The notes under the pieces: generated by a model | Seen by the model: the letters and a program-made list of their open reading frames with translations, nothing else | What the model was told of the DNA's origin: nothing | Databases searched by the model: none | Made by a program: the position numbers and the translations under genes | In this document: positions 1-64,000 of the stretch, one piece after another | Numbering within the stretch: the stretch's first letter is position 1 | Layout: every line of letters begins with the position of its first letter | From: Lyophyllum atratum | Taxonomy: Eukaryota; Basidiomycota; Agaricomycetes; Agaricales; Lyophyllaceae | Direction: 5' to 3' | Length of the DNA stretch: 64,000 nucleotides | Assembly (NCBI GenBank): GCA_014905825.1 | Contig: JACGCN010000007.1 | Span: forward strand, 496,001-560,000

Positions 1-3000
1 GTTGGCAGCGGGGACTCCGGCTCAGTGACCGTAACCTGTCGTAGGAGAGATACCGATATCGTGGCATCAGCGGCTATTTCCTTCGCCAGGTCAGGAGATC
101 GAGGTGTTGTCGTGAAGACGACAAAGTATGGGATTGACGACGGCCGAGAAAACGTGACTGACGTAGGCAAGGTGACCTATGAGAAAGGTTCAAATGCTAT
201 TAAAACGTTGCAGTGTTAGAAACAACTCACCGCACATCGAAAAGGGATAGGCCGATCGGATCTGAGCGGCATTTCTAGCCAGGATTGTGGGTTCTGCGGT
301 GAAGCATCCACAGACTGAAAATCTGGGTCGGGATGGAACAGTATAGGTACCTCCAATCTACAGATAGAAAGTCAGCGAAGCCAACGGCGATCAATCGCTT
401 AATACCTACGTCGGTGGATGCTCCAATGCATTGCTGGCTTCCCATGTGGCCTTGACTTTATATGTGACAGCAAATGCACCCGACGAGGGTCCAGGATCCA
501 TGGAGCCCGTAAAAGAAGGAGGCATTTCCTCTCCAGGCCTGCAGCTGCGAGCGAGTTCAAACGAAAAGGGAAAGGACCTCTCCACCGCTGTCGCGTTCAA
601 GTTAAGACTAGATACACTTGGTCGACGCTTGATGAACGCATCCCGGAAGGCCGAACGAGGAGAACTCGGTTCGGCTCCGGGGGACACAGGTACGACAGTC
701 GACGAACAGAAGAATACATGTTTCCGTTTTCCAGAAGTTGAACATTCTGGGACAATGTCCCCGTCCACGTGGGTCGAAGAGTAGATGAAGGCGCCTTCAA
801 TCTATTTATGAGTTAGTTGACATGTTCGAAGTTGAACGTCAATCTCTTACAGAAATAGATAACTTCCCGGTGTGATAGCAACTCGGATCGAGGATAACCT
901 TGCCTCCGACCTGATCATGGTCACTAAAGACTGCAAGAGGTCCAGTATCTTCGGTATTGTCCTGGAACACTTTGACAGATGGGCTGTGTAGCTGAAGCTG
1001 CAGATGCAGCGAGCTAATGACGACATATCTGAGCTTAGGCACTCATAAGAGCTATAGTATATTCTTACCGGTATATCGAAACATGCGAATATGCAAGTGT
1101 TGGTGTGCTTGGGCTAAAACTAGACGGCGGGCGGCGCGATTCGCCGCTGGGCATCGATTCGACTCGACGACGAGACATGACTGGCTGGGACGAGACGTAG
1201 TGGACTTGGCGTTAGACGTTCGAACCAACTCTAGCGACGGCGAAGGGGCGGAAAACACAGTTTCAAGAAGCTAGATATATACCACACGGCTCCCTTCTTA
1301 GCGAGAGAAGTCACCAGGAACATGGAGGCTTTTGGGAGCTCGAGAACCAAGCATAATATGAGGTGATGTGCGAGATGCGGAATTGTTGTGAAGAAAAAAG
1401 ATCGCGACCCAAACTTGCGGAGATCTCTGTGAGCCAGAAGAGTGGTTGCGGGGGTATGTACCGTTTTTGGCACTTCTGGGAAAGAATAGAGTTTACCAAT
1501 CTCTCACGGTCGTTTGGACGAAAGGGTGAACACAGATCAACGACGCCTCCACACCGATAAAATCCCGAGTCCTCCACGAGGTCTTCACAGTCGAACCTGA
1601 AGTGGGCGCTCTGAGGAATTTGCTTAACCATAAAACCCCAGCCTACGCGTTGGCGGCCTATGAGGTACATACGATGGGAAAAGCCGGCTGCGATCTCCAA
1701 TCACTGGTCGAAACCACGCATACCGTTCTAGTCTTCGTCCATAGCAAGCCTTCGGCGCAATTGCATCAATCGTTGGCATGCCTAGCGTCCATGCACATAT
1801 AGCTCCAGATAAGTGCTCGACATGAGCGATGACTTGTAAATCTGCATAGTACTGGGATTATCCATAGTGAATGTATGTCAATGTGGAGTGAATTGAATAG
1901 GCGGTTACGCACGGCGTTACGAGACCCTCACTAGAACCATTATCTTGAGCACCGCTGAGGACGGTCCACACGTTTCTCAAGCGAATGTCAATTATAGATG
2001 CCGTGGTAGCGTTTGGAGAAGCCGTAATAAAAGAACAGTTGACCCGGACCGCTGCACGTTGATTGGTTGACTGTAACACCTTTAGCTGCAGAACTTGAGT
2101 TCAACAGGGAATATGATTCGGTCCCCATATCAACAGGAGAAGGGAAGTGGGCAAAAATGCTTTTCCTTGATCAATATCTGGACCAAAACGGATGGGGCAT
2201 CTGATACAGGGAGATGACGTCGTAGTTTTCTGTGAGAGGAACATTGGTTGCATAGAAACAGCGACGGACGAGGGACATGAATACATGAATTAATTCAGTC
2301 CTGGCTGATCATATTGGGCGGCGTAGAAAACATACCGCAGCCACACCGCTCACCACGAGCACTGTCCGAGCTACGCCACTGACTGAGGCCCATCAGGTCT
2401 CAGGAACCATGTTTCCCTGTGATCACCTGGTGCAAGGCAAGGTGAGGAAGTCTATACAAGATGGGTGTAATCAAGAGGCATTTGGTATTGATACACTCAG
2501 GAGTCCAAAGAAAGTGGCGGGTCAATTGGTTCCCGAGGCCGAATGCTATTTCGAAGGGGACTTTGAACGGAACACATGGATTTTGACTATAAACACCGAG
2601 GAAGAGATGGTTCGACATGGGTCGCCATGTAATTTTGAGGAGGTCCGCCGATCCGTCGTAGGTGGTCGAATCGGAGTCGTGTGGATGTGGCCAGATGACC
2701 TAGCCATGATAGAAGCAAGACACCAGATTAGATTTGGGTCACACACAGTTAAAAAGCTACCTTCGAAATCCAAGAGAAATCGACAAAAGGAAATACAAAG
2801 ATTAGGGAAAGATGACACGATGTGACAGCGGGCAGGGCTTGGCCAAGTGACTCGCGTCCCGGGAACATCGTTAATCTCGGTTTGGCGCCAATGGGAAAAC
2901 TTCTGTCTTGAGATGCCGAAAATATGAGCACGGTATGCGATCGTGATCAACATGACATTACACGTCAAGGTTCGGATATCGGGAAGACATTCAGAGGTTT

Positions 3001-4149
3001 CGTAACCGGCTTTGAAGAAACTGGAACTCTGAACATGTGAGGAGGCTGAGGCGCAGCTGCAAGTCAGGTGTGAGAAATCACATCCCAGAAGTTGACTAAG
3101 AACAAAAAGGATTCCAGGGACGACGAGAGTATGAATCACTGAAGCAGCGGAACCCTAAATTTCGGGTGACCCTGCTCGATGGGTGCTGAACCTGTCCGCA
3201 ACTGTTGAAGATAAGATTGGATAGGCATTTCGTCAGAATATCAGACCACGCCACTATCAAAGAGGAACTTACAAGGGCAGAAGACCTAGAACAAACATAT
3301 ACATTAGGAAGGTCGGTGAGAACGTGGCTGGCTTTCGTTTGACTGGGAAGAGGCGAAATACGGCGGGTGAGATGGGAATGCGTCGGCGTAGAAGATTGCC
3401 TTGGGTAAAGGGCAAAAATGAGAATCTTGGTAATTCTGAATCTAGATAATGACGCTTCCAGATATAATATCCCATATGAACCCGAAAGATTTTCCTACCA
3501 CAGAACTGGAGATAACCAGAGCTGCTGGCGAATTGTAGCAGTGGGCTTCTCCATCTCACTCCCCAGCGGCCATGAGCGCAATAAAATTCCTGCCGCAGCT
3601 TGTCGGTTGCGAAGGGAAGAAAGATTATTTCGATTCCCTTAGCTTTCGGGGATATAGATAATGAACTGTCCACCTCGGACGGACAGTGGTGCAGGGATGC
3701 CACAACTTGAGCGCGTTACTACCGTCTGGCGGATACCAATTCTCTTCCGGAGGCGTATGAGCGCAATCAGCTGAGCATCGTCTATCTAGACACACTGCTC
3801 ACAAGGGAACAAACATGTCAGGAGGTGGGAGAGACTTACTTCTTTTCGAAATCCATTTGGCAGTGATACAGAAATGGTACAACGACTTCGCGGTGGAAAG
3901 AAGGAGAAAGACCCCTGAGGCAAGAATTAGGGTCCCTATTGGACAGCTATACAGCCTCCAGAGTATATGGTCATATCGTGGAACGTGTGGATCCTGTTGC
4001 CGTCGTAGTCGTGGAATGAGGTTCGCAAGTCGCAGTATTTACACCTGTGTGTTGATGTGTACCTTGCCCTGGGAAACCCGTGCGATATGATCAGATACGA
4101 CGGATTCGTGGAGACATGCCAGTGAGCCTCTTGGAGTCTTCAACAATAC
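1..4149. other. Stretch without a supported gene
   Basis: No conserved motif or convincing exon chain was found on either strand. The longest open frames, 2409-2825 (+), 2546-3139 (-) and 3269-3703 (-), overlap one another or lack any recognisable domain, so they are not called. The sequence is not low-complexity and shows no terminal repeats that I can see. It could hold old, mutated transposon DNA or a fast-evolving gene. Confidence 0.4.
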
Positions 4150-5588
4150 ATGGCATTGAGAGTAATCATCACAGGCAAGACCTGGACACATCCACCTTCA
4201 TTCAGTTCTCAAATATGAAGCTGAATCGATTACCGATCTGCAGGAGCATCCGGCGTTCTGGGCTCGGCAGTGCGAGAGGCTTTCAATTTCGACGGAGCCC
4301 AAGCCGAGGTTCTCGGGCTCTCCCATACAAGATCGGGTGAGGGATTGGTGCAGCTCGACCTCACGAAAGGAGATGAAGTCGAGAAGGTGTTCAGAGATTT
4401 CAAACCTAATTGTACGTCCTAGGGCTTGAGTCGCCGAGGCTCCTTGCTTACATTTCAGGGGTGATACATTGTGCTGCTGAAAGACGTCCAGATGTCGCAG
4501 AAAAGGTGCGGTACCTCATTTCCACACTTCTGGAGACACTTCGTTGTTTCTCCGGCCCATCTAACGTTCACTTGATAGGATCCTGAAGGAACCCGTATCG
4601 TGAGTTGGCCTGAGGTTCTGCTTTCGGGAGTTAAGCGACAGTCAATAACATATACCCATATCGCGGCCGATAGCTCAATGCACAAGTGCCCGAGAACTTA
4701 GCCTCTCTCGCAAAACGCCTAAAGTACACTTTGGTATATATCTCAACAGGTTCTCCCGTTTCGAAATACTTGCTCGTGGAAGAATGTTAATCCTGTTTTC
4801 CCTCGCAGATTATGTATTTGATGGAACGTCGCCACCATATACGCCTTCAGCCGCAACAAACCCCTTGCAGCTATATGGACAAAGCAAACGTGATGGAGAG
4901 CTGGCGGTTCTCGGCGTTGTCGGCGCCCCCGTCATCGTCTTGCGCGTTCCAGTCCTGTACTTGTCCCTCGTTCAAATGGAACCGGCATGCGTGTTAACGG
5001 AAGTTGGTTTGCAGATATGGACCTTCCCCGAAGAACTCCGACTCTGCGATCAACATCCTCTTAGATGTGGTACAAGATCAATCTGGCAAGGCATATAAGA
5101 TGGACCACTACGCCACGCGGTGGCCCACAAACGTCGTTGATATCGCGCATTTTTTGGTTCGCCTGTCTGGTACGTGTAACGAGCGTTCGCTTCTCTCTAC
5201 GTCTAGTTGGAAAAGAACAAAAAAAGTCCAGACATGCTCTTTGCGACATGTCCCCTTTACCGCGTTCCCCTCCATCTTTCCGTTTTCTCATATGCTTACG
5301 CCTCATACAGGATACAAGAAAACGATTCCCCCAATATTACATTACTCTGCAGCTGAGCCATTCACGAAGTACGAGATCTGCCTTGTTTTTGCCAAGATCC
5401 TTGGCCTCCCACATGGACACATCATTCCCGATGCCGAACCACCAAGCGGTCCTGGCGCAACAACGCGACCCCGCGATTGTCAGCTGTACACAAGGGAAAC
5501 GGAAGATTTACATGTTACTGAAGAAGGAGACCCTTCGCTTGGGCTATCCTTGTTTGAGGAGTGGTGGAGAGCTTACTTGCGCAAATGA
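4150..5588 (+). CDS. RmlD-like NAD(P)-binding reductase, MAT2B-like
   Basis: Eight exons (4150-4174, 4244-4411, 4459-4505, 4579-4599, 4674-4749, 4809-4956, 5015-5169, 5311-5588) join to a 305-aa protein. It is a short-chain dehydrogenase of the extended RmlD type: the dinucleotide-binding loop ITGASGVLGSAV is near the N-terminus, followed by the CAAERRPDVAE segment, STDYVFDGTSPPY, and the active-site pair YGQSK. This order matches dTDP-4-dehydrorhamnose reductase and the beta subunit of methionine adenosyltransferase 2. In animals the latter regulates S-adenosylmethionine synthesis; the fungal role is less clear. The first intron uses a GC donor (4175), which is required to rebuild the glycine-rich loop. 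The gene converges on the RMD1-like gene. The fold is certain; the choice between reductase and regulatory subunit is inference. Confidence 0.88.
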
Positions 5589-7085
5589 TTATTGGAAACA
5601 ATTTATGAGGAAATAATGACTGTATACAAGTAGTATCTGGATATCTGGTCTACTTCGCCCATGTGCGAATGGTACTGTACATAGCTCTCTGTGATGTGAT
5701 GGAGTAGTTCAAGTTTGCTTGTCGAATTTGTCGGCCATGCTCTCGCCTAAATTCTGCTGACGTCTGGGAGCCTGTTTATCCTATATCATTATTGTTCGTC
5801 AGGCTCTGCTCGTTTGCAAGCCGACAATTCAAGCTCGTTACGTACCGATTCAGCTTTTGATTCTGATTCCGGTTGGAAATATTCTGGATTGACGAGTCAA
5901 TGAGATATGCCCCCGCTTTTGGAGATGAAAGGAGGATACGCACGCTTTCTTTGGTCGCTATCTTTCACCCATTCCACCTTCTCTCCAACTCTATGCACTG
6001 ATGATGCTCCCATGGGTCTATCTTCGCCAGTCGCTTCCAACGGAGGCGACTGAGTTCCAGCAACCGTTGACATGATGTAGAGGATATGGATGACGATTGA
6101 TGTTGTCTTATCACACTTGTAGTGGGAGCTGAATTCGTTACTTGACCTTGTCGTAACTTTATACTCGGCAATGGTGTGATTTGGAGTGACATCATCAGCG
6201 CCCCAGTGATGACGTCATTGGCGACGCTTTGTGCCGGTTTATTTCTGTTGCTGCTGCGCCACCCAACGTTAACATGAACATCCGGCGAGACTGTGGTAAA
6301 TAGACCTCCAGACTAAAGATCATCAGACAGAACAGGCGCGAGCCACTTACGCCACATGCCATTTCTTCATGGACGAACTATAGCTAGATCGGCAAGTCTA
6401 TTACGCTAGTACATTGGTCCTCACCGTACGCCGTTCTACAGGTCAGTTCCGTTGTTGCTGAGACGTTTTAGATTAAGACAAGTCATACCTGTTCGGTACC
6501 TGGTATCGACTCGAGGTTCACAGGTTGACAGAAGTGGAGCGAAGGGCAGCGAATGCATTCAAAATGATGCGGCGCATCTACAAACATTAATGGGTTGAAT
6601 CAGCATCCGAAAGACGTGGAGGCATATATCCTTGACGTACCCTCACGTATTTAGAAATCTCGGAAACAAGGCTAACCGCCTCCAAAAGTTTGGACAGTTG
6701 CGCACCGTGCAGCCATGCACAGTCGACTTGAATGTTGTCTAGGTACCCTCACCCGAACCTGAGGCTGAGGGAAAATGAGATGTACAAGCGAATTTGCAAA
6801 CCATTCCCTGCTTATCAGTCCGGGCGTGGTCGCATCAACCCAAGATGAAAAATATCAGTAGGTACGAAGCCTCGAAATCGTGTGGGTAGAACACTCTCAT
6901 CGTAGGAGTCCTGCGCACTTAGTCCTCTAAAGCGCAGCACGCGCAAAACTGGATAGCATTGATAGCTGCCGACCTGGTATGATGTTGTACACTTAAGGAA
7001 TAAAGATACACCGTGCAAAAAACGATAGCAAGGGATGGAGGGTAAATCCTAGTGCAGTGGTGATACTCAACTAGGCGAGACTCGA
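5589..7085. other. Intergenic stretch between convergent genes
   Basis: This is the shared 3' side of the reductase and the RMD1-like gene. I see no conserved protein motif, tRNA fold or strong repeat. A 76-codon open frame at 5965-6195 (-) has no recognisable feature. Confidence 0.5.
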
Positions 7086-9092
7086 TCAAGGCGTCTGCAT
7101 GATCTTTTGCAATACGCGCAGGGCATCATCCCTTCCCAAGACGCTGGCCACGGTTGAGCCACCCTCGTCTCTCAAGGTGGCATGCACGACTAGACGCGCG
7201 ACGATCTCGCCCTAGGAATTGAATGTTATTATATGTAGGTGAGGAAACGGGCGTAGTGAACTTACCAACTCAACCATCGCAGCAATCACGATAAGCCTTG
7301 GGAGGAAGTATTTTCAGCTTTAGCACAAACCACGGGGCAAAAGAGGGAGTGAGTCACTCACCAGATGACAATCCACGTTATCCGCGTCATCTCATTATTA
7401 TTCAGATGGTCATGTATCGCATCCAGCTATCCCACCAGAATCTCAGCCCAGGAACCAACACACAGGCAGGGAAGGGCGGGAAACTCACGAAATCACTCGC
7501 TACCCCAAGTTTCTCATTCAACACCTGCACCCGCCCCTTAATCTCCATATACTCCCTAACCGCCTCATACAGCTCCCCCAGACTCGCCTCGCTCCAGAAC
7601 AGCTCCGGCACGTCCAGAACGTTCGAGACCAGGTTCACGTCCCGGCGCAGCTTGAACAAACGGCCTGTGAACATGAGCGCGTCGCGGCGCCGCATTTGCA
7701 GCTTGCCCGAGGTTGCGAGTTGCGCGGGGATGGAGCGCGCAACGGGGGAGGAGAGGACGCGTTGGGCGGTGGTTTCGTACCGCGCGAGGAGGGTGGATTG
7801 GGCGAGAGCGTGGGCGATGGAGAGTTTGAGGAGGTGCGAGCGGGATTTAAGAGCTATAGCAGGTTTAGCTGGTGTATGGGTGTTAGGAAGGTTATACGTA
7901 CTGAAGAAATCATTATAAATCCGAGGGTACGCGATGTGTGGGTCGTGCTATTGGCGGACATGAGTGGGAGGAGTCGGTCTTCGAGAGATCATGAAAACGT
8001 ACCGTAAAGTGGCACTCTTCAATCTCCCAATCATCCTCCTCAAACGGTCGTTTCATAATCCCCGCCCGCCCAATGTCATCTAAAATATCCCTTTCATGCC
8101 GTTCCTCCATGCCAAAGAACACCACAACCCCATACTCGAAGAACACCGCCTCTGCGACCTCATTGCTCTGCGGGGACTTGGCGCGCGGCGGCGTCTGCCA
8201 GTGAACCAGGCGCTGAGGGGGCGTCTCCGTTTCCGACGCAGAAGAGCTCAACGCAGCGCACGACTGGTCTGGTTCAAGTTCCGTTTCTGATTGAGGCATC
8301 AGCTCGGGTTCGGAGCTGGGTGTGAACAGGTCGTGGTGGATTGCGGGGGGTGTTGAAGGCAGGGCTTTGCGGGTGTCAACGGGCGAGGAGGATGAGACGT
8401 AGCCTTCGAGCTCGCTGGAACGCCGCCGGATGGGGGCGCTGAAGTACGAGCCTTGGTAGCCGTTTTCTTCGGCTTCGGAGAGGCGAGAGAGGAATGATTT
8501 TCCAGGGGGCGCATGTGCTGGTGCGGAGGAACGGATGTTCGTGTCTGGTCCGTACCCTGGTAGGAGGGGTAGGTGGTACATCTACGTGGCCATCGTACAA
8601 GTTCAGTATAACCGCGGTTCGGGTGACAACAAGACTCACAGCATATATAGCTTCATCGAACACCCTGGGCGCAACGTTGTGCTCCCGCTTCAGGAACGTA
8701 GCTAGGAGTTTTGTCTTGAACGACTCTGCAACGCAATACGCGGTGATTCGCTTGAACCCAGCATCCTTCCTTTGCTCCTTGCTCATCCGCTCCGCCTGGC
8801 TCTTGTATTCCCGCACCCCGGTGCCCGTTTCATAACCCAGCGTCAGATCCTCATCTACGTCTGCTAGGAGGGGTTTCGTCTGCGGTGCGGAGGGCAGCAC
8901 CACCAGCTTTTGCGACGTTTTTGAAGTGCGTTGGGCTTTTGGGCCGCCCGAGTTGAGCGAGGCGCGCCTGGCTGCCCGTGCCTTGTCGTCGCCGGCATTG
9001 CCAGTGGCTAGACGCGTGGGAGGTCGACGTCGACCTGGAAGTTTTGCGCTGGAGGGCAGCCGAATAGGGCCTGCTGCTGGCTTGCTTGACAT
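7086..9092 (-). CDS. RMD1/Sif2 family membrane protein (DUF155, YagE-like)
   Basis: Seven exons (9092-8640, 8581-8003, 7947-7902, 7853-7489, 7426-7362, 7296-7266, 7211-7086) give 554 aa. After a basic, low-complexity N-terminus comes the first conserved block (RITAYCVAESFKTKLL, then AIYAMYHLPLLPGYG), a Ser/Pro-rich linker, and the core block with EAVFFEYGVVVFFGM, EECHFTHDPHIAYPRIYNDF and KSRSHLLKLSIAHALAQS. The C-terminus carries ITWIVIWLIVIAAMVEL, the single membrane anchor typical of this family. Yeast RMD1 is needed for meiotic nuclear division, and relatives sit in mitochondrial or other organelle membranes; the biochemical activity is unknown. Each splice join restores a conserved motif. 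The gene is divergent from the CSC1-like channel. Confidence 0.92.
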
Positions 9093-10557
9093 TATGCTGA
9101 TGGGGTTGAGGAGGAAGGCGCTAGTTAGTTTCTGACATCACGCCAGATCACGCCGGCGTTTATACAAACACGTCCCGGTCTATCTTAGTCTATCATCGAT
9201 TCTTCGAAAGTCAATACTTACACGCTCCCGACAGAAACATGCGTGGCCTCTATGTGACCGGCCTCAAGGAAGCTTTAATTGTATTTAAATTTTGATGTAC
9301 GTCTAAGCAGGATATACATTGGTGAGATATTGATTATAGCTGGTCTTGAAGACGCAAGCCTATGATCTATATTCGGCCAGACCTGAGCCTTATCCCGCCC
9401 AAAGATCATACGGCGGACATTTGCAAACATACGGTATCATAACTGAACCGGAGGAGGAAGAGGAGGGCGGGTGAGCGAACTAGCACAAACTCTCATCTTA
9501 GCATCGGTCAAATCTATGAGAGACAAATTTGCAAGGGTGGCTCTGGTAGTCGCATCCGTTGCGCATAATCACCTATAATAAGATTAGTTTCGTCGCAATT
9601 GCGAGAGGATGGCGGCCATTGGTCTACCTTTATAATAGAGTAACGTCAGGCCTCCCAATAAACCAAACAAAACCTTCATTAGGCAGGAAAAGTGAATCAT
9701 GGATAGACATTTCGCTTATGTAGCATGATCAAGACATGACTCAAATTTTAGCGTCGATTGCGATTCTCGTCATAGGAATGCGCACGGCTTGGAGCTGTAG
9801 CTGATGCTGTCATTTGTCGAAGTTGGCAGACTCGCTAAAACAAGCAGAAGTCGAAGGTAATTTGACGTCTGCATGAAAGCCAACATAATTTTTCGGCTCT
9901 TCGATTGGCGCGTATCTGGCTGTATCTGGTCGGAGTGAGCGTTGAAGTTAGATTGTCTTGGACGACCGGATTGCAGAGGGAGATGAAGGCTGAGTTGTTC
10001 CCGGGTGTGGAGGAGTACCAGCTGCATAGCGAACGTGCCCATCAAGGAACAAAGTGGACATAGGGGTTGTGATACATATGATGCTCCCTGAGGGCCTGAT
10101 TGCCCACTGCCTTTTCCTTGGCACAGGACGTACACAGGATACGGTGGGAGTGCTAGAGTAAGTACCGGAATCAGACTTGTGAGCGGGAGAAAATAGACAC
10201 GGAACTAAATAGACGTCGAAGGCACGGTAGACACAGCATCGAGCCCTGTCAGAATACGAGTGTCAAGTCAGTGGCGTGCCTGGTCTCTGAATATTGTTAC
10301 TGGCAACATTAGAGTATATATATGTCGATTGTAGAGGATAGAGGTAGACGATAGCATACGCCAGGAGTAATAATCATTTATGAGGTTGGAGTGAACCGAA
10401 AGATGGATGGACAACATGGAGCGATCGGCATCAACGGATGGGGCCGAATCGACCCAGACCCGATTAGGATAACCCATGAGTTGACGTCAAGAATAGAAAA
10501 TACAACTAACCGAGACCCAAATGAACCACCCAGTGTTCCCCCTTCCTTCCCCCCACC
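9093..10557. other. Divergent intergenic region, RMD1-like / CSC1-like
   Basis: This spacer of about 1.5 kb must contain both promoters. An open frame at 9770-10135 (-) has no known motif. An in-frame open stretch runs from 10391 into the channel gene, but it is better read as 5' leader, see the channel entry. Confidence 0.5.
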
Positions 10558-13500
10558 ATGTACGTCCTCCCGCCAATTTCGATTAACCTCTATAGTTAAC
10601 GATCATCCATCTAGGTCGGGCAACGATATAGCGAACGCAAAGTCGGCTTCGACTGCGACGTTCGTGACTGCCCTTGTATTCAACGCTATCGTTTTTGCTG
10701 CTGAACTCGCAGCTTTCACCCTTCTCCGACCATGGTTCAAAGCTATCTACGAACCAAGAACCTATGTACCACCAGTCTCGTGAGTACTCTCTATTTCGAC
10801 AATATTGGGACACATCTTTCCAGCAGTGCAGCCACCCGTAGGCATGGCATGATGGAACGAACTCTTTAACTTTTCGTTGGATTTGTTCTTGATTTATACT
10901 CAACACATGCCCTTTCAACAGGAAGCGTATTCAGCCCCTCAGTAAATCCCTATTCCTATGGCCCCTAGCGGTCTACAAAGCGGACTATCGTGGTATCATC
11001 AGAGCCAACGGAATGGACGCGTACTTCTTCGTGCGGTTCCTCCGCATGATGGCCCGCATTTTCCTACCAATCTGGCTCGTTTCCTGGGCGGTTCTTATGC
11101 CCGTTACAAGCGTGAACTCGCGCGTTGACAATAATGCGGGATTGGATTTATTCGTCTTTGGTAACATTTCTCCCGATAAGCAAACGCGTTACGCTGCACA
11201 TATCATCCTTGTATACCTCTTTACCTGTGAGCATTTACCGACCTTCTCTTCAATTTCCCTAATTTGACGTCTGAACAGTCTGGATATTCTACAACATCAA
11301 GATCGAGATGCGGTCGTTTATACTCGAGCGCCAGCAGCATCTGATCAACCCCGTGCATGCCAAGTCCGTGCAGGCGAATACCATTCTCGTCACAGGAATT
11401 CCCGCAAAATACCTTTCGAAAGACGCCCTGCACAATCTTTTCAACGACCTTCCCGGAGGCGTGAGGCAAATTTGGATCAACAGGTACGTGTATTTGTCTC
11501 ATCAAGCCATTTATACTTAACCTGATGGCCTTTCAGGAATCTCAAGGAGCTTCCAGACATCTATGACAGACGCATCGCTGCATGTAACAAGCTCGAATCC
11601 GCCGAGACTGCGCTCATGAAGACCGCGGCCAAACTCCGTCTCGCTGCCACCAAGCAGAGCAAGAAGAAAGGATCCAGAGCAGCGGATGTCGAGGCTTCCC
11701 CGGCGCTAGATGCCCATGCTGTGATTGTGCCTCGGGATAAACGGCCCCAACACCGGCTCGGGATGATACCCTTTTTCGGCAAGAAGGTCGACACCATCGA
11801 GTGGGCGAGAGAAGAGATTCGGGTCTGCACCGAGCTGTTGGACGAAGGACGGGCTGTCATTGAGAACGATGGAAAGGGCGTTGCGGATCGTAGTGATGAG
11901 CGCGGGGACAAAATCGAGGACGACAAGGCGATCAGCGAGGGCGCAAAGCATGGGAAGGGCAAGGCGGAGCCGAAAAGCTACCCACCTCTCAACAGCGCTT
12001 TCGTGACATTTCACAAGCAAATTGCGGCACATTTGGCGATGCAGGTGTTGACACATCACGAGCCTTACCGGATGAGTGAGTCTTATGTGCCTCTTCTCTG
12101 TCGAAGCATTCTAACTTTCTCTCTCTCCACCAGATGGAAAGTATGTCGAAGTTAGCCCCGAGGATGTCATCTGGTCTAACCTCGGAATGAACCCATACGA
12201 GCAAAAGGTATACAGCTTCTGTCCCCTTCAACCAAGCCAGAGTCTAACAGTATAACACTCACTAGCTTCGCAAAGCTATCAGCTACGCAGCGACAGCCGG
12301 TTTGATCATCCTCTGGGCATTCCCTGGTACGTGTTGGTTCTGACTCAAATACCTCAACTCAACTAACTATCGTCCAGTTGCCTTTGTCGGTATCGTCTCG
12401 AATGTGCCCGCTCTATGCGTATCCACTGCTTGGCTCGCATGGATCTGCAAGCTCCCCGCCGTCGTTGTCGGCATTATTTCCGGTATCCTCCCGCCCGTCT
12501 TGCTAGCGGTTCTTATGATGCTCCTGCCCATCATCTTGCGCCTCCTCGCCCGCTTCGAAGGCATCCCCAAGTACACTGGATTGGAATTGTCGTTGATGAC
12601 GCGGTTTTTCATCTTCCAGGTCATCGTGAGTAGAACAATGACATGTTTTCCTGGAATCTGCTAAGGTGTCCGTTGAAACTTGTAGCACTCCTTCCTCATT
12701 GTGACGCTCAGTTCCGGCATCATCAAGGCTCTTGATCCTATTATCAAGAACCCGACGTCGGTGGCTCCTCTTCTGGCACAGAATCTACCCGGCGCATCGA
12801 CGTTCTTCCTTACGTACGCACTTTATTCTTTCCTTTGTGTCGCCTTACTCAAGTTCGACTTTAGGTATATCGTCCTCCAGGGTCTGTCCGGCGTCGCCGG
12901 AGGATTCTTGCAGATTGTGCCATTGATCATCTACTATGTCAAGCTCTTCATTCTCGGAAGCACACCTCGCGCGGTGTACAACATCAAGTACGGTCTCAGA
13001 AACGTAGCTTGGGGAACGACATTCCCTGGTGTCACTCTCCTTGTAGTCATCGGTGAGAAAAATGCATCACCACCTCTTTACTCGCCCTAATTCGATTGTC
13101 TGCGTCGTCTAGCCCTGGGATACTCCATCATCTCGCCCATCATCAATGGCCTTGCCTGCGCGACGTTCTTCATGTTCTACCAGCTGTACAAGTACCTCTT
13201 CCTCTGGCAGTACGGCCAGCCGTCGACGAGCGATACGGGAGGCCTGTTCTTCCCCAAGGCGATCCAGCACGTTTTCGTGGGCATGTACGTGCAGCAAGTC
13301 TGCCTCTGCGCGTTGTTCTTCCTCGCCCAGGACGAGAACAAGAACCCAAGCGCCGTCGCTGAAGGTGCACTCATGGTCGTCCTCATCGTCATCACCGTAA
13401 GCACCCTGTCCTATTTTATTCTTGACCTAGGCTGACCACCTTGTCGATTCTGCTGCATATGTAGGCCGGCTTCAACATCATCATCAACAACTCCTACGGG

Positions 13501-13890
13501 CCCCTCCTGCATGCGCTCCCGCTGAGTCTCAAGGACAAGACCTACGGCGGTACACCGAGCATCAAGGAGCAGCGCGACAGTGACGAAGTTCCGCTCAGCG
13601 CGCACAGGTCGATTGAGCTACGACCGCGCTATGGCGACGCTAAGGACCCTGCCGGCCCAAATTCGACTGAGAAGGCGAAGACGGAGGAGGACTATGGCTT
13701 TGCGCACCCCGCGGCGTCGCGGCCGCAGCGCACGGTGTGGCTGCCGAGGGATAGGCTTGGGGTGGCGGAGGAGGAGGGGAGGGCGTGTAGGGAGGCGGGT
13801 GTGGATGTGAGTATGGCGGATGCGGAGATGAATGAGAAGGGGAAGGTGGATATTAGGGGGGCGCCGCCGGATTTGATCAAGGAGGAGTAA
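10558..13890 (+). CDS. CSC1/OSCA/TMEM63 family cation channel (RSN1-type)
   Basis: Twelve exons give 874 aa: 10558-10559, 10615-10779, 10922-11226, 11279-11483, 11537-12075, 12134-12207, 12266-12326, 12378-12625, 12686-12813, 12865-13052, 13113-13396 and 13465-13890. The N-terminus has the family signature SASTATFVTALVFNA in the first membrane helix. This is followed by the late-exocytosis domain (two more helices), a long cytosolic region with VTGIPAKYLSKDAL and a charged insert (PHM7_cyt), then the 7TM core with NPYEQKLRKAISYAA, ILPPVLLAVLMMLLP and IPKYTGLELSLMTRFFIF. These proteins are hyperosmolarity- or stretch-gated calcium-permeable channels of the plasma membrane. The start codon is assembled by splicing: AT at 10558-10559, then G at 10615. 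This gives MSGNDIANAKSAS, like relatives. A long N-terminal extension from 10391 is the alternative and is unlikely. Confidence 0.93.
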
Positions 13891-14305
13891 AGGTGATATT
13901 GGATTGTACGTATGATCCTCCTTGGGGTGGGAACACTTTATATTTTTTTCCCTTTTCTTTCTTGTTGATCTTTTGAACGGTCTTGCGTCTCGCATCCGCC
14001 ACACATTCTTTTATATACTTGTTACCCCTTTTTTTCTTGATTATATATACATACCCTTCAGCTATTCCCTTGTTTCTTGTCTTTTCTGTTCCGTTCTGGC
14101 AGGAGCGGGAGCCAGTATATAGCGGCCATGATCGGACGTGCTCGTTGGGGCGTCCATGACAAGTTGTTGTAGCGTCGATAATGTAATGAAATTTATAGTA
14201 ATGTTCATACGATGTCTTTCGGATTCAAGTTGGGACCTTGGACTTGGACACTCGGAATACGACAGACTCCAAAATCCAGATGGTCTATGGATGGGATAAC
14301 AAAAC

Positions 14306-14339
14306 AGAATCTTGTTTTTTTTAAAAAAAACAGGATTCT
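14306..14339. repeat. T8-A8 palindrome next to the tRNA gene
   Basis: A 17-bp arm ending in eight T (14315-14322) is followed at once by its near-exact complement beginning with eight A, with one mismatch in the arms. It would form a hairpin or cruciform with no loop. Confidence 0.85.
14323..14330 (-). terminator. RNA polymerase III terminator of tRNA-Thr
   Basis: On the minus strand this is a run of eight T starting 22 nt after the tRNA 3' end, the usual Pol III stop signal. Confidence 0.75.
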
Positions 14340-14351
14340 ACCATGGGTCAT

Positions 14352-14450
14352 TTCCCTCTAGCCGACTTGAACGACTGACCTCGTCATAGTTAGACTGGGT
14401 AACTATCATGTGCATACTAGTGACGCGCTCTACCACTGAGCTAAGAGGGA
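14352..14450 (-). tRNA. tRNA-Thr (AGT) with a 27-nt intron
   Basis: The acceptor arms TCCCTCT and AGAGGGA pair perfectly and the discriminator base is A. The D-arm contains TAGCTCAGTGGTAGAGC, which is also the A box. The anticodon stem CGTCA pairs with TGACG; the loop begins CTAGTA, so the anticodon is AGT (threonine, read as IGU). A 27-nt intron (14388-14414 on the plus strand) sits one base 3' of the anticodon, the canonical eukaryotic place. The T-arm is AGTCG-TTCAAGT-CGGCT with one G-U pair, giving a standard B box. All arms are intact, so the gene should be functional. Confidence 0.93.
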
Positions 14451-15594
14451 CTGCAAGGCGAAGATCAAGTCCGAAGTAAGGGCGTAAAGCTGTAACTAAC
14501 AACAAAAAAAATCTGGATAGTTTACAGCATACACTGCGTGAGATTGGAAGATGGAAGTCTTGATGCGCAAGAGGTATACTTGATTATCCTCGTCTGGTGA
14601 ACAAGGCTAGTGCGGCTCTCGATCCTAACACTTGTCACTCGCGACGGCATCTTGGACAGGCGTTCCTGAGCGAGTACTGTAGTTACAAGAAATCATGATC
14701 AGGTCCGCTGGATTTCGCACATTTTTCAGGGATAGGCCCACGATAGGGATATGAGTTGCCACGCTGTGAAAGGGGATGATGTTGAGGTAGAATCAGGGTA
14801 GGATTGACGCCGTAGCGTTACGACTACCTCCGCGGTGTAAGGGACCCTTCAATAAGCTGGGAGGGTCAATACCTGGCATGCGTCGAGATGAAAGGTGAAG
14901 CCCGAGTGAAGCCTGCCGTGTTAGTTTCCCAGTATCAATGGTTTTGAAGGGAACGGACCGTATATTTCAAGTTATGTACAACTGGTAGACACTGGTACAG
15001 CCTGACAGGAATAGTGGAATAACGTTCTGCGTACTTGTGCAATGTCCACTTGTGCAGGACCTTAGCTCATCGTACACCTGGGAACTAAGTCCATTTAACC
15101 ATCGTCCTTCTGCAGAGTTGAATAGATTGTGAATAGAGACGGTTAATCTGAACCGATGCCATCATTGCCAAGTGCTTGACTTGAACGGCCACGTGCTCTT
15201 GGCAGGCGCGTAAATTGGCTGACGACACTGGACAGAGCTGGACAGACATCCCCAGAAGACTCGTGCCTGGTCCTGAATTGTACTCCCTCGCACCGCCCTC
15301 AGCGGTCCTTGGGCCTTATCTCCAACTTTCAATCTAACTCCTGTAGCTTGCGTAGCGTCTGACATATGCCATGCTCAGAACAATCCAACATTCCCCCGTT
15401 GGTGAAAAGGCTGTGGAGTGCCTACATTCCATATAATCCGATATCGACAGCTCTGCTTCAGGCTTGATCTGCCACAAATCCTTCCCTCGAACTTCCAAGG
15501 CTAGAGTATAACTACATCGTCTCCTCGCCAAGGAATCACTTCAGCTAGAGAGAATTCTCGCCTTAATTCTCGAGTCCACGCTCTCAAGGCCGCG
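14451..15594. other. Intergenic stretch upstream of the GPCR gene
   Basis: No gene is supported. Short open frames at 15162-15531 (-) have no motif. The stretch should contain the promoter of the receptor gene and the region upstream of the tRNA. Confidence 0.5.
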
Positions 15595-17684
15595 ATGTCT
15601 GCTCTTGAACCAGCCGAGAAGTTCAAATTTGGGGAGAGGTTGGGGGTCTTCATCATGGTTGAATCTGCCAGGTAAATGACCAGCTATCTTCTCCCTAATT
15701 AAATAAAGCTTAAATCTTCGCATTTCCACTCCCTATCAGCCTTTCCGCAATTGCAGTGACTCTGCTCCTGACGTATGTCGGGGTATGTCCAGTTTTGCGC
15801 CCATGTGTTCTTTATTCTTCGTTAACATTCCTGTTTTCAAGTTTAAATCATTGACAAGGTATCGAGCACGGAGAGCTGCGCGCAACCAGATGTTCACTCG
15901 GTGGATGAATGCCTGGCAGATGGCCGCCATCCAAGCCACCCTAGAACGTACAGATGATGCCAGCGATTCCAGTTTCTTCATCTGCCTTATGCTTGCAGAA
16001 CTTGTCCAAGCCGTTGGTAAGTTCTCGTGTTCCTTGAGGTTCCTGTTGCCGTTATACATATGAATAAAGTTGCTGAATACAAACATGTCTATAGGCGGCT
16101 TGCTTAACATTCAATGGGTCATCGACGGCGTAAGCGCACTTCACATTATTACCACCATTCCGATAGAGTCTGATCCGTCGATTCTTGGGCATGGACTTGC
16201 AGGCTGTAACGGAAGGTTCGCTTTGTACTGCACAGGGCGCGCTTAAGCAGCTCGGTGACGTGAGTGTTGCGTTCATGTAAGTTCGAACTTCATGCTCTGC
16301 CTTATCCGAGTCCTTTATGTATGCTCTATCATTCTCTTTTCAGGTCCCTTGTGAGTTCCGTGATCATTTGCTCATTTGAATCGTTCGATCCTAATGTGAA
16401 CAGTGCATAGCTTTCCAGACATTCTCCGTCCTTATCCTGCGATGGCACGCGCCTGTTTCCGCTTCCAAGTACATCATTGCCGTGGTGTTTCTTTTCATAG
16501 CCCTTATGCAGGGCATCAGTGTTGCTACTCGGACACACAGCAGCAAGGGTCCGTACTATGGGAATACAGGTTTCTGTGAGCCTTTCTCTTTCCCTCCTTG
16601 CAAACTCCTCTCATCGGTAACATGCATAGGGTGTTGGATAGGAGACAACTACATGAAAGAGAAGATCATATTTGAGTATTTATGGATGTGGCTTGCGGGC
16701 TTCATCATGCTCATCATCTATGGTATGACTGCGATCGTGATGCGCGGGATACTGGTTGTCGGCGATGAGTCTGAGAGGAGTGGACGATGGGGATTGAGAT
16801 GGAACTGGAGTGGGAGGAAGCGAACTAGGCAAGCATTCGTGGATGATAATGGTGAGGAGGAAGAGGAGCGCCAAGCGAAGGCTATTGCCAACCTTATGCT
16901 TTTGTGAGCATCGACCTTTATTCTTCTGGCGGCTAATTGATTAGCACCCAGCTATCCCGCGGTGTACATAGTCTGTGTCTTCCCTGTCGGCTTGGTGCGC
17001 TGGCTAGCGTTCAGTGGTAAATATGTACCTCCTGGTGCAACAATCATTTCAAGCATCGTGTTCTCGCTCTCCGGGCTTCTCAATACGATATTATACGTAA
17101 CGACGCGTCCAGAGCTCGTCCGCGGCAGCCTCGATAGAGAAGAAACATCTACCAAGGACCGAAAGCGAGACAAACCGACAGAGAAGCAAAATCGCAAATC
17201 TCCTGCCCATCGTCGTCACGCCGGCCACCTTCCAGATCGCGGCGACGACGGGGGTAATTTGTACCTAGAAGATCTCCAGCATCGCGATGCCAGCGACAAC
17301 CAGCCCTGGCTGGCGCATGAGCACTCGCGCACGGACAGCGGATACGCGTACCCCGCGAGCCCTGTCAGCAGTCCGGAGCGCATCCTACTTGGCCATCTCC
17401 CGAGCACATCGGATGCGAGTGGGAGCATATACCGGCCTGGTTCCTCATCAAGCGAGGCGCAGAAACATCGGCAGCTGCTGAGTCTTGATGCAGGGCACCT
17501 TCCAGATCTCGAACTTGACCATGATACGCGGTTTGGGGAAGGCCTCCAGGGGTTGCCGATTCCGCATGTGCAGGGACACGGGAGACGCGGCGACGGGTTG
17601 AGTCAGGGACTTGAAGGCGTGGGTATGGTGCAATCTTCCTTATCACCCAACGCCTTGTTCCCTAGCACGGGTAGAGGATATTGA
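15595..17684 (+). CDS. Git3/cAMP-receptor-like G protein-coupled receptor
   Basis: Nine exons (15595-15671, 15740-15782, 15842-16016, 16095-16129, 16203-16276, 16344-16350, 16404-16575, 16630-16903, 16952-17684) give 529 aa. The first two thirds hold about seven hydrophobic helices, including ARLSAIAVTLLLTYVG, a helix after CTAQGALKQLGDVSVAFM, YIIAVVFLFIALMQG, WLAGFIMLIIYG and a last pair around VYIVCVFPVGLVRWLAF and TIISSIVFSLSGLLNTILY. The cysteine before the third helix and the WCWIG sequence in the second outer loop fit the conserved disulfide of class Git3/cAMP-like receptors. A charged loop with a glutamate run lies between helices five and six. The C-terminal tail of about 190 aa is Ser/Pro/His-rich and probably phosphorylated. 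Yeast relatives sense glucose or nutrients and signal through G-alpha to adenylate cyclase; the ligand here is unknown. Exon 6 is only 7 nt. Confidence 0.85.
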
Positions 17685-18555
17685 TGATTGAGGTTTCGTT
17701 GGACAATGTCATTTACCATGTACCGGAGATATGTAATGCGCCCATATGTAAATTATTGATGTTTTTTGGGAGTGCTGTGTCCCACATCGGACACGACGCG
17801 ACTTATCTTGCCACCGGACTACTTCTGTAGTCCTTTTCTGAGGGCGGCCGCCTATAGAGTATCACGTCTTCGCACAATACCATTCGGGACGTAGCGTTAT
17901 CCATGCAACGCCATCCTCCCCACCAAGCTGTATGATACCCACCTCTGCAGCCTTCGCTACACAGTCTCCAAATTTTCTGACTCCTTCGCGTTTATATAGT
18001 TCCGCATCCTGGGATAGGATGTCCATTCAAGATAACACTTGGCTCCCGCCTTCTGGGATGATGTCAAAACATGCTCTACGCACGCAGGAGGAGAGGCCAG
18101 ACTACAGTTCTCCGTCAGAAGAAGCAGTTTGAGGTGGGCTCGGAATGGACACCAAGAAGGACTGTTAAACTAACCGTAGTCACACAAGTTGGCCACCTTC
18201 TCAGAATGCATTTGGGTAGAGAATAGCTCCATCCTGTTTTCACGAGGTGTGATTCAAATGCCTATATGCATCAATGGGCCCGGTGGTTAGAGTTAAAAAT
18301 AGGGAGGAGGAGGACGGAGACGCGTCAGGTCAGTGGCAAGCATGTGCAAAGTGACGTATTACCAAATCGGGCTGTATTCGCGGATAACTTTTTCATGACC
18401 AGATGTCAATGAACATTGACTTCGATATCCAGTTTTAGGCATATGCCACATCCTATTCCCACAACTGGCTCAAGCATAATTTCAGCAGTCCATTGCTAAG
18501 ATCACTACTTCGACGCGATCTTGGATTTCCATACCAGCTACCTTCAGTCCCTCCC
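17685..18555. other. Intergenic stretch between convergent genes
   Basis: Shared 3' side of the receptor gene and the dehalogenase-like gene. I see no motif, RNA fold or repeat. Confidence 0.5.
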
Positions 18556-19605
18556 TTACAACTCAAGTGAAGCACGATGCTCCTCCTCAACAGCTCTAGC
18601 CATATCCCCCAACGTCTCGAAGCGCCACTGCCATCCAAATTCCTTACCATCAGAAGGTGGAGCAGGACGTAACGCAGCACCCTGCCGATCGATCCACACA
18701 CTGGAGACACCGAGCTGCTTCGCAGGCTCGTGGTCGTGCGTCAAACTCTGCGCCACTACAAGCGTCTTAGCTTTAATGTCATCGATGGATTGGGCCGTCG
18801 GAGCGTCGCTGGAGCCTGGGTGCGCCAGCAGATCAGGCTCCGCGCGAATCGCCTCGAATGCAGCAAGGAAGCCGGTAAGTGAAGGCTTATATGCCCCGAC
18901 ATCTTGCGCTGTGAGGATGAGGGAGAATGGTGATTTGGAGTTGGGGGTTTGACGCGGGAGCCACAAGCCGCGGGGGTTAGCGATTGGATCGGGGCGGCTG
19001 TAAAGTGCCGGGGCCGGCTGATCGTCCCCAACGTCCGACGGGGAGGATCCTTCCGAGAGATAGGTGTGCGTATGGGCGAAGGACGCATGGTCGACATTCG
19101 AGAGTACGACGAGGTGGAAATATTTGGAAAGGTCGTGGAGAGCTTTGGAGCTATCTGGGAACGGTGCCCATTGCTTGATCGAATTCCCAAACACCGTATG
19201 GGCGTTTGGGGTGGGACTCGAATCTAGCTTCGCCGACGAGGGCTCGCCTGGTTTGTCTGCTACGTTTAAGGATGGGAGGTGACCCTCGAGGGTCGTGGTA
19301 TCTGCGGTATCCAGCGCTTTCGTCGGTCTCTCCTCTTTAGCCAACAGGCGCGCTTCGAGGACCTCATGAGCCTTGGCGAGAAGGTCAGAGTATCGCATCG
19401 ACGGGTGCTGACCCTGGATATCCGATTCTATCGACATAAAGGCATGGACTGCTTCACTGCGAGACCAGCGCGAAGAAGAGCGGAAACGGGAGAGAAGGGG
19501 TTTTAACGCGTCGTATAACCCTGTCTCCCAGTCGGCAAGAGTGCCATAGACATCGAAAATCAGATACTTGTGATCGGTGAGCTTGTTCGCAGCTGAAGAC
19601 GACAT
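18556..19605 (-). CDS. HAD superfamily hydrolase, haloacid dehalogenase type II-like
   Basis: A single exon encodes 349 aa. The nucleophile motif I is LIFDVYGTLADWE, with the catalytic Asp at residue 18 and the Tyr-Gly-Thr form typical of L-2-haloacid dehalogenases. Motif II is HLVVLSNVDH, motif III contains DVGAYKPS, and the late segment LVVAQSLTHDHEPAKQLG leads to motif IV-like residues followed by VWIDRQGA. The protein is longer than bacterial enzymes (about 230 aa) because of Pro/Ser-rich inserts, one between residues 100 and 135 and one after the second motif. Fungal members are cytosolic and their true substrates are mostly unknown; hydrolytic dehalogenation or dephosphorylation of small acids is inferred. 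It lies upstream of a convergent receptor gene and shares orientation with the DUF6535 gene. Confidence 0.92.
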   Translation of the reverse strand: MSSSAANKLTDHKYLIFDVYGTLADWETGLYDALKPLLSRFRSSSRWSRSEAVHAFMSIESDIQGQHPSMRYSDLLAKAHEVLEARLLAKEERPTKALDTADTTTLEGHLPSLNVADKPGEPSSAKLDSSPTPNAHTVFGNSIKQWAPFPDSSKALHDLSKYFHLVVLSNVDHASFAHTHTYLSEGSSPSDVGDDQPAPALYSRPDPIANPRGLWLPRQTPNSKSPFSLILTAQDVGAYKPSLTGFLAAFEAIRAEPDLLAHPGSSDAPTAQSIDDIKAKTLVVAQSLTHDHEPAKQLGVSSVWIDRQGAALRPAPPSDGKEFGWQWRFETLGDMARAVEEEHRASLEL

Positions 19606-19692
19606 TGCAGGGTGAAAGGAATCGATGGGTTATGATATTGGGTTGTTATGATAATCGAGATGCTTTCATGTTCTGACTCAGGCTAGATGCCG

Positions 19693-22049
19693 TCACATCA
19701 GCCGCATGGTGACATCACTCCTATCATGAGGTCGACGAATGTGGATCCATGTGTGAGGTCCTGCTGGAGCGTCTTGCGCAGCCAGACATGACTTAAAATT
19801 CCACGTTCCAGCCTTACAATCTTCACAGCCTCCTTCACTCAACATGAGCAAGGCGCCCTCTGGGGTGGAGGCCTCAAGATCCAGTCTGTCCGCAAATTCT
19901 GCTTGACATTCATTGAGTACATAGTACCTAATCATATGCGCTTGCGCAGCGTCATCCCAAGCAGCTTGTTTGTATGGCATCCCATGTATCTAAAACCACC
20001 AGCTTCCTCCTGACTTTCCGAGACTCTGGAGTGGCTTTGATCAAGCCCGGATCACGTACTACTATCAACCCCCTAAGCACTATGGACGGATGCACGTCTT
20101 CATAGTCCTCATCCCCACATTCTGCATCCAGTTCTTTGTGGTTGCTATACTTCAGCCTTAACAGGAGCTGTTACTGGGCCAGTGTGCTTATCGGGCACCG
20201 AGCCAGTTGCGCAACGCATTGGTCCCAATCAATCTCAGCCCCCGACGTGTTGGCTGGCGAGTGTCTCTCCAGGGAGTCAAGCAGAAGGAACAACTGGAAG
20301 TCACAAAGATGCGTATGTAAGATCTGCGATTGTTCGAGAGCATATCTGAGTGCGGTCACGCAAGGAGGGGGGGAGTGCGGTGAGCGCTGTAGAACGCGCA
20401 TGACGTTCGCGTGTAAGGGCCAGATAAACTCGACCTCGATGATAGAGGGGCAGAGAAGCGTTTTGAGATGGCCCGCTTTTAAGTCGTCCCAGAGCGTGTC
20501 CAACTCGTACGACATCCTCGTCATCCGTTCATGCAGGCTCCCATGAAAAAGTCGGTTCATTGGATCAACTAGAGGTGGGTTGTCGTGACTAGACTTAACG
20601 ACATCCGCGAGAACTTCGTGCAGCTCTTTCGCCAGGGCGACGAAATCGGAGAGAAGGAGCCACAGGAGCCGGAAGTTGGTCGTGTGTCGCAAAACTCTAT
20701 CGCTGTTATCAATGACGTCGGACGAGCAGAGATGTGCGAGTATCTTCGCGCCGAAATAAATATTTCCGATGTTCGTGTTTCCCCTATAATGGTTCCTTAT
20801 CAACATCTCCGCAACGACGGAAATAGCATTCAAGGTAGCCGGGATACGCTGAGCCTTCTCGTCGGGATGACACAATTCGGAGGTTTTGAGGATACGTCCA
20901 AGTCGCCCGCTCAAATCAGTGTGGAGAAGCATCGCCGTCAAGTGACGATTGTCGGCGGGACTGGAAGGATTATGGTGGTCCACGAATCCCAAAAGGCGAT
21001 AGCTGTTGTCCAGTGACTGTACGGTTAACGATAGAACGTTCAGGTCACGCTCCTCGCGCTTTGTTGACCTGCGAATGGCATCTGATGCACTTGCTTGTGC
21101 CATACTGGATGGGGGATGCGCGCCCTGGATGGCGGGAAAGTATGGATAACGATGCTTTCGAAGTATATCCAGTGCTTTCCAACACCATGGCGACAGGGGT
21201 GAGCGATATGGGCAATCGCTGAACACGACTGGAAGCAGTGTGCACCACGTATAGAGAGTGAAAGAAACGGCGAGGATTGTGAAAATAACGACTGCAAGGG
21301 GCTTATTGACGGGAATGAGGAATAGCACTAGCCCCGCAAAGAAGAAAAAGAGAGATGAGTGTAGGAGCAGCGGGATGGTGTCGACTGCTTTCATCCTAAA
21401 CCGTTCAATACCCTGGAATAGGTATACCCTGATCCTAGCGCGCTCCGAAGGTATGGAATGGGTTTCAGTTGCCTGGAGATACTTAGTTCCGCGCCCATTG
21501 CTCAGCAAGGGTCGCGGTAAGTGCGCATGCATGGCTAAATCCCAGACTGAGGAACCAAAGCAAGTTGCATATAAGGGCAGATGTGGGGGGTTTAGATGGA
21601 GCGCTTGACAGCGCGTGTACAGGCAAGGAGGATGTGCCGTTGGACGGGTTGGCCAGTTGCTGGGAAAGTTGCTGGAGAAGAACGACAGTTGCGTCATTCG
21701 GGTCCGGCTTCAAGTTTTTGTAGCTCTCAATTATAAAAGCAGTCAAGCTCGCTGAAAATAGGCCTGTCTAAACGATGTACACACGGGCGTTAGCTGCCGA
21801 CGCTCGGACGAACGGTGTCGGTGAGAATGCAAACGCACAAAGATAAGAACGGAGTCCATGTCGCGCTGGCAATCTTGTGCAAGAGTTCTGTCCTGCTTTT
21901 CTGTCTCGGAGACATACGCTGACCAAACTTTCGCCGATGGACCAAGGGATTCTTCGAGTGTAGGACTAGTGCGATCTGGGATCAACGTGAATCAGAGAGA
22001 GTAACTCTATGAAAAGGTAGGGCATACCATGGCCATGGGAGTGGCTCAT
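19693..22049 (-). pseudogene. DUF6535 family membrane protein, frameshifted
   Basis: The proposed exons are 22049-22028, 21975-21839, 21767-20216, 20167-20060 and 19989-19693. The N-terminal block has KVWSAYVSETEKQD, then VLIFTGLFSAS and TAFIIESYKNLKPDP, followed by SSLPVHALSSAP and WFLSLGFS, the signature of the agaricomycete DUF6535 family. Further on come four or so membrane helices (FFFAGLVLFLIPVNKPLAVV and after) and CWKALDILR. Between TLAEQWAR and YLQATETHSIP the frame is broken by four extra bases near 21481-21490, and no intron can explain them. Without those four bases all five exons are in frame (703 codons). The last two exons are less certain: if the intron at 20215-20168 is not used, the protein stops at 20171. 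Function is unknown for the family. It is probably a recent null allele, but an assembly error is possible. Confidence 0.78.
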
Positions 22050-22430
22050 CAGTAAGAACTCGCTGTATAGGAAGACGAGAGGAGAAACACTGATATTCAA
22101 CATTGGAGGCGACGACATAGGTAGTTATATCGTCCATCTCGCCCAGCGCTAATCTCGAAAGCTGTCCAAAAGATGGTCAACAGACATCGCTTGGGTTTAA
22201 ATTGGAAGCACCAACTGCTGTGAGGGTGTGAGTTCAGGAATCTGATTTCTAGAGTGAAATGGCTTAATGAAGAAGTTATCCCTGCGGCGAAGGTGGTGGT
22301 TGCGACACAGGTGTTGCACGTGCCTGCTAAGATCAGTGATCACGGCTGACATAACCACTTTTCACCGCCTAACTCTGATCAGTTCTTGACCGTGTCCACA
22401 TCACTTTGGCAAGCCCAGCGCTCATCGACC
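22050..22430. other. Divergent spacer, DUF6535 / RPB10
   Basis: Only about 380 bp separate the two start codons, so the promoters must be compact. Nothing else is recognisable. Confidence 0.5.
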
Positions 22431-22926
22431 ATGGTCAGTAGCCCTATCCGACTCTGTCAATGCTATGCGACTTCAGAAAGACCAGAGTCATTCCGTTTCC
22501 CTCGATAAACCCAGGCTTCATCATCCCTTGCAACGAAAATACTCATCATTGCCTTTTGAACCTCCCAGATCATCCCAGTGCGCTGCTTTTCGTGTGGCAA
22601 AGTGATCGGTGATAAGTGGAACGCGTATTTGGAGCTCTTGGCTAAGGATACGAGTGAGGGGTGAGTTTTGGGTCTTGCTAAATTTACGGGGTTGCGCTTA
22701 TTCTTTTGCATGGCAGCGATGCCCTGGACGAACTCCAACTAAAACGTTACTGCTGCCGGCGCATGGTCTTGACACACGTGGACTTGATTGAAAAGCTCCT
22801 TCACTACAATCGTGAGTCGTCTGCCTTCCCCCCGTCTTGGCGGTCCTTCACGTCTCATTTGGAAGTTCTAACTGACCTCTTCCTCCCACAGCTATGGAGC
22901 GCACGAAGGACAAGGCAAACTACTGA
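22431..22926 (+). CDS. RPB10: RNA polymerase I/II/III subunit RPABC5 (Rpb10)
   Basis: Four exons (22431-22433, 22569-22660, 22717-22811, 22892-22926) give 74 aa, the normal length for this subunit. It begins [18 protein letters not shown], which supplies the first two zinc ligands (C7, C10). The second pair is the unus­ual adjacent pair in YCCRRM (C44, C45), and the protein ends [14 protein letters not shown]. Rpb10 is a small zinc-binding core subunit shared by all three nuclear RNA polymerases and helps anchor the two large subunits to the Rpb3/Rpb11 assembly platform. The first coding exon is the ATG alone; the intron at 22434-22568 then follows, and the second exon starts at the next codon. 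That start gives exact agreement with the conserved N-terminus. Confidence 0.96.
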
Positions 22927-23197
22927 TCACAGCCCGGCTCCTACTCTTCACACCACGCCGATAGATCGCTTCTCTCCTCCAGCGGACAAGAACGCCAAAA
23001 TACCCATCAAAAACCTCCTCGATCGTCGCTCTGCCGCTACGACCAATCTATCCCGCTCCTGTAGAACTGAGGCCGAGCGCTGGGTTTCGCGCTCGCAACA
23101 GAGTGATTGCGTAGCAGCTGGTTGTATGTGGGATGCCCGCCATCTTGATGGATGGATGTAAATTAAGACGAGTTTTGTGTTTATAAAAACTAGAACG

Positions 23198-23790
23198 TGT
23201 TCTTGATTGTTGCCTTCATCCCATAAGCAGATCACCTCAACGTCTTGTTTGGACTACTCGACTTCAACCGCCCAACTGTTGCATTCTGGAACACTCGTCC
23301 TAGAACGGCGACGGGGACCTTTCCCATCTCTCTCAAATCCAGCCATGCCTATGGGCGCGGGCGTATGTGCTGCGCATTCACTCTTGACGTGGGCAGTACA
23401 GATTAATGAAAGCATCACCTATCTCATCCTCCGCCCTGCGTGTATCGCTATGTGGGGTACTCTAGCGCTTGCTGGGTCCTCAGCATTTCGGATTACCGTC
23501 ATCGAGCTAATCATCCATCCCAAATAACGGTCGTGAGCAGGTGGTGAGTCTCAACCGCAGCCACTTTTCGTATGCGTTGCCATCGCGGATCCGCAAGCTC
23601 CTCCCTCAACCCATCGCCATCAAGATGTCAGTGTCATGGAGCCAATCCGGATGCAAGGGTCCCTCGGAACGGCGGAAAGACGTCGGGATCAAGGCTTCGG
23701 AATATTCCAAGTAGTTTCCAAGTACGTGGTTCAAATTCCTCGGCTCATGAGAGGCAGGATATCGTGACTCTTGGTGTCAATCAGCCAAGG
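23198..23790 (+). repeat. Dispersed repeat, copy 1
   Basis: About 590 bp clearly related to 30714-31385. The best-kept core is around CCAGCCATGCCTATGGGCGC followed by GGGCG and TGCTGCGCATTCA. Similarity begins near GTGTTCTTG and ends just where the synthetase pseudogene starts. No coding function or terminal repeat is evident; small insertions and deletions separate the copies. Confidence 0.8.
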
Positions 23791-24686
23791 CCCCCGGCCA
23801 GACTGACGAACGTTGCAGAGACCGCCCCAATCACCAATGCCATCTTTCCGCGCACCTCTGAACCCACGCACCATACCGCCGTCGAGTGTCTGGGTACGTC
23901 CGCCGCCTCTCGTCCCCGCATATCTAATCCCCCACACAGAATACCCTCAATGCCAAAAACCCCATCTACAAAGCCAACTACTCCGGCTGGAACTCCATCA
24001 CCGACAAGTGCTTCTACACCCCCGCCCAATTCACCACAAGCCGTTCCAACCTCGCCATCACGATATCCATGGGGACCGGCGCCATGATCGAATGGCACTC
24101 TGAGGAGAACTACACGTTCCGCCTCTCGTCCTTCCGCGAGTCTCTGCTGGCGCATTATACCTCGGGGAAGGCGTAACACACGCTGTCCCTGCCGCAGCAC
24201 CAGGCGCATAAGGTAAGATCTTGACCGAGGAGAAGCTGGAGGATCTGTAGACTGTCGGTGTCGAGACCTCGTTCGAGGCTTTCGTGAGGTGCGGAGGTGC
24301 TGGGTAACCTGGAAACATACATTATATGGGTGGTTCGACGCGCTGTTGGTGTACCTTTCCGGGATCACCCTTGGGGCCAGGTGGAAAGCTGGTCTGCGGA
24401 TCTACAGATCAGCGGAAAGGATATCCTGGGGTACACCTTTTTCCCTACTGTTTACTAGTCCCTCAAGCTACATATTTAGACACCATGGCAGCTTCCGCGC
24501 GATATTCCTCCCGTGATCCTCCACGAGCCCTTGAGCCACCCCTGCAACACCTGCTTCTCGCGCACGCCCAGTGCCAGCCAGTGGACAGTCGAGCAAAAGA
24601 AAATGTCTAAACCTGTGGGGAATGTTGCGGACCCCTTCGAAGTCATGGCCGAATTTGGCGTGGAAGTCATGCGGTTCTACCTGTAA
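23790..24686 (+). pseudogene. Decayed mitochondrial-type methionyl-tRNA synthetase copy
   Basis: Segments of a class I methionyl-tRNA synthetase can be read in order but in changing frames. First comes PRTSEPTHHTAVECL, then a retained intron-like insert with GTACGT and ACACAG ends, then YSGWNSITDKCFYTPAQ and SEENYTFRLSSFRESLLAHY. Next are LSVSRPRSRLS, WFDALLVYLSG and QISGKDIL, and finally QKKMSKPVGNVADPF with VMAEFGVEVMRFYL before a stop. The signature loop KMSKS reads KMSKP. The part with the HIGH motif is missing; the upstream sequence is the dispersed repeat instead. Frameshifts and stops exclude function. Because an intron is retained it arose by DNA duplication rather than by reverse transcription. 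The order of blocks fits the mitochondrial enzyme (yeast MSM1 type) best. Confidence 0.85.
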
Positions 24687-25516
24687 TCCTGGGATTACTA
24701 CAGTCTTCCAATACTGTATATATACTGCACGGTAGCAGAGAATACAACTTCTCTGTTATATCACCTTTTGGCTGAGCTGGTCTTTGCGTGCAGTAAGGCC
24801 GGATTCCACTACCTCGCCCGTGTCGGAGGTTGATTCCGTGGCGCGACTGATATGCTTTGTCTTCATCCTACTTTTACCCGTACTATCACTGTGTGAATAA
24901 GATTCTAAGTTAGAAACTTGAAATCAACTTCAGAAGATCCTAACAATAAAGCTTTGCGCTATTGATAGATCTTAAGACTAAGAATATCGAAGCTACATAG
25001 TACACGCCGATATTCATAGTCAAATCCCGAATACCAAAGCTCCACGCTGGCATTCGAGATCTCTGTCGTCCGATTCCGATCTTTTAAACTTTAAGACTCA
25101 TTTGCATTCAAATCTCATCTTCTAAGTCGTAAACTCTCACGTTATCGACTAGTTTAGGTAAACATTCGAATTTACTTCTTAAAAGAACTACTTACGCGTG
25201 TATTCAAGGAATACACCAAAATTACGCTGAACCGTAATTGGGCGCCACAAACACAATCTTGGTTTTGAGGGAGAATCCAAGGCCTGCGACCGAAGGGGAT
25301 CACCCACACCACGAACGGCGGTACAAGAGTAACGTGTTCTTAATGTGATGGTGGCACACGTGCACATTGGAGAGTAGGACGGTTTGTTTTTAGAATTGTG
25401 AGTTACGTAAGAATTCAAAGAATGACAAACAACTGATCTCGAACGTGACCTATTTTCACGATAAAACCTACTACTAAAGTAGCAAAAAATTTGCAGTAGT
25501 ATGAATATCATGATTC
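24687..25516. other. AT-richer spacer downstream of the NLR gene
   Basis: No coding signal. A small inverted repeat AGAGAATACAACTTCTCT lies at about 24738-24755, near a TATATATA stretch. It could be the end of an old LTR but nothing else supports that. Confidence 0.4.
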
Positions 25517-27143
25517 TCAAACAAGTATACGCTTCCTTGCCTCCAGCACTGCAACTTCCAGTTTCTCTGCCTCATCCAAGCGGCCCAGCCCTGAGTATGT
25601 GGCTGCCAGATTTCCCATGCTGAGGAGTGTGGAAGGATGCTCCTCACCAAGCACTCGCTTCCTTGCCTCCAGCACTGCAATTTCCAGTTTCTCTGCCTCA
25701 TCAAAGCGACCCAGCTCTGAGTATGTTCTTGCCAGATTTGCAATGCTGAGGAGTGTGGAAGGATGCTCCTCACCAAGCACTCGCTTCCTTGCCTCCAGCA
25801 CTGCAATTTTCAGTTTCTCTGCCTCATCAAAGCGGCCCAGCCCTGAGTATGTGGCTGCCAGATTTCCCATGCTGAGGAGTGTGGAAGGATGCTCCTCACC
25901 AAGCACTCGCTTCCTTGCCTCCAGCACTGCAATTTCCAGTTTCTCTGCCTCATCAAAGCGACCCAGCTCTGAGTATGTTCTTGCCAGATTTCCCATGCTG
26001 AGGAGTGTGTCAGGATGCTCCTCACCAAGCACTCGCTTCCTTGCCTCCAGCACTGCAACTTCCAGTTTCTCCGCCTCATCAAAGCGGCCCAGCCCTGAGA
26101 ATGTGGCTGCCAGATTTCCCATGCTGAGGAGTGTGTCAGGATGGTCCTCACCGAGCACTGGCTTCCTTGCCTCCAGCACTGCAATTTTCAGTTTCTCTGC
26201 CTCATCAAAGCGGCCCAGCCCTGAGTATGTGGCTGCCAGATTTCCCATGCTGAGGAGTGTGGAAGGATGCTCCTCACCAAGCACTCGCTTCCTTGCCTCC
26301 AGCACTGCAATTTCCAGTTTCTCTGCCTCATCAAAGCGACCCAGCTCTGAGTATGTTCTTGCCAGATTTGCAATGCCATTCAGTGTGGAAGGATGCTCCT
26401 CCCCAAGCACTCGCTTCCTTGCCTCTAGCACTGCAATTTCCAGTTTCTCTGCCTCATCAAAGCGACCCAGCTCTGAGTATGTTCTTGCCAGATTTGCAAT
26501 GCTGAGGAGTGTGGAAGGATGCTCCTCACCAAGCACTCGCTTCCTTGCCTCCAGCACTGCAATTTTCAGTTTCTCTGCCTCATCAAAGCGGCCCAGCTTT
26601 GAGTATGTTCTTGCCAGATTTCCCATGCTGAGGAGTGTGGAAGGATGCTCCTCACCAAGCACTCGCTTCCTTGCCTCCAGCACTGCAATTTTCAGTTTCT
26701 CTGCCTCATCAAAGCGGCCCAGCTCTGAGAATGTGGCTGCCAGATTTCCCATGCTGATGAGTGTGTAAGGATGCTCCTCACCAAGCACTCGCTTCCTTGC
26801 CTCCAGCACTGTAGTTTCCAGTTTCTCTGCCTCATCAAAGCGGCCCAGCTCTGAGTATGTGGCTGCCAGATTTCCCATGCTGATGAGTGTGGAAGGATGC
26901 TCCTCACCAAGCACTCGCTTCTTTGCCTCCAGCACTGCAATTTTCAGTTTCTCTGCCTCATCAAAGCGGCCCAGCTCTGAGAATGTGGCTGCCAGATTTC
27001 CCATGCTGATGAGTGTGTCAGGATGGTCCTCACCGAGCACTTGCTTCCTTGCCTCCAGCACTGCAACCTGCAGTTCCTCTGCCTTATTAAAGCGCCCCAG
27101 CTCATGGTATGCCGTTGCCAGATTTGCTCTGCTATTGAGAGTT
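25517..27143 (-). repeat. 126-bp tandem array coding for 42-residue TPR repeats
   Basis: Twelve full units and one partial unit are nearly identical in DNA. Each encodes a Kinesin-light-chain-like TPR of the form xxNLAxTYSELGRFDEAEKL followed by a VLEARKRVLGEEHPST-like stretch. Variation is concentrated at a few codons: Met-Gly or Ile-Ala before NLA, Ala or Arg after it, Glu or Gly or Lys before LGRF, and Lys or Glu after EKL. Confidence 0.95.
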
Positions 27144-29004
27144 CTTCCACTATTCAAGCCAGATAACTGGGTGTTTGCTTCGACCAGAGAGACATAAAGC
27201 TTCTCAGCCTCCAGATATCGACCATTTTCATAATAAAGTAATGAAAATCTTTCCAGTAAGGCTGGTTTGATATCTCTGCCATGTTTCAATATAGCATCAA
27301 CATGTGGTTGAAGCACACGTCGAGACTTCATGCTTTCAAGATCAGTCTGTAAACCCAGTGACAGTCCAACTGAGTACTGGGCACAAACTAGGGTGGAGCG
27401 GTCATTCTTAGCCATGGTGCACATCCAGCTGTGCATGAGAGGATGGATATAGAAGACTCTACTGGTGTGATCAAAGTTGATCAAGGAGTACGACTGCAAG
27501 TCAGCCACAATCTCCTGAAAACGGAATGTGTCCCAGCTTTTCACAGGCCTCTGAAAATTTTCCATGACTTTTTGGAGAACAGTTGTTCTCGTAGGCTGAC
27601 AAAATTTATCCAGAAATTTCCGTAGAGCAGGTAAAACAGCAGGATCATCACAGTCGTTTATGGCAGCACAGGAGGCTGCAAACATCTCCTCAGAGATACC
27701 ATCATGATGCATGAAAGAGCAGACTTTTAGAAACATGGCAGCAGCAGGCTGCAGCAGTTTCACACTCATTTCCCAGGTTGTATATACTGTCCACTTATAG
27801 TCATCATGAGTCTGTACAGGCTGGGCTTTCCAGAGCAAGGCCCGGTTCTTTCTGTACAGCTCAAGATAGCCCCAGAGATCCCGAGTCTTTGAAATATAAG
27901 CACCTGCTTGTACAAGTGCAAGAGGAAGACAACTCAGTTCCTTTAATCCCAAACCAATTTAATAAATGGTATGAGTGGAGACTAGGAATGCATACCTTAG
28001 CAATAGCAGCAGCTTGATCTTTCACAGTGTCATTGACAGTGTCACCATCAGTAGCCATAGCTAAGAGGAGATTTATAGCATCATCCTCCTCGAGATCAGG
28101 TACAGAGAACCTTCCATTCCCAGTAGCATAGAGACGCAACTGTGGGTTCCTCGTTGTAATGAGGATATTACCATGAGAGCACCGCGGCAAATACTGTGAC
28201 AGGTCAAGCTTGACATCGTCAGCATTGTTGAAAAACAACAGCCATTCCTGATGTTGACTCGCAAGTGATTGCAAAGCATCATCCGCTGATTTACCAAAAT
28301 GCTTTGCCAGAGAAATGTTGACCAAGTCCACCTTGATAGTGTCAGCAGTTGTCGCATCAATGAAGAAGATATCAGTGAAGCTGAACATTGATTTTGAGTT
28401 CGGACCATCATGAATTGCGAAGTTTCAACACACCGCTTTTTTTGCGCACATGTCTCGACAAATTTATACCCAATTTGTGTCTTTCCTACACCGCCAAGCC
28501 CATATAACACACATACATGACGAGGACCAACTTCATTCTGAAAGTATGCCTCCATCTGTGTGAGAATAGCCTGACGCCCAGTGAAGAGGTGTGACGGGGG
28601 AGGACAGCACTTATAAGCTATGTCTACACAAGCATGAAGATCAGCAACGTGGATGGAGATAACTTTCAACACGCACTGATTAAAGGCTCTGCATTCGGAA
28701 TGACATCTCCTGGCATAGCACCGTAGACATTCATATTGCCTTGGACGTCATTGAAGGTGGAATTATGTATAGTAATATGACGTGCATGAGAGAATGCACC
28801 AGCAGATTGAGTAGGCGTCGATTGAACTAGAGCAAGAGATTGGCCAGCGCCGACTTCGAAATGACTATTGCCGCCACTGATAGCAGTATCGGCAAGGCCA
28901 GCTCCAAGCACTGCCGTATCCGAGGCTTGAGGGGCGTCGCCATGAGCCTTACGAGCCGATCCTATGATAAAGGGCCACTTCAGGAGGCTTCGAGTTTTCG
29001 ACAT
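25517..29004 (-). CDS. NB-ARC/TPR NLR-type receptor (STAND ATPase)
   Basis: Four exons (29004-28722, 28662-28434, 28380-27996, 27940-25517) give 1106 aa. The N-terminal 95 residues include HITIHNSTFNDVQGNMNVY, a segment common at the start of mushroom NLRs. CCPPPSHLFTGR leads into the NB-ARC domain: P-loop GLGGVGKTQ (about residue 150), Walker B WLLFFNNADD, the sensor-like NILITTRNP and LSCLPLALVQAGAYI. A winged-helix part follows with YIHPLMHSWM. The last 540 residues are thirteen TPR repeats. By analogy with HET proteins, such receptors detect ligands through the repeats and oligomerise to trigger regulated cell death or defence. No known effector domain is visible at the N-terminus. The last repeat breaks off with a stop after about 38 residues. 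Confidence 0.9.
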
Positions 29005-30713
29005 TCGCGAGGTGAGTATCGTCGGCAATCTGGCAAGAGGTTGGTAGTAGAGAGGAAGGGGCGGTTATCTGCCAACGCATGGCAACAAGGCAGTGCTTCG
29101 AGTCGTTTGATTGGCTGGGAAGTGTTAATCTAACATATCACTACGATTCTGATCGCGAATGCCTATTTAGTAGTAGTACGACCTTCCCTCCTCTGAGGCC
29201 ACGCCGCCCCCAAGAGCTGTCGACGATTTTCCTATAGAGATCGTCAATGACCTGCTCATCACAAAAGGGGAGCTAGACGTACGTGCCGGCGGAAACAGGC
29301 ACACCAGGACATCCATCCTTTCGCCACAAGCGCCTTCCCAAACTTCCAGGGCTGATTACACCAGCATTTCGACATACTTGACATAGACAAGCTTGGCGAT
29401 CACCGGGCTTCAGCGTCCTCGACCTCCAGAGATCGCGAGGAGTCTTAGATCGCGAGGAGTCTTCCATCGAGAGGTCGATTCGTCGGGCATATTGCGCGCG
29501 GTGAGGAACATGTTCGGCTTCCAGGTCGATGTGGATTTCAGAGCTTGATAGGATAGCTAGGCTGCTATTGCTGGTCTGGTAATCACATAGTATTGGTGAC
29601 GAACTTGTATTGCGGTGCTGGATAATGACGCTGGTGGTCTGAAGGGTAACGAACGCCAGACTGGTTATCTCAGTCGTAGATGTAGAAGGGTGAACGAGAA
29701 TCGATAGGCTGGAGAATGCGAAAATGTCAGGACGTGTATGTAATTGGCGGCCTGGTCGGCACAAATGTCCAACGAGAAGGTGAACGAAGAACGTACATCG
29801 TGGAACCGAAAGGTAGGCAGGGCGCGTCATCTCGTACATTTCAGACATTAGTTCGGCAGAGAGTTCACTGGCAAAAGGACGAGCTGACAAGTAGCATCAG
29901 TAATCGTGTCATGTTCCACAGAGCGCAGCGGACAAGAACACGCCAGAGGCAAGCAAGCAGTCGAATTTCACTGGAGAGGATGTCTGAATTGAAAATTGTG
30001 CCATGGACTGACCTCGGTTTCCTTGGTGTCCCCGACTCCTAGCACGATTTCCGCCCGAGAATAGAGGGTGTCATAACTTGTACACCATTGAGCCTTCGGG
30101 GCTTGAAGAGTTCCTACGGACGGGTAGAGGTTGGAGAGTCGGAGGTGGGTGTTATTGTTGTGGTCCTGACTTTGAGAACCCGTCAAATTTAGATCTCAGT
30201 TTCACGTCGAGAGTCGTTTGCCTCTCGCGATGACCAGCCACGACCCCGTCGGCCTCGATTGAATCTAATCCCGCTACCTGACTTCAGCGACCTCTGCAGT
30301 CTACATAACGCCTTACTTGTCAGTTCACGCTATATGCTACAGGACGCCAAACTTGGTCTCGGGCTCCCAGTGACTCGAAGAGGTCGATAGTATGCACGTC
30401 AATTTTGCTCTCAAACACAGCTTGCACTGTTATTGCGCTGTTCACTGAGAAATAGCTGATTCCTTCCAGATGTGCAGAATATGAAAACATGTTCCAGGTA
30501 TACTAGCCGACGGAAACACCTGGCTTTGGATTCCGCCATCGCCGGACTCCAGTGTAGATACCATCTCGATTATCAGTGCGCTCATTCTTTCCTTATCTCA
30601 CACCCGCGACTGATCTGCATTGCTCGACGTTAGGTTAACCTTCCACGTTTGAGGGCCTTATGTGAGCTTAAGGCTTGCCCTTTGTTGAGGGATCGGTCAC
30701 CAGTCTAAGTAGT
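29005..30713. other. Stretch with possible unassigned coding pieces
   Basis: An open frame of 205 codons at 29273-29890 (-) and one of 72 codons at 29968-30186 (-) may be parts of one gene, but I could not join them with sound introns and recognise no domain. On the plus strand 29190-29277 encodes an F-box-like phrase FPIEIVNDLLI. None of this is strong enough for a gene call. Confidence 0.25.
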
Positions 30714-31385
30714 GTTCTTGGTCGTCGCCTTCAATGAAATCCATGTACAGATCATCTCAACACGTCGTTTCGACTACTCATTTTCAACTGCTCAACTGTT
30801 GCATTCTGGAACACAATTCTAGAATAGTAACGGGTCCCCTTCTGTCCCCTTCCATCTATATCCAATCCAGCCATGCCTATGGGCGCGGGCGTCTGTGCTG
30901 CGCATTCACCCCTGACGTGGGCACTACAGATTAATGAAAGAACCTCTCATTCTCCACACCGGGCATATCGCTCTGTGGAGTATCTCAGCGCTCGCGGGGT
31001 CCTCATTTCGGATTACCGTCATCGAGCTAACCAGCCCTCCCAATCAATGGCCGTAAGCAGGTGATGAGTCTCAACCACAATCAAGCCTCGCCTACCTGAT
31101 TCGCTCTCGTACGTCTTACCATTGCGGATTTGCAAGCCCTTCCCTCACCAAAACATCGCCATCACGATGTCAGTGTCATGGAGCCAATTTGGATGCAGAG
31201 CTCAGAGCTCGTCCCATGGGTCTTCAGAGTCTCTCGGAATGGCGGAAAGGCGACGGGATTGAGGTTTCGGAAGATTCCAGGTACTCAGCTTCCAAGTACA
31301 TAGTTCGAATCTGTCAGGTCATGAGAGGCACAAGCTTCGTCACTATTTTAGGGTATCATGACTCTTGGTGTCGATCACTTTGGTG
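30714..31385 (+). repeat. Dispersed repeat, copy 2
   Basis: About 670 bp in the same orientation as copy 1 at 23198-23790. Similarity ends near the CATGACTCTTGGTGTC sequence, and no synthetase remnant follows here. Confidence 0.8.
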
Positions 31386-32046
31386 GACTGCGCCGGATGA
31401 TGAGCTATTAGTTTCACACCCTATCATGGTTCTCCAGCTTCCTTAGTTACGTCTTTGAGTTTCTGGTGTTTCGCATATGTTACTGTGCGCGCTCCAACTG
31501 GCCGACTATGAAAACGTTCTCCTAGGCTATATTTATAGTCTTTGTTAAGACTTGAATTAACATTAATGCCATCATCCTAGCGCCCTTTATGGCCTTTCTT
31601 AGCGTCGGAAGACACGTAGACACGTTTTCCTGGGGCTGGAATGATTGACCGCTGTGGGGCCGCGTCGTGATGTATTACTTAGATAGGCTAGGTAAGGGTA
31701 AGTCGCTGGGCCTCCCTATCGCCTTGTCACGATAAAAGTATTTGGTGGCTGGATATGCCAGTCAAAATTCCGAGCCTTCAAGGATTTCCCTCGTGCATAC
31801 CAAGTGAAAGGTTCCGGGAATTCCTCGACCCTTTAAAGTTGCTTCAAAGAGGTTGAAGCCGCCGGATGAGTTCGCTGCCCGAGATGTGCTGGGCTGATGT
31901 AACAATAGCTTCCAAACTCCGCATACAGAACACGTTCCACCGTTCCACGGACCCTTCATAAATGATTCACTAGTACTAGTTTCCTTGGTCTTCACGTCCA
32001 TCCCTTCCCCCCCTTTCCTTCATCCCCAAGCATTCATATCATACCG
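31386..32046. other. Spacer upstream of the YbjQ-like gene
   Basis: No gene or repeat is recognised. The part before 32047 is pyrimidine-rich (CCTTCCCCCCCTTTCCTTCATCC), as is common before basidiomycete transcription starts. Confidence 0.45.
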
Positions 32047-32686
32047 ATGCCCTTTCGTGCCCGCTCAGCGTCCGGAACTCCCTCTCCCCAACCGTCTCCA
32101 CCATCGTCGCCCGAGAAATCGGGGTCTTTGAGTGTGGGCGGCGTAGCCAATATGTTTCTGAAAATGCGACATATTAGCCAGGACCGCGTCAAAGCGCATC
32201 ACATCGAGTCTTCCTCGGGAGCACCGCAGTCGCATCAGAGTATTACTGAGAACGCGTCTAACAAGATCGGGCCGTTCAAGCTGACGGAAACATTCGTGTG
32301 CACCGACGCCGTGAATATGTACACGCTGCTTGGGGCTACCCGGGATGCTCTCCTCAAATACGCCTTCACCTTGGGCGCAAATAGTCTCGTCGACGAGCAG
32401 TGAGTCATTTATCGCTTCCGAGGTGAAAGCGCCCGTCTAAACCCACGGCTTCCCACTAGATGGAAATATACCATATGTGGTCCGAAGCATCATGGCACAT
32501 TCCGCATCCAAGTAAGCCAGCATTTCTGTTATACTATCTGGAGACGTGTTATAAACTAAGGTTCAGATCTCCTATACGGCCTGCACCGTTCGCTCCACTG
32601 CATCCGACCCCCACAAACCCGTCGCGCTTGACCTAGTCAAGAACGTCCCAGGCTGCATGACCATCCTGCAACGCAACCAGGATTAA
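32047..32686 (+). CDS. Small conserved protein with a YbjQ-like domain
   Basis: Three exons (32047-32399, 32460-32511, 32567-32686) give 174 aa. A Ser/Pro-rich N-terminus is followed by a globular half with FKLTETFVCTDAV, then TRDALLKYAFTLGANSLVDE, and WKYTICGPKHHGTFRIQISY. The arrangement of an alpha-helix ending in LGANSLV followed by a beta-strand recalls the YbjQ/heavy-metal-like fold, which also occurs at the C-terminus of some eukaryotic C2-domain proteins. That link is a guess from pattern. No signal peptide or membrane helix is present, so it is probably cytosolic. Both introns restore a continuous frame with standard donor sites. It converges on the F-box gene. Confidence 0.78.
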
Positions 32687-33708
32687 CACTCCTCCTCAGC
32701 CTGTCATCACGGACTCTCACTTCCAGCCCCCATTCTCCACGATCGCTACTCGCTGTCCTCGCTGTACACCGCACCTCTCAAAATTAGCTTCGCCGCTCCT
32801 TCCTTTGTGTAACACCACCCGTTTACCACTAGTCATTAACTATACAAGTACTTATAGCTCCCGATTCATTTGTACGATATCACACCGCCCGCGCTTACCC
32901 TATGTACATGGGGTCATACCCTGCTAGTTACCAATATTTTGGACATCATACCGCTGCCTCGTCGTGCACCCGGCTTTTGTCAATATTATATTTACGCTTC
33001 AACGTTTAACTCTTAGCTTGAGATAAGACCAGTCTCGAATGTGGTAGAAGTTGGATACATGTGAACACGACAAGGACAACGTTGTTTAAGCCACTGACCC
33101 AGATACAGGGCCCTTGACCGCGACTCGGACGACCACATTTGTTCAAATTGCCGTCCACGACGCACTTCCGACCGGCGCGGCCAAGCAAATTCCGCCCGTC
33201 GCTCGGTTAGGTGGTGGCGGTAGTCCATCGCCCCTACGTAGGGCCATCTAATCATGTGCGGCGGTGGATTCGAAGTAATGCCGCAGGATGATGGCCTGAA
33301 TGCTCTCGAGAAGGCGAGGCGGCGGTTCTTCGACGGAAGACCTCAAGATATCAAAACAACAAAGAGTATACATATACATATGAGTTACACACGTATATGC
33401 GCATACATACATACAAGATACAAGTGATGACATGGCGGGTGCAGCATAAACACCCTCTGTGGTCGTGGTATATGGTATATGGTGTGAGATGGTATAATGG
33501 TATATATACAATAAGCGAGCCGCGAAATCGGAAGTGCGCAGTGCGGATGGGGTATAGTGCGAATGTCCAAAACAGGTCGGGGAGTGCGCGTGGTACCGTA
33601 GAGTATGGTATGGTATGGTATGGTATGGTATCGTACAGTACAATATAGTACATCCAGAACACAGAGGGGTACAACAAAAACACACCACCCAGACCCCCCC
33701 CCCACCAA
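32687..33708. other. Spacer between convergent genes with simple repeats
   Basis: The 3' regions of the YbjQ-like and F-box genes. It includes TATA-rich simple sequence at 33465-33515 and the GGTAT array. No gene is supported, although a frame stays open across much of it because of the frameshift upstream (see the F-box entry). Confidence 0.55.
33603..33633. repeat. GGTAT pentamer array
   Basis: Five to six copies of the pentamer GGTAT in tandem. Related TGGTATA motifs at 33465-33515 suggest local slippage. Confidence 0.85.
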
Positions 33709-36319
33709 TCAATCCTCCCTCCTCCCCATAACAAACGCCCCCCCCCCACCCCGGCCCCCCCGGATCCGCACTCCCAATCCTCCAACTCCCCACCACAGTA
33801 TCCCCGCCCACAAGGTACCCACAAAACAGCGTCGTCCCCAGCCACGCGTCCTGCGCGCGCGCGGGCGTGCGCAGCAGGAGGAGGAGGCCGTCCCAGGGCC
33901 GGATGCGGCCGTGGTAGGTGAAGGGGTGGAAGGCGGCGGCGTGGGATGGGTCGGGCTGTGTGGGTGGAGGGGGTATGTCAGTATGGTGTATGGACTCGGG
34001 AGGAAGGTTAGGGAGGAGGGGTGGGGAGGAGGAAGGAGGAGGAAGGGTGGATGGTGACGAAGGAGAAAAAAAGACACTAACCTTCCCAACAACAACCACC
34101 TCCCCCAACCCATCACACCTCCCCCTCCCCCTCCTCTCCCACTCATGCGCCGGCGGCAGCCCAGACCCCACCCACCCCGCGTCCTCCCCATCCCACGGCG
34201 TCATCAACCCATCCCCGCCTTCTCCTTCTCCCTCTTCCTCCCCCTCCTCCTTCTCCTCATCCTCCGACGAAGTTGAAGGGAACGCAGCCGAACGAGAACC
34301 CAGACGCCGCCGGAACTCCGCACGCTGCAAACACCTGATACACGCCCCCTCCTCATGGTCATACCCTCCCCACTCCCCGCTTCCTTCGCCTTCCAACCCC
34401 TCCTCAGCCTCATCGCACCTCCTCCCGCGCCCCTCGAACGCCTCGTTCCCCAACCGCCCTATAAGCTCGTCCGCGCCCCGCCGACGTCGGTACACCGCCC
34501 GCTCCCTTCCCACCACCACTTCTACACGCTCCATCCCGTCGGGAGAGGGGGGAAGCGGCACGACACTCGGAACGCGGTGCCCAGCAAACCACGCATTGTT
34601 CATCCCGTCGTGCTCCCCCTCCGCACCAAGCGCAAAGGGGACAGGAAGGCCCTCGTCGTCTTCCCACTCGTCCTCGTCCTCGTCCCGGTCCTCATCGTGC
34701 TGGACACCCGCGTCGTGATGAGAAGATGAAGGAGCGGGAGGAGTAAGAGTCGATGGCTCGGGCTCGGGCATGACCTCCCCGATGACGCCATGCAGCTCCT
34801 GCAGCCGCACGAAGAAAGGTCGAGGCGCAACGCCGAGGGCGCCCTCGGTGAACAGCCCGTGGGGTGGGTGCATCGGAGTGTTAATCAGGCCTTGGGTTTC
34901 GGCTTCGCCTGGGATCTACAATGGTTGGCATGAGCATCAGAACATACAAATGAGAGGGAGTAAAAAGAACGCACCTGCATACGCCCGACCCACAGCCCCT
35001 CTATACTGAACGGTTCATAAACCCTCCCATACGGCACACGCGGCGGCATCTTCATGAGGTCCCCGCACATCCTGAGCCTCATCCAATCCACATCCCACTT
35101 TGCGCTCTTCCCCTTCCCTCTGCTCCCTCCAGGAGTTACATACTCCCCGGAATGCGGCGCCTTCCCAACCCACTTCGCTATCGGCGGCGGCGCCTCGAAG
35201 CCCGGGAACACCGTCCCCACCGGCCTCGATGGAAAAGGTTTCTCGTCGTCGTCATACAGAGGGCCTCTCCGCCTGGGCCACGATCGGCCGCCAGGCAGCC
35301 GGGCATTCCAGGACCAGTTAAACTCCTCCATATCCTCTCTCGTCGGGCCAATTTCATAGTTCCCTCTCGCCAAGCGATCTGCCCTCGTGCGATCTAGGTG
35401 TGGCGGGATAGGGAAGGGCGTACATTCTTCGAGGGCGAAGAAGAGGAGCTTGGCGGCGGCGGAGGCGAGGGGCCGGGCGAGCTGGGGACGGGAGGTGTAG
35501 TGGACGATGGATGTGGCGGTGGGGTCGGGGTATAAGGGGTAGGGCCCGTGGGCGGTGGGGATGGTGGAGGGGGCGAAGGTCGGTGTTATGGGGGGCGGGA
35601 CGAGGAAGTGGTTGGGCGGCGCGAGGGCGGCTGGGTAGCGGTAAGGGACGTAGACGAAGGGGAGGAGGAGCTGAGTCATTTGTGCGCGTTGAGCGGGGGT
35701 TTGGTTGAGGAGGGATTCTGGGGGGGGTGGTGTTAGGATAGGAATGAAATAGTTATGGTTACGTACCTTCCGTGGTCAGCAGCCACATGAGCCAAAGCGC
35801 ATGGGCATTGAGGTGATTCTCGAGTGGCCATCCGTCGTTATCCTCGGCACCGTCGTACAGCCGACTTCGCACGAAGGCGTCGACGAATTCGTCGGCGTGT
35901 CCCCACTGCACAAGCTGTCTCACATTTTTGCCGTCGTCCTCGAGCATCATAACAACGGCGACCTGGAGTGCATCCTCGACACCGACGTCCGGGTACTCCT
36001 CGCCTGGGGCGACGGAGATGCGCAGCTCGCGGCGGCGGAACACGCGGAGAGCAGCAAAATATTGCGTCATCTGATCGACGCACTGGGTAGGCGTCGGGCG
36101 GAAGGCACGGCGGGTGACGGCGGCAACGTCAAATTTCTGGCGGAATATTCGGGAGTAGAGCCCCGGGTTGTATTCCGAGTCGAGAAGGCCATGGAGAGCT
36201 TTGCAGGTTTGCATGAGGGGGACGAGGATGTCCGGGGGGCCAATGGGCTCGAGGTCGGTGAGCTGGAGAGCGATGGCATCGAATATCTCTAGTGGTAGGC
36301 GTGTAACGTGTGCGGCCAT
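33709..36319 (-). CDS. F-box protein, C-terminus behind a G10 tract
   Basis: Exons 36319-35767, 35717-34975, 34915-34082 and 33955-33709. The protein starts MAAHVTRLPLEIFDAIALQL, an F-box that should bind Skp1 in an SCF ubiquitin ligase. It continues with a mostly helical region (NAHALWLMWLLTTEE, QMTQLLLPFVYVPYRYP), the block WDVDWMRLRMCGDLMKMP with EPFSIEGLWVGRMQ, an acidic disordered stretch, and the conserved end FTYHGRIRPWDGLLLLLR and GTTLFCGYLVGGDTVVGSWR. This order is shared by large agaricomycete F-box proteins of unknown target. In the last exon a run of ten G (33738-33747) shifts the frame; with nine the chain would end AFVMGRRED at 33709 as in relatives (791 aa). Read literally, it runs on to 33248 through simple repeats. 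An error in the homopolymer or a real frameshift allele are both possible. Confidence 0.8.
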
Positions 36320-37651
36320 GGTGCGGGGGAAAGGAAGGAAGGGGGACAGATGGCATTGGACGCGCTATTCATACTTTCCGTGGGTGTGTCTGCAAGAACA
36401 AGTTCGCGATCCAGGCCCACCGGCAACTCCCGAATCCTGCTAATGAACGAATTTCCCGATCACCCCGATCACAGATTATCTGATCCCCGTCTCTCTCTAC
36501 ATCATGTCCGTCAAGGGTCCCTGCCCATGGCACCCACACCCACGCCCCGTCGGTCGTGCACGCCAACGCCCAGCGCGTTACTACAAAGTACGTTACCTAG
36601 TACGTATAACAACGGCATAAGTCCCTCGTCTGCTCTCCTGCCTTTCCATTTGCTTCCTCTTTCACTTCCCACCGTAACAAAACCCTCAAACTTCATTAAT
36701 CTCCCAGACTAGCCCCACAACTGATTCTGATACGCTGATTCTGATACATAGGGTCTGCGCACGAAGGCTAACAGCGGCTGCGCGGCAGCCCTTAGCCCGC
36801 CCGCCTGGCTTTCGTGCCGTGGACCCCCACATCCCCAAGTCGCAACTGGCACCCACCCACCCTCGCTTCTCCGGTGATGATCTCTGACATGTTCGATGCC
36901 GTCGGCCCATCGACATCGGCACCCACTCGAGCACGGAACACATTAACGAGATACAGCTGGCCTCTGAAACCCAAGACCCTCAGAACCGTGGACTCTTTAC
37001 GATAGCAGCCAATACTGCGCTGGATACGACTAGTCCTGATGTATTTGATGTTCGGGTGCAGCGATGGTGTACATGTCGGAGAGGGGCAACAGATGATACT
37101 CTGTGAGGGTAGGCTCGAAGGTTATAGCCGAGGGCTGTTGCGTGCCAGGCTGTATCCGATCCGCATTACCATCCGACAAGCCAGGCCTGAGCGAGGCCGT
37201 CAAAGATTAAATATTGCTGCAGGTCCTGTAGACCTACGCATGAAATACATTGCGTAAATGCTAATAAAAGTACAGGATAGGAAGCTGGGTCCATATACAC
37301 TGCTGACCGACTCAAAGTTACAGTAACATGGCCGAGCGCCTCGAAATTCGATAGATAGTGACGTACAACATAAATCCTCGTTCCAAGTATAGATATTGGT
37401 ATGGCGGGATAGCAGTCCATTGTACCAACGAGGCACATACAGAACCACGGGTATAGGTGTTTAGGCGATATAGGGTTGACTTCTTGTAAAGGTTACTGGC
37501 GCCAGGTTCCAGAGTGGAGCAGGCTCGGCAACTTGCTGAGCATGCATCGCAGACTATCATCCAAGATAAGAAACCGAAGCATCCCATAACGAAAGAGCTT
37601 ACCATCAATAACCACCCAAGAACGTTCCCCAATGAAAGCGAAAAACAGCAT
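36320..37651. other. Spacer upstream of the F-box gene
   Basis: About 1.3 kb between two genes of the same strand. It contains the F-box promoter and the 3' end of the EDE1-like transcript. No gene, RNA or repeat is recognised; several short open frames lack motifs. Confidence 0.5.
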
Positions 37652-40357
37652 CTAAGACGGGTCCTCATAAGCCGGCGGCGGAATCGACGGATCCTCCGCA
37701 ACTTGCGCCGGTGCCCGACTCCGCAGCTCCGTCTGCAGCCTCCTTACCTCCCTCTTCAACCCAAATATCTCCCTCCTCAGCGGTTCCCCCGAAGCCTGCA
37801 AATGCGTAATCTGTCCCCTCACCTGCCTCAAACTACTCTTCAACGCCTCATTCTCATGCGTCACATCCCTTAACACCCTCTGCAGCTCATTATCCTCACT
37901 CGACGTCTGCAGCTGCTTCGTCAGCCCCTCCAGCTCCTGCACCTGCGTCCTCAGCCTCTGATTCTCGCGCCTCAGCCCGTCCTGCGCGGCATGCACACCC
38001 CCCGTCCCCTCCGACAGCAGCAAACTCGCCGTGGACGCCTCCATATCCCTCAACCGCGCCTTCAGCGCCTCGTTCTCCCTCGTCACATCCCCCATCAGGA
38101 TCTGCATCTCACCCGCATTGGTCCCCTCCCCCATCGGTTGACTCCGGCTGATCGTCCGCTCCATCTCCCCCGCGCGTTTCCGCAATTCCTCGTTCCCCTC
38201 CTCCAACACCCCGACCTTCCTCTTGAGCCCCTCGACCTCCTCGAGGGACCGCACACCCGCCGCCTCCGCCTCCTCCCGCACCTCCCTCAGCCGCGCGACG
38301 ATGTCCCTGTTCTCCTGCGCCGCACCATCTAACCTCCTTGAGGCCTCGTCAAGCCTCGACTGCAGCGGTTCCATCTCGGCGACCCGACGCGCGAGCTCCG
38401 TGTTTTCCCGCGTGAGGTCCGCGGCCATGGGGTGGACCGCCTCGTTCGCCTGGAGCAGCTGCGAGGTGATCTGCTCCATCTCCTGGATCTTTGAGAGGAG
38501 GGCTGTGTTCTCTTTGGTGAGGGTGGCGTTGGCGGCCTGCGTATCTTGCTGGTCGGCGAGTTGGGCTTTGAGCTCCTCGAGCTGTGATGTGAGGGATAGA
38601 GTTTGTTGTTTGAGGCTGTGGTATTCGCTGGGATCGATGGTAGGCCGTCCGTACATGGATTGAACACGGCGGGGAGGCTTAGCGGCATTTGTCAGGGGGC
38701 CTTGGTGGTAGAAGTCAGGAATGATAGACGTTCACTGGAGGAAGGACGTACTAGTAGGTGTTGTGGGACTGATGGTGTCAAGTATAGGTGAGGAGGACGG
38801 TTTCGGGGGTAATGGCGGAACCTCGTCGAATGGGTTTTCCGTGGTGGTAGCCGATGTCCCATGTTCCGAGACCGTGTATGCAGATTTAGGCCGCAACGAA
38901 GGCTTGGTACTCAATCGTGGTTGCGGGGGTTTGAGGGGTATGAGTGCACCGCTGAGGCTACGTCGAAGTTCGCTCTGAGGCTTTTTCGGAGCGCCGATGG
39001 TGGACGCGCGTTGCCGTGGGGTCGCTGAAGACTTGCCCCGCAAGGACGGGGGGACTAACGAAGGGGGTAATTTGCGGGGTAGCTCGGCCCCGTTCCGCCT
39101 TTGCTCAATCAGGTGAATGGCTATCGCAAAACCATCTCGGGTGAGGCGATTGTCCTTGTTGAAGTCCGCGAGATCCCTGGTAAATGATGAGCTAAGTCTT
39201 GAAGGGGAGGTCATATATCATATACGAGGTACCATATATGCGCCAGATCCTCGGGCGATAATTGGAATCCCATCAAGAACCGTGCAGCGACGTCTTCATC
39301 CACATATCCTGCCCCCTGAGTATCCAAGGAGTCGAAATGCTCATCGGCAGACGCCTTTTCATCACGCGTGACGGCCCATTCGTCCGCTTCACCAATTTCT
39401 CGAGGTGAAAGCGGCGGGGCCGTAGGAGTGCCAGGTGCAGAGGGAGGCTTTCGGGCGGGTCTCTGGGGCCTGGACGGTTTCCTCTGCACTGGCGAAGAAG
39501 GGGTAGAGGAGGTCGCACCATACGTCTTGAACGAAGCTACGATCCCTCCATAGATCTGCGCGACGCTCGTGGAGGGCAGGGAGCTCAGCTGGCCTGACGG
39601 TAAGCCTTGGATAAGATACATCGCCAATGCAAAATCGTGCCTGTCGAGGGCGCCTCTTTTGTGGGTGTCGGCAATTTCCCTGGTGCAGATGTAGGTGTGG
39701 GTATCTAGGTGTGTGCTGGGTGAAGCAAGTCAAGGTGCGCTTACCACATCTTCCAGACGTCCCTAGGGGCCAGACCACACTTCAGGAAGGTATCTCGAGC
39801 CGTGCCGCCTGGGCGAATACATAGGTTTTAATCTCGAGGGACAAGGTAGGCTATCAACTCACCCTCAAGGAGGCCATACGTCGGACTGCAGGCTTCGAAA
39901 ACCTTCTGAAAGGCATCCCTATCGCTTTCTGTGAACGGAGGCAACTTCGGCGGGGCAGCAGGACTGCTCGGTCCAGCTTTCACCTCTGATATGCCCTTGA
40001 GTTGTGGAACCGGGCCAGCTGCAACGCCTACAATGAGCATTCCCGCATCGTCAAAGGCAACGAAGACGCACGTATTCTGACCAAACCCGCACTCAATTCC
40101 TCCCCACTCTGCGCCCATCCTATCAGCCGAAGCGCGATGGCCACGCCTCTCTCTGAAAGGTACCCTGCTTTCTCCTTGTCTGCGATATCCCATACTGCGC
40201 TGAGGATTGCAGGCGGGAGGTCGGTGCACGCTTCGAAGATCTCAGCGGCGGTGGGTCCGTGGATGACATCTGGACGTGGGGTGCCGACGCGATGGTATAT
40301 CTGCGCGACTAGGTCCAATTCTTCTTCTGAGGGGAAGAAGCCCGTACTACCCATCAT
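37652..40357 (-). CDS. EH-domain endocytic scaffold, Ede1/Eps15-like
   Basis: Six exons (40357-40072, 40027-39863, 39808-39745, 39679-39233, 39176-38752, 38700-37652) give 811 aa. Three EH domains can be read: one near residues 5-90 with AVWDIADKEKAGYL, one near 125-210 with VWKMWEIADTHKRGAL, and one near 265-345 with HIWDLADFNKDNRLTRDGF. Each has the acidic EF-hand-like loop. A Ser/Pro-rich linker includes NPFDEVPPLPPKP, an NPF plus proline motif. The last third is a long coiled coil rich in Leu, Glu and Arg (starting about YHSLKQQTLSLTSQLEELK) and the end is PPPAYEDPS. Ede1 and Eps15 are early-arriving proteins of clathrin coats that bind NPF motifs and ubiquitinated cargo. No C-terminal UBA domain is visible, and this makes it shorter than yeast Ede1. 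Confidence 0.9.
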
Positions 40358-41128
40358 TAGGATGTAGTATTGGCAATTGCGATCGACCAGATGAGCCTGA
40401 GTGCTTGTATCTTTGAGCTTGAATGCTATCTCAGGCAGCTTCGAAGCTGCATAATTAGGCGGTGGGGAGGAGAAGGGGAGATTTTCCCGCAGCCGCTGCG
40501 TGTTGCACCGCCAACTTCAACAACACGGAGCATTTGAGGTCAGAGTTGCCAATTTGAGTCGATCATCAAATAATAACCATATTTAAGGTCAGCGACCCTG
40601 CACTGCCTACCTGCTCGTACATTATTATTGGGCGCCTCCAGGCTCCATCATCACTTGCAAGGCACAGCCAAGGTAAAAGTGTTTAAGACTTAGACTAGAG
40701 TTCCTTCCCATATCACGAGCGGAACTTAGGGCAGACTTCATCCAGAATGTCAGGTATATTAGAGATATCTGCTGTACAATATATAGTGGTGACTGGTCGC
40801 CCTCTACTTTCAGACATCGCAAGTCGTCAGATGAGGTACCGGTGTGATTTTAGAACAGGATAGCGCGAAGCGGAGGATGGCTTCGTTGCTGAGCGCGTTG
40901 GGGGTAGCTGTGCCTTGACGCATGTCGAATGTACAAGGTCGCGATGCCGGTGATAAATACAAGTAAGTGGTTGCTTTAGTACGATACAAGGTGGGTGTGA
41001 TTGTTGGAATGTACAATGGTGTCGTGAATGGGTGTTAGATGATGGATACGTGAATGTGTGTAGAAGAACTGTCGTGAAGGTATGCTGTTGCGATGGGATA
41101 TGATGTAGGTCCGGATCCATGAATAAGC
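40358..41128. other. Spacer between EDE1-like and HMG genes
   Basis: Promoter of the EDE1-like gene and the 3' region of the HMG gene. A His/Ser/Thr-rich open frame at 40827-41120 (-) is low-complexity and is not called. Confidence 0.5.
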
Positions 41129-42498
41129 TCAGAAGTGGTAGTAGTTGATGTATTGTTCCATTTCGAGATCATCGTCGCTGGGGGTTCCAAGGGACGATGT
41201 AGGGGGCAACATGCGGAATTTCTCGTCGTAGAGATCCGAAGCATGCAAGGGTGCGGGATTGAATGAGTCGTAGGGGTTAAGATGGGGGAAATCGTTGAGA
41301 GGGTAGTCGAAGTAGGAAGGCTCGAACTTGATGTCCGGAGATGACCCCGCAGTATCCATAGCCCAATCTGGGTAGGAGGGCGATGCCGCCTCAGGGGTGT
41401 GGAGAGGGGAAGGGCCAACGTCGGGCAAGTCCACGTAGTTATAGTAGAGCTCCACTTGAGTTTCGCCCGCGAGGAAGTCCTCCACCGTCCGAGGAACGCC
41501 AGCGGTGTGGGGCCGGAATTGATCATCGATAAGGTCGTAGCTGGAAGGACGGACCGACGAAAAGTCGGCGTGCGTGTCCTGTGATCAAGATATGATCAGT
41601 CGGCGTGGAGGTGATCAGATAAAACGTAGGCATACCTTTTCGGTCTTTACGGGCGATAATTCCAGAGGCGGTATCTCCGAGGTCGGGACGAACGACCAGC
41701 CGGGAGTGAATAGGCTTTCCGGTTCAGCTAGGATTTCCTCGCGCTTGATGTGGAACGTGGGCTCAGGAGCATCGGAAAGGATGTGAGGCACCTGCGGAAG
41801 GGTGGGAAGGGCGATATCGCTGAGCGGAGAAAGGTTGCGCGTAAGAGGAGAAGCGAGGATGCGCGAGGCGCGATGGGACACGCGTATGGGCTTGGGAACG
41901 AGGGTCTTCTTCACGGAGGGCTGGCTCTTCTTCTTTCCGGCAGCTTTCCGCTTAGAGCTGGGCCCTTTGCATCCTGGAGCGTAAGTGTAGTGGGGAAACT
42001 TGAGTTGGTGGTCCCGCTTCTCCTTCTCAGCCATCAGTTGGAACGGCAACTTCTCTTCGTCACAGAGAGCCTTCCATGCTTTACCGGCAGCGACGCTGAT
42101 TTGATTCTGATCATTGCCGCCCAGTGTTTGGTAGAAGTGAGAGCGATAGAGTATGAAGGCGTTTTTGGGACGGGGAACGTAATCAGCGTTGGAGGGATTA
42201 GCGGCCTTGCCCTTCCCTTTGCTCTTACGACTCGGAACAGGATGGTTCTCGAAGTCAGAGTCGGCTGAGGTTGCTGATGGAGAAGTCGCAGTGGAATGGG
42301 GTGACGATATATCGTTCCGGGTGTAGTCAATCATCGCTGGGAGGGTTTCCCAGCCTTGCTCTAGAGGCCTTCGATCAGCCTCCAAGTCCAAGATGCGACT
42401 CGACAGAATAAAAAAAACGAACCATCATATGCAATGGGAACTTTGTTCCAGATTCTTCCAGAGGATCGGCGAGTCTTCAAGTTGCGAAAAGCAGGCAT
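41129..42498 (-). CDS. HMG-box transcription factor (MATA_HMG type)
   Basis: Three exons (42498-42423, 42360-41636, 41578-41129) give 416 aa. The HMG box lies at about residues 85-155 and begins YVPRPKNAFILYRSHFY, with SVAAGKAWKALCDEEKLPF and KEKRDHQLKFPHYTYAPG further on. The RPxNAFILYR start is that of the MATA_HMG class, which includes mating-type, Ste11-like and other basidiomycete regulators of development. A basic stretch KRKAAGKKKSQPSVKK follows the box and may be a nuclear signal. The C-terminal half is acidic and rich in Pro, Asp, Tyr and Phe (for example DIKFEPSYFDYPLNDFPHL), as in activation domains. No pheromone or receptor genes lie nearby, so this is probably not the mating-type locus. 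The first intron (42422-42361) is the least certain join. Confidence 0.88.
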
Positions 42499-42852
42499 CT
42501 TGTTCATAGAACGATGGGGTGAGGTAGGTTGGATGTGAGGTAGAAGCGGATAGCTGGGTTGTGGTTGGGGGTTGGCCTTCCGACATCTCGTCTTTTCTAG
42601 TTAAAGTCCTGTCTGCAAGTTCTTCCTATTCAAGGCCGTAGGATTACTACCCCTCGTTAATATCACCTCGTGTACGCCTCGAGGATAGTCTGAAGGGTTG
42701 TGAACTGTTGTGAAATCTCAAGCCGCACCGGATCTGGAGAGATGTGATCGCATCTTGATCAATCTCGGCAAGAGCAATCCCTTCTACCTTTCCTGGTTTT
42801 GGATCGGCCAAAACTACAGTGACTGGCCCCATCGCCCTGAGGAAACAATGAC
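42499..42852. other. Spacer with a coding-like fragment
   Basis: On the minus strand 42750-42836 reads GPVTVVLADPKPGKVEGIA in an open frame directly behind a pyrimidine-rich TTTCCTCAG, like an exon behind an acceptor site. A second frame downstream reads RLEISQQFTTLQTILEAYT. This may be the remnant of a gene cut by the transposon. Confidence 0.3.
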
Positions 42853-42860
42853 ATTTATTA
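42853..42860. repeat. Target site duplication, left copy
   Basis: TTTATTAG, identical to the eight bases at 47891-47898 directly outside the other end of the element. Confidence 0.92.
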
Positions 42861-42894
42861 GCAAGAGGTGTCAAATCGGTTGATCACGGACATG
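42861..42894 (+). repeat. Left terminal inverted repeat
   Basis: Starts CAAGAGGTGTCAAATCGG. All 34 bases match the reverse complement of 47857-47890 except one (position 20, T against C); similarity stops directly inside. Confidence 0.93.
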
Positions 42895-43105
42895 GGATCT
42901 GGTTCCCAGTTTGGAAACGGTGATTCCCGAAACACGGCAAGGCGACGGCACCCATCAACAACATCAATCCGGCATGCGGCCGGCAAGCCTCGGCAATCCT
43001 CCAGGAGCAGCGCACTGAGGGCAGCGTAGAGGTTCAGCAGTAGAAATAAGGAGTGAGATGTATCTAAGACGGTTAATGAAAGTATAGAAAGTATTTAAGG
43101 TACCA

Positions 43106-46100
43106 CTAGTGGAAGACATCATCGTAATTTTGATAGACACCGGCAGACAGAGATGGTGCTGAGATGGATAGGGAGAAAGGTGGAGGGGTAGGACGCATAC
43201 TAGTATACTGTGCTGGACTTATGTAGCGAGGTCTGCGAGGAGAGTCGCCATGATGGTCATGGATATGCGGGAGGGTGTGTGATCGACGTGCATCGTATGT
43301 GTCAATTACAAGAGCGGAGCGGCCTTGAAATTCCTCTGGTATCCCAAGCTTTGTCTCCTCCTCGCTACTAATTGATATCTTCTCGGAGAAGTCAGCAATC
43401 TCAGGAGAAGCTGTACCTTTTTCCCAGGACGGATGCCGCTCCTGTAGGTGCCGGCGTATGTTATACTTCCAGTGCACTTCCGTGCAGAACTTGCACACAA
43501 CAGGCACGTTTGTGCACGGTTTCTGCTTCGATATTTTGGATGCGGCACTGATTCTGAATTCATATACCTGAGGACAGCTTGAGACTGCCTTGCCGCTGAC
43601 AATGCGTAGCTGGCATGCCCCGTTGACACTTGATTGACCACAGAATCCGCAAGGATAGTCTATGGAAAGCTAAAACGACGTGATCAGCCAATCAATCATG
43701 TAAAGGAGGTTTAAGATTGTACATACCGTTCCCAGGTTTTCTCCCGTCTCTATCACACCTCTAATTTTCCGAAGGAGGTGTCCACCCATATGATTTTGAC
43801 GATCAGGCCCAGAAACTTGACGGTGGCAGACGTTGCACGCTTTGGGAGCATTCGCAGCGCAGGGGGCTGCAATAGATGTAGTGTAATGATCTATAGCTGT
43901 CGTTGTTCGATCGGGTCCATCTATTGAAAGTAGTCATTATGACAAGTCACGACTCACAAGGTTGACGGATTTGTCAAAGAAATAAACGTACTGAGTACTG
44001 CTCTGTACGGAAAGGAGCCTTCACGAACCGAGCCAAAAAGTGGTATCTTGGATAGTGCATCACTGTCACTGGAGACTCGCTCGTGAAGAAGAGACTCGAT
44101 GTCCCGCATGTAAGTTTCCGTTATTACCCAAGTCTTCTCCATCGTACTTGGTACCAAGTCGGGTGCAAGCTGTAACGCTTCCCGTCGAGTTGATCTACAC
44201 TGTTCAGGGAGTAATGGGTAGACAATACGACCATTGACTGGAATGCTGAGGTGGTTGAGACGTGTAATCGATGTTGAATGGGTAGTGCGGGACTTTGCGG
44301 TGTTAAGTGCGACGAATCTAGAAGTCCAAACCCACGAGGACATTGAGATTCCTTGTGAAGAACAGATCATGGCGGGGATAAGGGAAAGAATCTGTCCAGA
44401 GACGTCATACTTCGAATCGGGAAGAGAAATCTCGTCAACTGGTACGGAATCGAGATATTGTGAAGCAGACTTCAATAGTGTGCACTGAAGAACTGCTACG
44501 CAAATCCGGTTCTGATCAATGCAGACCAGAGTTGCATAGAGCGAGCCTATAGAAAAGAGCTGACGGCCCGACAAAGGAGATCCAGAATATACATGTGTCG
44601 CCTTGGAACGGTCCCAGTGATCACCGCCAATTGAAAAGTAGCGAACCCGGAGCAAGCGATCGTGGCTTTTGTTATAATCTACATCCAAGGATGGGTCCAT
44701 GAAAAGACGCAGGATGGTCTTCTTGTGACCTGGCTTACCACCTTCCAGTTCCATCCAAATGGAGTGCGGCTGGTCAGGCCCATCGGACTGACTCCTCTGT
44801 ACCTCAGCTTCGCGTGCAGCCTCGCCGTCAAAGGACCGGAAGGTATACTCTGCCTCGGGTTCAATCTCGTCATGCATTTCCTCAGCTTCTCCCAACGACC
44901 GATCTACCTCAGATGAAATCCCAGGATACTTGCCACCTTTGGGTCTCATGAGGTCAATTCCGATTGCCCTCCAGTCTCGGAAGTGCTCAGAGAAATTAAT
45001 GGTGTACCCAAACTTTGAAAGAGCGGCCTCCGCCTGACGAACACCTTCAGACCAGCATGCAAGGAGATCACAGGTACATGCTCTCAACTCACCCCGCCAC
45101 TGCCGAGGAGTGAGGTGGTCAGCATCACGACTGCGCTGTAGCTTCAAACGATATGGTCGACGTTCCCAGTCTGGGTGGCGTTCGAAAGCTGAATCGAGAC
45201 GTATGGCAGATCCAAAGCGATTACGGAGCTCTGAAATGTCAACGTTAGGGGAATGTCCCCCGATCATTCGCACCCGGCCAAACAGAACCTCGAGAACATC
45301 GTCTCCAAGAAGGCAAATGAAGACTTTTCGCTGGGGATCGAGGATCTTTGTGTGGGCTACTCGAAAGACAGCAGTTCGGACCATGCACTGTAAGTCGCTG
45401 TAGAGGTGCTGAGGCATAAAGTCACCCTCGTGCTTCAGGAACAAGGCGCATGCAATGTGTGCAAACTTGATAAGGCCGGTAATCTGCTGCGAAATGGCGA
45501 AGTCGGGGTTGATGAATGGCTCAAGGAGCGCTTCAAGCATCTCGCCAAGCAGAGAAAGAGCGCGATGGGTATTTTGTTCTGAGGGATCAAATGCGGAGTT
45601 GTCGAGATTGCGAATGTCAGCAGTGATATTCAGCAGCTTAATAGCTCTTGGTACGTCCTGTGCATCTTTAGGGCTGAGGAGAGCATGTATGCGTTCGGAA
45701 ATTGAAGAATCAGAGTTGAGGAGTGAATATATCGAGTTTTTCGACCAGTCGACGTCAGTCAGACGCTCAAACCAAAGCGCGAGGAGACTTTTGTTGATAA
45801 TAACATCACCAATCAGGATCCCCTCTCGCGCGCAAAGCAGCTTGCATAGGCCTCGAAAGAAGTCAGCAGATTTCGAGAACAGAAGCTAGATTAGTGTACC
45901 TACGTTTGAAACAATGCTTATAATCTAAATCCTGTGTTTCGCCGTTAGGACCTGTCCACACGTTCATTCCAGGAAGATTTTCGAGATGTTGGAAGAGTGG
46001 ATCCGTAGGACGAAGCTCGCGGGTCATACAGTGAAGATATAGAGCAGGCCTTCGTTTAGGGTCACCGTCTGACGCTATTGACCAGATTGGACCGTGAAGG

Positions 46101-47565
46101 CTCTCTCCGTATGGCGAAATCTTCCATGCCTGCCGAAGCATCTCCATGACGAGTGCAGAGTCTCGAAATGAGCCTCGTTTACACGTTGGGATTAATAAAA
46201 CAGGCCTGGCACCATAGCCCTCCTCATCGTTGCGAGCAAAAGCAGCCACGAAAACCTCCTGCCCGACATGTATTTTACCTTCTTGTAATGCCTGTCGAAC
46301 CGCACGCACTACATCGAGATTCGTTCCCATTTTCAACGACGATAACTCTGTCGCGGCATGCTCACAGAGCCCAGCAATTTCGTCAGTTATGGTAAGGTAA
46401 CACAACCTGCCATCGCTCGCAATTTCGTCCATGGAAAGTGTTATCCCAGCCCTCGAATGTCCAGGCTTAACATCCGCAAACATGATCCCAATGTTCGCGA
46501 GGATGTCGGACATCGTGATGGCCCCGACTGTGATGTGCAGACGGAACTCTCTGCGGTGCTCGAGGAGAGTATTGCGACACGGGAATACAAAGGGCGAATT
46601 ATGGAGCGCATGAAGAGCTGCATCACCGCCAAGCTCATAAACGACGGTGGCAAGTTCAATCTCGAGGTCGGAGTAGCTTCGAGCGTGATAGTCTCCGGCC
46701 AGAGCCATCTTGATCTTTTCGAGTAGATGCTCCGCACTCCAATTGCGACGCTTCGAATTCTTGAAGATGCGATGTAAGGCGGGTACATCTTGAGTGCCGA
46801 CAAGGTCGAGAATGTGCTTCCAAGTATCTTGGTGAACACGGAGGCGAGCGAGTGCCCGAGAGACGTTAAGACGCTGCGAGAAGATCAGAAATGACGATTA
46901 ACAGTGAGGCTACTGTACGCACCTCGAGAGTTACATCTTTCAGATCCTGCTCTACTTCTTTCAACCTCTCTCTAAGTTGACCATTGCTCATACTGGTATG
47001 ATCGAGCCTCGTTGCAGGCTTTTTCGTACGATCTTTGACAGCTGCGACGAGCGAGCTCGTAGTCTGACAAGCAAAGCATGGGCCGGCGATGGTGGACAGC
47101 AGTCCAGTGCAATGAGGTGACCGAACAGAAAGAGTGGAGTCCCGAGGATCGATGGAAACGAGATCGTACCCTGGGGTGAAACGGGAAGCAGGATCGTGGA
47201 TGGAAAAAGGATAGGTCACATATGGTGAACCTAGATCCCATTGAAATCTTGCGCCTTTACATCGCGAGGGCTCGGTGTGGGACACAGAAAGATCAGATCT
47301 ATCTATTTCCTCAAGAACCCGTTCTGAGTACACGGAAATAGTTGAGTAATAGTAGATGAAATGATATGATATTGTTACGCACTTGCAAGTCCCAATCTAC
47401 ACTTCTGATTTCGCTCGTGCTTACGAAGAGCATTCGTTGTAGTTCTATCTTGACCGTGATTAACGTATTCGTGGCAGAATTTACAGAGGACAAGGCGGTA
47501 TCCGCTCGCGGCGTCGAGTTTTTCGAGTGGTAATCCAGAATGTGTCCCGGTTGGTAGTGTAGCAT
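43106..47565 (-). CDS. Transposase-like protein with zinc-binding C-terminus
   Basis: Six exons (47565-47383, 47309-46923, 46873-45904, 45851-43992, 43920-43737, 43679-43106) give 1385 aa with no stop. The N-terminal quarter has cysteine pairs (GPCFACQ) and a short coiled coil (SNGQLRERLKEVEQDLKD). ARLRVHQDTWKHILDLVG and LATVVYELGGDAALHAL follow. A candidate catalytic site is ITLSMDEIASDGRLCYL, with the Asp near residue 339, and a later block FICLLGDDVLEVLFGRVRMI recalls the helical insertion end of P/THAP9- and hAT-type transposases. The last 250 residues hold at least three Cys/His clusters: CNVCH with HMGGH, CGFCG, and CKFC with RRHLQERH, which probably bind DNA. The family is common in agaricomycete genomes but I cannot place it in a named superfamily. 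It lies wholly inside the inverted repeats. Confidence 0.85.
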
Positions 47566-47856
47566 TATGAGATAGATTTGAGAATGTATGAACAGAGAAA
47601 TGAGGATTAGGCTCTGATACAGTATTTACAGTATCAAGGCTCCATGATGAGAGTGATATGTCGGGGCAGACGCGTCTCCAAGGCTAGATAAGAGCAGGCC
47701 GTGCAGAGAGAGACGCGTCAGGTCGATGCCAGGGTCCTTTGCTCACGTTAATGCCGTTCGGATGCCGCTCATCACTTGCCGTGCTGCCGTTGGTCAACAC
47801 AAGTACCAACAGCTTCCTTATTTGGGGGGGTAGGTGGGGGGTACCCTAGCCATCAA

Positions 47857-47890
47857 CCATGTCCGTGATCGACCGATTTGACACCTCTTG
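47857..47890 (-). repeat. Right terminal inverted repeat
   Basis: Reverse complement of the left end with one mismatch; its outermost bases read ACACCTCTTG on the plus strand. Confidence 0.93.
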
Positions 47891-47898
47891 TTTATTAG
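47891..47898. repeat. Target site duplication, right copy
   Basis: TTTATTAG, the second copy of the eight bases duplicated at insertion. Confidence 0.92.
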
Positions 47899-48838
47899 AG
47901 CACGAGTTATTAGCGCTTGGTCCAAAATCTCAGCGAACTCGGAGCGTGGGTCTCCACCACTTCAGCGCATCACACCAGATCTGTGACTCGGTCGACGATC
48001 TATAGCTTCGTGAGAACGGGTGCAAGACGATGTAGGCCAGGAAGTGGCGGCGAGGACGCGTTGTACCATATTTGAATCGTTTTTATTTTAGTTTCCAGGC
48101 CCACTTGCTGGGCCTTGTCCTCGAAAGTACAACGCCCATCCGCGGCCGAGTAGGACACTGACGATTTGTTATCGTGGGAGGCCTTCAAGTCAAAGATGCG
48201 CCAAGTAAAACGGGGAGCTTTGGAGGTATGGTTCGGCGATTGGGAGACGATACGGGACAGAGCTCGAGGCTAGTCGCCATCACAGGTTTGAAATGTTCGC
48301 GTAGATCATATAGACCTGTGAATCCGACTGTCAGTGGCCACGGAGGGCCCGGGATGCATGTGCAGTGTGAACTCATTGCACTGTTTGTGCCCAGGTACCT
48401 ATCCCGAAATTACTTCCGTAGGTCATGCGCCATGACCAAATCGAGATATTTTTTACTCCAAGATCTTGGGATGCTGAGATGTGAGCAAAGGATATGTGGA
48501 GCCGAATTTGGTAAGAAAGATATCCATACGAACCATTCTGCCATGAGGTTTTTCCAGTTGATGGCAGGGCACAAGTTTTGGCGGTGTGCTGGAGGATGCG
48601 TGGCTGAGCCATAGCACTCGTGGAGTAGAATGAGTTTTTTAATCATAGAGAACCTAACGCGGTGGAAGGGATGTGAAGGGCAGCCTCGATCAACCTCGAT
48701 GTGTATGTCCGAGTCAGGTCGGTCGGACCTGCGAACGGAATTTTGGCGGTATTCGGACTTGTTTACGTAATCTGAATTTCAGCGACCTCATCGTCGTCAA
48801 CAGCTCACAACTGCCATCCCCGGCCAGAACTTATATCC
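47899..48838. other. Spacer between the transposon and SEC2
   Basis: Minus-strand frames at 48000-48188 and 48373-48646 look partly protein-like but carry no motif and could not be joined. They may belong to the gene whose other fragment lies at 42640-42850. The last 150 bp should hold the SEC2 promoter. Confidence 0.35.
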
Positions 48839-51825
48839 ATGGCTGAAGCCCCCCAGGACGCTCACGATGAGCACAAAGAGAACGGAACCCTCGAAGTGAA
48901 ATCCGAGGCAGAAGCTGTCGTTGACTCATCGACGAAGATCAATGGAACGAACGCTGTTCCAAATGGCACAACTACTACTCATGACAAACACCAGCGGGAT
49001 CCTGATGCACAAGACATGGTCATTTCATCTCTGCGCTCTCAAATACAGGACCTGTTTACTCAGGTCACTGAACTCAATGGCAAACTCGTCAAATCGTACG
49101 ACAGAGTCTCTGACTTGGAAGATGACTTGCACATGGCATCCGCCACCGTTCGCTCGACATCGCTCAAGGTATCGCAACTAGAGTTAGAGCGTACACAGCA
49201 TCTGTCTGCGCTGGACACCGGGTTATTGGTCGAGAAATCTCATGTCACCTCGGAGCTCAACCGTTTGATGGAGAAGGCCACCGAGGAAGCTGCTCAGCGG
49301 GGCCAGGCAGAGACTGCACGTCGGGATATTGAAAAAGACCTCGATGACCTCAGCGCGACGCTTTTTGGACAGGCTAATACGATGGTCGCCGAGGCCCGCT
49401 ACGCGAAATACCTCAGCGAGCAGAAGCTCGCCGACGCGGAGAGTGCCTTGAAAGGCGCGGAGGAAGCTGTTGGTGTGATGCAGCAACAGATGCAGGCGTT
49501 TCAGGCGGAGAAGGAGGAGGCTGAACGAAAGGCTGAGGAAGCTTTGGTGGCGATGGGCAAGGGCAAGCATAAAGAAAGGCGTGGAAGCAACAACTTAACG
49601 CGTTCAATACGCCTCCTCAGCTCGCATCTCCCCTATCAAGAATTTATGCTTTTCGTGGCGCATCTGCGGTCTGTACACCCCTCCTCCCCGCAGCCCCCTG
49701 CCATGACTACCCTATTACCCTTGCCATTCCTCGCGAGGCTCCTAAACGAAGACTCGTCAGTATAAATCATCTTGCATTATCATCCTACATTCTGACATAT
49801 AAGTCTCATAGGGAACCCACTGTGCGGCTGGATCTTGCGCCTTCATTAAACTGGCTCTCCCGCCGTTCCGTGCTTTCTGCTGTCCATAACGGGCAACTCA
49901 TCATAGAGCCCATGTCGTCGGCTGCCCTTCTCCAAGAATCCAGCGTCCCTGGTTCCAGCAATAGCAGCAGTACCATCTCGTGTGCTTTGTGCGGGACCCC
50001 TATATTCCCCACCCAGGAACCCAGCCATAGCCACCCCCGCCCACAACCCCCGGTCCTCGGTCACTCCAACTCAAACTCGATGTCGTGGTCCGCCTCCCTG
50101 TTCAAGAAACCCTCACATTCGACGAGTTACTCAATCTCGTCGAACAACTCACAACCACCAACCCCCCCTCCTCGTAGTCAAACCTTTCAACAAACGCTAC
50201 CACCCCAAATCTACATCTTCAGACTGGCCTCACCAGCGTCAAACACATCATCTCTCCCGATATCCTCTCTGCCGATGAACAGAACAACTACTTCCAACGC
50301 CTCTACTTCCGCATCGTCCCACCAAGCTGACTACACCTCTAACACCTCAAGTCCTACCACGCAATCATCGACGATCTACCCCCTATGCACGAATAACTGG
50401 TGCCTCTCCCGCCTCCGCACCACATGCACCCTTTGGGCTTTCGTGCGCACGGGTATTGTCGAGAAGGTCTGGGAAGAGGAAGTCCCGACACTACTCCCAG
50501 CGACGATTTCCACCTCACCAACTGGGGAGAAGCCACCCATACCCCCTCGACGCAGAGGCATATGGGGCATGGCAAGCGCACTCAGCGAACGCGCCACCAG
50601 CTGGGGCGAAGGGGACAAGGACAAGGCGAAAAAGGCAGCACAGACCCCACCACCGCCACCACCAGAACCAAAACCGGTCGAACGCAGACGGATGCCCCCA
50701 CCCCCAGCGTCCACTCGAACCGCAGCACCCGTACCCGCAAAACACGCTGTACCCCCGCCTCTACCCAAACGCAGCGAAGTACGCCAACCCACGGACAAGC
50801 CACTACCTGAGACCACTCTTGCACCCGCCCCCGCAATGGAGTCAGCCGCGTCTTCGAAGGAGCAGCCGACATTGCCGCTGCGACCGCCGCGCAGGCCAAT
50901 TGCACCTGCGAGTGTGCCTCTCCCCGAGTCGCGTCCGCATACTCCCGTTGCCAGTCCTATCCCTCCTTCCATAACTCCTGCTGCTGGTGCCGCTGCCCCC
51001 GACAGCCCTGTGCCGCCACCACTTCCGAGACGAGCTGCTGGGCGTGCTCCCCGGACACTCGCGGATGGCGGGTCTCGCCCCGTTACGCCCGTGATTAGTG
51101 CTACGGAACCTATCGCTGAGCCGAAGGATGAAGGCGGGGGTTCAAAGGTTGAGGAGACGATGAAGGTCGAGGGAGACGCGAAGGCCGACGGAGACCAGAA
51201 GGTTTCACCGACGACCGATGGCGCTGGTCAAGAAGGTTCGGCGGAGACTCCTGCTCCTTCCGCTGGTAGCGAGGCGCTGGCACCGGCACTGGCAGCTGCA
51301 GCAGAGGAAAAGCCGGAGAGTGGATCTGCCCTGACGACTCCTGCTAATGAGTCCGAGGTATTCGTGGATGCGGAAACGACGCTTGATCCCGTGGCTGAGG
51401 AGAAGGAGAATAAGGAGGCCTCTGCTGATGCGGATAGTAAGCCTGTGCAGAAGGTGGAGGAAAAAGAGAAGGCGGAGGACGTCCCCAGTGCTACAGACCC
51501 CGGCGTGAACGGCGCTGACGCTAAGCCTTCCGGAAAGATTGAGGATACGAATGAGGAGGCAGTAAAGGGAGATGAAAAGAAGGTCGAGGAGAAGGAGGCA
51601 ACTGTCGAGGAGCCCACGCCGATGTCTCCCGAGGACGAAAAGGAGAAGTCTGTGGTCGTGGCTAAGAATGTCAAATCTAATGACGACGACGATGAGACAA
51701 AGGCCGATGACGAGAAAGAGGCTTACGTGGGAGACGCGACATGGGAGGAGCGGACGTGGAAGGAGATAATTCGGCTGAGAGAGGAGATGTTCTGGGCGAG
51801 AGTTGGTGGGCTCAGGCAGGAGTGA
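48839..51825 (+). CDS. SEC2: Sec2/Rabin8-type Rab guanine nucleotide exchange factor
   Basis: Two exons (48839-49755, 49812-51825) give 976 aa. Residues 60-250 form a long parallel coiled coil (MVISSLRSQIQDLFTQVTEL, RDIEKDLDDLSATLFGQAN, MVAEARYAKYLSEQKL); the phrase ATLFGQAN plus MVAEAR is the Sec2 GEF signature that opens the yeast Rab Sec4. After the intron come RLDLAPSLNWLSRRSVLSAV and a possible zinc site CALCGTPIFP, a Ser/Thr-rich part, and the conserved block TIYPLCTNNWCLSRLRTTC followed by LWAFVRTGIVEKVWEEEVP. The remaining 450 residues are disordered, first Pro-rich with SH3-type motifs, then very rich in Glu, Lys and Ala. The role is polarised exocytosis: activation of the Rab on secretory vesicles moving to the hyphal tip. 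The C-terminus is much longer than in yeast. Confidence 0.88.
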
Positions 51826-52128
51826 AGAAGACTACCAGTGCCATGGACAGATGACGGCCTCGACTAGGCTACATTTCTTTTTCACCCATTTTACCTATGT
51901 TGCATAACTATATATGATACCCATGTTCAGAACCTATTACCACCACCACCACCATTCATGGCCATTGCACTGCCACCCACAACGTAAGAACCAAGATGAA
52001 GATAATTTAAAAATGTATTCCAGGGTAGATTTAGTCTGTTGTTTACATTTCGTATTTTGCTACACTCATGCTTTCGGGGAACGCATGTAATATCAGGGAT
52101 CCGGAGATTCGCCTGCAATTCCGGGATT

Positions 52129-53494
52129 CTATCGCCCGTCCACGATCCAGCGCTCGTGTCGCTTCACGAGCTCCCCGATGATGTCCTCCTCGATCTCCTT
52201 GACTTGGTTGGTGGCGGGATTAGGGATGGGGGCAGGGAATGGAATCCGCAGCCATGTCTCGACGAAGGTCGACGGGGACGGGCTCTCGAGTTCTTTGTCC
52301 GCGGCAGGCTCGGTGTCCGCGCCTGCTGGGAGGGGCGGAAGGGACTTCCGCGATACGAATACGACTTCGTATTTGCGCCGGTGGAGGTCGTTTCCGATCA
52401 CTACTTGGTGACCGTAGCGCTCGAGTGCAGCGCGTGCTTTGGGGACTAGGAGGTCCCCGTCGGTTTCCAACTGTAGGGTGATAGGTAAATGACGCTGGAT
52501 AGAGTATGGCGTAGACGGACCTTGAAAGAAACGATAAACCCTTCTCCCCTCGTCCATTCGGTCACCATGGGCTTTAAGATCTTCGGGACTTGGTCCATCT
52601 CGATATGCAGACTGCCTTTGCCTGATTGGATCTTATGTTCTGACTGTTTGTACTTCATCAGCGCTTACTATGCCTTGGCAATTGGGAGGGCACTAACCAT
52701 CTTCTGTCGTGGAAGGAAGAAATCGCTGACTGCAGCAGCAAGGTAGTACATCGCCTTCTTTCCTAGGACGGAGAGTTCCTGGGTAACAGCTCGGAGAAGC
52801 CATAAATAATCGTTAACCGTGACAAAGGTCATGGTGTGAAGTGTCCCCGCTGTGTGCACCGACTTGTATGTAGTCAGGACCTCGAGCAGGTCCTCGCGCA
52901 TGTTCTTGGTCACGCAGATATCTGGAGTGGAGTTAGAACCATCTTTCGAGGGCTCGATCTCCAGGAAATCTAGGAATGGATTGGTCGAATGGGAGTAATG
53001 CCTGCTGAAGGGCTGCAGACTAAACTGCCGATGCATGAATATGACGGCATATCCTGCCTTCAGGAAGTACTCGGCAGAGGTAGCACCTCGCGTTCCTGCG
53101 GAGCAGAACCGTATCAGTCAGCTAGTTTATCATCTTGATAGAAGATTTCGGAGGAAATCGCACCAGCGCTGAAGTTGTCCAAGAAGCGCACTCTAGATTG
53201 GCGGAATGAACATCAACCAAGCTGTTTAGGGCGCGTTACAGTTGAACGCTCACACGTTGAGCTCCAACGGCACAGTTGTACCACCACTCTGAGTAGATCC
53301 TGTCAGCCATTCTCCTCCTTTGAATCGTGATTACTGCGTACCGTCACCAAGACGACATTCCTGCCTTCCTTAGCCTGCCTGGCCACGAATTCCCTGACGC
53401 CTTTAAGGTTGTCCTCGAGAGAAGGAGGCGGTGGTTGTGTCGCGAAATACTCCTCTGCCGAAAACGACGTGGACTCCGAGTCCTCAGCGGCCAT
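52129..53494 (-). CDS. CAB2: Phosphopantothenate-cysteine ligase (PPCS)
   Basis: Six exons (53494-53342, 53288-53254, 53192-53164, 53095-52698, 52643-52521, 52470-52129) give 359 aa, the normal size of the eukaryotic enzyme. Motifs in order: VLVTSGGTTVPLE, VRFLDNFSAGTRGATSAEYF, the loop YYLAAAVSDFFLP with SEHKIQSG, and near the end LERYGHQVVIGNDLHRRK. The enzyme joins 4'-phosphopantothenate to cysteine, the second committed step of CoA synthesis, in the cytosol as a dimer; the eukaryotic form uses ATP rather than CTP. Three splice joins fall inside conserved motifs and restore them exactly, so the exon model is secure. It converges on SEC2 and is divergent from the Ras-like gene, with about 510 bp between start codons. 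Confidence 0.95.
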
Positions 53495-54005
53495 GATGAT
53501 TTCTGGGTAGTGGACGGCTACAGTTATCCACCCAGGAAACCGACCGCGATGGTAGAAGTAATGGGCGGAAAGGACCCAGGTAGCAGTTGTGTGTGGATCG
53601 GTGGTGGTTTGGAAGGATGTTAGTCACGGTCAGTGGTGGATCTGACTTGAATTGCACCATCATGCCATATCTTGCATTCAAGACACAAAACCTTCTACAC
53701 GACATTTATCTACAACCCGAATCAACGTGGAGGTCATCTGTTGAAATGTCGTCCAATGTCACCATCCTCGCTCACTGGGCATCTATAATCTAAGATAATC
53801 TACACCGTGACATCAGCGTCCTGACAGCACCATGCTCTCTCCTATACACCTTCTTCTGCCGTAATACACCTGGAGTCTCAGGCTCACAGCTATGGAGTTC
53901 TGACAGGCCATCAGATGCAGTGTATGCCGGCCGTATAGTATGGTCCTTGTTTGCTGTGCCTCCTCGGTGTCATAGGCATAGTGGTGCCCACGCTCGTGGT
54001 TCAAC
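53495..54005. other. Divergent promoter region, CAB2 / Ras-like gene
   Basis: No gene is recognised in these 510 bp, which must serve both start codons. Confidence 0.5.
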
Positions 54006-54878
54006 ATGACCACCAGTGAACCTCTGCAAGAATCTTGGCGTATCCTTCTGGTCGGCGATGGTTGCGTCGGGAAGACCTCTCTTGCCCATCGAGTGAGTGC
54101 CACCCTGTGAAAGCGACAACCTCCAACCTTCGTGTTCATTCCGTGTCCTAGTTTCAACACGACACTTTCAGTAAGGATCACTTCTCAAAGACTTCATTCA
54201 ACTAATTTGCGAAACAGTACCGGTAATCCGTGGTATTGCATGCGCGTTCGGAACTAGGGACGCTTATCCTCTGTTGGTCAGAATATAGAGATTGATCCAA
54301 CCTTAGACCAAGTCTACCACAAAGATATTCTCATAGAGGGAGCTTCCGTCAAGACAAAGTTTTTGGATACTTGGCCAAACCAAGGTGGGTAGGATATACT
54401 AAGACGAATTCATAACGGTTTCATAACAACTATGGATGGACCCAGCTTGCTTCACGAGGGTCAACTACCTAGTCCAGTTTGTCATTACACTTCATAGTGG
54501 TTACTTTTCGCTCAATATGTCATCAGAGAAGGACAAGCATTCATTATTGTCTACTCTATTGGAAGCCGATACAGCTTCGAAGATACTGTCAGTCATTGCA
54601 AGACTATCCGCCAAGCGAAGCGGGACCCCAACGTGATATCTGCACTCATAGGGAATAAATGTGATTTGACGACCGAGAGAGAGGTGTCTACTGAGGAAGG
54701 TAGAGCACTCGCACGAGAGCTGGATTGTGACTTCTTCGAAACGTCTGCCAAAACCGGAGAGAACCTCGAACTTGTCGTCACAACTCTCGTCCGGCGTCTC
54801 AGGTCGAAGCCACCTACGAAAATTGAGGCTAGAAAGCAAAGTTCTGGTTCCTTCTTACAACTCTTCTGTTGTAAATAA
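54006..54878 (+). CDS. Ras-like small GTPase with altered G3 motif
   Basis: The first four exons are clear: 54006-54092, 54152-54170, a 5-nt exon 54218-54222, and 54282-54384. The last exon (about 54498-54878) is also clear. A 14-nt exon at 54446-54459 is a guess that keeps the frame and gives 202 aa. G1 is VGDGCVGKTS, the effector region DPTLDQVYHKD, G4 GNKCD and G5 ETSAKTGENL. G3, normally DTAGQ, reads DTWPNQ, so the catalytic Gln and switch II Gly are displaced or lost; GTP hydrolysis may be slow. The segment QYVIREGQAFIIVYSIGSRY matches Ras-family proteins. The C-terminus LFCCK has two cysteines for lipid attachment instead of a clean CAAX box. It is probably a membrane-bound signalling switch of unknown pathway. 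Confidence 0.78.
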
Positions 54879-54910
54879 AGCTACTAGATTTTAACCTGTC
54901 ATGATTCACC

Positions 54911-55170
54911 TTAAACTCGTTTGCCAGTGCCAGTGTACTTGACCACATAGTAGAGGGACAGCAGACCGTATCATTTGGACAGAGCTTACAATAAGTGTTC
55001 AAGTGTTCTGGGCCACTCACAGCACCGCGTTCGATCATGTTGATCAAGATCCAACTAGACTTGTAGAAGACATGAGCGGACCAGGTTCCAACAAACGCAA
55101 CATTTCCTCCACCAACCGCATTGACGTCCTCGGAATAGATATCTATGGTGGTGGCAGCTTCAGATCCGGT
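54911..55170 (-). pseudogene. Truncated copy of the LVIVD-repeat gene
   Basis: The minus strand reads FVGTWSAHVFYKSSW then ILINMIERGAV, which matches FAGSWSSYGLFKSGW and ILINTIERGAV at the end of the complete gene at 58400-60234. The donor after the ERGA codon is kept (GTGAGT), and the last exon is also present as YVVKYTGTGK before a stop at 54911. However, the acceptor before it reads AC instead of AG. Upstream exons are missing. It is therefore a 3' fragment left by duplication, 3.4 kb from its parent and in the same orientation. Confidence 0.82.
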
Positions 55171-56166
55171 GACTGCAATAGCGTCTTTAGCTCTAGCCCA
55201 CGAAAAATAACAGTTGAGAGGAGGTGACCCGTCTTAGCATGGTGTTGAAGGAGGAGAAGAAGTATTTTTGGACTGGTCAGATCTTGTCTGAACAATCGCA
55301 ATATTAATGCCGTCCTGTACGGCAAGTTCTATATCAAAAAGCCACTTCGCTCTGTAGAGACCTATACCTCTATTAGGCACACACCTTGACGTGGAGGATG
55401 ACCATGTACACGCATCGGATCACGATAGCCACGATCCTCAAGCTCCGTATGATTGACTCGAGATAACGACTGCCGATGGTAGGTGCAGATGTTGCGATAG
55501 ATCATGCAGGGTTTTCGTCATATCGAACTAACACGGAAGGGATCTTCGGACGCCTTGTGCAGAACGGAATCATGTGCCATAGAAAAGCTGATGTCCGCCT
55601 AATCTGCTGACAATACGCAGTTTATCGCGTTCAGACTTCTAGACGATTCAGAGAGCATATGCAGCGAGTTGGAAGAAGAGCCAATGTCGCCACATATGAA
55701 GAGGTTCGAGTGATCGTGATGCAAAGACCGGGAGCCCGAACAGGTGTCGCTGGCATGCTTTGCGACTTCTCGGCCATAGTTTTTATCCCAATCGTCAGTT
55801 GACAGTGTACTTTGTTACGGGAACCGGACGCGGGAGGTACGAAACTCTGTGGTGCGTGAGGTCCATGCACATGAGATGGGCAGTTTTACCGGAGAAATCG
55901 CGGAGTCAGAAATTACACATGGCGGCACTGCCACGGCAGAATCGGGCAGATGCACCAAATTCGCAACCTTCACCTCGACAACTTGGGATGATGCCACCAG
56001 GATGCCACATGCCCTTACACGACTTATGCATGAGGACGTGTTCAGGCCGATCCATTACACATGGATCTTTGAGGACTTCTGATAGTGTTGTATCAGTTTA
56101 ACGACCATAGAAGTCTAACCGCTATCTCTGTGTTGCACATTCACGCCTTAACGGCAAGAACACATC
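55171..56166. other. Stretch with possible unassigned coding pieces
   Basis: Plus-strand frames 55659-55796 (with EEVRVIVMQRPGARTG) and 55849-56082 (with FTSTTWDDATRMPHALTRLM) are protein-like but show no family I recognise. The opposite strand is also open over part of the region. They could be two exons of one gene or a decayed one. Confidence 0.25.
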
Positions 56167-57994
56167 ATGGCGCCAATACTACTACAGACTCCGCAGCGCA
56201 CGATGATGAAGGAAGACACCAGCACTCCGACACTAAGGAATACCGACATTGTGATCCTGTAGGCTCCTTCGCCCGGCTATCGTAATTCGCGCTCACCGTA
56301 CATTCCAGTATTACGGGTCTAACAGGCGCGGGGAAGAGCCAGGTATGCAGATTAGGATCTCATAATGATAATCATATACGAAGTTGTATCTTTCCAGTTC
56401 ATCAACACCCTCCTGGGTGAAAATCGCATGATCGTAGGCCACGAAATGACCCCTTGCACTACCGAGCTCGATTATGCTGTCATCGATCCAATCCCTGCCA
56501 ATGGCAGCCATCTTCCGAGTCTCCCAGGTCGCCGTCTGGTTATGGTCGACACTCCAGGTTTCGATAATGGATATGAGAAAGATACTGATATTTTGCGCCT
56601 GTTGGCTCTGTGGCTCGAGTCAGCGTAAGTTTCACCCTGGTCACTCCCATAGGCGCTCTTAACCAAGTGTTGAAGTTATGGTAATGGCATTACATTTGGT
56701 GGAGTTATATTTCTTCACGACATATCTTGCGGAGGCCGCTCTTCCATCTCCTCTGAGGCTATGACCCTATTGCGTCTTTCGTTTTCCCGCTCCAAAGAGA
56801 TTTTCCAGAGGATTATGTTCGCGACTACGAAATGGGAAAGACTCGAAACTATTCCAGATGTGGGCGAAAAACGTGAACAGGAATTGCAGGCTACCAGCTG
56901 GAAGACCTGGGTCGACAACGGGTCCAAGGTTCATCAATACAGAGATACGAGTCGTAACGGTGCTTGGAACGTCGTCAACACCCTCCTCGGATCCGTTGCC
57001 GCAAACGACGAATCTGAAGCAAAATCGAGTTTTGATCATCGGCAAGGAGTTCAGAAAGTACTTGCTTGCTTGGGAAAATCTGAGCCTAATCAACGGGGCG
57101 CCAGGAGTTTGAGGAATACCGACATTGTGATTCTGTGCGTTTCAACTCATTCTTCGATTTACCAGCGCTCATCGTATATCCCAGTATTGCGGGGATAACA
57201 GGCGCCGGTAGAAGCCAGGTATGCAGATCAAAATTCGGTCTGAATTCTAGCATTTACAAGGTGATGCCCTCTTTCAGTTCATCAACACCCTCCTGGGTAA
57301 GAATCGCATGGTCGTCGGCCACAACTTAACCTCTTGTACCACCCAACTCGATTATGCCGTAATCTGCCCAATCCCTGGCAGTCATCATCTACCAGGTCGC
57401 CGTCTAATCATTGTCGACACTCCGGGTTTTGATAACGCCGAAAAGAATGATACAGAGATGTTGCGACAGTTCGCTGCGTGGCTCAAGTCAGCGTAAGTTT
57501 CAACATGGCCATCCCAGTAGATTTGCTTAAACAAGTATTAAAGATTTGTCAACGGCGTCACACTTGGTGGTGTTATATACCTTCAGGACATCTCCCGTGG
57601 TGGCAGCTCTTCCATGTCCCCTGAGGCTATGAGCATACTGCGTTACTCTTTTTCCCGCTCGAAAGGGGCTTTTCAGAGGATTATTCTCGCGACCACGAAG
57701 TGGGCAAGAGTTACTCCTGAGGAAGGCAGACAACGTGAAGAGGAATTGAAGGCTACCCGCTCGAAGACCTGGATCGACAACGGGTCCAAGGTATACCAAT
57801 ACCGGGACACTCGTGATGGTGCATGGGATATGGTCAACATCCTCCTCGATTGTGTTGAGAATGATGCTGGCAGAGGCGTCCAATGGGAAGGCATTAGCGA
57901 AGAGCTCCAGAAAGGGGGCGGGCGATCCCAAGAATTTGTCTTCTCTCAAATTATTCGGCTAATCATTGCGTTATTTGGATCAGGTGGAAAGTGA
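56167..57994 (+). CDS. Two-domain P-loop GTPase (AIG1/septin-like), internal duplication
   Basis: Seven exons (56167-56258, 56309-56342, 56398-56624, 56676-57134, 57185-57218, 57278-57492, 57544-57994) give 503 aa with no stop between the two halves. Each half repeats the same order: LRNTDIVIL, a P-loop, FINTLLGxNR, a switch with CTT, G3 VDTPGFDN, then GGVIxLxDIS, RSKxxFQRI, and TTKW in place of the NKxD motif. The P-loop is GLTGAGKSQ in the first half and GITGAGRSQ in the second, so the second lacks the Walker A lysine. Exon borders are at the same places in both halves, which shows a tandem duplication that included the introns. The family is widespread in mushrooms and of unknown function, though relatives act at membranes or in immunity. 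A reading as two genes is possible, but the second half has no start codon of its own. Confidence 0.83.
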
Positions 57995-58399
57995 ATTGGG
58001 GAAGATTGAGGACTTGAAGTTCGTGCCCAGTAGCTATTCCTATCACCTGCTCATTAAGAAATAAAATATTCGACTCCTTTCGACTGGCGTTTGGCACGGG
58101 GCCCATGTGTCAGAGATGTTGGGTGCTATCTTGGTCGAGTCATTTGACCGCCCATACCTATTAATAGCGGTGATAAGGGTGAACCGAGAATGAGGAGGGA
58201 GCCCTCACTCGACAGCTCTGTTTTGAACCTGGTCTGGGGTCGACTAGGTACCCCGAGATCACGACTCCACAGTCAGCATGGCTGTGACAAGTTCTTTATT
58301 CCTCCTGACATCCCTCATTTACAAAAATACAATCATACAGTCTGCCATTTCTCCACCTTCTTCACCCTTGATCGTCATACCAAGTCCATTCCCACAAAC
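57995..58399. other. Spacer between convergent genes
   Basis: Joint 3' region of the GTPase and the LVIVD-repeat gene. No motif is seen. Confidence 0.55.
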
Positions 58400-60234
58400 C
58401 TATTTGCCAGTGTATTTGACGACATACTAGAAACGAGCTCGTCAGAATTAGCGGACGAATGTCTAGAAGCGGTACTTACAGCGCCACGCTCAATCGTATT
58501 GATCAAGATCCAGCCAGATTTGAATAGGCCGTACGACGACCAGGATCCCGCGAAGTCGATTAGTCCTCCACCCTCCACATCATCGTCCTCAGGGTAGATA
58601 TCAAAGAACCCAATCTCGTGCACACCAGCACCCGTCGGGTCAAGCGGGATGGAGCTGACGTCCAAGATCCTCAGGCCAGCGCCGTAGTTTGACTATGCGG
58701 AAACAACCTGTAAGAAGGCGGATGTCGCATCATATTTGAATGAACTCGCCTGGTAGGACCTGCCATTTGCGATGTACTGGTTGTGGTCGATACCCTTGAC
58801 GCTCGTCTTGTAATGGCCGGTGAGGACGGGCGCTTTGAGGTTGCTGATGTCCCAGATATAGGTGACGGGGAAGCCATCGGCGGCAAGCCCAGCTGCGTTC
58901 ACCTCATCTAGCTCGTCATCCAGAAGAAGGTAATGCTGGTTGTTCGGGTCAAGAACCCATCTGAATGCCATGCTCGGTGACTCATGCCTGGGACGACCGA
59001 GATCAAGAAACTTACCCTTGATGAGTATAGCTAGCGCCGACGTAGCTCGTGTTGGAAATGATCGTTGCGTTGGCCTTGTTCGTAACATCTTCACAGCTCC
59101 ATCAGGTGTAGTTCGAAGCGAATACTAGACGGTAGCTTACCGTAAATCGTCAAGGAGTTCTCGTTGTAGCCATAGCAGATATCTTTGCCTTCGAAATTCT
59201 TGTCAGGCCCACGATAGAGAAGACATTGTGCACTAGTAGAAGAATCAGCTGTGGAAAAACGGCAATTGGTGGCTTTTGACTCTTACTCATGAACATATCC
59301 ATCCTCGGCCTGGTAGCCCATGAGCGTCGGGTTGGAGGGATCCTTGATGTCGATGAAAACGAGTCCTCCAGCGAACTGGCTCGTACGAGGCTGGCTGCCC
59401 ACCGAAACGACGTACGGAAGTTCAGGGTTAACAACGACGTTGTGGGTGCGGCCAATGGGCAGCCCGCGGAAGATGGCGGCATCCTTGATAGAGTCGAAGG
59501 TCTTGGGCTTCTCCTCTTTCTTGATCTCCAGAAGTTTCTTGAGATCGAAGAACTGGATGTGATGGTTTTCGGCTTCGGAACCGATGACAGCAATGTCACC
59601 AGACACACGGATCTCTGTACGGGTGACGTATGAGCAGGCGGACTCGGCCCTGAGATGAAAGGGCACGACAAACCTCTCCAGATCTTTGCCAATGCACCCT
59701 CCGTCCGAGGAAGTCGGCCCAGGTAGTCAAGCTCTCCTTTCTCACTAATCTCGGCGAAAGCCGCGCCGTCTGCTTGGGCGATGATTGCAAAGTCGCGTCC
59801 CTTATGCGTCCACCCCCAGCTTGAGCTATTAGCTTGTCAGTGTCTATATTTAGGCTGATAGGTTCGAATGATATACCTGCCCTCTCCAGTCCCACTTCCT
59901 AGGTCGGCATGCGACTTGAACGAATATAGGTCGATATTGCTGCACTTGAATTCGCCAGCGCGACCTACAAAGACATGATTGAGCGCCAAATCAGGTAATC
60001 GCGTAATGAAAGAGAAGACTTGCCATCAACGCAGGGAATGAATGACAACGGGCGATGCTTGCGAGAATCGTACGCTCCAGCGGCCCTCCGGGCGTCGAAG
60101 TGCGCGGTCTTGTTGCGCATAATGGCGTCATGGACCTTCCCGCTCCGGTAGGCTTCGTTAGTGGGAGGGTTTGGGATAGTCTGTGCGAAGGCACCAGTGG
60201 CTATAGCCAGAGTCCAGAGAGGTAGAGACCGCAT
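58400..60234 (-). CDS. Secreted LVIVD-repeat (choice-of-anchor B type) protein
   Basis: Nine exons (60234-60024, 59964-59877, 59825-59674, 59614-59287, 59232-59141, 59088-59016, 58960-58750, 58692-58480, 58426-58400) give 464 aa. It starts with a signal peptide (MRSLPLWTLAIATGAFAQ), so it should enter the secretory pathway. Beta-propeller-like repeats follow: SWGWTHKGRDFAIIAQADG, EIRVSGDIAVIGSEAENHHI, LVFIDIKDPSNPTLMGY, ICYGYNENSLTIYDVTNKAN and YIWDISNLKAPVLTGHYKT. A metal-binding look is given by GYVHDAQCLLYRG, SYTHQGWVLD and GIDHNQYI, each with a His near the repeat edge. It ends GWILINTIERGAYVVKYTGK. Bacterial relatives are surface proteins of unknown role. Two introns use GC donors (60023 and 58749). 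A truncated second copy lies at 54911-55170. Confidence 0.92.
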
Positions 60235-61119
60235 CCTGACACAGGGATAGAAGATCGGAGGTTCTCGAAACGAGCCATTTTTGCATGCTTTTATACGTGC
60301 TTGAAGTGGCCATCGCCGTCAAGTCGACTTACTAAACAGACGACCGCATGCTCGCAGAGGAGGAAACTACGATGAAGTGGGGAAAACATTCACCACATGG
60401 AAACAAAATGCCAAGGACAAAAAGAAGGCAAGAAGGCAGCGCCCGGTTCCCCGGACGGCCAAAAGCTAGTCCATCGTTTCGCTGCAGCCTGCGGAGAAGG
60501 ACCGAGAAATGTAATGTATATAGATCCATGACAGCACAGTCGTCCGACTTGGTGGAGCCGTACGGGCGCGAAGCGATACTTGGTCGTTGGGCTGCGCAAC
60601 CCGCATCTACATGATAGCGTTGCACGACGTTGGTGGAAGGGGGTGCATCATGTGCAATGTCTTGTGCGAGAACCGTTGCACACACTCATGAGGAGTTGAT
60701 ACATACGAACCTGCGGATGACTGGATGGGAATCACGATAACAGGAGATGGTCCAGCCGAGGGTGAAGGGGAAGTACCGGTGTTGTGATAGATCGCACAAG
60801 ACTAGCCGTTATGGCGTTGCCGCTACTGCCGATGACAGAACGCATCCTGAATATGTTGTGTGGGGTAAGGTGCCATCACGCAGCATCACATTGAAAAGTT
60901 TGACGTACGCCTAATCGGTATGCCAAGTCCTGCCAAGGATTGTTTAGTTGCTTCGATGGCGAATTCGCAGTGGTAGCCGGAGGATAGGTTATGTTTTACG
61001 TTAGATGCCGGGGACCTATAGGAATAGGGCGATTGACAATCGAGGTAGAAGGACGGTCTTCGAGATGATGTTAGCCCGAACTTCTGCCAAGGAATCTTCT
61101 GGTCATCTGCGTTAAAGCT

Positions 61120-61640
61120 GCAACCCTTGCACTCCAGAGTAAAGCGGTCGCATGTGGCAAAAACAGATGGCTGGCACCATTTATGTTACATTCAAAGGGC
61201 CACGGCTCAAATAAAGATAGAAAAAACACTCCTGATAGCGTTCTGGTTTGGGGTCCTGCTAGCAAAAGTGTAAAAGAACGAACGCCCCGCGTCTTCTGGC
61301 GAATGCTGACGCACTCATACGCACAATACATGTAGTTGGGCACTAACGTCGTGCTGGGTATGCCTAAAAGCCTGAAACCCGTTCTGAAAAGAAGAGGCGA
61401 AGCCAGTAGTGAGAAGATTCTGAGCAGATCCAACTGAAGGAGAGAAGAACTTTTTCGCAAGGAAGTACTCATTTACCTTGCTTCCACCGTTATTGGTTAA
61501 GTGTCCTGAGGGCGTGTGGTGACAGTGAAGGCCTGAAAACAGCAGCACATCATCAACCACATCAACTTCAATAAACCATATCTAACCGCATAAGGTTTTG
61601 ACAGCTTGGATGCTCACCTCAATCAGATCTGCAAGCGCCT
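61120..61640 (+). repeat. Tandem block A
   Basis: Shares in order TGCACTCCAGAGTAAAGC, ATGTTACATTC, TTCTGGCGAA and GCGCCTATTGG-like landmarks with block B. Confidence 0.6.
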
Positions 61641-61729
61641 ATTGGAACCCGCGACATAGGAACCTCAATAACTGGGAATGGTGCAGCTAAGGCTGACTGG
61701 TAAGCACCAATAGTATAGGCAGCAAAGCT

Positions 61730-62350
61730 CCAACCCTCCAGAGCAAAGCTGACGCGTATGACAAGAAGAGGCAACGTCTAATGTTACATTCCATGGAGGC
61801 GGGGCATAACTGACAATGGCTTTATTGAGGGTGTCCTGTAGACGAGGAGAATACGTTTCAGACTTATTCTGGCGAACAGTAAGCCTCGTGTCTATAGCGA
61901 ACCTGAGCACGGCGCTTTGCACTGTATGTCGAAAGGTCTGGGAGACTGGCAGTTTAAAAACTCTGGAGTCTAGAGGGAGGGACGAAGCATTGTTGAGAAG
62001 GTCGTTTTGTTGGGAAGTCCGCACGAATCCTGAAGCTGCTTGGGCTCCAGTCAGAGACAAGGCTAAATTAGCATTGGCAAACGGTTCTGAGCGGGCACAT
62101 GCGACTCGAGACAAAGGATTGCTCGCAAGGAAGCCTTCATCGATGGTTGTTCCAGTGCCCTAATAAGGGCGGAGTCAGGGCAGACATAAAGAACGGAAGA
62201 ACGACTGAGGAGGGGACTATGCACTTAGGGCAAACCAAGGGCAGACAAGGTGTGGTGACAAGTCCTATTATTGGCAACGCCATCAGTTGTCACCGGATCA
62301 GGCTGAAGTTCTTGATGGCTTTGACGCTCACAATTTGCAGGCGCCTATTG
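61730..62350 (+). repeat. Tandem block B
   Basis: Carries the landmarks CCTCCAGAGCAAAGC, ATGTTACATTC, TTCTGGCGAA and GCGCCTATTGA in the same order as block A, about 600 bp further on. Confidence 0.6.
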
Positions 62351-62430
62351 ATATCCGTCAAACACGGCACAGACATGCTGGAATTGGTTGGTTTGCCTTC
62401 TTTCCCTTTACCGCTAGGACCAGGGCGAAA

Positions 62431-64000
62431 ATGTCCTACGCACACTATAAGGATCATGACTCCAAGAACGAGAACGACGACCGAGGCTCGCAACGCGAAG
62501 AACGACCAACAATTGTCACTATCCCCCGCTCCGAGTCCAAGTCCCCTCGTCCCCGTAGCCGCTCGCCTCGCATTCACGTCACAGAAGGGCGGCAGCAGCC
62601 TGACATTCATGTGCCGGATGGACCACAGCAGCGTCACACCTATATTCCCTCCACTTCATCATTTTCCCGGGAGCGCGCTTCTCGCCAACAACAGCCGATG
62701 ATAATTCAGCAACCATCCTATTACTCGACGCCATATAATCCTCCCATTATCATTCAAAGTCAACCAGGTCGTCATGGCGCGCATTCTAATCCTCCGATCA
62801 TCATTCCGAGTCAACAATATGATCAACAGTATTATCACCGCCCCCAACAATCGTACAATGCGCCTGGGCAACCCATTTACAGTTACAATGCTTCTGGTCA
62901 GCCCCAGCAGTCATATAACCCTCCTCAAACAGCAATCATCCGACCACCAACGCATCACGGGCACCGTCGCTATAAAGAAGACAAGTCTTCCGAGGAGTCC
63001 GTATCACAGGAAATTCCAGAAGTCGCGTCCACCTTTGTAGCGGTGGACCCGTTCCGGTCCAGTGGCAAAGCGAGCATAATCAACTCCTCTCTCCCGTTAG
63101 CCCAAGCCTACGACCAACATCCAACTAGCTCTACGTCCCACCACGTTGTTTATCCCTACTCACGCCGCCGCACTGTTTGCTTTGCCCTGCTTTTTGACTT
63201 CTTTGCGTTGCTCTTCACGTTTTTCTTCGATACTCTACCTCGCCAACTCTACCTGCATTTCCTTCTCCGCTTGCCCAGTTTCTACTTCTCTCGCGTTGCG
63301 CGTATCTTCGAAGAAGCCGAGATGACAATGCCGGAGATCCAAGGCATGGCGCTTCAAGGAATGGAACCGATGAGTTTACAGCAGCTACCGTGGACGAGCC
63401 CATCCAGCGCAAATCTGAAATCGACTTGGGAAGCGTTCATCGATTCATTGCTGAGGGAATGGAAGACTCTTAATATTGTCTCTGTTCTATTGTTGTCGTG
63501 AGTCGGCTAATTTTTTGGTGTGTACCCATCATCTCACATCCCCCTTCAGCGCCATTCTCACAATCTTACAGATCGAAAGTGCTGCTGCGGACCCAGTCAC
63601 GCGGAATGCCGCCCTGTTCTCCCTCATATGTGCACTGATGAGCCTACTCTATGGATGTATCTACATAATACGCTTTTCAAGCATGCGAAAAGCTTATAAG
63701 GCTCTGGAATGGGCTCAAGTGCGTGGATCCACCGACGTCTCCATTTTTGTTCACTAATGTGCATTTCATGTAGGAGGCTCAAAAGACAAAAACCTTCATC
63801 CGGTGGAACGTATGGGTGCTTCTCGCAATGCCTGCAACATGGCTTGCATGGTAAGTACATCTTTAACGCCATCATTATACCCAGCCTGACATTTATGGCC
63901 TGGCTTCAGGTCGATCGTGCTCTACATTGCTTGCATCATGGCCTTTGTCTGGCGAACAGGCGCGGCAGGATCACAAGTGTCGCCAAACCTGACTCCTCGC
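62431..64000 (+). CDS. Multi-pass membrane protein, agaricomycete family (partial)
   Basis: Exons seen: 62431-63497, 63550-63718, 63774-63850 and 63910 to the window end, where it is cut. The proposed start gives MSYAHYKDHDSKNENDD; an upstream in-frame start at 62287 is possible but lies in repeat-derived DNA. The first 230 residues are disordered, Arg/Ser- then Gln/Tyr/Pro-rich with repeats around NPPIIIxSQ and SYNAPGQP. A hydrophobic pair follows (FALLFDFFALLFTFFF), then the block FIDSLLREWKTLNIVSVLLL and AILTILQIESAAADPVTRNA, with helices LFSLICALMSLLYGCIYII and WVLLAMPATWLAWS. The block from FIDSLL to RNA is typical of a large mushroom family of unknown function. It is probably a plasma membrane or vacuolar protein. 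Confidence 0.83.

Follow-up and report, generated by a model that had tools for sequence, protein, structure and literature searches.

The Drosophila P element (6P5A, 6PE2) creates 8-bp target-site duplications and is bounded by terminal inverted repeats (TIRs) that are given as 31 bp long in PMC7776569, a source which also describes a P-like element of zebrafish with 8-bp duplications, deleted non-autonomous copies, 13-bp TIRs and subterminal repeats. TIRs of about 13-31 bp are available there for comparison within the P superfamily, and the THAP domain is reported as confined to animals (PMC7776569). In rust fungi, the P elements P-1_PSt, P-1_MLP, P-2_MLP, P-N1_MLP and P-N2_MLP were reported in 2011 (Repbase; PMC3164196), those of Melampsora with 8-bp duplications (PMC3164196). 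The occurrence of P elements in Basidiomycota was thus already known. A literature search, with Repbase outside its scope, gave no report of P elements in mushrooms among the matches listed, although passages inside papers may hide others and mushroom entries may exist in Repbase.

The window analysed here is a stretch of 64,000 nucleotides of Lyophyllum atratum (G000:C119:496001-560000) in an assembly of 64.8 Mb and 151 contigs. It contains a complete element of 5,029 bp which we regard, with a probability of about 0.92, as a cut-and-paste DNA transposon of the P superfamily belonging to a divergent lineage in mushroom-forming fungi; it is read as a lineage of a known superfamily because the rust elements had already been reported. 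It resembles them by description only, in superfamily, in its occurrence in Basidiomycota and, for Melampsora, in the 8-bp duplications, but the hosts of those elements are rusts and not mushrooms. With the fly element it shares the 8-bp duplication and TIRs of similar length (34 bp here, 31 bp in fly), as well as a predicted helix-turn-helix, a D-D-E RNase H core and a helical insertion domain at the same place. In contrast to the fly transposase, the mushroom protein has no THAP match, carries zinc-finger-like clusters at both ends, is about 1,430 amino acids long (751 in fly), has 120 rather than 73 residues between the first two catalytic D residues, and has an extra beta-rich C-terminal region. 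THAP9 and the zebrafish P-like element also have a P-type core, and the latter shares the 8-bp duplications and deleted non-autonomous copies; they differ in having a THAP domain and, in zebrafish, in the 13-bp TIRs and subterminal repeats.

Ends, copies and empty sites

The two TIRs were found to be identical at 33 of 34 positions, as the preliminary description had it with its one mismatch, although its left end at 42861 was one base early and the TIR starts at 42862 (Table 1). The termini read CAAGAG..CTCTTG, and TTTATTAG lies directly outside both of them, in agreement with the exact 8-bp duplication described earlier. With up to three mismatches allowed, two occurrences of the 18-bp TIR tip were counted in the window where chance would give 0.05, while TTTATTAG by itself occurs three times against 1.1 expected; as TTTATTAG is not rare, its weight rests on its exact position and on the empty allele. 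A search for exact subterminal 11-bp inverted repeats found none.

Table 1. Coordinates of the element's features in the window and of complete copies elsewhere in the assembly
Feature	Position	Strand	Length or remark
Left target-site duplication TTTATTAG	42854..42861	.	Single at junction of empty allele G000:C2:557539-557546
Left 34-bp TIR, starts CAAGAGGTGTCA	42862..42895	+	Downstream of the gene's stop
Complete P-superfamily-like DNA transposon	42862..47890	-	5,029 bp; gene on minus strand
Last exon, CxxC/H zinc-finger-like C-terminus (CGFC.., CKFC..H..H)	43106..43669	-	Stop codon 43106-43108; predicted by gene model, frame backed by tblastn to L032 and L033
Exon with CNVC..H..H cluster	43727..43920	-	
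Large exon: rest of helical insertion domain, putative third catalytic acid E751 (45289-45291), P-element motif D748-x-x-E751, C-terminal region	43992..45851	-	
Exon with helix-turn-helix region, putative first and second catalytic acids D389 (46427-46429) and D509 (46067-46069), insertion-domain D557xxH560xxK563	45904..46873	-	
Exon 2, contains CFAC cluster	46923..47323	-	
Exon 1, N-terminal CKFC..H..C zinc-finger-like cluster (47399-47485)	47383..47675	-	No THAP match
Tentative start exon (ATG, seven more codons, two bases), GTGAGC..GAG intron	47747..47772	-	26 bp; proposed, unsupported by relatives
Right 34-bp TIR	47857..47890	-	33/34 identical to left
Right target-site duplication TTTATTAG	47891..47898	.	
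Complete copy, perfect 8-bp duplication	C119:1082401-1083148		748 bp
Complete copy, perfect 8-bp duplication	C13:1218154-1218893		740 bp
Complete copy, perfect 8-bp duplication	C108:6895-8119		1,225 bp
Complete copy, perfect 8-bp duplication	C64:303577-312150		8,574 bp
Complete copy, perfect 8-bp duplication	C94:300969-305947		4,979 bp
Complete copy, perfect 8-bp duplication	C2:1249780-1254744		4,965 bp

The assembly appears to hold two haplotypes, as several loci pair up. When searched with its flanks, the window site was found to be empty in the other haplotype (C2:557539-557546), where a single TTTATTAG stands at the junction between flanks 95% and 98% identical to those of the window; the left-flank match runs to 557546 and the right-flank match begins at 557539, so that exactly 8 bases are shared. 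The element is thus present in one haplotype only and its allele is cleanly empty, and both the completeness of the transposon and the single-TTTATTAG empty site anticipated in the preliminary description are borne out, the latter within the same assembly. Of five copies whose empty sites were looked for, two gave clean sites (the window copy and L033), one a site with a 5-bp difference and two unreadable junctions in the other haplotype (L036 and L031). For L033, the copy at C2:1249780, the allelic place on C119 is empty with a single AGTTTACA, the flanks overlapping by exactly 8 bases. For L032, the copy on C94, the C97 allele is free of the element, with a 5-bp difference at the junction. 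Two further related loci, on C73 and C35, are also empty, with flanks 78-87% identical.

A search of the assembly with the whole element returned at least 33 matching pieces. Twelve other regions were examined besides the window copy. Six of them retain the two ends, each pair flanked by a perfect 8-bp duplication of its own (Table 1), one (L031) has one end and the same 8 bases on both sides, and in five (L034, L035, L039, L041 and L042) no end pair with a matching 8-bp duplication was found. Of the many copies with different duplications foreseen at the outset, the number found is modest, while the duplications do differ. All eight exact copies of the 18-mer tip listed in the 64.8-Mb assembly fall within stretches matching the element. 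When the 270-bp flanks on either side of the window copy and of the six complete copies were compared with one another, no match at E 1e-3 was obtained, so similarity stops at the ends; similarity continuing past the TIRs, which had been named in advance as evidence against a transposon, was not seen across these seven copies. A copy on C75 with 99.4% identity across 2,360 bp has a single end, the remainder having been lost, and TGCTCCCG (8 bases) both precedes and follows it, which fits a failed excision or gap repair. A smaller nested insert of 820 bp was observed at L040.

The predicted protein and the mushroom family

The gene, on the minus strand, is modelled as six exons with 1,426 codons free of stops and frameshifts, the count starting at the first complete codon of exon 1, an exon lacking an ATG; the tentative start exon would bring the reading frame to 1,435 codons. 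The six modelled introns are 49-71 bp long and GT..AG, with splice sites chosen visually and from comparison with relatives rather than from transcripts, and the reading frames agree with the same-genome relatives L032 and L033 at about 61% identity (tblastn). The gene first put at 1385 codons is accordingly longer, but uninterrupted as claimed. Zinc-finger-like clusters lie at residues 73-101, 189-192, 1212-1215, 1255-1258 and 1307-1327, and the C-terminal region beyond the core has a predicted beta-rich fold with no clear match.

Two full-length copies of a sister family differ by a dS of 0.035 and a dN of 0.003 over 606 codons, values which suggest selection on the protein, and between the window copy and either of them synonymous change is saturated (about 0.79) and non-synonymous change is only about 0.225. 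The intact gene and the constrained sister-family protein would also suit a domesticated host gene lying by chance between inverted repeats. This is extremely improbable given a sister haplotype that lacks the element and has a clean single target site, and given dispersed copies, gene-less ones included, with separate target duplications.

A search with residues 240-800 retrieved 109 proteins out of 7,992 scored candidates. Judged from their names, the 105 that carry a source name are all from Agaricomycetes, in 20 genera. A precomputed Pfam domain is absent in 108 of the 109, the exception being P0099 with an amino-acid transporter domain, and none has a transposase domain in that column. 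No Pfam match above the curated cut-off was obtained for the window protein or 24 relatives, nor any useful match in a PDB sequence search. Six unrelated Pfam families match single members at E 0.002-0.92 (DUF5363 at 0.002, Sina_ZnF at 0.03, zf-TFIIIC at 0.031 and three weaker), so Pfam matches taken by themselves would prove nothing. Three matches to PF21787 were noted, two of them located. Repeat annotation based on such domain libraries would probably miss the family.

As the complete element encodes a member, the link between this mushroom protein family and a transposon drawn in the preliminary description holds, and about 100 mushroom proteins formerly listed as hypothetical, from 20 named genera, gain a likely transposon identity and superfamily. 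Since a complete copy with defined ends, an empty allele in the assembly, short non-autonomous copies and a model of the structure are all available, the family can be tested directly as a mobile element.

Probable assignment to the P superfamily

Structure, profile comparison and motif conservation together point to the P superfamily. A fold search with the model of a relative, P0002, rather than of the spliced window protein, gave P as top match, and the relative's model and the family profile predict that the transposase core has a P-element fold and a D-D-E triad. The structural alignment extends from residue 45 to 559 of the model against 144 to 566 of P and spans the insertion domain, which is helical (helices at 331-507 of the model) and is placed between the second D and the E, where P has its GTP-binding domain. 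Of the 99 sequences in alignment A1, 95 have the first D, 97 the second D and 94 the E. The insertion-domain motifs DxxHxxK and QxVxxA are found in the family together with a D at E-3, and the six proteins P0104-P0109 all carry the full P motif DxxHxxKxxRN. In the profile comparison the E-motif region is still matched by each of five block-shuffled decoys, and part of the profile score therefore rests on that single motif. Also speaking against P are the identity of only 13-18% to the P transposase, the lack of a curated Pfam match and of a useful PDB sequence match, the missing THAP match, the changes at several GTP-contacting positions and the negative search for exact subterminal 11-bp inverted repeats. 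The 8-bp duplications of the P superfamily occur at the window copy and in 6 of the 12 other regions, and the 34-bp TIRs were counted as agreeing with the length range of about 13-31 bp. THAP (PF05485) gave no match with the window protein under a limit of E 10, nor with 24 relatives under a limit of E 1, while fly P matched it at 1.6e-6; for this reason the element is not filed in the animal P/THAP9 clade. P-type elements would then have mushrooms among their hosts, beside animals and rusts.

The preliminary description had left the choice between hAT, P, Zisupton/KDZ and Plavaka open; P is supported by these comparisons and the others are not. hAT elements have a hAT-type transposase core and a C-terminal dimerisation domain. 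A hAT-superfamily transposon would share the zinc finger, the insertion domain between the second D and the E (Hermes likewise has an RNase H core with an insertion domain) and the 8-bp duplications usual for that group (PMC12730594), and is nevertheless considered very unlikely. A KDZ (Zisupton/Dileera/Kyakuja) or Plavaka element appears highly improbable: no such family is among the Pfam matches of 24 members, and the P match at the top of the fold search argues weakly against it. To our knowledge there is no solved KDZ structure. On the other side, members of these groups that carry TET have been described in mushrooms, and Zisupton produces 8-bp duplications (PMC12730594). The same source gives Plavaka (CMCT) duplications of 2-3 bp and ends of TGT..ACA or CATCA..TGATG, a definition with which the 8-bp duplication and the CAAGAG..CTCTTG ends conflict, and gives Kyakuja 7-bp duplications and no TIRs, in conflict with the 8-bp duplication and 34-bp TIRs found here (PMC12730594).

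It is possible, if doubtful, that the elements form a new superfamily sister to P, of the same fold and ancestry but with far-diverged DNA-binding domains and GTP pocket, a reading that overlaps with membership in P. Identity to the P transposase is only 13-18%, and the length of about 1,430 amino acids, the distinct C-terminal region and zinc-finger-like clusters, the lack of a curated Pfam match and the altered GTP-contacting positions would all agree with separate rank. Against it stand the 8-bp duplication common to P and the similar TIR length, the DxxHxxK and QxVxxA motifs with a D at E-3 as in P, and the full P motif of P0104-P0109. The boundary between lineage and superfamily is a matter of convention.

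As a member of the P superfamily, the element would be mobilised as follows. The encoded protein would use its helix-turn-helix and zinc fingers to bind the 34-bp ends and, by analogy with P elements, would pair them; an RNase H-type active site formed by D389, D509 and E751 would excise the element, and joining of the ends into new DNA at an 8-bp stagger would produce the 8-bp duplication. The short, gene-less non-autonomous copies may be moved in trans by the same enzyme.

Counterparts of the fly GTP pocket

We tentatively suggest, as something rather less than probable, that mushrooms harbour an old P-type lineage which lost THAP or never had it, in which the fly GTP pocket was rebuilt (K400 to D or N), and whose transposition may need no GTP or may rely on a different cofactor. 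If so, the mushroom elements would offer a natural contrast for asking why GTP is used by P elements, and might rank as a sister superfamily of their own. More generally, the family allows the part that GTP plays in P transposition to be studied by comparison.

The residues of the fly enzyme reported to contact GTP are D528, K385, K400, V401, S409, F443, D444 and N447 (PMC7776569), and their counterparts in 99 sequences were mapped by profile alignment, not by residue-level superposition of structures. D528, which touches GTP in the fly transposase and stands three residues ahead of the catalytic E, is conserved in 95/99, and V401 in 97/99. K400 and N447 are not conserved: the former position is D or N in 87 of the 99 sequences and K in none, and the latter is L, V or I in 97. 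S409 and F443 are mostly changed, with S retained in 9/99 and F in 38/99 (L in 44/99). K385 falls within an unaligned stretch of the profile alignment, and the D444 position is occupied by D or E in 67/99.

Nested inserts in the L040 element

The larger insert in L040, a region of contig C64 that matches the window element, was found to carry a gene for a DUF6589 protein (PF20231, E 8.8e-105) and, divergent from it, a DEAD/Helicase_C gene which lies in several frames. Its termini read TAG(G/A)CTCG..ACC, and about nine bases (AATGCTGCC), present once in the uninterrupted relative L038, are duplicated by the insert. The insert is apparently a DUF6589-helicase transposon; a literature search on DUF6589 together with transposition found no paper. 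The smaller insert has imperfect inverted ends and is flanked on both sides by CCTTTATC, an 8-bp duplication, and is another small element with a duplication of this length.

Coordinates of nested inserts and partial copies (assembly G000)
Feature	Region	Contig	Remark
6,469-bp insert	L040:2688-9156	C64:305587-312055	inside 1.2-kb P-like non-autonomous element
820-bp insert	L040:851-1670	C64:303750-304569	same host element as 6,469-bp insert
One-ended copy	L031:1019-3378	C75:655718-658077	99.4% identity to window element
Three tandem element tips	L039:755-901	C113:172254-172400	48-bp spacing, all in same orientation

One-ended copy

In the one-ended copy the same 8 bases were observed before the intact end and after the broken end, where they are preceded by TTG, matching the arrangement at the lost end. 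This copy looks like the product of incomplete excision or repair.

Surroundings of the window element

A reading frame with an HMG-box (PF00505, E 1e-11) was identified at 41615-42391 of the window, with its upstream end approximately 470 bp from the insertion and transcription directed away from the element. In one haplotype, the promoter of this frame could therefore be influenced by the element's presence. Elsewhere in the window (25405-27216), a 126-bp unit is repeated as a tandem array, for which 12 of 13 overlapping 300-nt register copies had 67-97% identity to the reference copy.
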